Below, in pieces: positions 1 through 64,000 of a DNA stretch of 64,000 nt (positions within the stretch are counted from its first letter, which is position 1; each line of letters opens with the position of its first letter). The DNA comes from Roseomonas sp. Lineage in GTDB: Bacteria; Pseudomonadota; Alphaproteobacteria; Acetobacterales; Acetobacteraceae. The stretch lies in the NCBI GenBank assembly GCA_020249775.1, contig JADCFA010000021.1, positions 248,001-312,000 of the forward strand, written 5' to 3'. Made by a program: the position numbers and the translations under genes. The notes beneath the pieces were generated by a model. It was given only the letters and a program-made list of their open reading frames with translations. It searched no databases and was not told the DNA's origin.

Positions 1-1318
1 GGCGGATCAATTCAAGCGGCGTATCGTCATCGAACAAGGTCACGCAATCCACGGTGGCGAGTGATGCCAGCACAGCGGCACGCGCGGCCTCATTCTGAAT
101 CGGCCGAGTTGGCCCCTTCAGGCGCTTCACGCTGTCATCGCTATTGAGGCCCACCACCAGCCGATCGCACCAGGACCGCGCCTGTTCCAGCAAATGCACA
201 TGGCCGGGATGCAGCAGATCAAAGCAGCCATTGGTGAAGCCCACGCGCCAGCCGCGCCGGCGCCAGCGTTCCACCTGTTCCAAGGCGGCAGACCGCGACA
301 TCACCTTGCGCAGCGCGCCGCGTTCTGGGCCGAGTGCTTCCAGGATTTCCTCTTCCCGCGTGACCGCGGTGCCAACCTTGGCCACCGCAATGCCGGCGGC
401 GATATTGGCCAGCCGCACCGCCACCGCCAGCGGCAGCTTGGCGCCAAGCCCGGCGGCGATGGTGGCCACCACCGTATCGCCCGCGCCGGAGACATCCTGC
501 ACCTCCGCCGCTTCGGCGGGGAAATGGTGCAGCTTGTCGCCGTCCAACAGCGTCATGCCATCTTCGCTGCGCGTCACCAGCACGGCGCCAAAGCCATACG
601 CATCGCGCAGCGCGCGCAAGGCAGCGATGATGTTTTCTTCCGTGTCCACCGGCATGCCGGTCGCTTCCGCAAGCTCCGCGCGGTTCGGCGTCACCAGATC
701 GGCCCCGGCATAGCGGCTGTAATCTCGCCCCTTGGGGTCCACCACCACGCGCCGCCCGGCGGATCGCGCCGCCTGGATCAGCCGCGCCGCCGTGTCGCCG
801 GCCAGCACGCCCTTGCCGTAATCGGATAGCACCATCACCGTGGTGGCGGCGGCGGCATCGCCGGCAATCCGCACCAGCCGATCAGCAAGGCGCGGTTGGA
901 TCGGCGCCACCTGTTCATGATCCGCGCGCAGCATGTGCTGGCCATTGGCCAGAAAACGCGTCTTGGTCGTGGTCGAGCGCCCGCCCTGCACCAGCAACCA
1001 TGGCTCGACCCCCGGCTGCCCGCCGATCAGGCCGGTCAGGTCACTGCCGGCCTGATCATCGCCCACCACAGATACAAAGGCCACTGCCGCGCCAAGCGCG
1101 GTCAGGTTACGCACCACATTACCGGCACCGCCAGGCATGGCGATTTCGCGTTCCACGGTCAGCACCGGCACTGGCGCTTCAGGGCTGATGCGCTGAGCCC
1201 GGCCATAAACATAGCGATCCAGCATGGCATCGCCCACCACCAGCGCCGAAGCGCGGCGGAGCTGGCGCGCAGCAGCCATCAATTCAGCGATGGGAATTTC
1301 AACCAATGGCCGGTCCAT
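1..1318 (-). CDS. hldE: Bifunctional heptose-7-phosphate kinase / heptose-1-phosphate adenylyltransferase (3' end beyond window edge)
   Basis: Minus-strand reading frame, open to the window edge so absent from the ORF track: MDRPLVEIPIAELMAAARQLRRASALVVGDAMLDRYVYGRAQRISPEAPVPVLTVEREIAMPGGAGNVVRNL... (PfkB/ribokinase-type), later FDLLHPGHVHLLEQA (nucleotidyltransferase HxGH). ATG complement at 1316-1318. Confidence 0.9.
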   Translation of the reverse strand, partial: MDRPLVEIPIAELMAAARQLRRASALVVGDAMLDRYVYGRAQRISPEAPVPVLTVEREIAMPGGAGNVVRNLTALGAAVAFVSVVGDDQAGSDLTGLIGGQPGVEPWLLVQGGRSTTTKTRFLANGQHMLRADHEQVAPIQPRLADRLVRIAGDAAAATTVMVLSDYGKGVLAGDTAARLIQAARSAGRRVVVDPKGRDYSRYAGADLVTPNRAELAEATGMPVDTEENIIAALRALRDAYGFGAVLVTRSEDGMTLLDGDKLHHFPAEAAEVQDVSGAGDTVVATIAAGLGAKLPLAVAVRLANIAAGIAVAKVGTAVTREEEILEALGPERGALRKVMSRSAALEQVERWRRRGWRVGFTNGCFDLLHPGHVHLLEQARSWCDRLVVGLNSDDSVKRLKGPTRPIQNEAARAAVLASLATVDCVTLFDDDTPLELIR

Positions 1319-1387
1319 GCGGGGCGCCCCTTTGCAATATTTGCGTAACCCAGGCGCCGGGTCGGGCGCAAGCGGGGTGGCCTAGTC

Positions 1388-2713
1388 TCAAGCCCCCGCC
1401 AGGGTCAGCCCCTCAATCCGAAGGGTCGGGCAATCCGTCCCGCGCCGGAACTCCAGATCGTCGGCGGCGGTCATGTTCAGCAACATCTGCTTCAGATTGC
1501 CAGCGATGGTGATTTCACTCACCGCTTCCGCCAGCACCCCGTCCCGGATCATGAAGCCCGCCGCGCCGCGGCTGTAATCGCCGGTCACGCCATTTACCCC
1601 CATGCCGGTCAATTCGGTAATGTAGAGCCCTTCCTTGATATCGGCCATCAGCGCCATGGGGCTCAGCTTGCCCGGAGTGAGCCAAAGATTGCTCTGTGCC
1701 GGGCCGGGGGGGCCGCCCGTACCGCGGCTGGCATGGCCGGTGGAAGCCAGGCCCAATTGCCGGGCGCTGCGCCAATCCATGATCCAACTGGTCAGCAGGC
1801 CATCCTGCACCAGGGCGCGGGGCGCGCCGGGCATGCCTTCCCCATCAAAGGGCCGGGAACGCAGGCCACGCTTGCGCGTTGGGTCATCATGCACCGTCAT
1901 TCCTGCGGGCAGGATTTGTTGGCCCATGGCATCCTTGAAGAAAGACGTTCCCCGCGCCACCGCCGCGCCACTGATGGCGCCGATCAAATGCCCAAGCATG
2001 GAACCAGAAACGCGCGGATCGAGCACCACCGGAATACGCGCGGTTTTCGGCCGCACCGGGTTCAAGCGGCGCACGGCCTTTTCGCCCGCGACGCGCCCAA
2101 CCAGGGCCGGGTCTGGCAGATCAGCCAGATAGACCGATTGCCAGTAATCATAATCCCGCTCCATCCCCGTGCCTTCGCCGGCGACGGCGGTCGCGGAAAT
2201 GCCATGCGATGTGCGGGCATATTGGCCGGCGAAACCATTGGAAGCGACCATGGCGATATCCGTTCGGCCCCAGCCAGCGCCCGCCCCTTGGCTATTGGTG
2301 ACGCCCTTGATGGCAAGCGCCGCTTCTTCGGCCAGCGCGGCGCGGGCCAGTAGCGCCTCAGCGCTGGGCTCGCTCGGGTCTTCCAGATCAAGCGCGCGGG
2401 CCGGGATGGCAACCGCTTCCGTCAGGCCGACGAATGGGTCTTCCGGCACCACGCGCGCCATTGCGACCGCACGTTCCGCGAGTGCCGCAAAACCCTTCAG
2501 GTCGGGTTCCGTGGAGGCCACAATCGCCTGACGCCTGCCAATAAAAACGCGGAGGCCAAGGTCCATGCTTTCCGAACGTTCAAGCTTTTCAATCGCCCCG
2601 AGCCGCCGTTCTACGGAAAGCGAGGTGGAGGCAATCAGCAGCGCATCCGCCGCATCTGCCCCGGCCTTCTTCGCTGCCTTGATCAGGTCAGCCAGCGCAT
2701 CCAGCCGGTTCAT
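1388..2713 (-). CDS. pmbA: TldD/PmbA family metallopeptidase-like protein
   Basis: 441 aa ORF; MNRLDALADLIKAAKKAGADAADALLIASTSLSVERRLGAIEKLERSE..., typical PmbA N-terminus and GTGG-containing C-terminal part. Confidence 0.88.
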   Translation of the reverse strand: MNRLDALADLIKAAKKAGADAADALLIASTSLSVERRLGAIEKLERSESMDLGLRVFIGRRQAIVASTEPDLKGFAALAERAVAMARVVPEDPFVGLTEAVAIPARALDLEDPSEPSAEALLARAALAEEAALAIKGVTNSQGAGAGWGRTDIAMVASNGFAGQYARTSHGISATAVAGEGTGMERDYDYWQSVYLADLPDPALVGRVAGEKAVRRLNPVRPKTARIPVVLDPRVSGSMLGHLIGAISGAAVARGTSFFKDAMGQQILPAGMTVHDDPTRKRGLRSRPFDGEGMPGAPRALVQDGLLTSWIMDWRSARQLGLASTGHASRGTGGPPGPAQSNLWLTPGKLSPMALMADIKEGLYITELTGMGVNGVTGDYSRGAAGFMIRDGVLAEAVSEITIAGNLKQMLLNMTAADDLEFRRGTDCPTLRIEGLTLAGA

Positions 2714-3975
2714 GCCGCCAAACGCTCCATGATTGTGCCGAGGGCAGGCACCTGTGCGGATGGCCCCATCACGGCCAAGGTCGGGCGCTGACGAAAAGCT
2801 TGCGCGGCGGCCTGCTGCACCTGTTCCACCGTGACCGAGGCAATGCGCTGCTTGGTTTCCTCAATCGGGATCACGCGGCCATGCACCTGCAATTGCCGCG
2901 CAAGCTGTTCGCAGCGGCTGCCAGTGGATTCCAAGGACATCAGCAGGGAAGCGCGCAACTGCGCCTTGGCGCGGGCCAATTCATCCTCGGTCACGTCGCG
3001 CTGCACCTTAAGCAATTCCTCAAGCGTCACGGGCATCAATTCAGCGGCTTCCTTTTCCCCCGTACCGGCATAGATCTGGAACAAGCCGCCATCCTTGAAA
3101 GGCGAGGCAAAGGCATAAATGGAATAAACCAAGCCGCGCTTTTCGCGGATTTCCTGAAACAGCCGCGATGACATGCCACCACCGAGCAGCGTGCCCAGCA
3201 CCTGTGTTGGCCAATGCATCGGATCGCGATAGGGCGCAGAGGGAAAACCAAGCACAATATGCACCTGATCCAAATCACGGTCTTCGCGGAATTCGCCGCC
3301 GGCATAGCGCGCCGCTTCCGGGCTTGCGATATCCACCTTGGGCAGATCAGCGAAATGCTTGCCAACCAGATCGAGCAGCGCATCATGATCCAGCGCGCCA
3401 GCGCCGGCGACCACCATGGAAGAAGGCCCGTAGTTGCGGCCCATATAGCCCCTGAGGGCATCGCGTGTCATGGCCTTGATCGATTCCTCGGTCCCCAGCA
3501 CCGGCCGGCCCATCGGCTGATCCGGAAAGGCGGTGGATTGGAAATGATCAAACACGATATCATCCGGCGTATCATTCGCCTGACCAATTTCCTGCAAGAT
3601 CACGCCGCGTTCGCGTTCAACTTCCTCGGGCTCAAAGGTTGAATGCGTCAGAATATCGCCGATGATATCAACGGCGAGTGCGGTGTCTTCCTTCAGCACC
3701 TTGGCGTAATAGGCGGTTTGTTCGCGGGCGGTATAGGCGTTCAAGTGCCCACCGACATTCTCAATCTCCCGCGCAATTGCCGCCGCATCACGCCGCGCCG
3801 TGCCCTTGAAGGCCATATGTTCCAGGAAATGCGATACGCCATTGTCTTCCGGCGTTTCATGCCGCGTACCGACCGAGACATAGGCGCCGAAGGAAACGGT
3901 TTCCACGCGCGGCATGTTTTCGGAAACAACGGTCAGGCCATTTTCAAGGCGGGTAACACGAACGGCTTCGGTCAT
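2710..3975 (-). CDS. M16 family zinc peptidase (processing-peptidase-like)
   Basis: HFLEHMAFKGTARR (HxxEH) and downstream Glu region; likely start MTEAVRVTRLENGLTVVSENMPRVETVSFGAYV. The longer ORF (to 4419) overlaps thrC and is rejected as the start. Confidence 0.92.
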   Translation of the reverse strand: MTEAVRVTRLENGLTVVSENMPRVETVSFGAYVSVGTRHETPEDNGVSHFLEHMAFKGTARRDAAAIAREIENVGGHLNAYTAREQTAYYAKVLKEDTALAVDIIGDILTHSTFEPEEVERERGVILQEIGQANDTPDDIVFDHFQSTAFPDQPMGRPVLGTEESIKAMTRDALRGYMGRNYGPSSMVVAGAGALDHDALLDLVGKHFADLPKVDIASPEAARYAGGEFREDRDLDQVHIVLGFPSAPYRDPMHWPTQVLGTLLGGGMSSRLFQEIREKRGLVYSIYAFASPFKDGGLFQIYAGTGEKEAAELMPVTLEELLKVQRDVTEDELARAKAQLRASLLMSLESTGSRCEQLARQLQVHGRVIPIEETKQRIASVTVEQVQQAAAQAFRQRPTLAVMGPSAQVPALGTIMERLAA

Positions 3976-3991
3976 GGGTGTATTGATCTTT

Positions 3992-5389
3992 TCAAGCTGC
4001 ATTGCGACGGGCATGGGCACGAACCGCTGCTTCCACCGCGCCAAGGTCATCGGCCAGGACGGAAAAGCGTTCTTCCCGATCATATAGGTCGGCAAGCCGC
4101 GCGGGCAGAGGGGGGCGCAGCCCCGTTGCGCGTTCCACTGCATCAGGGAATTTCGCCGGATGCGCGGTGGCGGCCACCACGACCGGAATGCCAGGGTCTT
4201 CCGGCGCCAAGGCGCGGGCGGCGGCGGTGCCAACCGCAGTGTGTGGGTCCGCCAAATACCCCGCCGCCTGATGCAAATGGCGGATTTCGGCGAGCGTCCC
4301 GGCATCATCCAGGGTGAAGCCGGCAAAAAGCTTGGTCGCTTCCCGCCAGGCGGCATCCGCGATGGGCATGCGGCCTTCGGTGCGGAATCGGCGCATGGCC
4401 TCCGCCGTCGCGGCGCCATCGCGGCCCTGCAATTCGAACAACAGGCGTTCGAAATTGGAGGAAACCTGAATATCCATGGAAGGCGAAAGCGACGGTTCGA
4501 CCGGCCGTGCTGTCATGTCATTGGCCGTGAGGAAGCGTGTCAGAATGTCATTGCGGTTCGACCCAACAATCAGCTTCGCCACCGGCAGGCCCATGCGCAT
4601 CGCGGCCCAGGCGGCCAGCACATTGCCGAAATTGCCGGTGGGCACGCTGAAGGCCACAGGCCGGTCTGGCGCGCCAAGCGCCAAGGCAGAAGCGACATAA
4701 TAGGGGATTTGCGCCGCGATCCGCGCCCAATTGATCGAATTCACCGCCGAAAGCCGCATTTCCTGGCGGAAGGGCGCGTCATTGAACATGGCCTTGACCA
4801 AATCCTGGCAGGCATCGAAATCGCCCTTGATCGCGATATTGCTGACATTTGGCGCCAGCACGCTGGTCATTTGCCGGCGCTGCACTTCGCTGGTGCGGCC
4901 TTCAGGATGGAGGATGACAATATCAACCGCCGCGCGATCCCGGCAGGCTTCAATGGCGGCGGAGCCCGTATCGCCCGAGGTCGCGCCGACAATCGTCACA
5001 CGTTCCCCGCGCTTGGTCAGCACATGATCGAAAAGCGGCCCAAGCAATTGCAGCGCCATATCCTTGAAGGCGAGCGTCGGGCCATGGAACAGCTCCAGCG
5101 CGAAAGACCGCTGATCCAACTGGACCAGCGGCACGATGGCAGGGTGGCCAAAGCCGGCATAGGCTTCCTGGCAGAGCGCGTTCAGCGGCAGGCCGGACCC
5201 AGCGAATAGCCCAATGATCCGAGCCGCCAATGCCGGATAGGAAAGCCCGCGCATGGCGCGCCATTCGGCGGGCGAAAGCTCCGGCCAATGGCGCGGCACG
5301 AAAAGCCCGCCATCTTCCGCGAGGCCAGCCAGCAATACGCCTTCAAAATCCCGGGCCGGCGCCTGCCCGCGTGTTGAGATATACTCCAT
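3992..5389 (-). CDS. thrC: Threonine synthase
   Basis: MEYISTRGQAPARDFEGVLLAGLAEDGGLFVP...; PLP motif HGPTLAFKDMALQ; VGATSGDTGSAAIEA. Confidence 0.95.
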   Translation of the reverse strand: MEYISTRGQAPARDFEGVLLAGLAEDGGLFVPRHWPELSPAEWRAMRGLSYPALAARIIGLFAGSGLPLNALCQEAYAGFGHPAIVPLVQLDQRSFALELFHGPTLAFKDMALQLLGPLFDHVLTKRGERVTIVGATSGDTGSAAIEACRDRAAVDIVILHPEGRTSEVQRRQMTSVLAPNVSNIAIKGDFDACQDLVKAMFNDAPFRQEMRLSAVNSINWARIAAQIPYYVASALALGAPDRPVAFSVPTGNFGNVLAAWAAMRMGLPVAKLIVGSNRNDILTRFLTANDMTARPVEPSLSPSMDIQVSSNFERLLFELQGRDGAATAEAMRRFRTEGRMPIADAAWREATKLFAGFTLDDAGTLAEIRHLHQAAGYLADPHTAVGTAAARALAPEDPGIPVVVAATAHPAKFPDAVERATGLRPPLPARLADLYDREERFSVLADDLGAVEAAVRAHARRNAA

Positions 5390-5510
5390 GGCGGGAGACA
5401 TAAAGCCTGCGGCGCGAAAGCGCGAGGGGCGGGAGTGGGGCCATAGGCAAGGGTAATAGTCACGGTTAACCTTCCTGCCACAAGAAACAACAAAACAAGG
5501 AGGAAGCTTC

Positions 5511-6494
5511 ATGCGTCATTGTTTGCCCCGCCGGGCCTTATTGTCCCTGTCCTTGGCCGCCCTTGCCGCGCCGGCCCTGGCCCAGCCTTTCCCGCAGCGG
5601 AACATCACCATCATTGTTCCATCCGCCCCGGGCGGCACGTTGGATGCGCTGGCACGCTATTTTGGCCAAGCCATGGCGCCGCTGCTGGGCCGCAGTGTGG
5701 TGGTTGAAAATGTTGGTGGTGCGGGCGGGCTGATTGGCATGCAGCGCGCCGCGCGCGCGGAGGCCGACGGGCATACGCTGGTCTTTGGCAATATGGGCGT
5801 TATGGCCGTTGGCCATGTGCTGAACCCCAATGCCGGCTTCGATCCTCGGCGCGAATTGGCGCCGATTTCCATGGTAGCAGATGTGCCCATGGTCCTGGCG
5901 GCTTCGCCGCGCGGGCAAATCCGCGATTTGCAGGGGCTGCTGGACCATATTCGCCGCAATGGCGACAAGGCTACTTTCGGGACCGCCGGTGCGGGTACCA
6001 CAAGCCATCTTGCACCCGGATACCTGCTGCACCTCGCCGGCTTGAAGGCAACGCTGGTTTCCTATCGAGGTGCCGGTCCCGCCATGACAGATTTGGCTGC
6101 CGGCACGGTGGATGCGGTCATTGATCAGACTGTCACCATGATCCCCGCGCATCGCGGCGGCACGGCCATTGCGCTTGCGGTTTCCGCGCCGCAGCGCATT
6201 CCGCAACTACCCGATGTGCCAAGCTTCGCAGAAGCCGGCCTGCCCGGCTTCGATCTGGTGATCTGGAACGCCTTTGCTGCGCCGGCGGGAACACCCTCAC
6301 CCGTGATCGCCCGCCTGGCTGAGGTGATTGAAGGCGCGCAGCAAGACCAAGTTCTGCAAGGGCGTTTACGCGATTTGGCCAGCACAGCCCCCGCCCCCGC
6401 GGCCCGCGGGCCAGAAGCGCTACGGCAAAGGATCGCTGCCGATATCACCAAATGGACCGAAATCATCGGCGCCTCCGGCCTCAACAGGGAATAG
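5511..6494 (+). CDS. Bug/TctC-family tripartite tricarboxylate transporter substrate-binding protein
   Basis: Signal peptide then QPFPQRNITIIVPSAPGGTLDALARYFGQAMAPLLGRSVVVENVGGAGG; strong SD aaggagg upstream. Confidence 0.92.
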   Translation: MRHCLPRRALLSLSLAALAAPALAQPFPQRNITIIVPSAPGGTLDALARYFGQAMAPLLGRSVVVENVGGAGGLIGMQRAARAEADGHTLVFGNMGVMAVGHVLNPNAGFDPRRELAPISMVADVPMVLAASPRGQIRDLQGLLDHIRRNGDKATFGTAGAGTTSHLAPGYLLHLAGLKATLVSYRGAGPAMTDLAAGTVDAVIDQTVTMIPAHRGGTAIALAVSAPQRIPQLPDVPSFAEAGLPGFDLVIWNAFAAPAGTPSPVIARLAEVIEGAQQDQVLQGRLRDLASTAPAPAARGPEALRQRIAADITKWTEIIGASGLNRE

Positions 6495-6541
6495 CGGCGT
6501 CTTCAGAAAAGACACGGGCCGGCAAAAGTGAAGTATCCCCC

Positions 6542-6565
6542 CTGATCGGGCCTCTGCCCGATCAG
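6542..6565. terminator. Intrinsic-type (bidirectional) terminator hairpin
   Basis: CTGATCGGGC-CTCT-GCCCGATCAG, 10 bp perfect stem, between convergent genes. Confidence 0.65.
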
Positions 6566-6589
6566 AGTATATTTCACCAAAACGCCAAA

Positions 6590-8104
6590 TCAGCCCGGCG
6601 CATTACCCCGCGCATTCAGGCGTAGCGGCACAAAGCGCTGGCCGCCCGCATTTTCCACCGCGAATAACCCAACATTGCGGTTCTGCCGGCGCAGGCGTTC
6701 GATCTGTTCCTGCACCTCAGCCGGCGTTGCCACGCGCTGCTGCTGCACTTCCACAATCACATCACCGGGGCGCAATTCACGCTCCGCTGCCGGCGTGCCG
6801 GGGATCACCTCCACAATCACCACACCGCGTTGTTCTGGCTTCAGGTTGAAGCGCTGGCGCAGCTCATTGGTGATCGTCGCCACGCGCAGCCCAAGCCCAG
6901 TCAGTTCCACCGGCCCCTGACCGGGCGGAGGCGCCGCCGGCGCGCTTGCCTGGCGCTGTTCCGCCGGCAATTCGCCAAGCGTCACGCTCACAGTTTCTTC
7001 CTTGCCATCGCGCCAGATCACCACCGGCACGGAACTGCCCACATTGTTATCCGCGACAATGCGCGGCAGCGCACGCATTTCCGGCACCGGCACCCCATTG
7101 AAGCGGATGATCACATCGCCCGAGCGAATGCCCGCCTGCGCCGCCGGCCCATCGGCCTGCGCGTTGGCCACCAGCGCACCGCGCGTGCCAGCGGGCAGGC
7201 GCAGCGCTTCGGCAATATCATCCGTGACGCCCTGGATATTCACGCCAATCCAGCCGCGCCGCACGCGCCCCGCATCACGCAGCTGCGCCACCACCCGGCT
7301 TGCCATATTGGACGGGATGGAAAAGCCAAGCCCGGCCGAAACACCGCTTGGGGAGATGATGGCGGTATTGATGCCAATCACCTGGCCGCGCATGTTAAAC
7401 AGCGGCCCGCCAGAATTGCCCTGATTGATGGCAGCATCCGTCTGGATGAAATCATCATAAAGCCCCTGGCCGATATCGCGCCCGCGGGCCGAAACGATCC
7501 CCGCCGTCACCGTGCCGCCAAAGCCGAAGGGATTGCCAATGGCGATCACCCAATCGCCCACTTCCGATTGATCCGAATCACCAAAGGCAACGGCGGCAAG
7601 CGGCTTGTCATGCTTGATGCGCAGCACCGCAATATCCGTGCGCGGATCGGTGCCTACCAATTCCGCGCGAATGCTGGTTTTATCCTGCAGGATCACATTG
7701 ATCTCATCAGCGCCATCAATCACATGGTTATTCGTGACCACGATCCCTTCCTGCGCATCAATGATGAAGCCGGACCCGAGCGATTGCGCGCGGCGCTGGC
7801 GTTGTTGCGGGCCTTCACCCTGGCCCTGACCAGGCGGGCGGTTGCGATTGAAGAAATCGCGAAAAAATTCCTCAAAGGGGCTGCCCGGCGGCAATTGCGG
7901 CATTTCCGGCGCATTGGGCCGCCCAGAGCGTGGCGCAACATTCTTGGAGGTGGAGATATTCACCACCGCCGGCAGCAATTCCCGCGCAAGCGGCGCAAAG
8001 CTTTCCGGCGCGCGTTGCTGCGCCTGGGCCGGTGACATCAGCGGCAGGGTGGCAAACGGCGCCAGGGCCATGGCACCAGCAAGGGCAAGATGGACGATAC
8101 GCAA
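6590..8104 (-). CDS. degP: Do/DegP-family periplasmic serine protease
   Basis: Signal peptide; catalytic NNHVIDGA, RTDIAVLRI, NQGNSGGPLFN; two PDZ-like regions. Confidence 0.94.
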   Translation of the reverse strand: MRIVHLALAGAMALAPFATLPLMSPAQAQQRAPESFAPLARELLPAVVNISTSKNVAPRSGRPNAPEMPQLPPGSPFEEFFRDFFNRNRPPGQGQGEGPQQRQRRAQSLGSGFIIDAQEGIVVTNNHVIDGADEINVILQDKTSIRAELVGTDPRTDIAVLRIKHDKPLAAVAFGDSDQSEVGDWVIAIGNPFGFGGTVTAGIVSARGRDIGQGLYDDFIQTDAAINQGNSGGPLFNMRGQVIGINTAIISPSGVSAGLGFSIPSNMASRVVAQLRDAGRVRRGWIGVNIQGVTDDIAEALRLPAGTRGALVANAQADGPAAQAGIRSGDVIIRFNGVPVPEMRALPRIVADNNVGSSVPVVIWRDGKEETVSVTLGELPAEQRQASAPAAPPPGQGPVELTGLGLRVATITNELRQRFNLKPEQRGVVIVEVIPGTPAAERELRPGDVIVEVQQQRVATPAEVQEQIERLRRQNRNVGLFAVENAGGQRFVPLRLNARGNAPG

Positions 8105-8208
8105 GGAAGCTCTCCTCGGGGAAAACGTCGGGAAACTTAGCAGATTGGCGTCATTCGCGCGAATTTAAGGCTTTTCGCCGCAACGAAGTGCAACAAAAAG
8201 CGAGTGCC

Positions 8209-8403
8209 TCACCAAAGCTTCAGCAGCCAGGCAAGGCCAATGCCGCCCGCCGCCGCGATTAGCCCACCAAGCCTGAGCCGCGCCTCCGGCGTCTCAGCAA
8301 GGCTTGCCAAGGCGCGGCGCATGAAGCCCGGCGCGATGGCATAGGCCAAGCCTTCCAGGGCCAGCACAACGGCTATGCCCTGGAGCAGTGTTGTAAAGCT
8401 CAC
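8209..8403 (-). CDS. DUF2065 small membrane protein
   Basis: 64 aa; MSFTTLLQGIAVVLALEGLAYAIAPGFMRRALASLAETPEARLRLGGLIAAAGGIGLAWLL; position between hflC and degP. Confidence 0.85.
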   Translation of the reverse strand: MSFTTLLQGIAVVLALEGLAYAIAPGFMRRALASLAETPEARLRLGGLIAAAGGIGLAWLLKLW

Positions 8404-9287
8404 CTTGGCGTAGGCGCTGCAAGCCCATTCGGACTTTCGCGGAAATAGCGGAAGAATTCCGAATCGGGCGTCAGCACCAACCGTGTATCGCCTTCGGCAA
8501 AGGCTTCACGATAGGCCTGCATGGTGCGCCAGAATTGGAAGAAGGCCGGGTCGCGCTGGAAGGCTTCCGCGAAAATGCGGATGGCTTCCTGTTCGCCCTG
8601 ACCGCGCAGGATATCCGCCTGCGCTTGGGCTTCCGCGATCAGCACTGTGCGTTCACGCTCCGCCCCCGCACGCACGCGCTGCGCCACTTCCGCACCTTCC
8701 GCACGGGCTTCGCGCGCCACGCGTTCGCGTTCGGATTGCATGCGTGACAGGATGGCTTGGGTGTTTTCGCCCGGCAGATCAGCGCGGCGGATGCGCACAT
8801 CTTCCACGGCAATGCCGAATTGGCGCGCTTCTTCATTCACCTGACGGCGAATTTCACCCATGATCCGCGCCCGATCGGTGGAGAGCACCGCAAGCAAAGG
8901 CTCATTGCCCAATACGCGCCGGAGCGATGAGGTGACGATGGAATTGAGCCGGGCGCGAATGCCCGCTTCCGTTGCACCCACCGTCTGGAAGAAGCGCAGC
9001 GGATCGGTGATGCGATAGCGCGTGAAGCTATCCACGATCAGCCGGCGCTGATCGCCCAGGATCACTTCCTCACCCGGTGCATCAAAATCCAACAGGCGCC
9101 GGTCAAAAGTGATGACCGCCTGGATGAAGGGCAGCTTCCAATGCAGCCCGGGCTCCTGAATCACGCGGCGCGGTTCGCCGAATTGGGTGATCAGCACCTG
9201 CTGCGTCTGATGCACCGTGAACAGCGTGGAAGACGCGGTGAAAATCGCCGCCGCAAGCACGCCAAGCAGAATGATGGAGCGGTTCAT
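8400..9287 (-). CDS. hflC: Protease modulator HflC (SPFH/band 7)
   Basis: TVHQTQQVLITQFGEPRRVIQEPGLHWKLPFIQ..., band-7 domain; follows hflK with 4 bp overlap. Confidence 0.95.
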   Translation of the reverse strand: MNRSIILLGVLAAAIFTASSTLFTVHQTQQVLITQFGEPRRVIQEPGLHWKLPFIQAVITFDRRLLDFDAPGEEVILGDQRRLIVDSFTRYRITDPLRFFQTVGATEAGIRARLNSIVTSSLRRVLGNEPLLAVLSTDRARIMGEIRRQVNEEARQFGIAVEDVRIRRADLPGENTQAILSRMQSERERVAREARAEGAEVAQRVRAGAERERTVLIAEAQAQADILRGQGEQEAIRIFAEAFQRDPAFFQFWRTMQAYREAFAEGDTRLVLTPDSEFFRYFRESPNGLAAPTPR

Positions 9288-10504
9288 CGCGCAACCCCCG
9301 GACGGTTTTGCATCATGGGCGCGGCGGCCGCTCCCGGAGGCAGTGGCGCGGGCCGCTGCTGTGGTATGGCGGCAGGCGGCTGACGCGCACCGCCCGTTTC
9401 ACCCAATTGCAGGAAGGGCACCACGCCCTGCAAACGGTCATCCACAATGACCTTGGGGTTGCGGCGGAGGATTTCTTCCATGGTTTCCAAATACATCCGG
9501 CGCGTGGTCACATCGCGCGCCTGTTCATAGGCGGAAAGCACGGAAAGGAAGCGGGCACTTTCACCGCCGGCGCGCGCCACCTGGCTTTCGCGGAAGCCCT
9601 GGGCTTCCTGCACCATACGCTCAGCCTCGCCTCGGGCGCGGGGGATGATGTCATTGCGGAAGCTCTCAGCCTCATTGCGCTGACGCTCACGGTCCGCATT
9701 GGCGCGCTGCACATCACGGAAGGCGTCAACCACTTGGGCTGGCGGGTCAACCTTCTGCAATTGCACCTGAGTGATTTCGATGCCGGCCTTGTATTGGTCC
9801 ATGATGGCCTGGGCACCGCGGCGCACTTCCTGTTCGATCTGCGCACGGGCTTCGGTCAGCGCGGGCTGGATTGCGGTGCGCCCGATCACTTCGCGCATCA
9901 CGCTTTCAGCCGCGGTTTTCACCGTGCTTTCGGGATTGCGCGTGTTGAACAGGAATTCGCCCGCATCCCGAATGCGCCAGAACACGGCGACATCAATGTC
10001 AATGATATTCTCATCGCCCGTCAGCATCAGGCTTTCTTCCAGCACATCGCGCGCGGCCATCACGCGGCCACCCGTGATGCTGCCATCCTGCGCGCCGACA
10101 AAGCCGATATCCACGCGGTTGATGCGTGTGACACGCGGCGTGGTGTGGCTTTCGATCGGCCAGGGCAGGCGATAATTCAAGCCGGGCTGCGTGGTATGGC
10201 TGAAGGCGCCGAAACGCATCACGACGCCTTGTTCATCAGGCTGCACCCGATAAAACCCGGAAAAGGCCCAACCGACCACAAGCACAATGCCGATCAGGGC
10301 GAAAAGCTTGCCGCCACCTGCGCCGCCGCTTGGCAATACGCGGCGAATGGCGTCCTGTGCTTGCCTGATCGCATCATCAATGTCGGGCCCACGGCCACCT
10401 TGGCCGCCGCCACCACCGCCACCCGAAGGCGGCTGGCCCCAAGGGCCCTGCGGGCGCGGATTGCCCCAGGGGCTTTGACCGCCACTATTATTGTTCCAGG
10501 GCAT
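9284..10504 (-). CDS. hflK: Protease modulator HflK (SPFH/band 7)
   Basis: Gly/Pro-rich N-terminus MPWNNNSGGQSPWGNPRPQGPWGQPPSGGGGGGG, TM, VQPDEQGVVMRFGAFSHTTQPGLNYRLPWPIES. Confidence 0.95.
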   Translation of the reverse strand: MPWNNNSGGQSPWGNPRPQGPWGQPPSGGGGGGGQGGRGPDIDDAIRQAQDAIRRVLPSGGAGGGKLFALIGIVLVVGWAFSGFYRVQPDEQGVVMRFGAFSHTTQPGLNYRLPWPIESHTTPRVTRINRVDIGFVGAQDGSITGGRVMAARDVLEESLMLTGDENIIDIDVAVFWRIRDAGEFLFNTRNPESTVKTAAESVMREVIGRTAIQPALTEARAQIEQEVRRGAQAIMDQYKAGIEITQVQLQKVDPPAQVVDAFRDVQRANADRERQRNEAESFRNDIIPRARGEAERMVQEAQGFRESQVARAGGESARFLSVLSAYEQARDVTTRRMYLETMEEILRRNPKVIVDDRLQGVVPFLQLGETGGARQPPAAIPQQRPAPLPPGAAAAPMMQNRPGVAR

Positions 10505-10681
10505 GAAAGGCGTGGTCTCCAGCAGGTGAACGTCAAAAACCGAGGGCCCAAAACCGGGCGGGATGCTTCAAGCAGGAAGCCAAGCCCCATATAGAGGCGC
10601 GCGACCCTCCCGGAAAGCAGCTAACGGCGCTGTAATGCCGGGTCGGGCGGATATTGACCATGGACAGGGGCTTTTCAAGCG

Positions 10682-11785
10682 ATGGCGGATGATTTGGCGG
10701 CAGCGGTGACAAAAGCCCTGACAGCGGTGAAGGACCCGGCTTCCGGGCGGGATGTGGTTTCGGCAGGCATGGTGCAGGGCCTGGTGGTGCGCGATGGCAT
10801 GGTCCATTTCGCCCTCCAGGTGACCCGCGAAGCCGCCGCCGCCATGGAACCGGTGCGCGCCGCGGCCGAGGCCGCTGCCCGCGCTGTGCCGGGCGTGATC
10901 TCGGCCACCGCCGTGCTGACCGCGCATCGCGATGAAGCCGCACCCGCCGCCCGCCCCGCCGCCCCGCGCGGCCCGGCAAGCCCCGGCCCCATGCTGCTTT
11001 CCGATGTCAGGGCGATTATCGCGGTTGCCTCCGGCAAGGGGGGCGTCGGCAAATCCACCACCGCGGTCAATCTGGCGGTGGCGCTGGCTGCTGATGGCCT
11101 CAAGGTCGGGCTTCTGGACGCGGATATTTACGGGCCATCCCTGCCGCAAATGCTGGGCACCCGCGAAAGGCCGCGGTCAGAGGGTCAGCGCATTACCCCG
11201 CTCAGCCGCTGGGGGCTGAAGGCCATGTCCATCGGGTTTTTGGTGGAAGAAGAAACACCGATGATCTGGCGCGGCCCCATGGTGATGGGCGCGCTGGAGC
11301 AAATGATGGGGCAAGTCGCCTGGGGCCCCTTGGATGTGATGATTGTGGATATGCCACCCGGGACGGGTGACGCGCAGTTGACCATGTCTCAGCGCGTGCC
11401 ATTGGCGGGGGCGGTGATTGTCTCCACACCGCAGGATGTGGCGCTTTTGGATGCCAGGCGCGGCGTGCGCATGTTTGAGAAGGTCAATGTCCCGGTGCTG
11501 GGGCTCATTGAGAATATGTCTTTCTTCTGCTGCCCCAATTGCGGCCATCGCGCGGATATTTTCAGCCATGGCGGCGCGCGGCGCGAAGCGGATCGGCTGG
11601 GGGTGGAGTTCTTGGGCGAATTGCCGCTGAAGCTTGAAATCCGCGAATTGGCCGATGCCGGCACGCCGATTGTGATGGCGCGCCCAGAATCGGAAGAAGC
11701 GCAATCCTATCGCCGCATTGCCCGGCGCGTTTGGGAAAAGGCAGCAGCGAAAGCGGATGCGGCGCCCAAGATTGTGATGGAGTAA
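10682..11785 (+). CDS. mrp: Mrp/NBP35-family Fe-S carrier ATPase
   Basis: VASGKGGVGKSTTAVNLAVALA (deviant Walker A), CCPNCG near C-terminus, IVDMPPGTGDAQLT. Confidence 0.93.
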   Translation: MADDLAAAVTKALTAVKDPASGRDVVSAGMVQGLVVRDGMVHFALQVTREAAAAMEPVRAAAEAAARAVPGVISATAVLTAHRDEAAPAARPAAPRGPASPGPMLLSDVRAIIAVASGKGGVGKSTTAVNLAVALAADGLKVGLLDADIYGPSLPQMLGTRERPRSEGQRITPLSRWGLKAMSIGFLVEEETPMIWRGPMVMGALEQMMGQVAWGPLDVMIVDMPPGTGDAQLTMSQRVPLAGAVIVSTPQDVALLDARRGVRMFEKVNVPVLGLIENMSFFCCPNCGHRADIFSHGGARREADRLGVEFLGELPLKLEIRELADAGTPIVMARPESEEAQSYRRIARRVWEKAAAKADAAPKIVME

Positions 11786-11792
11786 GGCTTGG

Positions 11793-12044
11793 CTAACGCC
11801 GCTTCAGCGTCATCCGCCCCAGCGCAAACCCGCCAATAAACGCGGCCAGCACCATGGCTGCGACCTCACCCAATAGCGCATGCGCCAGCGGCAGGCCGAT
11901 CAGCGCCATCAGCACAAAGGCGATAATGAAGCCAAAGCGCTGACGCCACCCAGCGGCAGGGGCCTTGGCCTTCCGCCCCAAGGGCCGCGCCTGCCCGACG
12001 GAATGCAGTTGACGCGCCACGCCCCGTCCGCGCGCATCGGACAT
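11793..12044 (-). CDS. Small hypothetical membrane protein
   Basis: 83 aa with two hydrophobic segments; 4 bp after thyX end on the same strand. Confidence 0.55.
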   Translation of the reverse strand: MSDARGRGVARQLHSVGQARPLGRKAKAPAAGWRQRFGFIIAFVLMALIGLPLAHALLGEVAAMVLAAFIGGFALGRMTLKRR

Positions 12045-12048
12045 GGGT

Positions 12049-12987
12049 TCAGACCTTTTGCCCCAGCATTTCCATCATCTCCCGCCATTCGCGCTTGGAA
12101 AGGCCGCTGGTTTCTTGTGTCACGGCTTCCCCCGCCAGCATGCGGCGCAGGATCGCGATCATTTGCGCGGAAAGCGTCACCGCACCCATGCGGTAATCGC
12201 GGAAGGCTTCAAAAGCCATGGGGACCCAGGCCTCAACGGTTTTCAGCATGGCATCCGCATAGACGCGGATTTCATATTGCGCATGGGCATCGGCGCGGAG
12301 CGACAGGAAATGCAGCAGATTATGCAAATCCGTCTTCCAATACCATTGCGTATAGGCGTTGAGCGTCAAATTCATCCGCGCCAATTCGCGCGCTAGCCCC
12401 TGGCGGCTTTCATCGCGCACCGCGCCCTCATCATCCTCATTCAGCATTTCAAGGTAGTGGTCGTAATTGCGCGTCGCATCTTCGCGCAGCAGATCGAGCA
12501 CGCGCGCGGCTTCCGCACCTTGCAGCACATCACCCCGCCCCTGGCGGTTGCTGGCGGATTGCGCGGCCAGATGCTCCGGCGCGGGGATATAGAATTCGCG
12601 GTCCAGGATGGAATAGCGCGCGGAATATTCATTCACATTGGCAGTGCGGTGCCGGATCCATTGCCGCGCCACAAAGATCGGCAGCTTCACATGGTATTTG
12701 ATTTCGCACATCTCAAAGGGTGTGCTGTGGCGATGGCGCATGAGGTAGCGGATCAGGCCGCGATCCTCATTCGCGGCACGGGTGCCACGGCCGTAAGATA
12801 CGCGCGCTGCCTGCACAATGGCGGCGTCATCGCCCATATAATCAATCACGCGGACAAAGCCGTGATCCAATACGGGCAGCGCCTCATACAACATGGCCTC
12901 CAGCGCGGGCACGCTTGGGCGGCGCGTCGGCGCCTCATGCGTGCGCGCGGCTGCGATTTCCTGCTGCTGGGCATCGGTAAGCGCCAT
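12049..12987 (-). CDS. thyX: FAD-dependent thymidylate synthase
   Basis: ThyX motif [14 protein letters not shown]; likely start [34 protein letters not shown]. Confidence 0.95.
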
Positions 12988-13111
12988 GGTGAGACTCGCC
13001 TGTTGGGAGCCTTTGGCGGTAGCGTCGGGGGCGGGGCGGGTCAAGCGCGGGCGCTTCCAAGGGGCGCCACTTCCGGGCAGGATGGCCCAGAAATCAGCCA
13101 CCGGAGCCCCC

Positions 13112-14272
13112 ATGTCCCCGCTTGACGCCATTCGCCGCCACCAGGCCGAACTCACCGCCTTCCGGCGCGACCTGCATGCCCATCCGGAACTCGGCATGGC
13201 GGAATTCCGCACCGCCGAGAAGGTGGCGACCGCGCTGGAGGCGCTCGGGATTGAAGTCCATCGTGGTGTGGGCGGCACGGGCGTGGTTGGCGTGCTGCGC
13301 AATGGTTCCGGTAATCGCGCCATTGGGCTACGCGCCGATATGGATGCGCTGCCGATGGAGGAACTGACGGACCTGCCCTATCGCAGCACGGTGAAGGGGG
13401 CGATGCATGCCTGCGGGCATGATGGGCACACCACCATGCTGCTGGGTGCCGCCAAATACCTGGCGGAGACCCGCAATTTCGATGGCATTGTCCATTTCAT
13501 CTTCCAGCCAGGCGAAGAAGGCTGCGGCGGTGCGCTCGCCATGCTGGAAGACGGGCTGTTTGAGCGTTTCCCCTGCGATGCGATTTACGGCATGCACAAC
13601 CGCCCGAATATGCCGCTTGGCGAATATGCGATTAACAGCGGCGCCACCATGGCGGGCGGTGCGTTTTTTGACATCACCATCACCGGCAAGGGCGCCCATG
13701 GCGCGCGACCAGAGGCTTCCGTGGATCCCGTGCTGGCCGCCTGCCATGTCACGGCAGCGCTGCAATCCATCGTCTCACGCAACCTTTCGCCGCGCGATGT
13801 GGCGGTGATCAGCGTCACCAAGGTGGTAGGCGGTGAGGCCTATAATATCATTCCCGAAACCGCGGTGATTTCCGGCACGGCGCGTTTCTTTTCGCGCGAT
13901 GTCGGCAAGCAAATCGAAGAAAGGCTGCAGCGCGTCGCGGCAGGTGTCGCAGCCGGTTTTGGCGCCTCGGCCAGCCTGGATTACCGGCTGATCTTCGCCC
14001 CCACCATCAATGCGCCAGAACAGACCGAAGCCCTGGCCGCCGCCGCGGCGGAATTGGTCGGCGAAGGTAAGGTGGCGCGCGACAAGCCGCCCGCCATGGC
14101 GTCCGAGGATTTTTCCTTCATGCTGGAACGCGTGCCTGGCGCCTATATCAATTTCGGCATTGGCGATGGCGCTGAAGTGCATAACCCGCGCTATCAATTC
14201 AATGATGAGGCCATTCCCTACGGCGCGGCGCTTTATGCGCGTGTGGTGGAAAAGGGCTTGCCGGGGGCGTAG
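13112..14272 (+). CDS. M20 family amidohydrolase (hippurate hydrolase-like)
   Basis: [36 protein letters not shown]..., [35 protein letters not shown]. Confidence 0.93.
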
Positions 14273-14339
14273 CCCCCCTCGAAATCCCGCCCCATAGCGC
14301 CTATATCTGCTGCGTCACTTCTGTGACTATGGCGATAAA

Positions 14340-14591
14340 CACGGCTCGGAATAAGCGTTGCGGACCCGGGGGCGGTACCCGGCGCCTCCACCAATCACCC
14401 GCCTTATCAGCGGCAGATGGGGGCGAAACAGGCTCGACGCGCGTGGTAAAGGGGACGCTTTTGCCCGGCATTGTACCGCCGTTATCGGGCTAAACCTTAA
14501 GTGCGAACGATAACAGCCGCGAGGCTGTCGCACTCGCTGCCTAATAGGTAAGCGCGGCTCGGGGGGCGCCGGGCAACAGAAGCCCCCCACT
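14340..14591 (+). ncRNA. ssrA: Circularly permuted (two-piece) tmRNA; 5' boundary approximate
   Basis: Acceptor piece ends ...CCGGG-GGCGGTA-CCCGG-CGCCTCC-ACCA at 14393 (T-arm, acceptor 3' strand); 25-nt intervening segment; coding piece begins GGGGGCGAAACAGGCTCGACGCG at 14419 whose GGGGGCG pairs with CGCCTCC (7 bp, G3-U70 wobble). Tag reading frame GCG AAC GAT AAC AGC CGC GAG GCT GTC GCA CTC GCT GCC TAA = ANDNSREAVALAA*. Ends with GGGGGGC...GCCCCCC hairpin. Confidence 0.93.
14503..14544 (+). other. tmRNA proteolysis-tag reading frame (ANDNSREAVALAA*)
   Basis: Direct translation inside the ssrA coding piece; ANDN... start and LAA end are typical of tags. Confidence 0.92.
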
Positions 14592-14630
14592 CTTTCCTTT
14601 GTGCGCCAAGGGAGATAGAGACACCCCGCG

Positions 14631-15146
14631 ATGAGCGAGAAATCCCCCCCGCCCGAAAGCCTGCTGCCTTACGAAGCCTGGTCCGAAGAAGCCATGCGCG
14701 AAGTCGTATGGCACGCCTTGGAACATGCCGCGCAACACGGCCTGCCGGGGGAGCATCATTTCTACCTGAGCTACCGCACCGACCATCCGGGCGTTGCGAT
14801 CCCAGGGCACCTCAAGGCGAAATACCCGCAGGAAATCACCATTGTCCTGCAACATCAATTCGACGGGCTGTTTGTGGACCGCGTGGCGGAGCGCTTTGGC
14901 GTGACGCTGCGTTTCGGTGGCGTGCCGGCAAAGCTGGTGATCCCCTTTGGTGCGCTGACCATGTTCCACGATCCGCATGTGCGCTTTGGGCTGCGCTTCA
15001 CGCCAAGCGGCCTTGAAGATGAAAAGGTGGGGCTGCCTGAAGCACCCGCCGCCGCGCCGCCGCCCCCCACGCCCGCGCCAGCAGCACCGGGCGAGGTGGT
15101 CAGCCTTGATGCCTTCCGCCGCCGCCCGAATAAGGACGGCGGTTAA
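14631..15146 (+). CDS. sspB: Alpha-type SspB, ClpXP adaptor for ssrA-tagged proteins
   Basis: LLPYEAWSEEAMREVVWHALEHAAQHGLPGEHHFYLSYRTDHPGVAIPGHLKAKYPQEITIVLQHQFDGLFVDRVAERFGVTLRFGGVPAKLVIPF; acidic/Pro-rich C-terminal tail. Confidence 0.9.
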   Translation: MSEKSPPPESLLPYEAWSEEAMREVVWHALEHAAQHGLPGEHHFYLSYRTDHPGVAIPGHLKAKYPQEITIVLQHQFDGLFVDRVAERFGVTLRFGGVPAKLVIPFGALTMFHDPHVRFGLRFTPSGLEDEKVGLPEAPAAAPPPPTPAPAAPGEVVSLDAFRRRPNKDGG

Positions 15147-18100
15147 GGCTGGATCGCGATCCGCCCGGTATTCTGACGGGCGAAAAAGGCCGGGCGATAC
15201 ATATCCCGCACCTCGGCGCCGGGCAGTTCAAAACTCCCGGCCGTGACAGCGCGCAACCGCACGGCAATGCGCGCCACGCGGTTTTCGCCTTCCAAGGTCA
15301 CCGCTGCGGCGAAGCGGTCATCCAAGGCGGGCTGGCTGTCAATCGCGGTCAATGCGCCAAGCCAGGGCAGGCCCGACACTTCCCCCGCGCCAAAGCGCCC
15401 GGTGATTTCCCAACCCGCCGGCAGGCCCTGTTGCAGCAGCAATTGATGCCGGTCATCGGCATCCGCGCGGGCTTCCAGCAGCAGAATAAAGCCATCCCCG
15501 GCGCGTAGCGTATCAAGATTGAGCGCCGAACCATCCAGCGCATGAAAATGCCGCGTGACGCGCAGCCCCTGACGCGCGGCGGGTTGCGCCTCACGCGGGA
15601 TGCCTTTTGTCGCCACCATTTGCCAAACCGTGGTGGCGCCCCGGTTATGCAAGCGCGCCGCACCGGCAAGCGGCGCCACAATCACCGGGGCGGCGGGCAG
15701 CGCCACGCCATCCAGGCTTGCTTCGATCGGACGCATACCTTGGCCCAAACGCGCGGCGGCCAGCACCGCCCAGGCCTGTTCCTGCGTGCTGGTATTCTCC
15801 GGCGTGAAATTTTGCCCCGGGAGGGCGCCCATCAGCGCCGCCAGCCGATCCCCGAGCAAACCACTTTCCTTGAGCAAACTCGCCAGCGCCAGCGCATCAC
15901 GCTGCGCCGTGCCGTAATCAAAACTCCACCAGCGGCGGCTGAGGTTTGAAAGTGCCGCGTTGAAAGCCTGCTCCGCCCGCGCCCGATCCCCGCCGCGCGT
16001 AAACACCGCGCCCAATTGCGCGAGCGACAGCGGGGTTGGCATATCGCCCGCATTTTCCATCAACCGCCGCGCCGCACCCAAGCGCACGCGCCCTGCCATG
16101 GCCAGCGCATGCAGCCGATAGGCTTGCGCGGCGCGTTCTTCCGGCGTGGCTTCCCCCGTATCGCCCACCGCATCATCCAGGAAACGCAGCGCATCATTCA
16201 AGGCGGCTTCCGGCAGCGTTGCGCCCGCGCTGCGCGCGCGCAGCAGCGCTTCCACCGCGAAGGGTGTCAGCCACAATTCCGCTTCCGCATTGGCAGACCA
16301 AAGGCCGAAAGCGCCATCAAAACGCTGCCGATCCAAAATGGCCTGCACGGCTGCTTGCAGCCGGGCCGCGTGATCAGCGCCACCTACTGGCGCAAACAGC
16401 CCCGCACTCAGCGCAATGGCGCGCGCGGCACTTTGTTCCAGGCACGCCAGAGGAAAGGCTTCCACAGCACGCAAGGCCGCCGCCGCATCATAGCGCACCA
16501 CAGCACCAAGGCTGAGTTCCGCCCGCGCCGTGCCAGGAATGAAGCGATCAAAGGCAGGAGCGACCTCACGCTCTGCTCCGCCGGGCAATTCGGCCGATTG
16601 CACATCGGTAAGCAATGGCCGCGCGGGGCGAATGGTGATGCGGCTTTCGCGCGTAAGGCTGAAACCCTGCGGACCGCTGAGACGCAAGCGCAACACGCCC
16701 TCTCCACCCGCAACGGCACGCAGGCCAGTCGCAGGCGCGGCGCGTTCACCCGTCGCAAGCTGTGCGGCCAAGCGCGTTGGCCCTTCAATCGCAATCGCGC
16801 CCTCGGTGCTGAGTTCGGCGACAATCTCACCCGCCGGCAATTCGATATTATGCATCAGCACCGGCAGGCGCGCCGTATCTCCGGGGGCGAGGAAGCGCGG
16901 CAAGGCGGCTTCCACCACCGCCTGATCGCGCACGGTCATGGCGCGGCTGGCGGCACCAATGCGCGCGCCTTCCCAGGCCACCGCCATCAGGCGCAATTCG
17001 CCCGCGAAATCCGGAACATCAAGCGCGATCACCGCCGCGCCATCCGCACCCACGCGCACGGGACCGGAGAATAGAGACACCAATCTTTGCGGCGGCTGAA
17101 TGCCCATCCCCGCCAAGCCGCCATCACCGCCCTGGCGCAACAAGGCAAGCGCACCTTCCGCCGGCGCCAATAGCCGCCCGTAATCATCGCGGATATCCAC
17201 ACCCAGCGCGCGCTTGCCGAGGAAATGCGCCCCCGGATCGGGTGAGGCAAAGCCGGTCAGGCGCAAAATCCCCTCATCCACCGCGGCGAGCGTCACCATG
17301 GCCTCACCCCGCGCCTCCGCAATGCGGATCGGGATTTCCACGCGCTGGCGCGGGCGGATGCGTTCCGGGGCCGAGATTGTCACCTCAAGCCGGCGCGGCG
17401 CCGGATCAAGCCCAATCCAGGCCAGGCCGAGCGCGCGGCCGGGGCGGCCGTCACGCGCCTCACCCGGGCGATAGGCGGTGATGGTGATATAGGCGCCTGG
17501 CCCCCAGGCAGAATCCACCGGCACTTCGATATCCGTGCCCGCTTCACTCAGCGTAATTTCGCGCAGCGACACCAAACGATCCGTCAGCACCGCAACGGTG
17601 GCCGGCCCCGCAAAGGGCGGCGTGATGCGCAGCCGCGCAACTTCCCCCGACGCGAAATTACGGCGCTCAGCCGCGACATCAATCCGGTCCGGAATTTCCG
17701 CGCTTTCCACACCAGCCCAGCCGGCGCGGAAGCGATAGGATACCATGCCAAGCCCATCCGCATCGGCGATTTCCAGCCGATAACGGCCAAAGGGCAGGCT
17801 GCGCGCGAAGCGCGTGGGCGCGGCGGGGTTGATGGTGAGTTCTGCCGCATCCACCGGTTCATCACGCCAGACGGTTTCAAACCGTGCGATGGAATCGCGC
17901 ATCACCAACCGCCAATCCGGCCTTTCGCGCAGCAAGCGTAGCCTAAGCCGCGCCGGTGCGGCACTGCCATCAGGTGCTACGGCAGCGATATCAAAAGCCG
18001 CTTCCGCGCCGGCATCTATCGCATCACCCTGAAAGGCAGGGCGCAGCACGGGAAACAGGCCCGCAGCACGCACCGGGACGGCAATGCGCGCGCGGCTTTC

Positions 18101-20254
18101 GCGCCCGCCGGGCTCCGCTATCGCCAGCGTGACATTCGCCTTGATGGGCAGCGTTGTGTCTGGTGCGCGCGGCAGCGTTAATGCAACAACACCGCGCCCT
18201 TCACGATCCAGCGGCGGGATTTCCTGCGTGATCAAATCAGGCGCGAAGCTTTCATCCTGCAAACCAAAGCGCCAGCCGCGCCAGGCTTCAAAAGGCTCGG
18301 GGTCCGGCAGCAGGCGAATCTCGGCATTGCCCGTGAGCCCAGCGCCCGGCGCGCCATACAGAAAGCGCGCGCTGATCGGCAGGTTGAGCGCATTCGCGCC
18401 CGGCACCAAAGGCCCAGGCGCCGGCCCGGCGGTGACTTCCAAGCCTTCCGGCACAAAGGCATCCACGCGGAATTGCGCGCGCCCAATCGGCGGCAGGGCA
18501 GGATCAGCGAGGGCTTCAATATTCCATTGCCCATAGACCGCGCCATCAGAAAGCCGAAGCGGCCAGGAAATGGCGCCCCCCATCAGGCGCGGCGGCGTGA
18601 TTTCCGCCGCGATCTGCCCATTAGGCCGCCGCAGCCGGAGCCTGACCGGCAAATCCTGCGGATTGCCAGCGGCATCGCGCAAAAGCCCCGTCAGATTGAC
18701 GGTCTCGCCTGGGCGATAAATGCCGCGATCAAGCCAGAGGAACGCATCAAGCGGGCCGGGATGCGCGCGGCCCGAGGCACCGCGATCCGATAGATCAAAA
18801 CTCGCCGCTTCAAGATTGAGCGCGGCAAGATCATCCGGCGCGTCGGCATGAATGGCGAAGGGCGCCAACGGCCCCTGCCCGCGCAGTAATGCAAGTGGAA
18901 AACGCGCAAGCCCCGCTGCATCCGTGCGCGCTTCCGCCAGCACATCATTATTGCGCGCCATGAGTGTCACGCGCAGACCTGCTTTCACCTGCCCCGATTG
19001 AAAGCCGCGCGCCTGCACGGCAAGCCCATCCGCGCCGCGCCACGCGGTCAGCCCGATATCCGTGACGAAAAACGGAAAGGCAGCGGCGGCGCCGTCACCG
19101 CGGCGGGTTTCACCTTGCCGGGCGGAGAGCACGTAAAGCCCCGGTGCGGCATCGCGCAGCAGATCAGCAAGCGGCAGCGCATGGCGAGTCAAGCGATTGG
19201 GCGCACCGCCCTGCAAGGCGGCACTGCCTTCCCACAGCACGCGCCCGCTTTGTTCGCCGATATATTGCGCCATCCATTGATCCAAAGCCTCACCCGGACG
19301 CCAGCGTTCGCGGAGCGTGATCAGGTTGCGCTCGGAAAGGCGGATCAGGCGAAGCTGCAGATTTTCGATATTGATCGTCGCCACACCAAGCCGCGGCGCC
19401 TGACCGCGTGGCAGAATGAAGGCGCGGTTTTCGAAAACAATGCGCGCTTCGCGATTCGGCATGGCGATAGCAAGCGGCGTATCGGCGCGCAGATTGCCGC
19501 CTTCACCCGGCAGGCCCGCGCGCAGAATCAGCCGCGTGGTCTGGCCCCAGGGCAGGCCGCCCACGCAAAGCTGATCGGCTTCTCGTTCGATGGTGAGGTT
19601 GGGCAGGGCCGGGTCAGCGCGCACCCAATCTTCCGCGCGCCAATCGCTGCGCCGCGCGGGCGGGATGGTGAAGGTGATGCAGGCGCGCGCGGGTTCGGCA
19701 TCCGGTTCGGGGTTCACGCGCCGCACCAGCATGCCAGCGGCGCGGCGCGCGGTATCAAGCGCTGCCTTGTGGCGGGCATCATTGGGTAGGCGTTCCACGA
19801 CGGCTTCAAGCGCTTCCACCTGTTGCGCGAGGCGATCCTGCCGGCGCAGCGCTTCGGCAATCAGCAGCAGCGGGGGGACTTCGGGTTCTCCACCTGGGGC
19901 GAATTGAAAGGCGCGCCAGGCGGCTTGCAGGGCGCGGCTGTTTTCGGGCGGTGTGCGGGCAAGCTGCGCTTCAGCAAGCGCCAACCAATGATCGGCATTG
20001 CTATTGCCAAGCCCGATGCGTTCTTCCAGGGCAGTGGCAGCGGCGGCGAAATCCCGCCGCGCTGTCGCATCTTGCGCACGGCGTTCTGCGGCGGCGCGCT
20101 GTTGCGGCGTACCACCGGCAGGGAACCGGCGTTGCAGGCTTTGCTGATAGGCGCCGGATTCCTGCGACAGGCCTGGCAAATCAAAGCCCTGCGCCCCCGC
20201 ATGCATAGGGGCAAGGGCCAAGAGCAGTATCAGCAAAAGGCGCGGCAGCTTCAT
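15143..20254 (-). CDS. Bacterial alpha-2-macroglobulin family protein with intact thioester motif
   Basis: About 1700 aa; signal peptide MKLPRLLLILLLALAPMHAGAQ; MG domains (AFLWLDRGIYRPGETVNLTGLLRD); thioester motif FPLACLEQSAARAIALS. Confidence 0.93.
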   Translation of the reverse strand: MKLPRLLLILLLALAPMHAGAQGFDLPGLSQESGAYQQSLQRRFPAGGTPQQRAAAERRAQDATARRDFAAAATALEERIGLGNSNADHWLALAEAQLARTPPENSRALQAAWRAFQFAPGGEPEVPPLLLIAEALRRQDRLAQQVEALEAVVERLPNDARHKAALDTARRAAGMLVRRVNPEPDAEPARACITFTIPPARRSDWRAEDWVRADPALPNLTIEREADQLCVGGLPWGQTTRLILRAGLPGEGGNLRADTPLAIAMPNREARIVFENRAFILPRGQAPRLGVATINIENLQLRLIRLSERNLITLRERWRPGEALDQWMAQYIGEQSGRVLWEGSAALQGGAPNRLTRHALPLADLLRDAAPGLYVLSARQGETRRGDGAAAAFPFFVTDIGLTAWRGADGLAVQARGFQSGQVKAGLRVTLMARNNDVLAEARTDAAGLARFPLALLRGQGPLAPFAIHADAPDDLAALNLEAASFDLSDRGASGRAHPGPLDAFLWLDRGIYRPGETVNLTGLLRDAAGNPQDLPVRLRLRRPNGQIAAEITPPRLMGGAISWPLRLSDGAVYGQWNIEALADPALPPIGRAQFRVDAFVPEGLEVTAGPAPGPLVPGANALNLPISARFLYGAPGAGLTGNAEIRLLPDPEPFEAWRGWRFGLQDESFAPDLITQEIPPLDREGRGVVALTLPRAPDTTLPIKANVTLAIAEPGGRESRARIAVPVRAAGLFPVLRPAFQGDAIDAGAEAAFDIAAVAPDGSAAPARLRLRLLRERPDWRLVMRDSIARFETVWRDEPVDAAELTINPAAPTRFARSLPFGRYRLEIADADGLGMVSYRFRAGWAGVESAEIPDRIDVAAERRNFASGEVARLRITPPFAGPATVAVLTDRLVSLREITLSEAGTDIEVPVDSAWGPGAYITITAYRPGEARDGRPGRALGLAWIGLDPAPRRLEVTISAPERIRPRQRVEIPIRIAEARGEAMVTLAAVDEGILRLTGFASPDPGAHFLGKRALGVDIRDDYGRLLAPAEGALALLRQGGDGGLAGMGIQPPQRLVSLFSGPVRVGADGAAVIALDVPDFAGELRLMAVAWEGARIGAASRAMTVRDQAVVEAALPRFLAPGDTARLPVLMHNIELPAGEIVAELSTEGAIAIEGPTRLAAQLATGERAAPATGLRAVAGGEGVLRLRLSGPQGFSLTRESRITIRPARPLLTDVQSAELPGGAEREVAPAFDRFIPGTARAELSLGAVVRYDAAAALRAVEAFPLACLEQSAARAIALSAGLFAPVGGADHAARLQAAVQAILDRQRFDGAFGLWSANAEAELWLTPFAVEALLRARSAGATLPEAALNDALRFLDDAVGDTGEATPEERAAQAYRLHALAMAGRVRLGAARRLMENAGDMPTPLSLAQLGAVFTRGGDRARAEQAFNAALSNLSRRWWSFDYGTAQRDALALASLLKESGLLGDRLAALMGALPGQNFTPENTSTQEQAWAVLAAARLGQGMRPIEASLDGVALPAAPVIVAPLAGAARLHNRGATTVWQMVATKGIPREAQPAARQGLRVTRHFHALDGSALNLDTLRAGDGFILLLEARADADDRHQLLLQQGLPAGWEITGRFGAGEVSGLPWLGALTAIDSQPALDDRFAAAVTLEGENRVARIAVRLRAVTAGSFELPGAEVRDMYRPAFFARQNTGRIAIQP

Positions 20255-20311
20255 CGGGGGGTTCCTCGCCAAAGGCATGGCAACTTATCGCATGTTACGC
20301 GGTGGTATGCA

Positions 20312-21718
20312 TCATGGGGCTTTATGCCCAGAAACCTCTGCCCCCGCATCTCGGCTGAGCGCGGCAAGCATGGGAATGGACAGAAGCGTGACCGCAGCCG
20401 CCACCAGGAAGCCGGTGGAGAAATCAGTCAGCGCAAGCTCCGCCCGGCCCGCGATCAGGCGCGATGCCTCCAGCGTCGCGGTTGCCAGCACGACACCAAG
20501 CGCAGGCGATAATTGTTGCAGCGTGCTGTAAAAACTGGTCGCGGCTGAAAGCTTTTCCGCCGGCACATCGGCAAATACCAGCGTATTAAGCGCGGTGAAT
20601 TGCAGGCTGCGGAATAGGCCACCGCAAGCGAGCAGCAGGAAAATCGCCGCCGCCGGCCAGGCGGGATTGGGCAAGCCCAGCAGCGCAATCCCGGCTGATG
20701 CCAAAACGCCATTGATCAGCAAAGCGTTACGAAAGCCAAAGCGCTTCAGCAGCGGGCGCACCAAAGGCTTCATGGTGAAGGCGCCAAGCGCGGTCGCGAA
20801 GGAGATCAGCCCGCTTTCGGAAGCAGACATGCCAAAGCCAATTTGCAGCATGATGGGCACCAGAAAGGGCACCGCGCCGGCACCCACGCGAAACAGGCTG
20901 CCGAAAAGTGCTGGCTGGCGAAAGGTTGGGATTTTGAGCAGCGCGATATCAATCGCCGGCCGCGGCGCGCGGCGGCAATGGAAATAGGCCACAACACCAA
21001 TCAGCAACCCAGCGCATAGCGCAACCCAAGGCCAAGGGTCCGCCACCACATGCCGGCCCACGGTTTCCAGCCCGAACATGCCAAGCGCCAAGGCAAGCCC
21101 CACCAGCGCGAGGCCAAGTATATCCGGTCGCCCCGGATTGCTTGGTGGAATGGCGGGAATTTTCCACGCCACCAGCAAGAAGCCGATCAGCCCGATTGGC
21201 ACATTGATCCAGAATACCGCGCGCCAACCGAAAAGATCAGTCAATATGCCACCAAGCGGCGGGCCAGTGACCGGTCCAAGTAGCGCCGGCATGGTGAGCC
21301 AAGCCATGGCGGAAAGCAGTTCTTCCTTGCGCACGCCACGCAGCAGCAATAGCCGCCCAACCGGGAACATCATCGCACCCCCCGCACCTTGCAGGATGCG
21401 AAAGGCGATCAGGTCTTCCAACCCGCGCGCCTGGCCGGACAGTGCAGAGGCCACAACAAAAACAATAATCGCCAGCATGAAAACGCGCTTGGCGCCGAAG
21501 CGATCCGCAATCCAGCTTGAGAAGGGAATGAAGACCGTGAGTGCCACCAGATACGACGTGATGGCCGCCCCCAGCCGCGCCGGGTCTTCACCCATATCGC
21601 GCGCCATGCTGGGCAGCGCGGTGGCGACCACGGCGCTATCCAGGTTTTGCATGAGCAGCGCAGAGGCGACAATCAACGCAATGACGCGGTGATTGGCATG
21701 GGCTGCGGGTTGTTCCAT
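20312..21718 (-). CDS. MFS drug:H+ antiporter, DHA2 (EmrB/QacA) type
   Basis: LDSAVVATALPSMARDMGEDP..., multi-TM, GPPLGGILTDLFGWRAVFWINVPIG. Confidence 0.9.
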   Translation of the reverse strand: MEQPAAHANHRVIALIVASALLMQNLDSAVVATALPSMARDMGEDPARLGAAITSYLVALTVFIPFSSWIADRFGAKRVFMLAIIVFVVASALSGQARGLEDLIAFRILQGAGGAMMFPVGRLLLLRGVRKEELLSAMAWLTMPALLGPVTGPPLGGILTDLFGWRAVFWINVPIGLIGFLLVAWKIPAIPPSNPGRPDILGLALVGLALALGMFGLETVGRHVVADPWPWVALCAGLLIGVVAYFHCRRAPRPAIDIALLKIPTFRQPALFGSLFRVGAGAVPFLVPIMLQIGFGMSASESGLISFATALGAFTMKPLVRPLLKRFGFRNALLINGVLASAGIALLGLPNPAWPAAAIFLLLACGGLFRSLQFTALNTLVFADVPAEKLSAATSFYSTLQQLSPALGVVLATATLEASRLIAGRAELALTDFSTGFLVAAAVTLLSIPMLAALSRDAGAEVSGHKAP

Positions 21719-21729
21719 TATGCGCGGCT

Positions 21730-22722
21730 TCAGGGGCGCAGGATCACGCGGCCGGCGCTGCGCCTCGCTGAAACCTCATCCATCGCTTCTCGGAATTGCT
21801 CCAGCGGATAGGCCGCGTGGATCTCGGGCTTCAGCGCGCCTTGCTGCCACCAAACCATCAATTGATCCCAAAGCGCGCGCGCGGCGGCCGCGTGACCCCG
21901 CCGGCCATCGCCCGGGGACCAGCCGACATAGGTGCCCCAATTCACGCCAATCACGCCGATATTCTTGAGGAGCAAGATATTGGTTTGCAGTGTTGGAATG
22001 CCGCCACCGGCGAAGCCAACCACAACAAGATTGCCACCATCCGCCAGGCAGCGCAGGCTTTCATCAAAGGCCGGGCCGCCAATGGTATCCACTAGGCAAT
22101 CCACGCCGCGCCCACCCGTGGCAGCGCGCACCGCGTCGCGAAAGGGTGCCGCGCTATCCAGCACCACATCGGCGCCGCGGGCGCGCAGCATCTCATGCTT
22201 CGCCGCGCCCGCACGTGCAATCACCTTCGCGCCACAGGCCTTGGCAATTTCAACAGCGGCTAAACCCACCCCGCCCGCTGCGCCATGCACCAACACCCGG
22301 TCGCCGGCCTTGATTCGGCCGCGCCAGAGCAGCGCCGCGCCGGCAGTTGGATAGGAAATCGGGAAAGCGATAGCGGGTTCCAGTGGCAGGCCATCAGGAA
22401 TGGCGATGGTGTGGATATCATCGGCTACGGCTTCTTCCGCCATGCCGCCCCAATCAACCACAGCGAAAACCCGCGTACCCGGCGGCGGCGCATCTGCATC
22501 AGGTGCCGCTTCCAGCACGGTGCCCACAATCTCCGTCCCCGGCGTGAAGGGCAAAGGCGGTTTGCGTTGATATTTTCCTGCCACCACCAATTGTGTCGCG
22601 AAGGAAACCCCCGCCGCTGCCACTTTTATCCGCACACTGCGCGGACGAAGCGCCGGGCGCGGCACATCCCTGATTTCAAGCTCCGCGAAATTCCGCCAGC
22701 TTTCGCAAATGATCGCGCGCAT
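21730..22722 (-). CDS. NADPH:quinone oxidoreductase family / zinc-type alcohol dehydrogenase-like
   Basis: VLVHGAAGGVGLAAVEIAKACGAKVIARAG; quinone oxidoreductase-like length and ends. Confidence 0.9.
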   Translation of the reverse strand: MRAIICESWRNFAELEIRDVPRPALRPRSVRIKVAAAGVSFATQLVVAGKYQRKPPLPFTPGTEIVGTVLEAAPDADAPPPGTRVFAVVDWGGMAEEAVADDIHTIAIPDGLPLEPAIAFPISYPTAGAALLWRGRIKAGDRVLVHGAAGGVGLAAVEIAKACGAKVIARAGAAKHEMLRARGADVVLDSAAPFRDAVRAATGGRGVDCLVDTIGGPAFDESLRCLADGGNLVVVGFAGGGIPTLQTNILLLKNIGVIGVNWGTYVGWSPGDGRRGHAAAARALWDQLMVWWQQGALKPEIHAAYPLEQFREAMDEVSARRSAGRVILRP

Positions 22723-24314
22723 TACGCGGCCTCATCCTGCATGATCATATCCGCGCCCTTTTCGCCAATCATGATGGTCGGCACATTGGTATTGCCGGTG
22801 GTGAGTGTTGGCATGATGGACGCATCAATCACCCGCAAGCCCGCAATGCCACGCAACCGAAGCCGGCTATCCACCACACTGCCGGGGTCTTCACCCATGC
22901 GGCAGGTGCCGACCGGGTGATAAATGGTGGTGCCATATTGGCGGGCGAAGGCGAGCAATTCATCATCGCTCTGCACCTCTGGCCCCGGCAGCAATTCCCT
23001 CACGCTATAGGGCGTGATGGCGGCTTGCGCGAAAATATGGCGCACCATGCGCAGCCCGCGGGCGAGCAATTCCTGATCGCTCCGCGCCGATAGATAATTC
23101 GGCCGGATCGCTGGCCTTTCAAACGGGTCAGCGGATTTCGCCATGACGGTGCCGCGGCTATCGGGCTTCACCGGACAAATGGCGCAAGTCATGCCGGGTT
23201 CTTTTTCAAGCACGCCGAATTGACCAAGCGCGTAGCTCGCGGGCGTGAACAGCAATTGCAGATCGGGGCTCGCAAGCCCTTCACGCGAGCGCGCGAAAAC
23301 CTGCGCCGTGGTCACACCAAAGGTCAGCGCGCCATTACCAACCGTGAAGAACCGCGCCACCTGTTCCACCAGGCGCAACCCACGCGCCAATTGATTGGTG
23401 CTGATACTATCCTTCACACGATGCTGCACGCGCGTGACGTAATGATCCTGCAAATTCGCGCCCACCTGGGGCATATCCTGCACAACCTCGATCCCCAGCG
23501 CGCGCAAATGCTCGGACGGACCAATACCCGAGATTTGCAGCACATGCGGCGAATTCACGGCACCTCCGGATAGGATCACTTCCCGCCGTGCTCGGATTTG
23601 CTTGAGCGTCCCGCCCTGGCGAAACTCCGCGCCCACGCAGCGCTTGCCGTCAAACAAAAGCCGCGTGACCTGGGCTTCGGTTTCCACCTGCACCTTGTCA
23701 CCAGCCTGCGCCAGATAGGTGCGGGCGGTGGAACCGCGCCAGCGGCTAATCCGCGTCATTTGCGAATAGCCGACACCTTCCTGTTCAACGCCATTCAAAT
23801 CCTGGCGGAAGACATGCCCCGCCTGCTGCGCCGCTTCGATGAAGCGATGCGTGAGCGGCAGGATGGTGCGGTAATCTTCCACCTGCAAAGGCCCATCCTG
23901 ACCGCGCACGGCCGGGTCGCCGCCATTGCGATAGGTTTCGCTGCGGCGAAATAGCGGCAGCACCTCCTCATAACTCCAACCGCGGCAGCCCATTTGTGCC
24001 CAAAGATCGAAATCAGCCGGATTGCCGCGCACATAAAGCATGCCGTTGATGGAGGATGTGCCGCCCAAAGTCCGCCCGCGCGGCCAGCGGATTTCGCGGT
24101 TATTGGCACCTGATTCGGTTTCCGTCGTGTAGCCCCAATTCACCAGCTTCTGATTTTGCATCAGCTTCAGCATGCCGGCGGGGATATGGATCCATGGGTG
24201 CCGATCCTTTGGCCCGGCTTCCAACAGCGTCACGCGCCGCCCTGCCATGCCAAGGCGGCTTGCTACCACGCAGCCGGCGGAACCGGCGCCAATCACCAGA
24301 TAATCCGTTTCCAT
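22722..24314 (-). CDS. GMC family (choline dehydrogenase-like) oxidoreductase
   Basis: METDYLVIGAGSAGCVVASRLGMAGRRVTLLEAG; RGRTLGGTSSINGMLYVRGNPADFD; C-terminal YHPVGTCRMGEDPGSVVD. Confidence 0.94.
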   Translation of the reverse strand: METDYLVIGAGSAGCVVASRLGMAGRRVTLLEAGPKDRHPWIHIPAGMLKLMQNQKLVNWGYTTETESGANNREIRWPRGRTLGGTSSINGMLYVRGNPADFDLWAQMGCRGWSYEEVLPLFRRSETYRNGGDPAVRGQDGPLQVEDYRTILPLTHRFIEAAQQAGHVFRQDLNGVEQEGVGYSQMTRISRWRGSTARTYLAQAGDKVQVETEAQVTRLLFDGKRCVGAEFRQGGTLKQIRARREVILSGGAVNSPHVLQISGIGPSEHLRALGIEVVQDMPQVGANLQDHYVTRVQHRVKDSISTNQLARGLRLVEQVARFFTVGNGALTFGVTTAQVFARSREGLASPDLQLLFTPASYALGQFGVLEKEPGMTCAICPVKPDSRGTVMAKSADPFERPAIRPNYLSARSDQELLARGLRMVRHIFAQAAITPYSVRELLPGPEVQSDDELLAFARQYGTTIYHPVGTCRMGEDPGSVVDSRLRLRGIAGLRVIDASIMPTLTTGNTNVPTIMIGEKGADMIMQDEAA

Positions 24315-24325
24315 CTGAGTCACCT

Positions 24326-25291
24326 TCAATCCAGCTTTATTTTCGCATCGCGCACCAACTTGCCCCAACGATCATATTCGGCGCGGACAAAACGCGCATA
24401 ATCTTCCGGGCTATCGGCCACGGGCTCCGCACCCAAAGCATCAAAGCGCGCCCGCGTTTCGGGGTTGCGTGCGGCGCTGGCAACCGCTTGCTGCAAGCGC
24501 GCGATGTTGTTGGGCGGCGTGCGCGCCGGCGCCCAAATGCCGTACCAGGTGGAGATTTCGTAGCCAGGTACGCCGGCTTCAGCGATGGTTGGCAAATCCG
24601 GGAAGGGCGCGATGCGATTGCGCGTGGTGACACCCAGCGCGCGCAAGCGCCCGTCACGCACGGCGCCTGCGCTGGCGGGGACAGAATCAAACATCGCCTG
24701 TACCGTGCCGGCGATCAGATCCTGCCCCGCCGGGCCGCTGCCACGATAGGGCACATGCACCAGATCGGTTCCAGTCATCAGCCTGAACAATTCCCCCGCC
24801 AGATGTGGCGCACCACCTTGAGAAGACGATGCATAGGCAATCCGCCCCGGATTGGCGCGCGCATAGGCGATGAATTCCGCAACACTGCGCACCGGTAGCG
24901 CCGGGTTCACCACCAGCCAAAGCGGCACGGCAGCGATATTCGTGACCGGCGCGAAATCCGCCAGCACATCAATCGGCATATTGGGCGTGAGATGCGGCAC
25001 AATCACATGGGCCGAGGCATTGACCAGAAAAGTGCTGCCATCAGGCGCGGCGCGCGCCGCTTGCTCGGACCCGATCAGCCCATTGGCGCCGGCGCGATTT
25101 TCCACCACGAAAGGCTGACCAAGCGGGCCTTGCACGGCTTGCGCGACAATGCGGCCCATAATGTCGGTTGGCCCACCCGGCGGATAGGGCACAATGAAGC
25201 GCACCGGGCGGCTTGGCCATTCCGGCGTCTGTGCGCGCGCGGCAAATGGCAGCAAGGCGCCTGCAAGCGCGGCGCGGCGGGTGATCCTCAT
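24326..25291 (-). CDS. Bug/TctC-family tripartite tricarboxylate transporter substrate-binding protein
   Basis: WPSRPVRFIVPYPPGGPTDIMGRIVAQAVQGPLGQPFVVENRAGANGLIGSEQAARAAPDG. Confidence 0.93.
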   Translation of the reverse strand: MRITRRAALAGALLPFAARAQTPEWPSRPVRFIVPYPPGGPTDIMGRIVAQAVQGPLGQPFVVENRAGANGLIGSEQAARAAPDGSTFLVNASAHVIVPHLTPNMPIDVLADFAPVTNIAAVPLWLVVNPALPVRSVAEFIAYARANPGRIAYASSSQGGAPHLAGELFRLMTGTDLVHVPYRGSGPAGQDLIAGTVQAMFDSVPASAGAVRDGRLRALGVTTRNRIAPFPDLPTIAEAGVPGYEISTWYGIWAPARTPPNNIARLQQAVASAARNPETRARFDALGAEPVADSPEDYARFVRAEYDRWGKLVRDAKIKLD

Positions 25292-25358
25292 GGCTGGCCC
25301 CTTCCCTTATTCAGGTTTGGCGTCAGGATAGGCATGATTTGGCGCTGGAGGAAACGCG

Positions 25359-26471
25359 ATGAATGAAGCGATGCGGCCCTATAAGGGGCTTCGGGTGCTG
25401 GATGCCGGCCAGGGCATCGCCGGGCCCTATTGCGGCATGATGCTCGCCGCCTGCGGCGCTGATGTCATCAAGCTTGAACCACCCGAAGGCGATTGGTCGC
25501 GCGGGCTTGGCACGGCCAAGGAAACGGTTTCGGTCATGACGGTGTGTTTCAATCGCGGCAAACGTTCCGTGGTGCTGGATTTGAAATCGGAAGAAGGCAA
25601 GCGCGCTACCGCTGCCTTGGCGGCACAAGCCGATGTGCTGATTGAAGCCTTCCGCCCCGGCGTTGCCGCGCGCATCGGCCTCGGCCCGGAAAACGCCAAG
25701 CCGGATGCGGTGTGTCTTTCCATTTCCGGCTTTGGACAAAGCGGGCCCTATGCTGAGCGGCCCTGTACGGATTCCGTCGCCCAAGCTTTTTCCGGCTTTG
25801 TCAGCCTGAATGAGGGTGCGGATGGCGCGCCACATAAGGCCGGTGCCTTCATCGCTGATATGGCAACGGGGATTTATGCTTTTTCAGCCGTACAAGTCGC
25901 ACTCGCGGCGCGCGCGCAGGATAGCGCGCCGCGTCGCCGCGTGATTGACATGTCGCTGATGGCCGCGACGTCCAATCTGCTGACGCACCAGATCGGCGAA
26001 TGGGGCGTGCAGGGCAAATCAGCCGCACCGCCCAATGCGCCGGCCGGCGCCTATCGTGCCGCTGATGGTGGCTGGGTGATGATTACGCTGGTGCGTGAAG
26101 CGGAATGGCCGAAGCTATGCGGCGCGCTGGGTATTGCCGATATCGCCGCCGATCCGCGTTTTTTGAATTTCGATCTGCGCTGGCAGAATAGGGATGCGCT
26201 TTACGCCATGATACGCGCGGCCTTCCTGAAGAAGCCCGTTGCGGAATGGGTGACGATCCTACAGGGTGAAAGGCTGCTCGCTGACCGGGTGAATACGCCG
26301 CTTGATTGGTTGGCGAATGAACATGTGGTCGCCTATGGCGCCGCCGCGCGCATTCCGCAGCCGCAATTGGGCGCGGTGCCGCTGCCCATGCTGCCGGGGC
26401 TTGGCCATTTTGTGGCGGAAGCCCCGGCGCTTGGTCAGCACACCGCGGATGTGCTGGCCGAGTTGGGGTAA
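25359..26471 (+). CDS. CaiB/BaiF family CoA-transferase
   Basis: YKGLRVLDAGQGIAGPYCGMMLAACGADVIKLEPPEGDWSRGLG...; NRGKRSVVLDLKSEEGK. Confidence 0.93.
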   Translation: MNEAMRPYKGLRVLDAGQGIAGPYCGMMLAACGADVIKLEPPEGDWSRGLGTAKETVSVMTVCFNRGKRSVVLDLKSEEGKRATAALAAQADVLIEAFRPGVAARIGLGPENAKPDAVCLSISGFGQSGPYAERPCTDSVAQAFSGFVSLNEGADGAPHKAGAFIADMATGIYAFSAVQVALAARAQDSAPRRRVIDMSLMAATSNLLTHQIGEWGVQGKSAAPPNAPAGAYRAADGGWVMITLVREAEWPKLCGALGIADIAADPRFLNFDLRWQNRDALYAMIRAAFLKKPVAEWVTILQGERLLADRVNTPLDWLANEHVVAYGAAARIPQPQLGAVPLPMLPGLGHFVAEAPALGQHTADVLAELG

Positions 26472-26506
26472 GTACGCGTTCAAAGGATTATCGCAACCGA
26501 AAGCTA

Positions 26507-26615
26507 CGCCCGCCGCAGGCGGGCGCGAGCCCGAATGGGCGACGCCGCTTATGCGGCGAAGCCAAGCGCGCGGAGGCGCGCGCCGGCGTCTGAGGGCGGA
26601 TCGGTCACGATCCGC
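26507..26615. repeat. Cluster of four hairpin-forming palindromes in a convergent intergenic region
   Basis: CGCCCGCC-GCA-GGCGGGCG (26507-26525); CGCCGC-TTAT-GCGGCG (26543-26558); GCGCGC-GGAG-GCGCGC (26566-26581); GCGGATCG-GTCA-CGATCCGC (26596-26615). Confidence 0.7.
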
Positions 26616-26624
26616 AACACAAGT

Positions 26625-27563
26625 TCAATTATACGGCAGGCGCAGCCCTGGTTCATCCCATTGCATCGCGACCAACTTCCCTGTGTTGGACAGCGTAATA
26701 TAGGCGGTGCGCATATCCGGCCCGCCAAAGCAGATATTGGTCGGCATGCGTTCGGGCATTTTCACGGTGCGGAGAATCTCGCCCGAAGGTGACACGGTGG
26801 TGATTTCTCCCGAAACCAGTGTCGCCACAATGATATTGCCCGAAGCGGCAATGGCGATACTGTCCAGCCGCCGATAACCTGGGAATTGGCATAGCACGCG
26901 CCCGCCCGCGCTGGATGGCCAGGGTTCCTTCTTCAGCTTGCCAGGCGCTTCAATATCCCAAGCCCAAAGCCGGCCGGTTTCGGTCTCGGCCACATAAAGC
27001 GTCTTGCCATCGGGGCTGATGCCAATGCCGTTGGCGCCACCAAATACCGGGAAGGCCGCTTCCACCACGCGCGATCCATCTTCTGATGCCCAATAAGCAC
27101 CGCCATGGTCGCGATCCCGCGCGCGCACCTTGCCGAGATCGGAAAACCAAAGGCCGCCCCTGCCATCGAACATCAGATCATTCGGCCCGCGCAAAGGTCG
27201 CCCATCACACACACGGATGAGCGCTTCAACCTTGCCCGCCGCACCATCAATCCGTTCAATCCGCCCGCCCGAATAATCCGGCGATTGGCCACTCGGGCGG
27301 AGAATCCCAGGTTCTTCATGCCAGGTGAAGCCGCCATTATTGCAGACATAGAAGCTTCCGTTCGGGCCGAGTGCCAGGCCATTTGGCGCGCCTTCCACGG
27401 TGGCGATGGTGGTTTTCGTGCCATTGGGCGCCACCTTCGTGATGCGCCGGGCTTCGATTTCCACCAGCGCCACAGACCCATCGGGCATGGCGACGGGGCC
27501 TTCGGGGAAGCGCAGCCCCTCGGCAATGATTTTCAGGTCAGGTGATGCGACATGAACGGCCAT
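26625..27563 (-). CDS. SMP-30/gluconolactonase/LRE family protein
   Basis: LKIIAEGLRFPEGPVAMPDGSVALVEIEARRITKVAPNG; GPNDLMFDGRGGLWFSD; NGIGISPDGKTLYVAET. Confidence 0.92.
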   Translation of the reverse strand: MAVHVASPDLKIIAEGLRFPEGPVAMPDGSVALVEIEARRITKVAPNGTKTTIATVEGAPNGLALGPNGSFYVCNNGGFTWHEEPGILRPSGQSPDYSGGRIERIDGAAGKVEALIRVCDGRPLRGPNDLMFDGRGGLWFSDLGKVRARDRDHGGAYWASEDGSRVVEAAFPVFGGANGIGISPDGKTLYVAETETGRLWAWDIEAPGKLKKEPWPSSAGGRVLCQFPGYRRLDSIAIAASGNIIVATLVSGEITTVSPSGEILRTVKMPERMPTNICFGGPDMRTAYITLSNTGKLVAMQWDEPGLRLPYN

Positions 27564-27657
27564 GGTTTCCTCCTGCATTGGTTGGCCTGATCATGGCCCT
27601 GTTTTGCCCCGCTGCGAAGCCTTGACGCGGCGGGGCTTCGGGGGAAGCCTTCACCCC

Positions 27658-29304
27658 ATGAAAACCGCCCCTGATCCCGTTACGCTCTCGGTCCTCGATA
27701 ACCGCTTCCGCGCCATTGTGGAGGAAATGGGGGAGGCGATGCTGCGCACCGCCTATTCGCAAATCCTGAACTCTTCGCGCGATTTCTCGATTGCGCTGTG
27801 TGATGCCGAAGCGCGGCTGGTGGCGCAGGCGGATCACATCCCGGTGCATGTCGGCGCCATGCCCTTTGCCGTGCAGGCAGTGCGCGATGCCTTTGGCGAT
27901 AGCGTGCAGGAAGGCGATATCTACCTGTTGAACGACCCCTATCATGGCGGGTCGCATTTGCCGGATTTGACCGCCATTGTGCCGGTTTTTGCCGAAGGGC
28001 GGCTTGTGTTCTGGTCCGTTGTGCGGGCGCATCACACGGATATCGGTGGTGCCACTCATGGCGGCTATAATCCGGGTGCGACGGAGATTTGGCAGGAAGG
28101 CTTGCGTGTGCCGCCCATTCTGCTCGGCCAGGGGCGCCTGCCGCGCGAAGACCTGGTGCGCATGATCATCACCAATACGCGGCTGGCGCGCGATGTGCGC
28201 GGTGATCTGATGGCGATGATCGGTGCCGCGCATCTCGGCGAAAAGCGCCTGCTGTCGGTGCTGGCGCGTTATGGCGTTGATACTACCGTGGCGGCAGTGG
28301 ATGCGATTCTGGCGCTGGCGGAAGCGCATACACGGCGCATCATTTCCACCTGGGCCGATGGCACCTGGCTGGGTGAGGCATTTCTGGATGATGATGGCTT
28401 TGGCGGCAAGGATATCGCCATTCGTGCGCGCGTCACGAAACAGGGCGATCATCTGACCGTGGACCTGACGGAAAGCGCGCCGCAAACGCCTGGCTTCGTC
28501 AATTCATCCTATCCCAATATGGCAAGTGCGGTGCGCATGGCGCTTGCCTTCCTGCTTGATCCAGAAGTGGCGAAGAATGATGGCTGCTTCCGGCCACTCA
28601 CCATCAAGGCGCGCGAAGGCACCGTGGTTTGGGCCGCGGAAGGCGCGCCGGTCACCATGTGCACATCGCATTGTTCGAATGAGATTGTGGAGGCGGTGGT
28701 GAAAGCCCTGGCCAATGCCTGCCCTGATCGCGCTATGGGCGGTTGGGGAAGGCGTTTTCGTGTCGCAATCAAGGGGCGCGACCCGCGCCGGCCAGGGCGC
28801 TTTTTTGTCTGGCATATGTTCCATGCGCGGCCAGGTGGTGGCGGTTCCTCGGGCGGTGATGGCTGGTCCACGGCCGGCGAATGGCATTCCGCCGGCGGTT
28901 TGAAATTCGGCAGTGTGGAAATGGCGGAAGCGCGTTTCCCGCTGTATTTCGCGCGGCATGAATTCCGCCCCGGCAGCGCTGGTGATGGTACTTATCGCGG
29001 CGGGCTTGGCGGCGATTTGCTGCTGAAACTGGAAACCGATGGCCCGGCGGTGGCGAATACCGCCGGTGATGGCGTGCGTTATGGCGCAGCGGGGATGCTG
29101 GGTGGCCAGGATGGCGCACCACACCACTATCGGCTGGAACGCGCCGATGGCAGCGCGCGGGATTTGCGCACCAAGGAAGTCGGCATTCCACTGGCACCCG
29201 GCGATCAATTGCATGTGCTTTCCGGCGGTGGCGGCGGTTGGGGGCCGCCTGAAAAGCGCGACCCTGCCGCGCGCGCGGCTGATGCGGCGGAGGGTTTGGT
29301 ATGA
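27658..29304 (+). CDS. Hydantoinase B/oxoprolinase family protein
   Basis: MKTAPDPVTLSVLDNRFRAIVEEMGEAMLRTAYSQILNSSRDFSIALCD; YHGGSHLPDLTAIVPVF. Confidence 0.93.
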   Translation: MKTAPDPVTLSVLDNRFRAIVEEMGEAMLRTAYSQILNSSRDFSIALCDAEARLVAQADHIPVHVGAMPFAVQAVRDAFGDSVQEGDIYLLNDPYHGGSHLPDLTAIVPVFAEGRLVFWSVVRAHHTDIGGATHGGYNPGATEIWQEGLRVPPILLGQGRLPREDLVRMIITNTRLARDVRGDLMAMIGAAHLGEKRLLSVLARYGVDTTVAAVDAILALAEAHTRRIISTWADGTWLGEAFLDDDGFGGKDIAIRARVTKQGDHLTVDLTESAPQTPGFVNSSYPNMASAVRMALAFLLDPEVAKNDGCFRPLTIKAREGTVVWAAEGAPVTMCTSHCSNEIVEAVVKALANACPDRAMGGWGRRFRVAIKGRDPRRPGRFFVWHMFHARPGGGGSSGGDGWSTAGEWHSAGGLKFGSVEMAEARFPLYFARHEFRPGSAGDGTYRGGLGGDLLLKLETDGPAVANTAGDGVRYGAAGMLGGQDGAPHHYRLERADGSARDLRTKEVGIPLAPGDQLHVLSGGGGGWGPPEKRDPAARAADAAEGLV

Positions 29305-31355
29305 CCTATCGCATCGGCGTTGATGTCGGCGGCACTTTCACCGATGTGGTCTGTGTCGCCGCTGATGGCACCACCACGCTTGCCAAGGCGGCCAGCACGC
29401 CCGCGGATCAATCCGAAGGCGTGGTCGCTGGGCTTGTTGTTCTAGCCGAAACCCTGGGCGTCACGCTGGCTGATCTGCTGCGCCAGACAGAACGCATCGT
29501 CCATGGCACCACCGTTGCCACCAATGCGCTGTTGGAACGCAAGGGCGCGAAGATTGCGATGCTCACCACGGAAGGGCATCGCGATGTGATTGAAATGCGC
29601 GAAGGCCTGAAGCCTGAACGCTACAATATGCGCCTGCCCGCGGCGCCCGCACTGGTGCCGCGCCGCTTGCGGCTTGCGGTGCGCGAAAGGCTGCGCCCGG
29701 ATGGGCGGGTGGAAGTGCCGCTCGATCACGCTTCGCTCGATGCCGCGATTGAACAATTGCGCGCGGAAAAGGTGGAAGCCGTTGCGGTATGTTTCCTCCA
29801 TTCCTGGCGCGATGCGCGGCATGAAAACGCGGCAGCCGAGGCTTTGCGCGCAGCCTTGCCTGGGGTTTTCATCACCACCTCGGCCGAGGTGCTGCCGCAG
29901 ATCAAGGAATTTGAACGGTTTTCGACTGCGGCGGTGAATGCCTATGTGGGGCCGATTGTCTCGCGCTATCTGGCGCGGCTGCGCGGGCGGCTGGAACAGG
30001 CGGGCTATGGCGGGCCAGTCTTCGTTATCCTCTCCCATGGCGGGGTGGCGCCGGTGGAAGAAGCGGCGCGGCTGGCAGCAGGCACGGCGCTATCCGGCCC
30101 GGCGGGCGGTGTTGCGGCGGGCGCTGCCTTGGCGGAACGCGGCCTTGGGCAGGATCTCATCACTTTTGATGTCGGCGGCACCTCCACCGATATTGCGCTG
30201 ATTCAGGAAGGTGATGCCGCGCTGGGTCGCGGGCGTGATGTGGCCGGCGAACGCATTGCGCTGGAAAGCCTGGATATCGTCACGCTTGGCGCAGGTGGCG
30301 GTTCCATCGGCCATGTCGGTGCGGGCGGCACGCTGCAGGTGGGTCCTCGTAGCGCCGGCGCAGTGCCGGGGCCGGCGGCCTATGGGCAGGGCGGCACGGA
30401 ACCGGCGGTGACAGATGCCAATCTGGTACTGGGCTATCTGGATGCGGCGAATTTCCTGGGCGGCAAACGCAAGCTGGATATGGCAGCGGCGGAGCGCGCC
30501 TTTGCAAGCCTCGGCGCCAGGCTTGGGCTGGATGCCATGGCGGCCGCGGCGGGCGTGCATCGGTTGGCAAATATCCGCATGGCAGATGGGATTCGCGTGG
30601 CGACTGTCAGGCGCGGCGTTGATCCGCGCGATTTCTGCTTGCTCGCTTTCGGTGGCGCGGCGGGGCTGCATGCCAGTGCGGTGGCGCGGGAACTCGGCAT
30701 GAAGCGCGTGGCGGTGCCCTTCTTCGCGGCGGGGCTTTCCGCCTGGGGCATGCTGCACACCGATCTGCGTTATGAAATGGCGCGCAGCGAATTGAATACG
30801 GGCGGCGTGCCCGATGATGATGCGCTCCGCGCCATTTGGGCCGCGCTGGAAAAGGAAGGCCGCGCGCGAGTCGCCAGCTGGTTTGGCGGTGCGGTGGAAA
30901 CACGCCGCGCAGCGGATATGCGTTATGGCGAACAGGTTTTCGATATCGCCGTGCCCTTGGATCAGGTTGCCTGGGAAGGGGCGGGGCTTGCTGATCGGCT
31001 GCGCGATGCCTTCCATGCACGGCACGAAGCGTTGTTCACTTATGCGCTACGGCAGGAAGAGGTGGTGCTGGTGAATGCCAGGTTGGCGGTGATTGGCCGC
31101 TTGCCGCCGATGCCAGCCCCGGCGGGCAAGGCGGCGGGCACCATGGTGGCGCCGCGTGGTGCGCGCCGTATCATGCTGGAGGGCGGCTTGGCGGATGTGC
31201 CAGTCTATGATTTCGCGGCACTTGGTGCGGATCAGCCGGTAGCGGGTCCAGCGATTGTGGAAAGCGATACCACAACCGTTTTGCTACTGCCGGGTGACGC
31301 CGCGCGGATGGATGCGCGCGGCTGGCTGGAAATTACCTTATCGGAGCTGGCTTAA
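29301..31355 (+). CDS. Hydantoinase/oxoprolinase family protein (A subunit)
   Basis: MTYRIGVDVGGTFTDVVCVAADG; VHGTTVATNALLERKGAKIAMLTTEGHRDVIEMREG; 4 bp overlap with the B subunit. Confidence 0.94.
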   Translation: MTYRIGVDVGGTFTDVVCVAADGTTTLAKAASTPADQSEGVVAGLVVLAETLGVTLADLLRQTERIVHGTTVATNALLERKGAKIAMLTTEGHRDVIEMREGLKPERYNMRLPAAPALVPRRLRLAVRERLRPDGRVEVPLDHASLDAAIEQLRAEKVEAVAVCFLHSWRDARHENAAAEALRAALPGVFITTSAEVLPQIKEFERFSTAAVNAYVGPIVSRYLARLRGRLEQAGYGGPVFVILSHGGVAPVEEAARLAAGTALSGPAGGVAAGAALAERGLGQDLITFDVGGTSTDIALIQEGDAALGRGRDVAGERIALESLDIVTLGAGGGSIGHVGAGGTLQVGPRSAGAVPGPAAYGQGGTEPAVTDANLVLGYLDAANFLGGKRKLDMAAAERAFASLGARLGLDAMAAAAGVHRLANIRMADGIRVATVRRGVDPRDFCLLAFGGAAGLHASAVARELGMKRVAVPFFAAGLSAWGMLHTDLRYEMARSELNTGGVPDDDALRAIWAALEKEGRARVASWFGGAVETRRAADMRYGEQVFDIAVPLDQVAWEGAGLADRLRDAFHARHEALFTYALRQEEVVLVNARLAVIGRLPPMPAPAGKAAGTMVAPRGARRIMLEGGLADVPVYDFAALGADQPVAGPAIVESDTTTVLLLPGDAARMDARGWLEITLSELA

Positions 31356-31360
31356 GACAC

Positions 31361-32275
31361 TCATCCTAACACCAGCATCACCCAAAAGGGCAGGGTGATG
31401 ATGGAAGCGATATGCTCCGTGCTGGTGATCGCGGCCATCAGCTTGGCATCGCCACCCATGGCGCGTGCCATCACATAGGATGTGGCGGCCGTTGGCAGCG
31501 CCATAAAGATCACCGCCGCAGCCAGCGGCAAATGCGGCAAGCCGACAAATGTGCCCAAGCCATAGGTAATGGCCGGCATGCCGATCAGTTTCAAAACACC
31601 TGTCAGCGCCTGCGTAGGCAAACGGTCCGAAAAACTCTCCCAGGACAGCGCCGCGCCCACGCATAACAAGCCAAGCGCCACCGATGCGCGACCCAAGGCC
31701 TGGATGGTTGGCTTCACACCAGGCGGAAAGCCCCCCAGTGCCGCAATGGTAAAGCCCAGGATGCAGGCGATGATCAGCGGGTTCAGAATCAATTGCCGCA
31801 GGATGACCAGCGGTTTTGGTCGCCCCCGGCTGCCATCCATGGCGAAGGCCAGCGTGGTGACGCCTTGCACAAAGGGCACGATGATGCCGGTGGCAACGGC
31901 GCCGAAGCTGATGCCCTCGGCCCCAAAAATCGCGCCCACAATGGCGAAGCCCATCAGATTATTGAAGCGAATGCCCCCCTGCAGGACCGACGTCATGGCC
32001 GCATGCCCATGCCCCATGAAGCGCGCGAGCAGCACGGAAATCAGCGTGCCGGTGGCAAGCGCGCCCCAAATGGTGAAAGCCATGGCGCCCAGCGGCAGGC
32101 TGGCGGGGTCAAGCGCCGCCAAAGCAGAAAGAATCAGGCTTGGCAGCAGCACCCAATAGATGAGTTTTTCCATGCCGGCCCAAACCGCATCCAGCGGGAG
32201 CAATATGCGGCGCAGCAGCGCCCCAAGGCCAAGCAGCGCAAAGGCCGGCACAAAGGCATCAAGCCAAAGGTCCAT
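31361..32275 (-). CDS. AEC (auxin efflux carrier) family transporter
   Basis: Multi-TM 304 aa; FALLGLGALLRRILLPLDAVWAGMEKLIYWVLLPSLILSALA; LPTAATSYVMARAMGGDAKLMAAITSTEHIAS. Confidence 0.9.
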   Translation of the reverse strand: MDLWLDAFVPAFALLGLGALLRRILLPLDAVWAGMEKLIYWVLLPSLILSALAALDPASLPLGAMAFTIWGALATGTLISVLLARFMGHGHAAMTSVLQGGIRFNNLMGFAIVGAIFGAEGISFGAVATGIIVPFVQGVTTLAFAMDGSRGRPKPLVILRQLILNPLIIACILGFTIAALGGFPPGVKPTIQALGRASVALGLLCVGAALSWESFSDRLPTQALTGVLKLIGMPAITYGLGTFVGLPHLPLAAAVIFMALPTAATSYVMARAMGGDAKLMAAITSTEHIASIITLPFWVMLVLG

Positions 32276-32284
32276 GCGCGCTAT

Positions 32285-32794
32285 TCAGCCTCCGCCGCCG
32301 GGGGCGGTCCAGGGGGGCGGATTGGGCGCGCGCGCAATCGCCGCCATACAGGCCGGCTCTGTCAGGCGCCGCGCGCCAAAGGCCCGGGCTGCGGCATGGG
32401 CCAATACCAGCCGAGAGGCTTCCGGGTAGAATACCAGGTCAAGCCGGCAATCCGGCGCCTGATAGAGCCAGACCTCTGCATCACCTTCGCGCCGGCGCAA
32501 AGCGGGTTCCCCCAGGGCGGAAATCACCGCCGCGGGGTCGCGGCCTTGCAAGGCAGTAGCGGCGTTGGGCGGGCTGACCCCCTGGCGGCGCGGCGAGCTG
32601 GCGCTGGGCGGTGGCGGCAGGGCCGCCATTGGAATGGGCGCCGATGCGGGCGTTGGTGGCAGGCCAATCGCGGCCAGGCTGGCCTTGGTGTCGCGCAAGG
32701 CCTGTTCCAGGCCAAGCGTCGCGCCCTCTGCTTCGGTCTTACGGCAGCCGGGGGTCAAGAACAGGGCGGCCAGGGCCAGGCTGGCAGCGCCCAT
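32285..32794 (-). CDS. Hypothetical lipoprotein
   Basis: MGAASLALAALFLTPGCRKTE (lipobox LTPGC); Pro/Ala-rich linker; C-terminal ...AVISALGEPALRRREGDAEVWLYQAPDCRLDLVFY. Confidence 0.7.
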   Translation of the reverse strand: MGAASLALAALFLTPGCRKTEAEGATLGLEQALRDTKASLAAIGLPPTPASAPIPMAALPPPPSASSPRRQGVSPPNAATALQGRDPAAVISALGEPALRRREGDAEVWLYQAPDCRLDLVFYPEASRLVLAHAAARAFGARRLTEPACMAAIARAPNPPPWTAPGGGG

Positions 32795-32880
32795 CGGGCC
32801 AAGGGAAATAGCGCGCGCCGGAGAAGGGCTCCGTAATGGCGGCCCTTTCGGCGGCACCAAGCGACGCCCCCGGCGCCTAA

Positions 32881-33513
32881 TTAAGAATCGCTGGTTTCAA
32901 CCGCGCGCACTGGCGGTGCCACCGCCATGGGGGCGCTGGATGGGGCTTCGGTGATCATCTCCATGCGACCGGTAAGCTGACCACCATCTTCCACGGAAAG
33001 ACGGCGCGACCGCGCAACACCCAATACCCGGCCCGTGGCGCGGATGGTCAGGCTGCCTGTCGCGGTCAGCGTGCCATCGAAAACGCCGGCGATATCGGCA
33101 TCTTCCACCTGCACTTCGCCCTTGAAGACGCCGGAATGGCTGATGGCCAATTCCTGGCACTGCAAAAGCTGGCTTTCCATGGTGCCATCAATGACGATGC
33201 GCTCAGCCTCGGTCACGCTGCCCTGGATGCTGATGCCCTTGCCGAGTTGCAGCACACGCTTTTCGCCGGCCTCAGCCCGGCCGGTCGGACGACCAGCGGT
33301 GCCGGGTGTTGCGGGGCGCGCGGCGGGTGATGGCGCAATGCTTGGCTTCGCCGGCGCGGCGGCCGCGCTGGCCACAGGCGGCACCACAGCGGCGGGGCGA
33401 AACGGCGGCACAGCAAGATCAGGATCGCGCGCGGTGGGCACGCTTGTTGCGTCTTTTGAAGCGTCGGATATTGGCGGTGTAGTGGCTTCATCCTTGCGGC
33501 GGAACAGCGACAT
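32881..33513 (-). CDS. Bactofilin (polymer-forming cytoskeletal protein)
   Basis: VLQLGKGISIQGSVTEAERIVIDGTMESQLLQCQELAISHSGVFKGEVQVEDADIAGVFDGTLTATGSLTIRATGRVLG. Confidence 0.92.
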   Translation of the reverse strand: MSLFRRKDEATTPPISDASKDATSVPTARDPDLAVPPFRPAAVVPPVASAAAAPAKPSIAPSPAARPATPGTAGRPTGRAEAGEKRVLQLGKGISIQGSVTEAERIVIDGTMESQLLQCQELAISHSGVFKGEVQVEDADIAGVFDGTLTATGSLTIRATGRVLGVARSRRLSVEDGGQLTGRMEMITEAPSSAPMAVAPPVRAVETSDS

Positions 33514-33592
33514 CTTGGCCCCCTGCGGAATCGCATTGTTGATGCCTTCGGCTAGCATGCGACTCCGCCGCACCACAACGGGCGAAAACAGG

Positions 33593-34303
33593 TTATCCCC
33601 CGTTTTCTGTAGCTGCGCCCGCAAGCCTATGGAAAGCGCCAAGACCGCGCACCAGCAAATGCGTGGCCGCTGCAATGCCGATGATGGGCACAAACAGATT
33701 GAGCATCGGCACCATCGCCATCAGCGCGAGTGCCAGCCCAAGCCACCAACCCTGCCAACGCAATCGCCGCCAAGCGATGCGCGAATGCGCAAGATTTAGC
33801 CGGCGCAGCGCCACTTCCCGCAGCAAGCCCGCCCCCAGCGCATGGGCCGCAATCAGCAGCGCGATCAATGCGCCAAAAATCGGAACGAAGAATAGCGGCA
33901 AAAGCAGGATTTGCAGCGCCAGCAGCTTCACACCAAACCACAGGCCAAAACCCGCCTGCGCCAGCAGGGATGCCCCGGCGGGTGCCGCCAGACCAGGGTA
34001 ATGGCGCCGCTCTACCGCGCCTGCCACGCTATCGGTGAATTGCGCCGCAATGCCCAGAGCCACAGGCAGAAAAAGCCACCAACCAAGAAAAACCCCCGCC
34101 GCCGCGCCGCCCGCCTGGGTGATCCAGGAAAGCCATTCCGGCCCGCCTGAAGCCGCCCAACCCGCAAGCCAGGCTGCCAAAGCAATCAACCCCGCCACTG
34201 CCAAAGCCGCGCCCAATACGCCAAGGATCAAGGGGCGGCGAAAGGCGGGATCGCCCATTTGGCGAAAGGCGAGGAAAAGCGCTTGCGGCATGGTGGACGC
34301 CAC
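33593..34303 (-). CDS. EI24/CysZ-like integral membrane protein
   Basis: 236 aa, multi-TM; ALFLAFRQMGDPAFRRPLILGVLGAALAV... HYPGLAAPAGASLLAQAGFGLWFGVKLLALQILLLPLF. Confidence 0.8.
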   Translation of the reverse strand: MASTMPQALFLAFRQMGDPAFRRPLILGVLGAALAVAGLIALAAWLAGWAASGGPEWLSWITQAGGAAAGVFLGWWLFLPVALGIAAQFTDSVAGAVERRHYPGLAAPAGASLLAQAGFGLWFGVKLLALQILLLPLFFVPIFGALIALLIAAHALGAGLLREVALRRLNLAHSRIAWRRLRWQGWWLGLALALMAMVPMLNLFVPIIGIAAATHLLVRGLGAFHRLAGAATENGG

Positions 34304-34350
34304 CCTCGCCCAAGGCTAATGCCGCCGCAACCTTTACCGGAGCCCCGCCC

Positions 34351-35361
34351 ATGACCCCCCTCAGCCTTGATATTCTTGGCATCGGCAATGCCATTGTGGA
34401 TGTGCTGGCGCGCGCCGAGGACAGCTTTCTGGAAGAACACGGCATGGCCAAGGGCGGCATGGCGCTGATTGGCACTGACCAGGCGGAGGCGATTTACGCC
34501 GCCATGGGCCCGGGGATTGAAAGCAGCGGCGGGTCCGCGGCCAATACCTGCGCGGTGGCGGCGGGGCTTGGTGCCAAGGTCGGCTACCTTGGCAAGGTCG
34601 CGGATGACGGCCTTGGCCAGGTTTTCCGCCATGACATCACCGCCGCTGGGGTCGCTTTCCCGACCGCCCCCCTTGCGGGCGGCGCCCCCACCGCGCGCTG
34701 CCTGATCCTGGTCTCCCCCGATGGTCAGCGCACCATGAACACCTTTCTTGGCGCCTGCGTGACCTTTGGCGAGGCTGATCTGGACCCTGCCGCCATTGCC
34801 AGTGCGCGTATTGTCTATCTGGAAGGCTATCTTTTCGACCCGCCGGCGGCCCAAGCGGCCTTCCGCGCCGCGGCGCGCATCGCCCATCAGGCCGGGCGGC
34901 AAGTGGCGATCACGCTTTCTGATCCCTTCTGTGTGGGCCGCCACCGCGCTGCCTTCCGAGCCTTCATCCGCGAAGAAGCCGATATCGTCTTCGCCAATGA
35001 AGCCGAGATTTGCGCCTTGTATGAGACCGAGGATTTCGACGCGGCGGCCGAGGCGGTGCGCGCCGAAGTCGCCATTGCCGCGCTCACCCGCAGCGAAAAG
35101 GGCAGCCGCATCATCGCGGGGACAGAGACCCATGAGGTCCGCGCCGAACCAACCAAGCTGGTGGACAGCACCGGCGCTGGGGATGCCTATGCCGCCGGCT
35201 TCATGGCGGCGCTGACCCGTGGCTTGCCGCTGCCCGAATGCGGCCGCTGGGGCAGCATTGCCGCGGCCGAGGTGATTTCCCATTTCGGCGCCCGGCCCCA
35301 GGCTGATCTGGCGGCGCTGGTAGGCAGCCGGGCCGGTGGGGTGGCGGCAACGCTTGGGTAG
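34351..35361 (+). CDS. PfkB-family carbohydrate/adenosine kinase
   Basis: LDILGIGNAIVDVLARAEDSFLEEHGMAKGGMALIG; C-terminal LVDSTGAGDAYAAGFMAAL. Confidence 0.93.
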   Translation: MTPLSLDILGIGNAIVDVLARAEDSFLEEHGMAKGGMALIGTDQAEAIYAAMGPGIESSGGSAANTCAVAAGLGAKVGYLGKVADDGLGQVFRHDITAAGVAFPTAPLAGGAPTARCLILVSPDGQRTMNTFLGACVTFGEADLDPAAIASARIVYLEGYLFDPPAAQAAFRAAARIAHQAGRQVAITLSDPFCVGRHRAAFRAFIREEADIVFANEAEICALYETEDFDAAAEAVRAEVAIAALTRSEKGSRIIAGTETHEVRAEPTKLVDSTGAGDAYAAGFMAALTRGLPLPECGRWGSIAAAEVISHFGARPQADLAALVGSRAGGVAATLG

Positions 35362-35535
35362 TCTTTTTTCGCCGCGCCGCGCTTTTCCCTGGCTTTTTCC
35401 GGCGCGACCCCCTATCTCCCCGCCATAACGAAACGCCTGGATGGAAACCATCGCCCGCCCCCAAGCCTTGGGAGCCGGGTCGGTGGCGTTTTTGCCAGGC
35501 TCCGACCCCCCGGTTTTCTATCTCTCAGGTGTTCC

Positions 35536-37365
35536 ATGCAGATTCGTAACGTCGCCATTATCGCCCATGTTGACCACGGCAAGACCACGCTGGTGGACAA
35601 GCTGCTGAGCCAGGCCGGCGCCTTCCGCGCCAATCAGCAAGTCGCCGAACGCGCGCTTGACCGCAATGATCTGGAACGCGAACGCGGCATCACGATCCTC
35701 GCCAAATCCACCGCCGTGGAATGGAAAGGCGTGAAGATCAACATTGTGGACACGCCCGGCCACGCCGATTTCGGCGGTGAGGTGGAACGCATCCTGTCCA
35801 TGGTGGATGGCGCCATTGTGTTGTGCGACGCCGCCGAAGGCCCGCTGCCGCAGACCAAGTTTGTGCTCACCAAGGCGCTCGCGCGCGGGCTGAAGCCGAT
35901 TGTGGTCATCAATAAGGTGGACCGCCAGGATGCCCGCCCGGATGAAGTGCATAATGAGGTGTTCGACCTTTTCGCTGCCCTGGGTGCGAGCGATGAGCAG
36001 CTTGATTTCCACACGCTTTTCGCTTCTGGCCGGCAGGGCTGGGCGGATCTGGAACTGAATGGCGCGCGAAAGGATCTCTCGCCGCTGTTTGACCTGATCC
36101 TGTCCCATGTGCCGGCGCCGAAGGTTGATCTTGAAAAACCCTTCGCGATGAATGCCACCATCCTGGAAAGCGACAATTTCCTCGGCCGCATCCTGACCGG
36201 GCGCGTGGAACAAGGTGTTGCGCGCCTCAATATGCCGGTGCGTGTGCTGCGCCAGGATGGTTCGGTGGTGGAAAGCGGGCGGCTGACCAAGCTCATGACC
36301 TTCTCGGGCCTTGAGCGTGTGCCGGTGGATGAGGTGCGCGCGGGCGATATCATCGCCATCGCCGGGCTTTCGGATGCGACGATCCCCGATACCATCGCCT
36401 CACCCGAAGTGACGGAACCGCTGCCGGCGCTGCCGGTGGACCCGCCGACACTGGCGATGACCTTCCGCATCAATGATGGGCCGCTTGGCGGGCGTGAGGG
36501 CAAGAAGGTCACGTCGCGGCAGATTCGCGAAAGGCTTTTCAAGGAAACCGAAGGCAATGTCGCGATCAAGGTGAAGGTGAGCGAGGAAGTTGACGCTTTC
36601 GAAGTCGCTGGCCGTGGTGAATTGCAGTTGGGTGTTCTGATCGAGACTATGCGGCGTGAGGGGTTTGAACTCACGATCGGGCGCCCGCGCGTGCTGACGC
36701 GCGACAATCCCGAAACCGGTGAGCGTGAGGAACCCTTCGAAGAAGCGCTGATTGACGTGGATGAAAGCTATTCCGGCGTGGTGGTGGAGAAGATGTCGCT
36801 CCGCAAGGGCCAGATGCAGGATATGCGGCCTTCAGGCGGCGGCAAGGTGCGGCTGACCTTCCATATCCCGTCGCGCGGCTTGATTGGCTATCACGGCGAA
36901 TTCCTGACCGACACGCGCGGCACGGGCATGATGAACCGGCTGTTCCTGGGCTATCGCCCCTGGGCGGGGCCGATTGAAGGCCGGCGCAATGGATCGTTGA
37001 TTTCCAATTCGGATGGGGAAGCCATTCAATACGCGCTGTTCTATTTGCAAGAACGCGGTACGCTTTTCGTTGATCCCGGTGTCAAGGTTTATGTCGGCAT
37101 GATCCTGGGCGAGCATTCGCGCGACAATGATCTGGAAGTGAACCCGATCAAGGAAAAGAAGCTGACGAACATCCGCGCCGCCGGCAAGGATGAGGCGCTG
37201 CTGCTGATCCCGCCGCGCAAAATGAGCCTGGAACAGGCCATTGCCTATATTGAAGATGATGAGCTGGTTGAGGTGACGCCAAGCGCCATTCGCCTGCGCA
37301 AGCGCCATCTTGATCCGCATGAGCGCAAGCGCCATGCGCGCCGCGCGGAGAGTGAGGCGGCGTAA
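35536..37365 (+). CDS. typA: Ribosome-binding translational GTPase TypA/BipA
   Basis: [63 protein letters not shown]. Confidence 0.97.
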
Positions 37366-37377
37366 ATAAGGCAGTTG

Positions 37378-37467
37378 AAATTCTCAGGTTGCCGGGCGAA
37401 GTACGCCCGCGCACCTCAGAATTTGGACTAGCGCCTCGACAGTCCCGAGTCGGGGAACCTAGAGGCG
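37378..37467. repeat. Two adjacent nested hairpins downstream of typA
   Basis: AAATTCTCAGGT-[GGGCG AAGTA CGCCC]-ACCTCAGAATTT (37378-37424, one mismatch in outer stem) and CGCCTC-[CCCGA G TCGGG]-GAGGCG (37432-37467). Confidence 0.7.
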
Positions 37468-37878
37468 TGGTTGGAAATGTTTGCGTAGTTGAACCACCTT
37501 AATCCAATGAAGGACTGCAAAAATAAATTGTACCAGGAGGAGCAAGATATTCAGTAGGTCCGCGGAAAACGCAGAAAATATCACTCCGATTACGCTCAAG
37601 CTTCCAGCGAGCATACCAAACACCCACCATTGATTATCTGGTTCACCCACCGCCGAATTTTTCATGGCCCTGCGAAGCTGAATTAGCAATACGAAGAACC
37701 AAATCATTCCGAACACCGGAATAAGTAATAGCCACGCCGAATTCACGGGGGCGGAACCTCCAGCCGCATTGACTGCTGCTGCCGTCCTCCTGAATGACAT
37801 GATGTAGAAAATTATTAAGATTATTGGAGTCAGCGCCAAAAAAACTATGAGCCAATGCCAAACGGAGAAGGATTCCAT
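37459..37878 (-). CDS. Hypothetical small multi-TM protein in an AT-rich islet
   Basis: MESFSVWHWLIVFLALTPIILIIFYIMSFRRTAAAV...PVNSAWLLLIPVFGMIWFFVLLIQLRRAMKNS...; local base composition clearly lower in GC than flanks. Confidence 0.7.
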   Translation of the reverse strand: MESFSVWHWLIVFLALTPIILIIFYIMSFRRTAAAVNAAGGSAPVNSAWLLLIPVFGMIWFFVLLIQLRRAMKNSAVGEPDNQWWVFGMLAGSLSVIGVIFSAFSADLLNILLLLVQFIFAVLHWIKVVQLRKHFQPRL

Positions 37879-37963
37879 GTCTTTTGCCTCTAAACCGAAT
37901 GTCGACTTCTGAGAGGTCGGCCACATAACCCCAACAGTTGCTAAATGCTAAATTTTTACTACT

Positions 37964-38206
37964 TCATGTGTCAATAAACTCTATCACTACCGCGATTGCC
38001 TCTCCTGGGGCGAAGATACCCGGACCAAGGCCCACCCCGGCGCCCCTTTCCTCAATCCGGTGCGACAAGCAACTGCCATCGGCCAGTTCGATAGTCACTA
38101 GAAACTCATCCGGGAGCGGGCTATCCCATAGGCTCACGGTTTTCGCACCAAATTGCCCGTGCGCCCGCACTTCATCCTTAGCGCCTGGCGGAAGGTCAAG
38201 CCCGCT
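37964..38206 (-). pseudogene. C-terminal fragment of a DUF1185 (amino acid synthesis family) paralog
   Basis: SGLDLPPGAKDEVRAHGQFGAKTVSLWDSPLPDEFLVTIELADGSCLSHRIEERGAG aligns with C-terminus of the intact copy at 38645-39190 (SALDLPLGHKDDVWSRGHFDAITVSLGDGPRPDEILVVIGVADGGRLLHRIGEGAP); no N-terminal part present. Confidence 0.75.
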
Positions 38207-38207
38207 G

Positions 38208-38648
38208 CTACGCCCGCAGCGATAACGGCTTCAACAACAGCAGCGCCGCGCCAAAGCCCCAAGCACCGTTAAACAGCAAGCCACGCCATGGAATGGTGCC
38301 ATTCCAGCCGGGCAAGCCCTTGAGATACGGCACCAGAGTCAGCGCCACAACAGTCAGGGCCAGCGCGCCGAAAATCGCGCCAAAGGCCAGCGCCGGAAAG
38401 AACCGGCGCGACAGGATGAAGGCCAGCACCACACCCCAAACCCCACCCCAAAAACATTGGGAGGCTATGGCCGGCACGCCAAGCGGTTTTGTGGGGGTAA
38501 GATTGAAGGGCGCTGCCGCCTTGCCAAAAACCGCCACCACCGCCGGGATATCATTGCCGATGTGATGCAGCAGAAAGACGCTGCCCTGATGGAAGATCAG
38601 CACTGCAAGCGCGCCGGCGATGAAGCCGGAAAACAAAATACGCATCAT
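38208..38648 (-). CDS. Hypothetical integral membrane protein
   Basis: 146 aa, about 4 TM; start overlaps the stop of the upstream DUF1185 gene by 4 bp. Confidence 0.75.
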   Translation of the reverse strand: MMRILFSGFIAGALAVLIFHQGSVFLLHHIGNDIPAVVAVFGKAAAPFNLTPTKPLGVPAIASQCFWGGVWGVVLAFILSRRFFPALAFGAIFGALALTVVALTLVPYLKGLPGWNGTIPWRGLLFNGAWGFGAALLLLKPLSLRA

Positions 38649-39190
38649 CGCGGCGCCCCTTCCCCAATCCGGTGCAACAGCCGCCCGCCATCGGCCACCC
38701 CAATCACCACCAAAATCTCATCCGGGCGTGGACCATCACCGAGGCTCACGGTAATCGCGTCAAAATGCCCGCGCGACCAGACATCATCCTTATGCCCAAG
38801 CGGCAGGTCGAGCGCGCTGCCAGGCCCGCCCATCTTGGCCGCAGATGGAATAATCGCCGCACCGCCGCCAATCGCTTCCCGTAGTGGCCTGCCAAGGGCC
38901 GGGTGCAGGATAGCGGCGGCATGTTCCAATTCCCCCGCCGCGCCCACAATGGCACCCTTGCCATAGGACACCGCCGGCCCGCCCAAAAGCTTGACCAATT
39001 CCGGCGCCACGCGCGCCGAAAGCTGCGGGCCATAATCCACCAGGGATGACAAATCCTGCACAAAACGCCCGGCATAAGGGTTGCCGATCAGGATCAGCGC
39101 CACGGCGCGGATAATGGGGCGCGGCGCGGTGCGCCCGGCCTCCGCAAAACTTTCCTCACGCAGATAAACAAGTTTGCGGATATCGGGCAT
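38645..39190 (-). CDS. Amino acid synthesis family protein (DUF1185)
   Basis: MPDIRKLVYLREESFAEAGRTAPRPIIRAVALILIGNPYAGRFVQDLSSLVDYGPQLSARVAPELVKLLGG... Confidence 0.88.
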   Translation of the reverse strand: MPDIRKLVYLREESFAEAGRTAPRPIIRAVALILIGNPYAGRFVQDLSSLVDYGPQLSARVAPELVKLLGGPAVSYGKGAIVGAAGELEHAAAILHPALGRPLREAIGGGAAIIPSAAKMGGPGSALDLPLGHKDDVWSRGHFDAITVSLGDGPRPDEILVVIGVADGGRLLHRIGEGAPR

Positions 39191-39321
39191 GGTGACGCCT
39201 CCCTACAAAGTTCCGGAACGAAGCCTTGCAGTTTTGCCCCGCTCTAGGAAGCCGGGGTCACCCCCTGGCAGAAAGCCTCAGCACGTTGCATCCTGGCGCC
39301 ATCAATCAAGGGAATACCGCC

Positions 39322-40389
39322 ATGGTCCATGCTCCGAACCGTCCGCCGCCTGGTGCGCCGCCTGTGCGCATCAACCTCTATTCCGATACGCAAACCCGCC
39401 CGACGCCGGCCATGAAGGAAGCCATGATGCGCGCCGAAGTGGGCGATGAGCAGCATGGCGATGACCCGACCGTGCATGAACTCTGTGACCGCATGGCTGC
39501 GCTGATGGGCAAGGAAGCGGCGATGTATTTGCCATCCGGCACCATGTGCAATGTGGTCGCTATCCTGACCCATTGCCAAAAGGGTGATGAGGTGGTGGCG
39601 CATGAAACCAGCCACATCCTGCATAGCGAAGGCGGCACCCATGCCGCGCTGACCGGCGTGCAGATCATGCCGATGCGCGGGCCGAAGGGCATGTTCACCG
39701 CCGATGACCTCCGCGGCGCCATTCGCCCGAAAACCCGCTACACCCCGCCGCAAAGGCTGTTGGAAGTGGAGCAAACCGCCAATATCGGCGGTGGTGCGGT
39801 ATGGCCGCTGGCGCAGCTTAATGCCGTGGCCGCTGTGGCGCATGGCGAAGGCTGGGCGACGCATATGGATGGCGCGCGGCTGATGAATGCCTGTGTCGCC
39901 GCTGGTGTGGCGCCCAAGGATATGGTCGCGTCTTATGATTCTGTCTGGCTGGATTTCACCAAGGGGCTAGGGGCACCTCTGGGCGCCGTGCTGTGCGGCA
40001 GCAATGAGTTTATCGGCCGCGCCTGGCGTTGGAAGCAGCGCCTGGGCGGGTCCATGCGCCAGGGCGGCATTTGCGCCGCCGCCTGCATCTATGCACTGGA
40101 CCACAATATTGATCGGCTGGCCGAGGATCACGCCAATGCCAAGGCTCTGGCGCGGGGCCTGGCGCAGATTGAAGGCGTCAAGGTGGAAGACCCGGAAACC
40201 AATCTGGTGTTCTTCGATATCAGCGCCACGGGCATGAATGTCGCGCGCTTGCAGGAAAAGCTGCAAATGCGCGGCATCGCGGTCAGTGGCCTTGGCGGGC
40301 GCGTGCGCGCTTGCACACATCTGGATGTAACCGCGCCAATGATTGATGAGGCGGTCACGGAAATCCGCGCTGCACTGAAGGCGGCTTAA
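39322..40389 (+). CDS. Threonine aldolase family PLP-dependent enzyme
   Basis: INLYSDTQTRPTPAMKEAMMRAEVGDEQHGDDPTVHELCDRMAALMGKEAAMYLPSGTMCN; PLP region DSVWLDFTKGLGAPLGAVLCGS. Confidence 0.92.
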   Translation: MVHAPNRPPPGAPPVRINLYSDTQTRPTPAMKEAMMRAEVGDEQHGDDPTVHELCDRMAALMGKEAAMYLPSGTMCNVVAILTHCQKGDEVVAHETSHILHSEGGTHAALTGVQIMPMRGPKGMFTADDLRGAIRPKTRYTPPQRLLEVEQTANIGGGAVWPLAQLNAVAAVAHGEGWATHMDGARLMNACVAAGVAPKDMVASYDSVWLDFTKGLGAPLGAVLCGSNEFIGRAWRWKQRLGGSMRQGGICAAACIYALDHNIDRLAEDHANAKALARGLAQIEGVKVEDPETNLVFFDISATGMNVARLQEKLQMRGIAVSGLGGRVRACTHLDVTAPMIDEAVTEIRAALKAA

Positions 40390-40395
40390 CGAAGT

Positions 40396-40434
40396 GGCTG
40401 ATCTGCCTGGGCCGCAGGCTCAGGCGGATCAGCC
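40396..40434. terminator. Hairpin terminator between convergent genes
   Basis: GGCTGATC T GCCTG ...loop... CAGGC G GATCAGCC. Confidence 0.6.
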
Positions 40435-41367
40435 CTAACCTTCAAAACGCGGCCGGGCCACGCGCTTGCCGAGCGCCAGTGCATCCAGTGTCATTTGCAG
40501 CGGCGTCAGATCGGCCTCGCTCTCGCCGTTCGAGACCAATTCGGCGAAGCGGGCATAGAGCATCGGGTATTCCTCTCGCGCTTCCTGTACCGTCACCTTG
40601 CCATCAATCACCAGCGTGCCGCCGCTATCGAGTAGCGCCACTTCATGGCCGCAGCGTGTTGTCATGTGCAATTCCCGCTGATCGGGACCGACATGGCCCC
40701 AATTCGCGTGCAACTCCAAAGGTCCGGCGCCATCCAGGCTGCCGAAGCGAATCACGGCGGCGAGTGGCGCGGCGTGGTTGGCGGCGATATGCAACTCCGC
40801 GCTCTGCACGAAAGGCGGTGGCGTGAAGATCCGGCTGATGACCGACAGCGCATTGATCGCCATATCGAAAACGCCGAGCCCATCAACCTGCCAGATCCAC
40901 TCCTGATCCGGGTGGTAGACACGAAAATCCTCATACCAATCCACGCGTAATTTGGCGAGGTGCTTTTCGGCCAAAAACAGCCGCGCAGCCTCTACCGCCC
41001 GGTTGCATTGCGAATGCCAGGACGCATAGAGAACGCGGCCAGAGCGCGCCGCCAATTGCACCAGCGCCTCTGCCTCACCCATTGTCGCGGCGGGTGGTTT
41101 TTCCAACAGCACATGCTTGCCCGCGCGCAGCGCATCGCGCGCAATGGCGAAACGCGCCGCGGGTGGCGTGCAGATCGCGACCGCATCCAGCGCGCAAGCG
41201 GCGAACATGGCGTGATGGTCTGTGTAGATGGGCAAACCCGCAACGGCTTCACCGCCGCCAAGATCAGCGAGCCCGGCCATGGTAAAGCCGACATTGTCCG
41301 TGATGGCCGGCACATGCCGCTTACGCGCAATTTGCCCCAAGCCCACAATGCCGATGCTGATCGCCAT
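40435..41367 (-). CDS. Gfo/Idh/MocA family oxidoreductase (D-galactose 1-dehydrogenase-like)
   Basis: MAISIGIVGLGQIARKRHVPAITDNVGFTMAGLADLGG; LEKPPAATMGEAEALVQLA; VLYASWHSQCNRAVEAAR. Confidence 0.9.
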   Translation of the reverse strand: MAISIGIVGLGQIARKRHVPAITDNVGFTMAGLADLGGGEAVAGLPIYTDHHAMFAACALDAVAICTPPAARFAIARDALRAGKHVLLEKPPAATMGEAEALVQLAARSGRVLYASWHSQCNRAVEAARLFLAEKHLAKLRVDWYEDFRVYHPDQEWIWQVDGLGVFDMAINALSVISRIFTPPPFVQSAELHIAANHAAPLAAVIRFGSLDGAGPLELHANWGHVGPDQRELHMTTRCGHEVALLDSGGTLVIDGKVTVQEAREEYPMLYARFAELVSNGESEADLTPLQMTLDALALGKRVARPRFEG

Positions 41368-41523
41368 GGCCGCCCCCTTCATGACGCGCCCGCCAATAGC
41401 GCGCGCATCGGCTGAGCTTATCGGAATTCAGGAAGCAGCCCAGGGGTAGGGGCCAGCTTTTGCTTGACATGATGGAGCGACGCCGAATGACATGCGGCTG
41501 ATGCAGCAGAACGGAGCCCGCCT

Positions 41524-43554
41524 TTGACGTCGTCGCGCGCCATGCTGCGCAAGCGGCGGCTATGGATGCTCGCCGCTTGCCTTGGCGCGCTATTGCTCGC
41601 GCCCTTCGCGCTGGATCGGCTTTTCCCGTCCAATCTTGCGCGCCTGCATGCTGTGGGCGTGGAGGTGCAGGACCGTGAAGGACGCATTCTTTCAGTTTTG
41701 CCAGCGCCGGGCGGCTTTTGGCGTCTGGCAACGCGGCCCGAAGATGTCTCCCCCATTCTGCTCGATCTGCTAATCGCGGCAGAGGATCGGCGCTTTTATG
41801 ACCATGCTGGCGTTGATCCGCTGGCGCTGGCGCGCGCGGCGGGGCAATGGCTGCGCGCGGGGCGCGTGGTCTCGGGCGGGTCCACCATCACCATGCAGGC
41901 GGCGCGGCTTTTGGAACCGCGCCCGCGTGGGCTGCGCGCCAAGGCGATTGAAATCTTCCGCGCCTTTCAATTGGAAGCCCGCTTCAGCAAGCGTGACATC
42001 CTGACCATTTGGCTGACGCTGGCCCCGCAAACCGGCAATATTGAAGGCATGCGCGCCGGTGCACTCGCCTGGTTTGGCCGGCCCGCCAACCGGCTGGATG
42101 CGGCGGAAGCCGCCTTGCTGATTGCGCTCGCCCGCCGCCCGGCCGCGCTCAGCCCTGACCGTCACGCCGAAGCCGCGCGCGCTGCGCGGGATGATGTGCT
42201 GCGCCGGCGTGGTGCGGCCATGCTGTCCCCCGAAGATCAGGCCTTGGCGCTGGCGGCGCCATTGCCCAATGCGCGGCTGCCCATGCCTGGCCTCGCGCCG
42301 CATCTGGCACGGGAATTGGCGCGGCGTGGCGAATCCCCGATCCGCAGCAGCCTGGATGCCGGGCTGCAACACGCCAGTGAAAGACTGGCGCAACAGGCCC
42401 TGGCGCGGCTGCCGGAACGCGCAAGCGTGGCGCTGATCATCGCCGAACTAAACAGCCGCGAAACCCGCGCCCTGGTCGCCGGTGCCTTTGGCGCCGAGAC
42501 TCGCGCCGGCGCCCTGGATTTGACGCGCGCGACGCGTTCGCCGGGCTCCGCGCTCAAGCCATTTCTCTATGCCATGGCGTTTGAACAGGGGCTGGTCAGG
42601 CCCGATACGCTGCTTTCCGATTTGCCGCGCCGCTTTGGCGCCTATGCGCCGGAGAATTTCGATCGCGGCTTTGTGGGCCGCATTACGGCGGCTGAGGCCT
42701 TGCGGCTTTCGCTAAACCTGCCGGCGGTTGCGTTGTTGGATGGCATTGGGCCGGCGCGGTTTGCGGCATCGCTGCGCTCAGCCGGGGCGGCGCCGGTGCT
42801 GCCGCGCGGGGTAGATGCGTCCCTGCCGCTGGCGCTTGGGGGCGCGGGGACTACGCTGCGCGACATGGTTGGGCTTTATGCGGCTTTGGGTGATGGCGGG
42901 CGGGCCGGTGGGCTGCGCTTTACCCCAGGCCCAGCGCAACAAGGCGCGCCGGTGCTGGAAGCGCGCGCCGCTGCCGCGGTGGCGGGGCTTTTGGTGCAGG
43001 AATTTCCAGGTGGCGGGCCGCGCGGCGTGGCGTGGAAGACCGGCACTTCCTGGGGCGGGCGGGATGCCTGGGCCTTTGGATTTGATGGCCGGCATGTCGC
43101 GGGGGTCTGGGTGGGGCGGCCCGATGGCACGCCGATCCCGGGCCTGACGGGGCGGGATGCGGCGCTGCCCCTGCTCGCGAAGCTTTTCGCCCTGCTGCCG
43201 GAAGTGCCGCTGGAACGCGCACCAAGCCGCCCCGATGCGCCGGTGGCGGCCTTGGGCAGTGATCCGCTCCGGCTGCTTTTCCCCCCGCCCGGCGCAGTAT
43301 TGGCCGAAGGCGCGGGGCCGGTGGTGCTGCGCGTTGCCGGCGGGCGGCGGCCACTGATTTTTCTGGTGGATGGCGCGCCGCTCGCGCGGGATGCCGCCCG
43401 GCGGGAATTGGGCTGGGTCCCGCCCGGCCCCGGCTTTTACCGCATTGCGGTGATGGATGCCGAAGGCGCGCTTGTCGCCGCCGATGTGCGCGTTGCACCC
43501 CCCAGCGCCCCGCGCGCCGAGGGGGCGGTTCTGCGCCTGACGCCCGCCGAGTGA
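41524..43554 (+). CDS. pbpC: Penicillin-binding protein 1C (transglycosylase/transpeptidase)
   Basis: EDRRFYDHAGVDPLALARAAGQW; transpeptidase SALK; KTGTSWGGRDAWAFGFDGRHVAGVWVGRPDGTP; C-terminal BiPBP-like domain. Confidence 0.94.
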   Translation: MTSSRAMLRKRRLWMLAACLGALLLAPFALDRLFPSNLARLHAVGVEVQDREGRILSVLPAPGGFWRLATRPEDVSPILLDLLIAAEDRRFYDHAGVDPLALARAAGQWLRAGRVVSGGSTITMQAARLLEPRPRGLRAKAIEIFRAFQLEARFSKRDILTIWLTLAPQTGNIEGMRAGALAWFGRPANRLDAAEAALLIALARRPAALSPDRHAEAARAARDDVLRRRGAAMLSPEDQALALAAPLPNARLPMPGLAPHLARELARRGESPIRSSLDAGLQHASERLAQQALARLPERASVALIIAELNSRETRALVAGAFGAETRAGALDLTRATRSPGSALKPFLYAMAFEQGLVRPDTLLSDLPRRFGAYAPENFDRGFVGRITAAEALRLSLNLPAVALLDGIGPARFAASLRSAGAAPVLPRGVDASLPLALGGAGTTLRDMVGLYAALGDGGRAGGLRFTPGPAQQGAPVLEARAAAAVAGLLVQEFPGGGPRGVAWKTGTSWGGRDAWAFGFDGRHVAGVWVGRPDGTPIPGLTGRDAALPLLAKLFALLPEVPLERAPSRPDAPVAALGSDPLRLLFPPPGAVLAEGAGPVVLRVAGGRRPLIFLVDGAPLARDAARRELGWVPPGPGFYRIAVMDAEGALVAADVRVAPPSAPRAEGAVLRLTPAE

Positions 43555-43616
43555 CACGGGGGCTTGCGCGCAAGGGGCGCTCGCCCGACCATAAGGCCAG
43601 AAAGACGGAGCAGAGC

Positions 43617-44465
43617 GTGGCGCAGTTCAAAGGCACTGAAAGATATGTCGCAACCCGAGAGCTGGAGGTTGCGGTCAATGCCGCGGTGGCGCTGGAACGC
43701 CCGCTGCTGATCAAGGGCGAGCCAGGCACGGGCAAGACGGTGCTGGCGCAGGAAATCGCCAAGGCACTCGGCTACCCGCTGATTGAATGGCACATCAAAT
43801 CCACCACAAAGGCACAACAGGGCCTGTATGAATATGACGCCGTCAGCCGGCTGCGCGATGGCCAGCTTGGCGATCCGCGCGTGCATGACATTGCGAATTA
43901 CATTGTGCGCGGCAAGCTGTGGGAAGCCTTTGAAGCCGACCATCCCGTCGTGCTGCTGATTGATGAAATAGACAAGGCCGATATCGAGTTTCCAAACGAT
44001 CTGCTGCTAGAGCTCGATCGCATGGAATTCTATGTCTATGAGCTGCGGCGCAATGTGAAGGCGCGGCATCGGCCGGTGGTAATCATCACGTCGAACAATG
44101 AAAAGGAATTGCCGGACGCGTTTCTGCGCCGCTGCTTCTTCCATTACATCCGCTTCCCGGATCGGGAGACGATGGAAAAGATCGTGCAGACGCATTTTCC
44201 GAATATCCGCCAGGATTTGCTGCGTGAGGCTTTGACGGTGTTCTTCGATGTGCGCAATGTGAATGAATTGAAGAAAAAGCCCGCCACTTCCGAATTGCTG
44301 GATTGGCTGAAGCTGCTGACGATTGAAGACATGCCGCCGGAGGCGTTGCGCAGCCAGGACAATAAAACCGCGATCCCGCCGCTTTATGGCGCCTTGCTGA
44401 AAAACGAACAGGATGTGCATTTGTTTGAACGCCTGGCCTTCCTGACGCGGCGTCGCGGCGGCTAG
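43617..44465 (+). CDS. MoxR-type AAA+ ATPase (GTG start proposed; ORF extends 5' to 43551)
   Basis: AQFKGTERYVATRELEVAVNAAVALERPLLIKGEPGTGKTVLAQEIAKALG; LLIDEIDKADIEFPNDLLLELDRMEF. Confidence 0.92.
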   Translation: MAQFKGTERYVATRELEVAVNAAVALERPLLIKGEPGTGKTVLAQEIAKALGYPLIEWHIKSTTKAQQGLYEYDAVSRLRDGQLGDPRVHDIANYIVRGKLWEAFEADHPVVLLIDEIDKADIEFPNDLLLELDRMEFYVYELRRNVKARHRPVVIITSNNEKELPDAFLRRCFFHYIRFPDRETMEKIVQTHFPNIRQDLLREALTVFFDVRNVNELKKKPATSELLDWLKLLTIEDMPPEALRSQDNKTAIPPLYGALLKNEQDVHLFERLAFLTRRRGG

Positions 44466-44476
44466 GAAGGACGACC

Positions 44477-45367
44477 ATGTTCGTCACCGTCAACGGTGCC
44501 AGGCTCTATTTCGATGTTGAAGGCGCCGGGCTGGTGCCAGACGGGACGCGCATGCGTGCAAAGCCGACGGTCGTGCTGCTGCATGGCGGGCCGGGCTTCG
44601 ACCATTCCATCTATAAGCCGGCCTTTTCCGCACTCTCGGACGCGGCGCAGTTGATCTATGTCGATCTGCGCGGCAGCGGCCGCAGCGGTGGCGACCATTC
44701 GCAGGAATGGAACCTCGCGCAATGGGGCGACGACGTGAAGGGGCTCTGCGACGTGCTCGGCATCAAGCGCCCCATCGTGCTCGGCACCTCCTTCGGCGGC
44801 TTCGTGGCGCAGGCCTACGCCACCCGCCATCCGGCACACCCCGCGGCGCTAGTGCTTGCAAGCACCGCGGCAAGGATCGATTTCGACGTCGTGTTCGAGG
44901 CCTTTGAGCGGCTCGGCGGGACTGAGGCGCGGCAGGTGGCAGAAGCCTACTGGCGGAATCCTGGCGACTCCACGCGGGTCAGGTACTTTGCCGTCTGTCT
45001 GCCGCTCTATCGGGCGAAGCCGCCGCAGGACGACGCGATGCGCCAACGCGCCATTGTGCGCAATGCCGTCGCGATACACTTCAACGGGCCACGCAACGAG
45101 CATGGCCGGATGGATTTCCGCCCACTGCTTCGCACCATCCGCTGCCCGGTGCTGGTCATGGCGGGCGACCGCGACCCTATCACGCCGATGGCGTTCAGTG
45201 AGGAGATCACCGCGCATCTGCCACCGCACCTCGTTCGCCTCGAACGTTTCACGGGATGCGGGCACGGCGTGCAGGCGGACGACCCGGTGCGCGCCTTCGC
45301 TGTGCTGCGGGACTTCATCCGCGAGGTTCATGCGAGCGAGGCCGCAGCCGGCGGCGTGGTCGCCTAG
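44477..45367 (+). CDS. Alpha/beta-fold hydrolase (proline iminopeptidase-like)
   Basis: VVLLHGGPGFDHSIYKPAFSAL; LIYVDLRGSGRSGG; nucleophile GTSFGG; catalytic-His region GCGHGVQADDP. Confidence 0.9.
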   Translation: MFVTVNGARLYFDVEGAGLVPDGTRMRAKPTVVLLHGGPGFDHSIYKPAFSALSDAAQLIYVDLRGSGRSGGDHSQEWNLAQWGDDVKGLCDVLGIKRPIVLGTSFGGFVAQAYATRHPAHPAALVLASTAARIDFDVVFEAFERLGGTEARQVAEAYWRNPGDSTRVRYFAVCLPLYRAKPPQDDAMRQRAIVRNAVAIHFNGPRNEHGRMDFRPLLRTIRCPVLVMAGDRDPITPMAFSEEITAHLPPHLVRLERFTGCGHGVQADDPVRAFAVLRDFIREVHASEAAAGGVVA

Positions 45368-45380
45368 GGAGACCGGCACG

Positions 45381-46565
45381 ATGTTCGCGCCCTTCATCAT
45401 TGCGCTGCGCGCTGCCGGGGTTCCGGCTTCCATTACGGAATATTTGGCCCTGCTGCGCGCGCTGAAGGCCGGCGTGGCGGGCTTTGATGTGGAGGATTTC
45501 TACCATCTATCGCGCGCCGCGCTGGTGAAGGATGAACGCCATCTGGATCGCTTCGACCGCGTTTTCGGCGAAATCTTCAAGGGCTTGGAATCGCCGCCTG
45601 GCACAGCGGAAACTACGGTGGAAATCCCCGCGGAATGGCTGCGCAAAATGGCGGAGAAATTCCTGACCGAGGAAGAACGCGCCCAGATCGAAGCGCTTGG
45701 CGGTTTTGACAAGCTGATGGAAACGCTGCGCCAGCGCCTGGCGGAACAAAAGGGCCGGCATCAGGGTGGTTCAAAATGGATCGGCACCGCCGGCACCTCG
45801 CCCTTTGGTGCCTATGGCTATAATCCGGAAGGCGTCCGGATCGGGCAGGAAGAAAGCCGCAATCGCCGCGCCGCCAAGGTGTGGGATAAGCGCGTCTATA
45901 AGGATTTGGATGAGGATGAGGCGCTTTCATCGCGCAACATGAAAGTCGCTTTGCGCCGGTTGCGCCGCTTTGCGCGTACGGGGGCCGCGACGGAATTGGA
46001 TATGCCGGGGACCATTGGCGCGACCGCGCGCAATGGCGGGTCGCTTGATCTGCATATGGTGCCGGAACGGCGCAATGCGGTGAAGGTGCTGCTGCTGATG
46101 GATATTGGCGGTTCGATGGATGATCATATCCGCATCTGTCAGGAATTGTTTTCGGCAGCGCGTGGCGAATTCAAGCATCTGGAATTCTACTACTTCCACA
46201 ACTGCCCCTATGAGAGGCTCTGGCGCGAAAATCGCCGGCGCAAGGAAACCGAAAAATCCACGCAGGAGGTCCTGCGCACCTATGGCCCGGATTGGCGCCT
46301 GGTGCTGGTGGGGGATGCCACCATGGGGCCTTATGAAATCTCCCAGCCCGGCGGTTCGGTTGAACATTGGAATGAGGAATCAGGCGTGGTCTGGATGGGC
46401 CGCCTGACGCGGCATTTCCGTCGCGCCGCCTGGCTCAATCCCGTGGATCAGCAGCATTGGCGCCATACCCATTCGATTGGCATGATGCAGGGGCTGATGG
46501 AAAACCGTATGCATCCGCTGACACTGGCGGGGCTTGAATCCATGGCGCGGGAATTGGCGAAATGA
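45381..46565 (+). CDS. VWA (CoxE-like) domain protein, MoxR partner
   Basis: MFAPFIIALRAAGVPASITEYLALLRALKAGVAGFDVEDFYHLSRAALVKDERHLDRFDRVFGEIFKG; VLLLMDIGGSMDDHIRICQELFSAAR. Confidence 0.9.
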   Translation: MFAPFIIALRAAGVPASITEYLALLRALKAGVAGFDVEDFYHLSRAALVKDERHLDRFDRVFGEIFKGLESPPGTAETTVEIPAEWLRKMAEKFLTEEERAQIEALGGFDKLMETLRQRLAEQKGRHQGGSKWIGTAGTSPFGAYGYNPEGVRIGQEESRNRRAAKVWDKRVYKDLDEDEALSSRNMKVALRRLRRFARTGAATELDMPGTIGATARNGGSLDLHMVPERRNAVKVLLLMDIGGSMDDHIRICQELFSAARGEFKHLEFYYFHNCPYERLWRENRRRKETEKSTQEVLRTYGPDWRLVLVGDATMGPYEISQPGGSVEHWNEESGVVWMGRLTRHFRRAAWLNPVDQQHWRHTHSIGMMQGLMENRMHPLTLAGLESMARELAK

Positions 46566-46610
46566 TCCGCGCGCCAAAATCAAATCATCGTAAGAAGGAA
46601 ACGCTGTTTC

Positions 46611-47804
46611 ATGGCCTCTAAGCCTCGTCTGCCGCGCGGGCGGCAATTCTTTGCCAATCCCGGCCCGACCAATATTCCTGATTCCGTGCTGCATGCAGTG
46701 GCGCATGTGACTGTTGATTTCAACGATCCCGCCTTCATGCCGGTCTATGATGCCTGCGTTGCGGGGCTGAAGCGCATTCTGAAAACGGAACAGGATGTTT
46801 TCATGTATACCGGGTCAGGCCACGCCGCCTGGGAGGCTAGCCTCGTCAATCTGTTTTCCCCCGGTGACAAGGTTGCCATCATCGAAACCGGCTATTTTTC
46901 ACTGAGCTGGGCGCAGATGGTGAAGGATCTATCCTTGGAAGCGGAAACCATCGCCGCCGATTGGCGCCGTGGTCTGGATTTCGCCGCGCTGCGCGCGACG
47001 CTCGCCGCGGACAAGGCGCATAGCATCAAGGCGATCTGCGCCGTACATAATGAAACCGCGACCGGCATGGTGCTGCCGCTCAAGCAAGTGCGCGCGTTAT
47101 TGGATGAGGTTGGGCATCCCGCCTTGTTGTTGAGCGATACCATCTCCTCACTCGGGTCGCTTGATTTTCGGATGGATGAATGGGGCGTGGATGTCGCGGT
47201 GGGTGGCAGCCAGAAGGGCCTGATGCTGCCAACGGGCATGTCTTTCACCGGCGTTTCAGCCAAGGCGCTGGAAGCGCATAAGACATCGCGCTTGCCGAAA
47301 TCATACCTGTCCTGGACGAATATGCTGACGCGCAAGCACAAATCCTTTGTGGGCACGGTGCCGACCTCGCTCTTCTACGGTTTGCAGGAAAGCCTGCGCC
47401 TGCTGGAAGAAGAAGGACTCGATCAGGTTTTCGCGCGCCATTCGCGGCTTGCGGAAGCGGTGCGGCGCTGCGTGCGGCATTGGTCGGGCAATGCCGGGCC
47501 GCAGCTTTTCTGCACCAATCCGGATCGTTATTCCGATAGCGTGACGGCGGTGATGATGCCCGAAGGCCATGATGCGGAAGCGGTGCGGCGTACGGCACTG
47601 CAAAGCTTCAATGTGTCACTTGGTGGCGGGCTTGGGCCTTTGGGCGGCAAGGTATTCCGCATCGGCCATTTGGGTGATTTGAATGAACCGATGATCCTCG
47701 GCACGCTTTCCGTGGTGGAAATGGCGCTGAAATTGAATGGCGTGCCGCATGCGCCAGGCGGTGTGGCGGCGGCGATGGAATATCTGGCGGAAGCCGCGCG
47801 TTGA
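46611..47804 (+). CDS. Class V aminotransferase (serine/alanine-glyoxylate type)
   Basis: FFANPGPTNIPDSVLHAVAHVTVDFNDPAF; GSGHAAWEASLVNLFSPGD; PLP Lys region VDVAVGGSQKGLMLPTGMSF. Confidence 0.92.
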   Translation: MASKPRLPRGRQFFANPGPTNIPDSVLHAVAHVTVDFNDPAFMPVYDACVAGLKRILKTEQDVFMYTGSGHAAWEASLVNLFSPGDKVAIIETGYFSLSWAQMVKDLSLEAETIAADWRRGLDFAALRATLAADKAHSIKAICAVHNETATGMVLPLKQVRALLDEVGHPALLLSDTISSLGSLDFRMDEWGVDVAVGGSQKGLMLPTGMSFTGVSAKALEAHKTSRLPKSYLSWTNMLTRKHKSFVGTVPTSLFYGLQESLRLLEEEGLDQVFARHSRLAEAVRRCVRHWSGNAGPQLFCTNPDRYSDSVTAVMMPEGHDAEAVRRTALQSFNVSLGGGLGPLGGKVFRIGHLGDLNEPMILGTLSVVEMALKLNGVPHAPGGVAAAMEYLAEAAR

Positions 47805-47815
47805 CGTGAAGTAAG

Positions 47816-47837
47816 GGGCGCGCCATCGCGCGCGCCC
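47816..47837 (+). terminator. GC-rich hairpin after the aminotransferase
   Basis: GGGCGCGC-CATCGC-GCGCGCCC followed by TTC. Confidence 0.45.
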
Positions 47838-47889
47838 TTCATAGACCAGACCGGCGCTTGAAGCCGGCAGAGCAGGAGGAAGCAAGGCA

Positions 47890-50025
47890 ATGTCCACCAC
47901 CCATCGCGGCGTCTATCGCCATGCCGATATGCAGCGGCTGTTCAACCCTGCCTCAATCGCCGTGATCGGCGCTTCCCCGCGCGCAGGTTCCTTCGCGGAT
48001 CGCACCATCAGCGCGCTGTCTGGCTATACGGGCCAGCTGCATTTGGTGAATAGCCGCTATGAAAAGATTGGTGAGCGGCCTTGCTACCCTTCTGTCGCCG
48101 CACTGCCAGAAGTGCCCGATTGCTGCATTGTGGTCGCCGCCAAGGATGCGGTGGAAGAAATCGCGACCGATTGCGCCAAGGCCGGTGTGGGCGGCGTGAT
48201 GATTTATGCCTCTGGCTTTTCGGAAACCGGACGCGCGGAGGATATTGCGGCTCAGCAGCGCCTGGCCGCCATTGGGCGTGATGCGGGCATGCGCATTGTC
48301 GGGCCGAATTGCATCGGCATGTTGAATTTCGGCAGCAAGGCCGGTGTGACCTTCATGATTCCGCCGCCCATGGAGGCACCCTTGCCACATGCGCTGGGCC
48401 TGGTCAGCCAATCCGGCGCGCTTGGCTTTTCCTTGGCGCAGGCGGTAATGCGTGGCGTTTCCGTCAGCCACCTTCTCACCACCGGCAATTCTTCCGATAT
48501 TGATGTCGCGGATTGCGTTTCCTTCCTGGCGGATGATCCTTCCTGTCGCGCGATTGCCTGTGTTTTTGAAGGCATGCCAGACCCGATGCGCTTCATTGAA
48601 GCGGCACAAATCGCCGATGCTGCTGACAAGCCCTTGATTGTCTTCAAGCTTGGCACGGGCGAGCAAGGCGCAGCGGCGGCGATGTCGCATACCGGGTCAC
48701 TCGCGGGCTCCCAGGCGGCTTATCGCGCGGCGTTTGAGCGTGCTGGGGCGATCCTGGTGGATAATTTCGAAGCCATGGTGGAAACCGCATCCTTCATGGC
48801 GAAAGCACCTAAGCCCAAGGCGCGTGGTGTTGCGGTGGTGGCCGTCTCGGGCGGGGCGGCGATCATGTCCGCCGATCGCGCGGAAGAACGCGGTATTCCG
48901 CTGCCGCAGCCAACGCCGCCGGTGCAGGCCATTCTGGAATCGCGCATTCCGGATTTCGGTTCCGCGCGCAATCCTTGCGATGTGACCGCGCAAGTCGCCA
49001 ATGATCCGGAAAGCCTGACGGCGTGTGCCTCTGCCATGCTGGGTGAGGATCATTACGGCACGCTGCTTTACGCACAGATCTATTCGACCGAGCTTTCCGC
49101 CAAGCGCCCCGGCGAATTGGCTGCCATTGCAGAAAAGCATGACAAGCCGATTTGCGTGGTGTGGACCACGGAATGGCTGGAAGGTTTTGGCTCAAAGGAA
49201 GCGGAGCAGAATCCGCGTATCGGGCTGTTCCGATCCATGGATCGGTGCTTCGCTACACTCGATCATTGGCATAAGCGCGAAGAACGACGCGGCGCTGGCC
49301 CGCGGCAATATCAGCGCCTGGCGCGCCCCGAAGCGGCGCAGGAAGCGGCGGCGCTGATCAAGGCTGCGCAGGATCGCACGCTGACCGAACGCGAAGCGAA
49401 GCAGGTGCTGGCCGCTTATGGCGTGCCGGTGGTGCCGGAACGGCTGACCAGCACGGAAGATGAGGCGCTCGCCGCCGCCAAGGCGCTTGGTTGGCCGGTC
49501 GCGATCAAGGTGGAAAGCCCGGATTTGCCGCATAAGACCGAAGCGGGTGTGATCAGGCTGAAATTGAAGGATGAGGCTGAATTGCGCGATGCCTTCCGCG
49601 CTGTCATGGCCAATGCAAAGCACCATGCGCCGAATGCGCGCATCAATGGTGTGTTGGTGCAGCCCATGGCGAAGCCGGGCGTGGAAATCATGGTGGGTGC
49701 CCGCATTGACCCGCTGATGGGGCCGCTGGTGGTGGTTGGCCTGGGTGGTGTGCTGGTGGAATTGATGCGCGATTCTGCGCTGGCGCTGGCACCTGTCACC
49801 AAGACGGAAGCGCGTGATTTGCTGGGCCGCCTGAAAGGCCGCGCGGCGCTGGAAGGCTTCCGTGGTGCACCGGCGGCCGATATGGATCGGCTTTCGGATA
49901 TCATTGTCCGGCTGTCGGAATTCGCCGCCGATCAGCGTGATCTGATCGCCGAGCTTGATGTGAACCCCATTATCATCGCCGGCAGTGACGCTGTTGCGGT
50001 GGATGCGCTGATTGTGAAAGCCTGA
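47890..50025 (+). CDS. ADP-forming acyl-CoA synthetase (acetate--CoA ligase family, fused alpha-beta)
   Basis: FNPASIAVIGASPRAGSFADRTISAL; LVSQSGALGFSLAQAVMRGVSVSHLLTTGNSSDIDVADCVSFLADD; C-terminal ATP-grasp WPVAIKVESPDLPHKTEAGVIRLKL. Confidence 0.94.
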   Translation: MSTTHRGVYRHADMQRLFNPASIAVIGASPRAGSFADRTISALSGYTGQLHLVNSRYEKIGERPCYPSVAALPEVPDCCIVVAAKDAVEEIATDCAKAGVGGVMIYASGFSETGRAEDIAAQQRLAAIGRDAGMRIVGPNCIGMLNFGSKAGVTFMIPPPMEAPLPHALGLVSQSGALGFSLAQAVMRGVSVSHLLTTGNSSDIDVADCVSFLADDPSCRAIACVFEGMPDPMRFIEAAQIADAADKPLIVFKLGTGEQGAAAAMSHTGSLAGSQAAYRAAFERAGAILVDNFEAMVETASFMAKAPKPKARGVAVVAVSGGAAIMSADRAEERGIPLPQPTPPVQAILESRIPDFGSARNPCDVTAQVANDPESLTACASAMLGEDHYGTLLYAQIYSTELSAKRPGELAAIAEKHDKPICVVWTTEWLEGFGSKEAEQNPRIGLFRSMDRCFATLDHWHKREERRGAGPRQYQRLARPEAAQEAAALIKAAQDRTLTEREAKQVLAAYGVPVVPERLTSTEDEALAAAKALGWPVAIKVESPDLPHKTEAGVIRLKLKDEAELRDAFRAVMANAKHHAPNARINGVLVQPMAKPGVEIMVGARIDPLMGPLVVVGLGGVLVELMRDSALALAPVTKTEARDLLGRLKGRAALEGFRGAPAADMDRLSDIIVRLSEFAADQRDLIAELDVNPIIIAGSDAVAVDALIVKA

Positions 50026-50034
50026 GGCAGCGCC

Positions 50035-50991
50035 ATGACCAAACCGCTTTTCCTGCTTTGGACCGATGGCGCGGATGCCTATCGCAAGGCGATTACCCAT
50101 GCCGGGCTTGACCAGCGCATCCGGCTTGAAGAATTGGCGCGCAACGCAACCCCAAGCGCCGAGCAATTGCAGGAAGCGGAGGCGATGCTGACCTGGGGTC
50201 CACCGGCCGGAACACTCGCGCAAATGCCGAAGCTCCGTTGGGCGCAAGCGCTGACCGCCGGTGTGGAACATTGGCTTGCGCGCGCTGATCTGCCGCCTGG
50301 CCAGACGCTGACTTGCGCGCGGGGGACGCATCGCGTGCAAATGCCGGAAAATATCCTGGGCGCGCTGTTTCACATCACGAAACCCTATGCCGCGATTGTC
50401 GGTGACAATGCCGCTGCCACCTGGACACGCCGGGTTTCCACCACGCTTGCTGGGCAGACGCTTGGCATTCTTGGCCTTGGTGCGATTGGGCAGGAATTGG
50501 CGCGCAAAGCCTCAGCCCTTGAAATGCGCGTCATCGGCACGCGCCGCGCTGGCGGTACGTTGCCGCATGTGGAACGGGTTTACACCCCGGCGGAAACCGA
50601 TGAGGTGCTGGCGCAATCCGATTTCGTGGTGCTGCTACTGCCCGCCACGCCCGAGACGGAGAACATCATCAATGCCGCGCGGCTTGCGCGCATGAAGAAA
50701 ACCGCCTGGCTGCTCAATTTCGGCCGTGGCGCCTTGATTGATGATGCGGCTTTGGTGGCCGCCGCCAAATCCGGCACCATTGCCGGTGCGATCCTGGATG
50801 TATTCCGCCAGGAACCTTTGCCCAAGGAAGACCCTTTCTGGAGCACGGAAAACATCCTGGTGCTGCCACATATTGGCGGGCTGCATCCTGAACGCGATTC
50901 GATGGTGGCGGCGCTGCTGGTGGAAAACCTGCGCCGCTTTTTGGATGGCGCGCCGCTCAAGGAAGTGGTGGACCGCAAGGCGGGTTACTGA
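50035..50991 (+). CDS. D-2-hydroxyacid dehydrogenase family protein
   Basis: GQTLGILGLGAIGQELARKASALEMRVIGTRR; LLNFGRGALIDDAALVAAAKSGTIAGAILDVFRQEPLPKEDPFWSTENILVLPHIGG. Confidence 0.93.
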   Translation: MTKPLFLLWTDGADAYRKAITHAGLDQRIRLEELARNATPSAEQLQEAEAMLTWGPPAGTLAQMPKLRWAQALTAGVEHWLARADLPPGQTLTCARGTHRVQMPENILGALFHITKPYAAIVGDNAAATWTRRVSTTLAGQTLGILGLGAIGQELARKASALEMRVIGTRRAGGTLPHVERVYTPAETDEVLAQSDFVVLLLPATPETENIINAARLARMKKTAWLLNFGRGALIDDAALVAAAKSGTIAGAILDVFRQEPLPKEDPFWSTENILVLPHIGGLHPERDSMVAALLVENLRRFLDGAPLKEVVDRKAGY

Positions 50992-50994
50992 ACC

Positions 50995-51765
50995 ATGGCC
51001 TATGTGCCCTTCGATCTCAGCGGCAAGGTTGCACTGATCACGGGCGGCAATTCCGGCATTGGGCTTGGCATGGCCCGCGCCCTTGCCGAAGCGGGCGCTG
51101 ATATCGCGATTTGGGGCAGCAATGCCACGAAAAACGCAGCCGCTTTGGAAAGCCTGAAGCCGCTTGGCGTGCGCCTGCATGCACTTACCTGCGATATCAG
51201 CGATGAAGCGGCGGTGGAGGCCGCCTTCGCGCAAACCGTCGCACAGCTTGGCCGTGTGGATGCCTGTTTCGCCAATGCCGGCACCTATGGCCATGCCGCG
51301 CGCTTCACCGCGCTGGAAACCGCCGAATGGCAGCGCGTGATGCGCATCAATCTGGATGGCGCTTTTTTCACGCTGCGCGCTGCGGCACGGCATATGGTGG
51401 AACGCGGGGGCGGTGGTTCCCTGGTTGCCACCGCATCGCTGGCTGCCATTGAAGGCGCGGCACGCAATGCGCATTACGGCGCCACCAAGGGCGCGCTGGT
51501 GGCCATGATACGCGCCCTGGCCGTTGAGATGGCCCGGCATGGCATTCGCGCCAATGCCATCCTACCCGGCTGGATCGAAACCGCCATGACCGCCGGCAAT
51601 GTCGCGGATGAGCGTTTCAGCAGCGCCGTGCTACCCCGCATCCCGGCCAGGCGCTGGGGCCAGCCCGCGGATTTCGGCGGCATTGCGATTTATCTGGCAA
51701 GCGATGCTTCTGCCTATCATTCCGGCGATTGCCTGGTGATTGATGGCGGCTATTCGCTGTTCTGA
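50995..51765 (+). CDS. SDR family oxidoreductase
   Basis: FDLSGKVALITGGNSGIGLGMARALAEAGADIAIWG; NAG; YGATKGA catalytic YxxxK. Confidence 0.94.
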   Translation: MAYVPFDLSGKVALITGGNSGIGLGMARALAEAGADIAIWGSNATKNAAALESLKPLGVRLHALTCDISDEAAVEAAFAQTVAQLGRVDACFANAGTYGHAARFTALETAEWQRVMRINLDGAFFTLRAAARHMVERGGGGSLVATASLAAIEGAARNAHYGATKGALVAMIRALAVEMARHGIRANAILPGWIETAMTAGNVADERFSSAVLPRIPARRWGQPADFGGIAIYLASDASAYHSGDCLVIDGGYSLF

Positions 51766-51814
51766 CCCCCCTCTGGACCCCGGACCCCGGCTTGGGTTAG
51801 GAAGGCGCTGCGTT

Positions 51815-51897
51815 GCCCCTGTGGCGGAACGGTAGACGCAGACGACTCAAAATCGTCCGCCCGTAAGGGCATGGGAGTTCGAGTCTCCCTGGGGGCA
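51815..51897 (+). tRNA. tRNA-Leu(CAA)
   Basis: GCCCCTG...GACGA-CTCAAAA-TCGTC anticodon arm, long variable arm CGCCCGTAAGGGCATG, T-arm GGGAG-TTCGAGT-CTCCC, acceptor TGGGGGC, A73; CCA not encoded. Confidence 0.95.
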
Positions 51898-51932
51898 TTC
51901 CAAACCAGCGACATTTTCGTGATTGAGGATGT

Positions 51933-52009
51933 TGGGGCGACCAACGGGACTCGAACCCGTGACATCCAAGACCACAACCTGGCGCTCTACCAACTGAGCT
52001 ATGGCCGCC
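51933..52009 (-). tRNA. tRNA-His(GTG), CCA encoded
   Basis: G(-1)GCGGCCATAGCTCAGTTGGTAGAGCGCCAGGTTGTGGTCTTGGATGTCACGGGTTCGAGTCCCGTTGGTCGCC-CCA; anticodon loop TTGTGGT; G-1:C73 pair diagnostic for His. Confidence 0.95.
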
Positions 52010-52102
52010 ACCAACGGGGCTGAGATAGGCCCGGGCGCCGGGCCGCGTCAACCGCGAAGCCTTGGGTTGCGCTTGAATGGCGTAAAATGACATGGTTGGC
52101 GC

Positions 52103-53329
52103 ATGACCCAAGCTGCACCTGCCCGCCCCCTGGCCCTGCCGATTGCACTGGTGATCGCTTGCGCCATTGGCGGCGCCATGCTCGCGATGGGGTTGCGCCA
52201 ATCCTTCGGCCTGTTCCTGGCGCCCATGACCGCCGAACATGGCTGGGCGGCGCGGGATTTCGCCTTCGCCATCGGCCTGCAGGTGCTGATCAATGGCATC
52301 AGCCAACCCTTCATGGGCCAGCTTGCAGATCGCTTCGGCGGTCGGCGCGTGGTGATGGGCGGCGCGTTGCTGTATTGCACCGCCATCCTGGGCATGGCGC
52401 TGTCTGAATCCGTTCTGCCCTTCACCTTCTTCGCGGGTCTGATCCTGGGCATGGCGGTCTCGGCGGCTGGGATGCCGACCATCATCGCCAGCCTGACGCG
52501 CATGCTGCCGCCGGAAATGCGCGGGCGCGCGACAGGGCTTGGCACGGCGGGGTCTTCGGCCGGGCAGTTTCTGGTGGTACCTTTGGCGGGCTTCGCCATT
52601 CAGGGCTTTGGCTGGCAGGGCGCGTTATTCGCCATGGCGATTGCGGCCCTGTTCATGATCCCGCTTGCGCTGCCGCTGGCCGATAAGCAGCCAGCAGCCG
52701 CACCAGGTGTGGCCGCAGATAATGAAACCGCGCGGTCCGCCATGGGCCGCGCTTTGCGTGACCCGAGCTTCTGGTATCTGTCTTCCGGCAATTTTGTCTG
52801 CGGGCTGCATGTGTCCTTCCTGACCGTGCATTTGCCGGGCTTTGTGCATAGTTGCGGCCTGCCGCTTTATGTTGGTGCTGGCGCCATTTCCATGATCGGG
52901 CTGTTCAACATCATTGGATCATTGGCTGCCGGGGAATTGTCTCAGCGTTGGAAGCGGCGCGAATTGCTGGTTGGCATTTTCGCCGCGCGCGCCGTGCTGA
53001 TGACGGTGTTTTTGCTGTCAGAGAAAACCACCGCAACCGTAATGATTTTCTCTGCCATGATGGGTTTGCTGTGGCTTTCCACCGTACCGCCGAGCCTTGC
53101 GCTTTGCGCGCGCAATTGGGGCTTGCGGTGGCTGGCCACGATTTTCGGCATGGTCTTTGTCAGCCATCAGATTGGCGGCTTCACCGGCGCCTTCCTGGGC
53201 GGGATTATTTTTGACCGCACCGGGTCTTATGATCTGATGTGGGTCATCGGCATCCTGGCCGCGGTCTTTGCCGCCGTGATCCATATGCCGATGCGTGACG
53301 GCCCGCGCACCCAGCCCGCGACCGCCTGA
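52103..53329 (+). CDS. MFS transporter (monocarboxylate/oxalate-formate type)
   Basis: Multi-TM 408 aa; GLRQSFGLFLAPMTAEHGWAARDFAFAIGLQVLINGISQPFMGQLADRFGGRRVVMGGALLY. Confidence 0.92.
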   Translation: MTQAAPARPLALPIALVIACAIGGAMLAMGLRQSFGLFLAPMTAEHGWAARDFAFAIGLQVLINGISQPFMGQLADRFGGRRVVMGGALLYCTAILGMALSESVLPFTFFAGLILGMAVSAAGMPTIIASLTRMLPPEMRGRATGLGTAGSSAGQFLVVPLAGFAIQGFGWQGALFAMAIAALFMIPLALPLADKQPAAAPGVAADNETARSAMGRALRDPSFWYLSSGNFVCGLHVSFLTVHLPGFVHSCGLPLYVGAGAISMIGLFNIIGSLAAGELSQRWKRRELLVGIFAARAVLMTVFLLSEKTTATVMIFSAMMGLLWLSTVPPSLALCARNWGLRWLATIFGMVFVSHQIGGFTGAFLGGIIFDRTGSYDLMWVIGILAAVFAAVIHMPMRDGPRTQPATA

Positions 53330-53350
53330 GTATATTCGAGAGGGTTTTCC

Positions 53351-53983
53351 ATGCGCCTTGCCTTGATCCATGCGCTCCGCCATTCGCCACCGCCGATTGA
53401 AGCCGCCTTCGCGCGGCTTTGGCCCGGCCAGACATTGATGAATTTGCTGGATGACAGCCTTTCGGCCGATCTGGCGCGTGAGGGCAAACTCACGCCCCGC
53501 ATGACGGAACGTTTCTTGACCCTGGCGCGCTATGCCGCCGACACCGGGGCGGATGGTATCCTGTTCACCTGTTCCGCCTTCGGCCCCTGCATTGAAGCCT
53601 GCGCGCGTGATCTGGCGCCGATGCCCGTGCTGAAACCGAATGAGGCGATGATCGAAGAAGCCATCACCAAGGGCAAGCGCATCGGGCTTTTGGTGACTTT
53701 CGCCGGCACGATTCCTTCCATGATTCCGGAATTCCCACCGGGCATTACCGTGGTGCCGAAACTCGCTGAAGGTGCCTTGGCCGCGTTGGATGCGGGGGAT
53801 TTTGCCACGCATGACCGGCTGGCGGCGGAAGCGGCGCGGGATTTGGCGGATTGTGATGCGATTGCGCTTGGCCAGTTCAGCCTGGCGCGCGCGAAGGCTT
53901 TGGTGGAACAGGCGACGGGCAAGCCCGTACTGACCACGCCGGATAGTGCGGTGGTGAAGCTGAAGCGGCTGCTGGGCGGGTGA
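53351..53983 (+). CDS. Asp/Glu racemase family protein
   Basis: MRLALIHALRHSPPPIEAAFARLWPGQTLMNLLDDSLSADLAREGKLTPRM; GADGILFTCSAFGPCIEA. Confidence 0.88.
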   Translation: MRLALIHALRHSPPPIEAAFARLWPGQTLMNLLDDSLSADLAREGKLTPRMTERFLTLARYAADTGADGILFTCSAFGPCIEACARDLAPMPVLKPNEAMIEEAITKGKRIGLLVTFAGTIPSMIPEFPPGITVVPKLAEGALAALDAGDFATHDRLAAEAARDLADCDAIALGQFSLARAKALVEQATGKPVLTTPDSAVVKLKRLLGG

Positions 53984-53996
53984 TGGCCTCAGCGCA

Positions 53997-54521
53997 TCAG
54001 GCGGTCAACCCCAGCGCCTGAAGATCCAAAACCCAAGGCAAATCCGTATCACCCGTCGCCGCCCCCGCGCGCGTCAGTAGCGCATGCGCCTGGCCGCGAT
54101 GATGCGTCTGGTGATTGAAGAAATGCCCGACCGTGATCCAATAGGGCATGCGCATTTCCCGCCCGGCGATACCAGAATACCAGATCAGCGGCCCAGCCAG
54201 GCGTTCGGGCGTGAGGCTTGCCGCCCAGGCTTCAATCTTCGCATCCGCAGCCGCGCGGCGCGATTTCAACTCCGCCCAATCCGTGATCATGACAGGGCTT
54301 TGCTGCATGCCGACGGCAGGTTTGTCCCAAGCATCAAAGCGGCTCATCCAAGTGGTATCGCCCCAAAGCAAATGGCAAAGCGTGCCCTGAATGCTGCCCC
54401 AAAAGGCGCCACCATCCGCCTGCCGCGTGCCGGCATCCAGCCCATCCGCAGCCGCATAAAGTCGGCGATTCATCTCAGTGTTATAGGCCGCCATCATGCG
54501 GCACCAATCGGGCGAGATCAT
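53997..54521 (-). CDS. DinB family protein
   Basis: MMAAYNTEMNRRLYAAADGL...GSIQGTLCHLLWGDTTWMSRFD...GHFFNHQTHHRGQAHALLTRAG (His triad). Confidence 0.92.
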   Translation of the reverse strand: MISPDWCRMMAAYNTEMNRRLYAAADGLDAGTRQADGGAFWGSIQGTLCHLLWGDTTWMSRFDAWDKPAVGMQQSPVMITDWAELKSRRAAADAKIEAWAASLTPERLAGPLIWYSGIAGREMRMPYWITVGHFFNHQTHHRGQAHALLTRAGAATGDTDLPWVLDLQALGLTA

Positions 54522-55513
54522 GCGTCTCCTATCTGCTTGTAGAAAAACACGGTCGCCGAAGCGCTGCCATCCGCATTCAGCGCAAAGCCCGGAATGCGCC
54601 CGGCTTCCTGCCAGCCAAGACGGCGATACAAAGCCTCACCGGCATCATCGGCGCGCGTATCAAGCGTCAGCAAGCGCCGCCCGCGCTGCACCGCTTCCGC
54701 TTCCAAAGCGGCCATCAGCGCCTGCCCGACGCCACGCCGCCGCGCTGCCGGATGCACCAATAGCTTCGCCACTTCGGCGCGGTGCGGCTGATTGGGTGGC
54801 ATGGCCAGATCAAGCGTGACGGTGCCCACCAGCGCGCCATCCGCCCAGGCAATCCAAATGGCTTTCTTGCCAAGCGCAATATCGGCCAGGCTGCGGCGCC
54901 AGAAGCCCTGCGCGGCCTCGACACTTAGCGGCGGCAGGAAGGACACCGAAGCGCCGGCAGTAACACAGGCCATCAGGATATCAGCCAAGGGCCTTTCGGC
55001 ATGCTCGGCGGCCGAGGCATCCAGCAGATGCACCGCCACACCGCGCGCCGGCTTGATGAAAGGAAATTCCAGCGAATTGGAAAGATCATTCAAAACGCGG
55101 ATCGGCCCCTGCCGCACATAACCAAGCTTCGCGTAGAATGTATGCGCGCGGGTGAAGCGTGTGTCGGACCAAAGCCGGATCACCTCGGCGCCCGCGTCAC
55201 GCGCATGGGCTTCGGCGGTGCTGAGCAAGGCCGCTGCCACGCCGGTGCCGCGTTGGCTCGCCGCGACATACATGCGGCAAATCTCCCAATCCGGCGTGCC
55301 GGGCAGAGGATGCGTGCCCACCATGCCGACCACCGTGCCCGCATCTTCCGCGACCCAGAGCGCGCCATCTTGCGCGGCGAAATGGCTGGCGAGAGCGCGA
55401 AGCTCCGGCACTTCCCCATCCAGATCAAAAACGCAGCCGGGATATTCAGCCCAGCAATCCCGGATCAGCGCAATGAAGCCCGCCGCATCCGAATCACGCC
55501 CGGCGCGGAGCAT
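54518..55513 (-). CDS. Tandem-domain GNAT N-acetyltransferase
   Basis: 331 aa with two GNAT signatures: MYVAASQRGTGVAAALLSTAEAHARDAGA and LLVHPAARRRGVGQALMAALEAEA. Confidence 0.9.
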   Translation of the reverse strand: MLRAGRDSDAAGFIALIRDCWAEYPGCVFDLDGEVPELRALASHFAAQDGALWVAEDAGTVVGMVGTHPLPGTPDWEICRMYVAASQRGTGVAAALLSTAEAHARDAGAEVIRLWSDTRFTRAHTFYAKLGYVRQGPIRVLNDLSNSLEFPFIKPARGVAVHLLDASAAEHAERPLADILMACVTAGASVSFLPPLSVEAAQGFWRRSLADIALGKKAIWIAWADGALVGTVTLDLAMPPNQPHRAEVAKLLVHPAARRRGVGQALMAALEAEAVQRGRRLLTLDTRADDAGEALYRRLGWQEAGRIPGFALNADGSASATVFFYKQIGDA

Positions 55514-55520
55514 GGCGTGT

Positions 55521-56729
55521 TCAGCTCAATTCGCGGCAGAATTCCTGAATGCGGCCGCAGGCCTCACGCAGGTTTTCCGTATTGGTCGCATAGGAAATCC
55601 GCAAATAGGGGGACATGCCATAGGCCGTGCCCTGCACGGTCGCGACATATTTTTCTTCAAGCAGCGCCATGGCGAAATCCGTATCGGTTTCGATCTTGCG
55701 CCCGCCCCTGCTGGTTTTGCCGATGCAGCCGGCGATATTCGGGAAGACGTAAAACGCCCCTTCCGGCTTATGGCAGGAAATCCCTGGTGCGGCATTCAAC
55801 ATCTCCACCACCAGATCACGGCGCTGGCGATATTCCTCTGCCCTTTCGCGCACCAGTTCCTGCGGGCCATCCAAGGCAGCGGCGACCGCAGCCTGTGAGA
55901 TGGTGGAAACCCCCGCCGTCGCCTGGCCCTGCATATTCATCATGCCCTTGATCAGCGCCTTGGGCCCGCCACAAAAGCCGATGCGCCAGCCGGTCATGGC
56001 ATAGGTTTTGGACGCGCCATTCACCGTGAGGGTACGGTCCTTCAGGCGCGGTTCCACATCGGCAATGGTGCAGAATTCGAACCCGTCATAGATCAGGTGT
56101 TCATACATATCATCGGTCATGATCCAGACATGCGGGTGCTTCATCAGCACCGCCGCAATCGCCTGCATTTCCGCGCGTGAACAGGCGGCACCCGTAGGAT
56201 TATTCGGGAAATTCAGCATGACCCATTTGGTCTTCGGCGTGATGGCGGCGTCCAAATCCTCCGGCCGCAGCTTGAAGCCGTTATTTTGCGGGCAATTGAT
56301 GGTCACCGGCACACCGCCCGCAACCTTCGCCATTTCCGCGTAGGAGACCCAGTAGGGCGCGGGGATCAGCACCTCATCGCCCGGGTCAACCGTCGCCATG
56401 AAGGCGTTGAAGATGCTCTGCTTGCCACCATTGGTGACCATGATCTCATCCAGCGCGTAATCAAGGTTATTGTCGCGCTTGAATTTCCGCTGCACCGCTT
56501 CCTTGAGCCGCTTGGTGCCATCCTGCGGCGGGTATTTGGTATCGCCCGCCAGTGCGGCCTTGTGCGCCGCTTCAATCGCATGCGGCGGAGAGGGGAAGTC
56601 GGGCTCGCCAGAGGCTAGGCTGATCACCTTGATGCCCTGCGCGGCCAATTCCCGCGCCTTGATCGTCATGATCACGGAAGCAGAGATGGAAACGCGGTTC
56701 AGACGTTCGGCAAGGGCGGGCATCGACAA
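55521..56729 (-). CDS. PLP-dependent aspartate aminotransferase-type enzyme (copy 1)
   Basis: [61 protein letters not shown]. Confidence 0.94.
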   Translation of the reverse strand: MSMPALAERLNRVSISASVIMTIKARELAAQGIKVISLASGEPDFPSPPHAIEAAHKAALAGDTKYPPQDGTKRLKEAVQRKFKRDNNLDYALDEIMVTNGGKQSIFNAFMATVDPGDEVLIPAPYWVSYAEMAKVAGGVPVTINCPQNNGFKLRPEDLDAAITPKTKWVMLNFPNNPTGAACSRAEMQAIAAVLMKHPHVWIMTDDMYEHLIYDGFEFCTIADVEPRLKDRTLTVNGASKTYAMTGWRIGFCGGPKALIKGMMNMQGQATAGVSTISQAAVAAALDGPQELVRERAEEYRQRRDLVVEMLNAAPGISCHKPEGAFYVFPNIAGCIGKTSRGGRKIETDTDFAMALLEEKYVATVQGTAYGMSPYLRISYATNTENLREACGRIQEFCRELS

Positions 56730-56755
56730 GCATTCCTATTTGACAAAGAGTTAGA

Positions 56756-58449
<1,694 letters not shown>

Positions 58450-58486
58450 CTAATCCCGCGCCCCTGCGGCATCAACCCGGGACTGC

Positions 58487-58858
58487 CTAAAAAAGCCGCA
58501 GCAGACGGAGCCCTGCATAGGTAAAACCTTGATTGGTCAGGCAAGTCGAACGCACTGCCCGTCTCGCTGGGGCATTGGCGTCGTAGGTGTGGTATTCGGC
58601 TGCGCGCCAACCTGGATGGCGCACAACTTTGCACTGCTTGATGCCGTTGCTCTTCCAGCAGAATGTCTCGCCGGGATCGTAACCTGCTGGTCGCGTCATT
58701 GTTGTGACCAAGTTCGGCATGATCTGTGCCGCTGCAAATCTTGTGCAGGCCGCTTGCGCAGCGTCCGCCTCAGCTTCCGTAACGCCAGGCTTTTCCCACC
58801 GCTCCGCATAGGCGGCGAGCAGAAGAAGAAGAAGAAGACATAAGGCAGGTTTGCGCAT
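58487..58858 (-). CDS. Small exported protein, paralog of the downstream lipoprotein but without lipobox Cys
   Basis: MRKPALCLLLLLLLAAYAERWEKPGVTEAEADAAQAACTRFAA...RAVRSTCLTNQGFTYAGLRLLRLF. Confidence 0.75.
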   Translation of the reverse strand: MRKPALCLLLLLLLAAYAERWEKPGVTEAEADAAQAACTRFAAAQIMPNLVTTMTRPAGYDPGETFCWKSNGIKQCKVVRHPGWRAAEYHTYDANAPARRAVRSTCLTNQGFTYAGLRLLRLF

Positions 58859-58954
58859 GACCGAATCATGGTCGGAACGCTTGGCAAATTGATGACGCTG
58901 ATGCCTTATTTACAACAGCAAAACGCCGACAAATCAAAGCAACTACGCGCAAAT

Positions 58955-59047
58955 TTAGGGCATGATTTGGCGGCTGAGACCCTGCCACCGCATGGGCGCC
59001 GCAGGATGCAAAGGCATCGCGCAATAGTCCAGTACATCGGCCATCAT
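58955..59047 (-). CDS. Candidate 30-aa small ORF between the two paralogs
   Basis: MMADVLDYCAMPLHPAAPMRWQGLSRQIMP* preceded by GGAG-ACTGTG-ATG; below the ORF-track size cut-off. Confidence 0.3.
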   Translation of the reverse strand: MMADVLDYCAMPLHPAAPMRWQGLSRQIMP

Positions 59048-59093
59048 CACAGTCTCCAAAGGACTGAGGGGGGGGGTGTGCATGGGTGAGGTT

Positions 59094-59459
59094 TCAGAAA
59101 AGCCTGAGCGGCCTGAGCCCCTTATAGGTGAAGCCCTGTTCGCCCAAGCACTTGGCGCGGGCTTCCCGACGGGCGGGGATATTCACATCCACCCAATCAT
59201 AAATCGGCGGGCGGAGCCGCGGCGGGCTGGACCGGCAATAGGTCATGCCATTGGGATTGGTCCAGCAATGGCGATCGCCGGCCTCCCAATAGGCGGGCTG
59301 AACCTGCATCCAGACCATGGCGGGCTTGATTTCCTCGGCCGCCTGGGCGGTGCAGGCGGCTTGCGCGGCATCCGAATCGGCTTCCGTCGCACCGGGCTTT
59401 TCCCAGCGCTCGGCGCAGGCGGTAAGCAGCAGGACAAGGGTCAGGGGCAGAAGCCGCAT
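59094..59459 (-). CDS. Small lipoprotein
   Basis: MRLLPLTLVLLLTACAERWEKPGATEADSDAAQAACTAQAAEEIKPAMVW...ARREARAKCLGEQGFTYKGLRPLRLF; lipobox LTAC. Confidence 0.8.
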   Translation of the reverse strand: MRLLPLTLVLLLTACAERWEKPGATEADSDAAQAACTAQAAEEIKPAMVWMQVQPAYWEAGDRHCWTNPNGMTYCRSSPPRLRPPIYDWVDVNIPARREARAKCLGEQGFTYKGLRPLRLF

Positions 59460-59503
59460 ATGCGCTTTATACCCCAAGGCCGGGGCCGAATCATGGCGGC
59501 GCC

Positions 59504-60298
59504 TTACCCTTGCCGCCGCCCCAGCAGCCAAAGCGCCAGGGCCAGCATGCTGCCCAGCACCAGCACCACGAGCGCGCCCAGCGCATTCACCTCTGGCGTC
59601 AGCCCAAGCCGCAGCATGGAAAACAGCGCAATCGGCAGCGTGGTTCCTGCCGGGCCCGAGACGAAGGAGGCAATCACCACATCATCAAGCGAAAGCGTGA
59701 AGGCGAGCAACCAGCCCGCGACCAAGGCCGGCGCAATCAAAGGCAGGGTGATCGTCCGAAACGCGACCAGGGGCGTTGCCCCCAAATCCATTGCTGCTTC
59801 TTCCAGGCTGTTTTCGGCCTCGGCCAGGCGCGCCTGCACCACCACCGCGACATAGGCCGCGCCAAAGCCGGCATGGGCCAGCAGGATGGTGAGCGCCCCG
59901 CGCCCGGCGGGCCAGCCGATCAACCCTTCCAAGGCGACAAAAAGCAGCAGCAGCGACAGCCCGATCACCACTTCCGGCAGCACCAGCGGCGCGCCGGCCA
60001 AGGCCCCGAAAATCGCCCGCCCACGAAAGGGGCCAAACCGCGCCAGCGCAACGGCAATGCCGCCCCCCGCCAGCACCGCCAGCGTGGCAGATGCGGCAGC
60101 GATGCAGAGCGACAGCCAGGCCGCTTCCAGCAGCCTTTCATTGGCGGCCAGCACGCCAAACCAGCGCAGCGAAAACCCGCCCCATTGAAAGGGGATGCGA
60201 TCCGCGCTGAAGGCAAAGCCCATCAGCAGCAGAATGGGCAGCCATAAGAACAGGAAGCCCGCCAGCATCATGGCACGCACAAACCCGCCCGGCTTCAT
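59504..60298 (-). CDS. potC: ABC transporter permease (spermidine/putrescine, PotC type)
   Basis: MKPGGFVRAMMLAGFLFLWLPILLLMGFAFSADR...; ALEEAAMDLGAT-like EAA loop (SLEEAAMDLGATPLVAFRTITLPLIAP). Confidence 0.9.
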   Translation of the reverse strand: MKPGGFVRAMMLAGFLFLWLPILLLMGFAFSADRIPFQWGGFSLRWFGVLAANERLLEAAWLSLCIAAASATLAVLAGGGIAVALARFGPFRGRAIFGALAGAPLVLPEVVIGLSLLLLFVALEGLIGWPAGRGALTILLAHAGFGAAYVAVVVQARLAEAENSLEEAAMDLGATPLVAFRTITLPLIAPALVAGWLLAFTLSLDDVVIASFVSGPAGTTLPIALFSMLRLGLTPEVNALGALVVLVLGSMLALALWLLGRRQG

Positions 60299-61122
60299 GC
60301 GCTTGCCCCCAGCCTTTGGAACCAGCGAATCGGCAGGATCAGCAGCGCGAGCAAAACCAGCGCCAGCGCCGCCGCCAAGGGCCAATCGCGGTTCTGAAAA
60401 AATTCCTGCCAGAGCACCCGGCCGATCACCTGCGCCTCCGGCGGGCCGAGCAATTCGGGAATGACGAATTCCCCCGCCGCCGGAATGAATACCAGCAAAA
60501 ACCCAGCCGCAGCCGCGGGCAAGGTCAGCGGCAAGGTGATGCTGAAAAACACCCGCGCCGGCCGCGCACCCAGATCAGCCGCCGCTTCCAATAAGGCTGG
60601 ATCAAGGCGGATCAGCGCGGTGAAAATCGGCAGCACCGCAAAGGGCAGATAGGCATGCACCATGCCGGCCAGCATCGCGCCTTCGGTATAGAGCAAGGCC
60701 AAGGGCGCGTCAGTGATCCCGAAGCCGCGCAAAAGATGATTGACCAGGCCCTCATCACGCAACAGCCCGATCCAGGCACCGATGCGGAGCAAAAACCCAG
60801 TCCAGAAGGGCAGCATGAGCAGCGCCAGCAACGGCAGCCGCCAGCCGGGCCGCAGGCCCGCCATGCCAAGCGCCATGGGATAGGCGATCAAAAGGCAAAG
60901 CCCCGCCGTGGTCGCCGCCAAGCGCAACGCCGCGAGCAAAGCCTCGGCGTAATAGAAATCCTCGACCAGCATCGCGAAGGCGGCAAAGCGCAGCCCAAGC
61001 GTGAAGGGCGGCACCCCCTCGGCGGGTGTCGCAAAGGCCATAAGGACAAGAATCAGCACCGGTGCCGCGACCAGCGTGAGCAACCACACCCAAAAGGGGG
61101 CAAGCAGGATGGCGCGCGACAT
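60295..61122 (-). CDS. potB: ABC transporter permease (spermidine/putrescine, PotB type)
   Basis: MSRAILLAPFWVWLLTLVAAPVLILVLMAFATPA; EAA loop LLEAAADLGARPARVFFSITLPLTLP. Confidence 0.9.
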   Translation of the reverse strand: MSRAILLAPFWVWLLTLVAAPVLILVLMAFATPAEGVPPFTLGLRFAAFAMLVEDFYYAEALLAALRLAATTAGLCLLIAYPMALGMAGLRPGWRLPLLALLMLPFWTGFLLRIGAWIGLLRDEGLVNHLLRGFGITDAPLALLYTEGAMLAGMVHAYLPFAVLPIFTALIRLDPALLEAAADLGARPARVFFSITLPLTLPAAAAGFLLVFIPAAGEFVIPELLGPPEAQVIGRVLWQEFFQNRDWPLAAALALVLLALLILPIRWFQRLGASA

Positions 61123-62144
61123 CAGGCGAAAAGCGGCACCACAGCGCCTGCCTCCCACAACAAACCAACAAGGCTGCCTTGCGCTGGCGGCGCCGTGTCA
61201 TGCACCACGCGCAGCGAAGCCCCGCCCGGCAGGCGAATGATCGTCAGCCAATCATCGCCACGAAACGCCGCATCTTCCAGAATGCCCGTGATGCGGGGCG
61301 CTTCATCGGCACTGGTCAGCCTGATCTGTTCGGCACGCAAGGCAATGGCGATGGTGTCCGCCGGCAAGCCTGACGCAATCACGCCGCCGACTTCAGCACT
61401 CTCAAACACGCCATCCTGCATTCGCCCCTCCAGCACATTTGCCGCACCCAGAAAGCGTGCGACGAAACGTGTCGCAGGCCGCGCATAAACTTCCTGCGGG
61501 GGGCCGATTTGCGCTACGCGCCCCGCGTCCAGCACGGCAATACGATCCGCGAGTGCCAGCGCTTCCTGCTGGTCATGCGTGACCATGATGAAGGCCGCAC
61601 CCGTTTTGCGTTGCAGGGCACGAAGCTCAAGCCCCGTGCGTTCGCGCAAACCCGCATCCAGCGCCGCCATGGGTTCATCCAGCAACAGCACGCGCGGGCG
61701 CATCACCAGGCTGCGCGCCAGCGCCACGCGCTGCTTCTGCCCGCCGGAAAGTTGCTGTGGCCGGCGTGCTTCCATCCCCTGCAACCCCACCAGATCAAGC
61801 GCCGCCATGATGCGGTTGCGGCGTTCTTCCGCCGCCACGCCAGCGCGCTTGAGCCCATAGGCGATATTGTCTCCAACGCTCATATGCGGAAACAGCGCAT
61901 AGGATTGGAACATCATATTGATCGGCCGCGCCCAGGGCGGCACCGGCAGCAAATCCTGCCCATCCAGTGTCAGCGTGCCGGCATCCGGCGCTTCAAACCC
62001 TGCCAGCACGCGCAGCAGCGTGGATTTGCCGGAGCCCGATCCGCCCAGCAGCGCAAAGAACTCGCCAGGATTGATGGTCAGATCAAGCCCTGCCAGCGCG
62101 CGCACCGCGCCGAAGCGCTTTTCCAGCGCGGTCGCGCTCAACAC
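61122..62144 (-). CDS. potA: ABC transporter ATP-binding protein (spermidine/putrescine, PotA type; GTG start proposed)
   Basis: LLGGSGSGKSTLLRVLAGFEAPDAGTLTLDGQDLLPVPPWARPINMMFQSYALFPHMSVGDNIAYGL; LSGGQKQRVALARSL; TOBE-like C-terminus. Confidence 0.93.
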   Translation of the reverse strand: MLSATALEKRFGAVRALAGLDLTINPGEFFALLGGSGSGKSTLLRVLAGFEAPDAGTLTLDGQDLLPVPPWARPINMMFQSYALFPHMSVGDNIAYGLKRAGVAAEERRNRIMAALDLVGLQGMEARRPQQLSGGQKQRVALARSLVMRPRVLLLDEPMAALDAGLRERTGLELRALQRKTGAAFIMVTHDQQEALALADRIAVLDAGRVAQIGPPQEVYARPATRFVARFLGAANVLEGRMQDGVFESAEVGGVIASGLPADTIAIALRAEQIRLTSADEAPRITGILEDAAFRGDDWLTIIRLPGGASLRVVHDTAPPAQGSLVGLLWEAGAVVPLFA

Positions 62145-62148
62145 CGGA

Positions 62149-63240
62149 TCAACGGCCTGCCTTGAAGCGCGACCACACCCGGCTGCGCGCGCGTTCAATC
62201 TCACGCGGCGGTGTGCTGGCGACAAAACTCTCTGCCAGCATCGCTTCATCCGGATAGACATTGCGGTCTTCGCGCACCGCAACATCCACGGCGGCAAGCG
62301 ATGCCGGCACGGCATTCGGATAGCGCACATGATTGGTGATGCCCGCCATCACATCAGGCCGCAGCAGGAAATTGATGAATTCATGTGCGGCTTCCTTGTT
62401 GGGCGCATCGGCGGGGATCGCCAGCATGTCAAACCAAAGCTGCGCCCCTTGGCGTGGCGCCACATAGCCAATCTGCACACCGCGCCCGGCTTCCTGCGCG
62501 CGTGCCTGCGCCTGGATCACATCACCGGAATAGGTCAGCGCCACGCAGGCCTCCCCATTCGCCAGCGCATCCAGAATGGCGCCCGAGGGTAGGATGGCGC
62601 GCACATGGCGGCGAATGCCCATCAGCGCCTGTTCAGCCACGCGCAAATCTTCAAGCGCATGCGCATTGGGATCGCGCCCCGCCCAGCGCAGCACGGAAGG
62701 CAGCACATCGGTTGAGCTATCCATCACCATAATGCCGCAGCGTGCCAGCCGCGCGGCATTTTCCGGCTTGAATAAAACATCAAACCCATCCAACGGCATA
62801 TCAGGCGCAATGGCCTTGATCCGATCAAGCCTGAGCCCAAGCCCCACTGTACCCCATAAGTAAATCGCACCATGGCGATTGCCGGGATCAATCTCGGCTA
62901 CGCGTGCCATCAATGTCGGATCAAGATTGCGCCAATTCGCCAGGCGTGCGCGATCAAGCGGCGCGAGCGCACCGGCACGCAGTAGCCGCGCGAAGCTCGG
63001 CTCACTGGTTGGCACAATAATGTCATAACCCGAACGCCCGGCGGAAAGCTTGCCTTCCAGCGTTTCCAGACTGTCATAGACATCATAGCGCACGCGGATG
63101 CCAGTCTCGCGCGTGAAGCGCTGCACGGCATAGGGATCAATGTAATCCGACCAATTATAGACATTGACCACGCGATCTTGCGCCGCGGCCAAGCCTGGCA
63201 GCAGCAAAAGGGCAAGAAAGGCAACAAGGCGAAGGATCAT
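62149..63240 (-). CDS. potF: Extracellular polyamine-binding protein (PotD/PotF type)
   Basis: MILRLVAFLALLLLPGLAAAQDRVVNVYNWSDYIDPYAVQRFTRETGIRVRYDVYDSLETLEGKLSAGRSGYDIIVPTSEP. Confidence 0.92.
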   Translation of the reverse strand: MILRLVAFLALLLLPGLAAAQDRVVNVYNWSDYIDPYAVQRFTRETGIRVRYDVYDSLETLEGKLSAGRSGYDIIVPTSEPSFARLLRAGALAPLDRARLANWRNLDPTLMARVAEIDPGNRHGAIYLWGTVGLGLRLDRIKAIAPDMPLDGFDVLFKPENAARLARCGIMVMDSSTDVLPSVLRWAGRDPNAHALEDLRVAEQALMGIRRHVRAILPSGAILDALANGEACVALTYSGDVIQAQARAQEAGRGVQIGYVAPRQGAQLWFDMLAIPADAPNKEAAHEFINFLLRPDVMAGITNHVRYPNAVPASLAAVDVAVREDRNVYPDEAMLAESFVASTPPREIERARSRVWSRFKAGR

Positions 63241-63332
63241 GCCAATGGCTCCGCAAATGATCACCTGCTTGTAGCGGAAATCGGCGCCAAGCTGATGGGG
63301 TAGAGAAAATTCGGCGCACCTGTAATTTTTCC

Positions 63333-63361
63333 TTGACAATAGGTCTTTGTTCCTGTATCCA
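63333..63361 (+). promoter_or_regulatory. Candidate sigma70-type promoter
   Basis: TTGACA-17 nt-TATCCA, about 115 nt upstream of the last ORF. Confidence 0.5.
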
Positions 63362-63476
63362 TCCGCGCATCAAGGGCCGAATTGCGCCCGAAGCTCCCCC
63401 CCTTCCCTGAACCTTCACCCAACCTTGCAGCCTGCCGGGCGCATGCCCTGCCGCGCGGCACGGATCAGGAGCGCCC

Positions 63477-64000
63477 ATGCCCTTCATCGCCACCAATCTC
63501 ACGGTGCTGAGCGCCGCGAATGGCTTCACCCTTTGGCACTACCGCACCACAGATAGCCGAGACCAGGTTCAAGCGGCTGATTATTTCGCGCCGGCCAGCA
63601 TGCAAATGCGCGCCGGCGATATCGTGATGGCCCAGACCGCCGACGCCACCATCATGCTGGCGATCCGCACCGGCAATCTCACCGGATCGGGTCTCACAAT
63701 TGATGTGGCCGGCGCCGCGCCCGAGCTTCGCCGCTCCGGCAACCTGCCCTTCAGAATCACTCTGACTGGCAATGCGCAGACCCGCGCCATCATTCTGGAC
63801 CCGATGCCAGAGGCAATTGAACCCGGCGCTTCAATTCCCGTTGGCGCCAGCATCCTGGGCAATATCGCCAATATCACCTTCCAGCTGGTAAACGCCCTTG
63901 GCAGCGTGTTGACTAGCCAGAATGTGGCTGTCAGTGCTGGCCGGGCCAGCGCGCTTTTTGCTGCCCAGGCAACGGGCGGCGGTTATCGGATTGTGGCGCG
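63477..64000 (+). CDS. Unrecognised protein, possibly phage/appendage-like (3' end beyond window)
   Basis: Frame open to window edge, absent from the ORF track: MPFIATNLTVLSAANGFTLWHYRTTDSRDQVQAADYFAPASMQMRAGDIVMAQTADATIMLAIRTGNLTGSGLTIDVAGAAPELRRSG...; SD caggag upstream. Confidence 0.7.
   Translation, partial: MPFIATNLTVLSAANGFTLWHYRTTDSRDQVQAADYFAPASMQMRAGDIVMAQTADATIMLAIRTGNLTGSGLTIDVAGAAPELRRSGNLPFRITLTGNAQTRAIILDPMPEAIEPGASIPVGASILGNIANITFQLVNALGSVLTSQNVAVSAGRASALFAAQATGGGYRIVA

Follow-up and report, generated by a model that had tools for sequence, protein, structure and literature searches.

A permuted two-piece tmRNA gene followed by sspB in a Roseomonas genome

The tmRNA gene and its neighbour

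The window, a stretch of 64,000 nucleotides from a Roseomonas contig, carries a circularly permuted tmRNA gene (ssrA) and, on the same strand about 40 nt past the end of the tmRNA match, the gene for the protease adaptor SspB. tmRNA is the ribosome-rescue RNA, and nearly all alphaproteobacteria possess it in a split form. The features considered here are the following:

14278-14306, + strand: putative promoter, with CTCGAA (14278-14283), a 17-nt spacer and the -10-like CTATAT (14301-14306)
14311-14393, + strand: acceptor piece, from the Rfam alignment and the 83-nt chain length in Caulobacter, with a probable 5' end
14394-14418, + strand: intervening segment of 25 nt, predicted to be removed (sequence, Rfam and lengths in relatives)
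14419-14591, + strand: coding piece, starting with GGGGGCG and ending where the Rfam match ends (sequence, ARAGORN and Rfam), with a presumptive mature 3' end
14503-14544, + strand: tag frame ANDNSREAVALAA with its UAA stop (sequence, ARAGORN and relatives)
14552-14588, + strand: terminal H-type pseudoknot (sequence and covariation in relatives)
14631-15146, + strand: sspB, alphaproteobacterial ClpXP adaptor of 171 aa (Pfam PF04386 and phmmer)

ARAGORN called a permuted tmRNA (tmRNA*) with the tag ANDNSREAVALAA, and two Rfam covariance models matched over their full length, namely RF01849 (alpha_tmRNA; 248.9 bits, E 4e-71, 14275-14591) and RF04321 (tmRNA_permuted; 156.8 bits, 14331-14544). These scores lie far beyond chance and above the gathering scores of 50 and 47, respectively. 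The identification as a permuted two-piece tmRNA made in a preliminary description, which had itself called for a covariance-model search, is thereby borne out by strong matches. RF01849 matched once in the genome (4.07 Mb, 56 contigs, 99% complete), and we are nearly certain that 14311-14591 (+) is the organism's single ssrA, in the circularly permuted two-piece alphaproteobacterial form. Since RF01849 was found in 271 of the 290 class genomes sampled and the tag is common to other genera, the locus is an ordinary member of a well-described tmRNA family, in line with the earlier remark that the permuted form is established in alphaproteobacteria. Furthermore, tmRNA tools detect the locus automatically, and a 2025 survey for a tmRNA database reported 11,946 permuted sequences (PMC11915505). 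The tmRNA locus itself confirms existing knowledge; what goes beyond the preliminary description is the sspB gene directly downstream and the short coding piece.

Acceptor piece, split stem and intervening segment

The Caulobacter tmRNA consists of a 213-nt and an 83-nt chain (PMC1168896). With the 83-nt acceptor chain as a guide, the 5' end of the acceptor piece would fall near 14311, a few bases past CTATAT. The start at 14340 proposed previously came too late and truncated the piece, because the Rfam structure uses the hairpin at 14314-14327 (GUCAC-UUCU-GUGAC) and the helix strand at 14331-14335 as parts of it. These are followed by a T-arm, whose loop is non-canonical like that of the RF01849 consensus, and by CGCCUCC-ACCA. 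Upstream, CCTATAT was seen again in relatives, and the motif C[CT]ATA[TC] occurred in 45 of 62 family loci. A generic sigma-70 promoter scan of the window, which is a weak one, gave no match, so that the promoter remains putative.

Direct reading of the sequence placed CGCCTCC-ACCA at 14383-14393, with the CCA ending at 14393, and GGGGGCG at 14419-14425. All 7 bp of the acceptor stem can form between the two halves, including the G3:U70 wobble, and the 25-nt spacer lies between them, both as previously described; thus the sequence holds an encoded CCA as well as the alanine identity element. For comparison, tmRNA loci were gathered from the family and the class. A strict search demanding the 7-bp stem with G3:U70 measured 89 genes, on which the counts rest, 12 of the 101 related loci falling outside its criteria. 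G3:U70 was accordingly present in 89/89 genes of this search, which imposed it, and likewise in 75/75 genes of a looser search, for which six of the seven pairs sufficed and G3:U70 was not imposed. In the strict search only variation at the other pairs counts as independent evidence. At pair 5:68, the 61 family genes divided into 38 with G-C and 23 with A-U, and one class gene had U-A; pair 6:67 appeared in related genes as C-G, U-G and U-A. The intervening segment, by contrast, ranged from 5 to 105 nt among the 89 genes, its sequence being unconserved past close relatives. Stem sides that flank such a spacer form the pattern expected if the spacer is lost and the stem is formed between two pieces, and the covariation of the stem together with the free variation of the spacer supports a predicted excision followed by pairing in trans.

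It could be argued that the tmRNA works with its intervening segment retained, as one continuous permuted molecule, since a covariance model by itself does not demonstrate cleavage. However, 25 nt would then remain past the CCA and block aminoacylation, the length of the segment is free to vary, and the Caulobacter molecule is made of two chains; we therefore consider retention very improbable.

Under the preferred reading, in which the segment is removed, the course of events in Roseomonas would resemble the mechanism established for the two-piece tmRNA of Caulobacter, where, according to Keiler et al. 2000 (cited in PMC3985003), RNase P and tRNase Z probably make the cuts, after which come alanine charging, SmpB-aided ribosome entry, tagging and SspB-aided degradation by ClpXP. 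Every step of processing, charging, tagging and degradation in Roseomonas is a prediction from sequence. One precursor RNA would be transcribed, RNase P is expected to cleave 5' of G14419, and 3' processing by tRNase Z or exonucleases is expected to free the CCA at 14393. The 25-nt segment would be lost, and the two RNAs, to judge from relatives, would be held together by the acceptor stem of 7 bp as well as by other helices. Alanyl-tRNA synthetase would then charge the acceptor piece via G3:U70, and the charged tmRNA would enter stalled ribosomes with SmpB, where the coding piece would append ANDNSREAVALAA after the charged alanine. Finally, SspB should bind the AANDN part of the tag, for which AANDNSREAVALAA is the candidate binding peptide, and pass the protein to ClpXP, which would read the LAA end.

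Tag frame and a short coding piece

The resume codon GCG lies 84 nt past the start of the coding piece, an offset that is near constant in relatives (83-87 nt). From there the frame reads ANDNSREAVALAA and then TAA, so the claim of a fully readable tag holds; the tag ends in a hydrophobic AA degron. Nearly all related tags start with ANDN and vary in the middle. A tag unique to this genome had to be rejected, as the same ANDNSREAVALAA was found in the genomes G300, G310 and G359, in Caldovatus, Belnapia, Siccirubricoccus and Falsiroseomonas, and in others. The stop is doubled (TAA TAG, 14542-14547); the nearest relative has TAACAG, the second stop is kept in G300, and the TAG after TAA is not a conserved feature.

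The terminal pseudoknot is built from helix 1, GCGCGGC (14552-14558) with GCCGGGC (14568-14574) and one G-G mismatch, and helix 2, GGGGGGC (14561-14567) with GCCCCCC (14582-14588). Its pairs mostly covary among 94 distinct sequences. For instance, one pair was U-A in 74, C-G in 12, U-G in six and broken in two, while another was C-G in 61, G-U in 31, G-C in one and A-U in one.

The permuted order, the split stem with G3:U70, the short intervening segment, the ANDN-type tag and the terminal pseudoknot are all shared with Caulobacter crescentus ssrA (RF01849), whereas the coding piece comprises about 173 nt here as opposed to 213 nt in Caulobacter. It is a short form, without a segment of about 38 nt, a trait shared by every one of the 61 family members that were measured. 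At the locus, 29 nt separate the stop codon from CAACAGAA; the distance is 29-38 nt in 61/61 family genes (short form), compared with 67-73 nt in 28/28 high-scoring class genes (long form). By its position in the Rfam alignment and in the Caulobacter model (PMC1168896), we infer that the missing stretch is the long form's middle pseudoknot. A shortening peculiar to this genome or its family was rejected, as a distance of 28-38 nt was also found in 39 class genes, which had been picked for their short RF01849 matches. The short-form tmRNAs of Acetobacteraceae (Roseomonas, Belnapia, Siccirubricoccus, Caldovatus) have the same short coding piece, with ANDNSREAVALAA in several genera, and ours differs from them only in the intervening segment and minor substitutions. 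Two loci, L195 and L197, carry intermediate tmRNAs that fall between the short and long forms, in which 57 nt separate the stop from CAACAGAA and the tags are long (e.g. ANDNVDMSEVAIAA).

Although islands often integrate at tmRNA genes (PMC11915505), a degenerate pseudogene, or an extra copy that an island left behind while the working gene lies elsewhere, is scarcely conceivable and was rejected, as the single RF01849 match of this 99% complete genome is full length with stem, tag and pseudoknot intact, and the nearest relative keeps a nearly identical locus.

The sspB neighbourhood

The downstream protein matched PF04386 with 129.5 bits (cut-off 27, E 1.5e-37) and aligned over most of its length to the homologous SspB-alpha structures 2qas and 2qaz (phmmer, E 2.4e-32); its predicted ligand here is the ANDNSREAVALAA tag. 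The C-terminal tail V(V/I)SLDAFR is kept among relatives, the best named of which, from a Roseomonas MAG, is 94% identical, a match that points to a Roseomonas-like member of the Acetobacteraceae. The genome contains one SspB gene and one SmpB gene, the latter on a separate contig (C4:125614-126042, PF01668 E 3.9e-51). Upstream of the tmRNA on the same strand lies an M20-family amidohydrolase gene, and farther off are thyX and a gene for an Mrp/ApbC-type protein.

SspB was detected in 259 of the 290 class genomes. Both genes were among the matches listed for 104 class genomes, and in 82 of these sspB followed ssrA, on the same strand and at a distance of at most 1.5 kb. This proportion is not an unbiased estimate, as the matches listed lean to higher scores. 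In the other 22 of these 104, the genes were within 8 kb in 13, far apart in two and on different contigs in seven. The chance expectation of such adjacency is about 0.00025 per genome. Within the stretches fetched for the family, sspB was downstream on the same strand in 40 of 55 loci. A simple scan for intrinsic terminators, again a weak one, found none in the ssrA-sspB interval of the window, which suggests that no terminator of the simple type separates the two genes, and their co-transcription is plausible. Going further, ssrA and sspB might form a conserved transcription unit of Alphaproteobacteria in which the tmRNA precursor doubles as a 5' leader for the mRNA of the adaptor, an idea that we put forward tentatively and judge somewhat more doubtful than probable. 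If true, RNA processing would link tag supply to the supply of the adaptor delivering tagged products to ClpXP. In the open papers we found no mention of an ssrA-sspB linkage; key SspB-alpha papers lay outside that scope, and we claim no novelty for it. The sspB neighbourhood is a more useful observation than the tmRNA itself, and its conservation leads to a simple, testable idea of how alphaproteobacteria may match tagging to the degradation of the tagged proteins.

Two further observations were made. Convergent with sspB, and overlapping its end by 4 bases, is a gene for a bacterial alpha-2-macroglobulin-like protein of 1711 aa (15143-20278). In addition, a tandem pair of AANDN motifs was seen in other alphaproteobacterial tags, including that of a Micavibrio MAG (e.g. 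ANDNVAFVAANDNTVVEGDVRKAA; loci L206:1759, L222:1026, L223:884 and L224-L227:1501), at a spacing of 15 nt that was fixed by the search; RF01849 matches were confirmed for L222 and L223. Such a bivalent tag might engage both halves of the SspB dimer.
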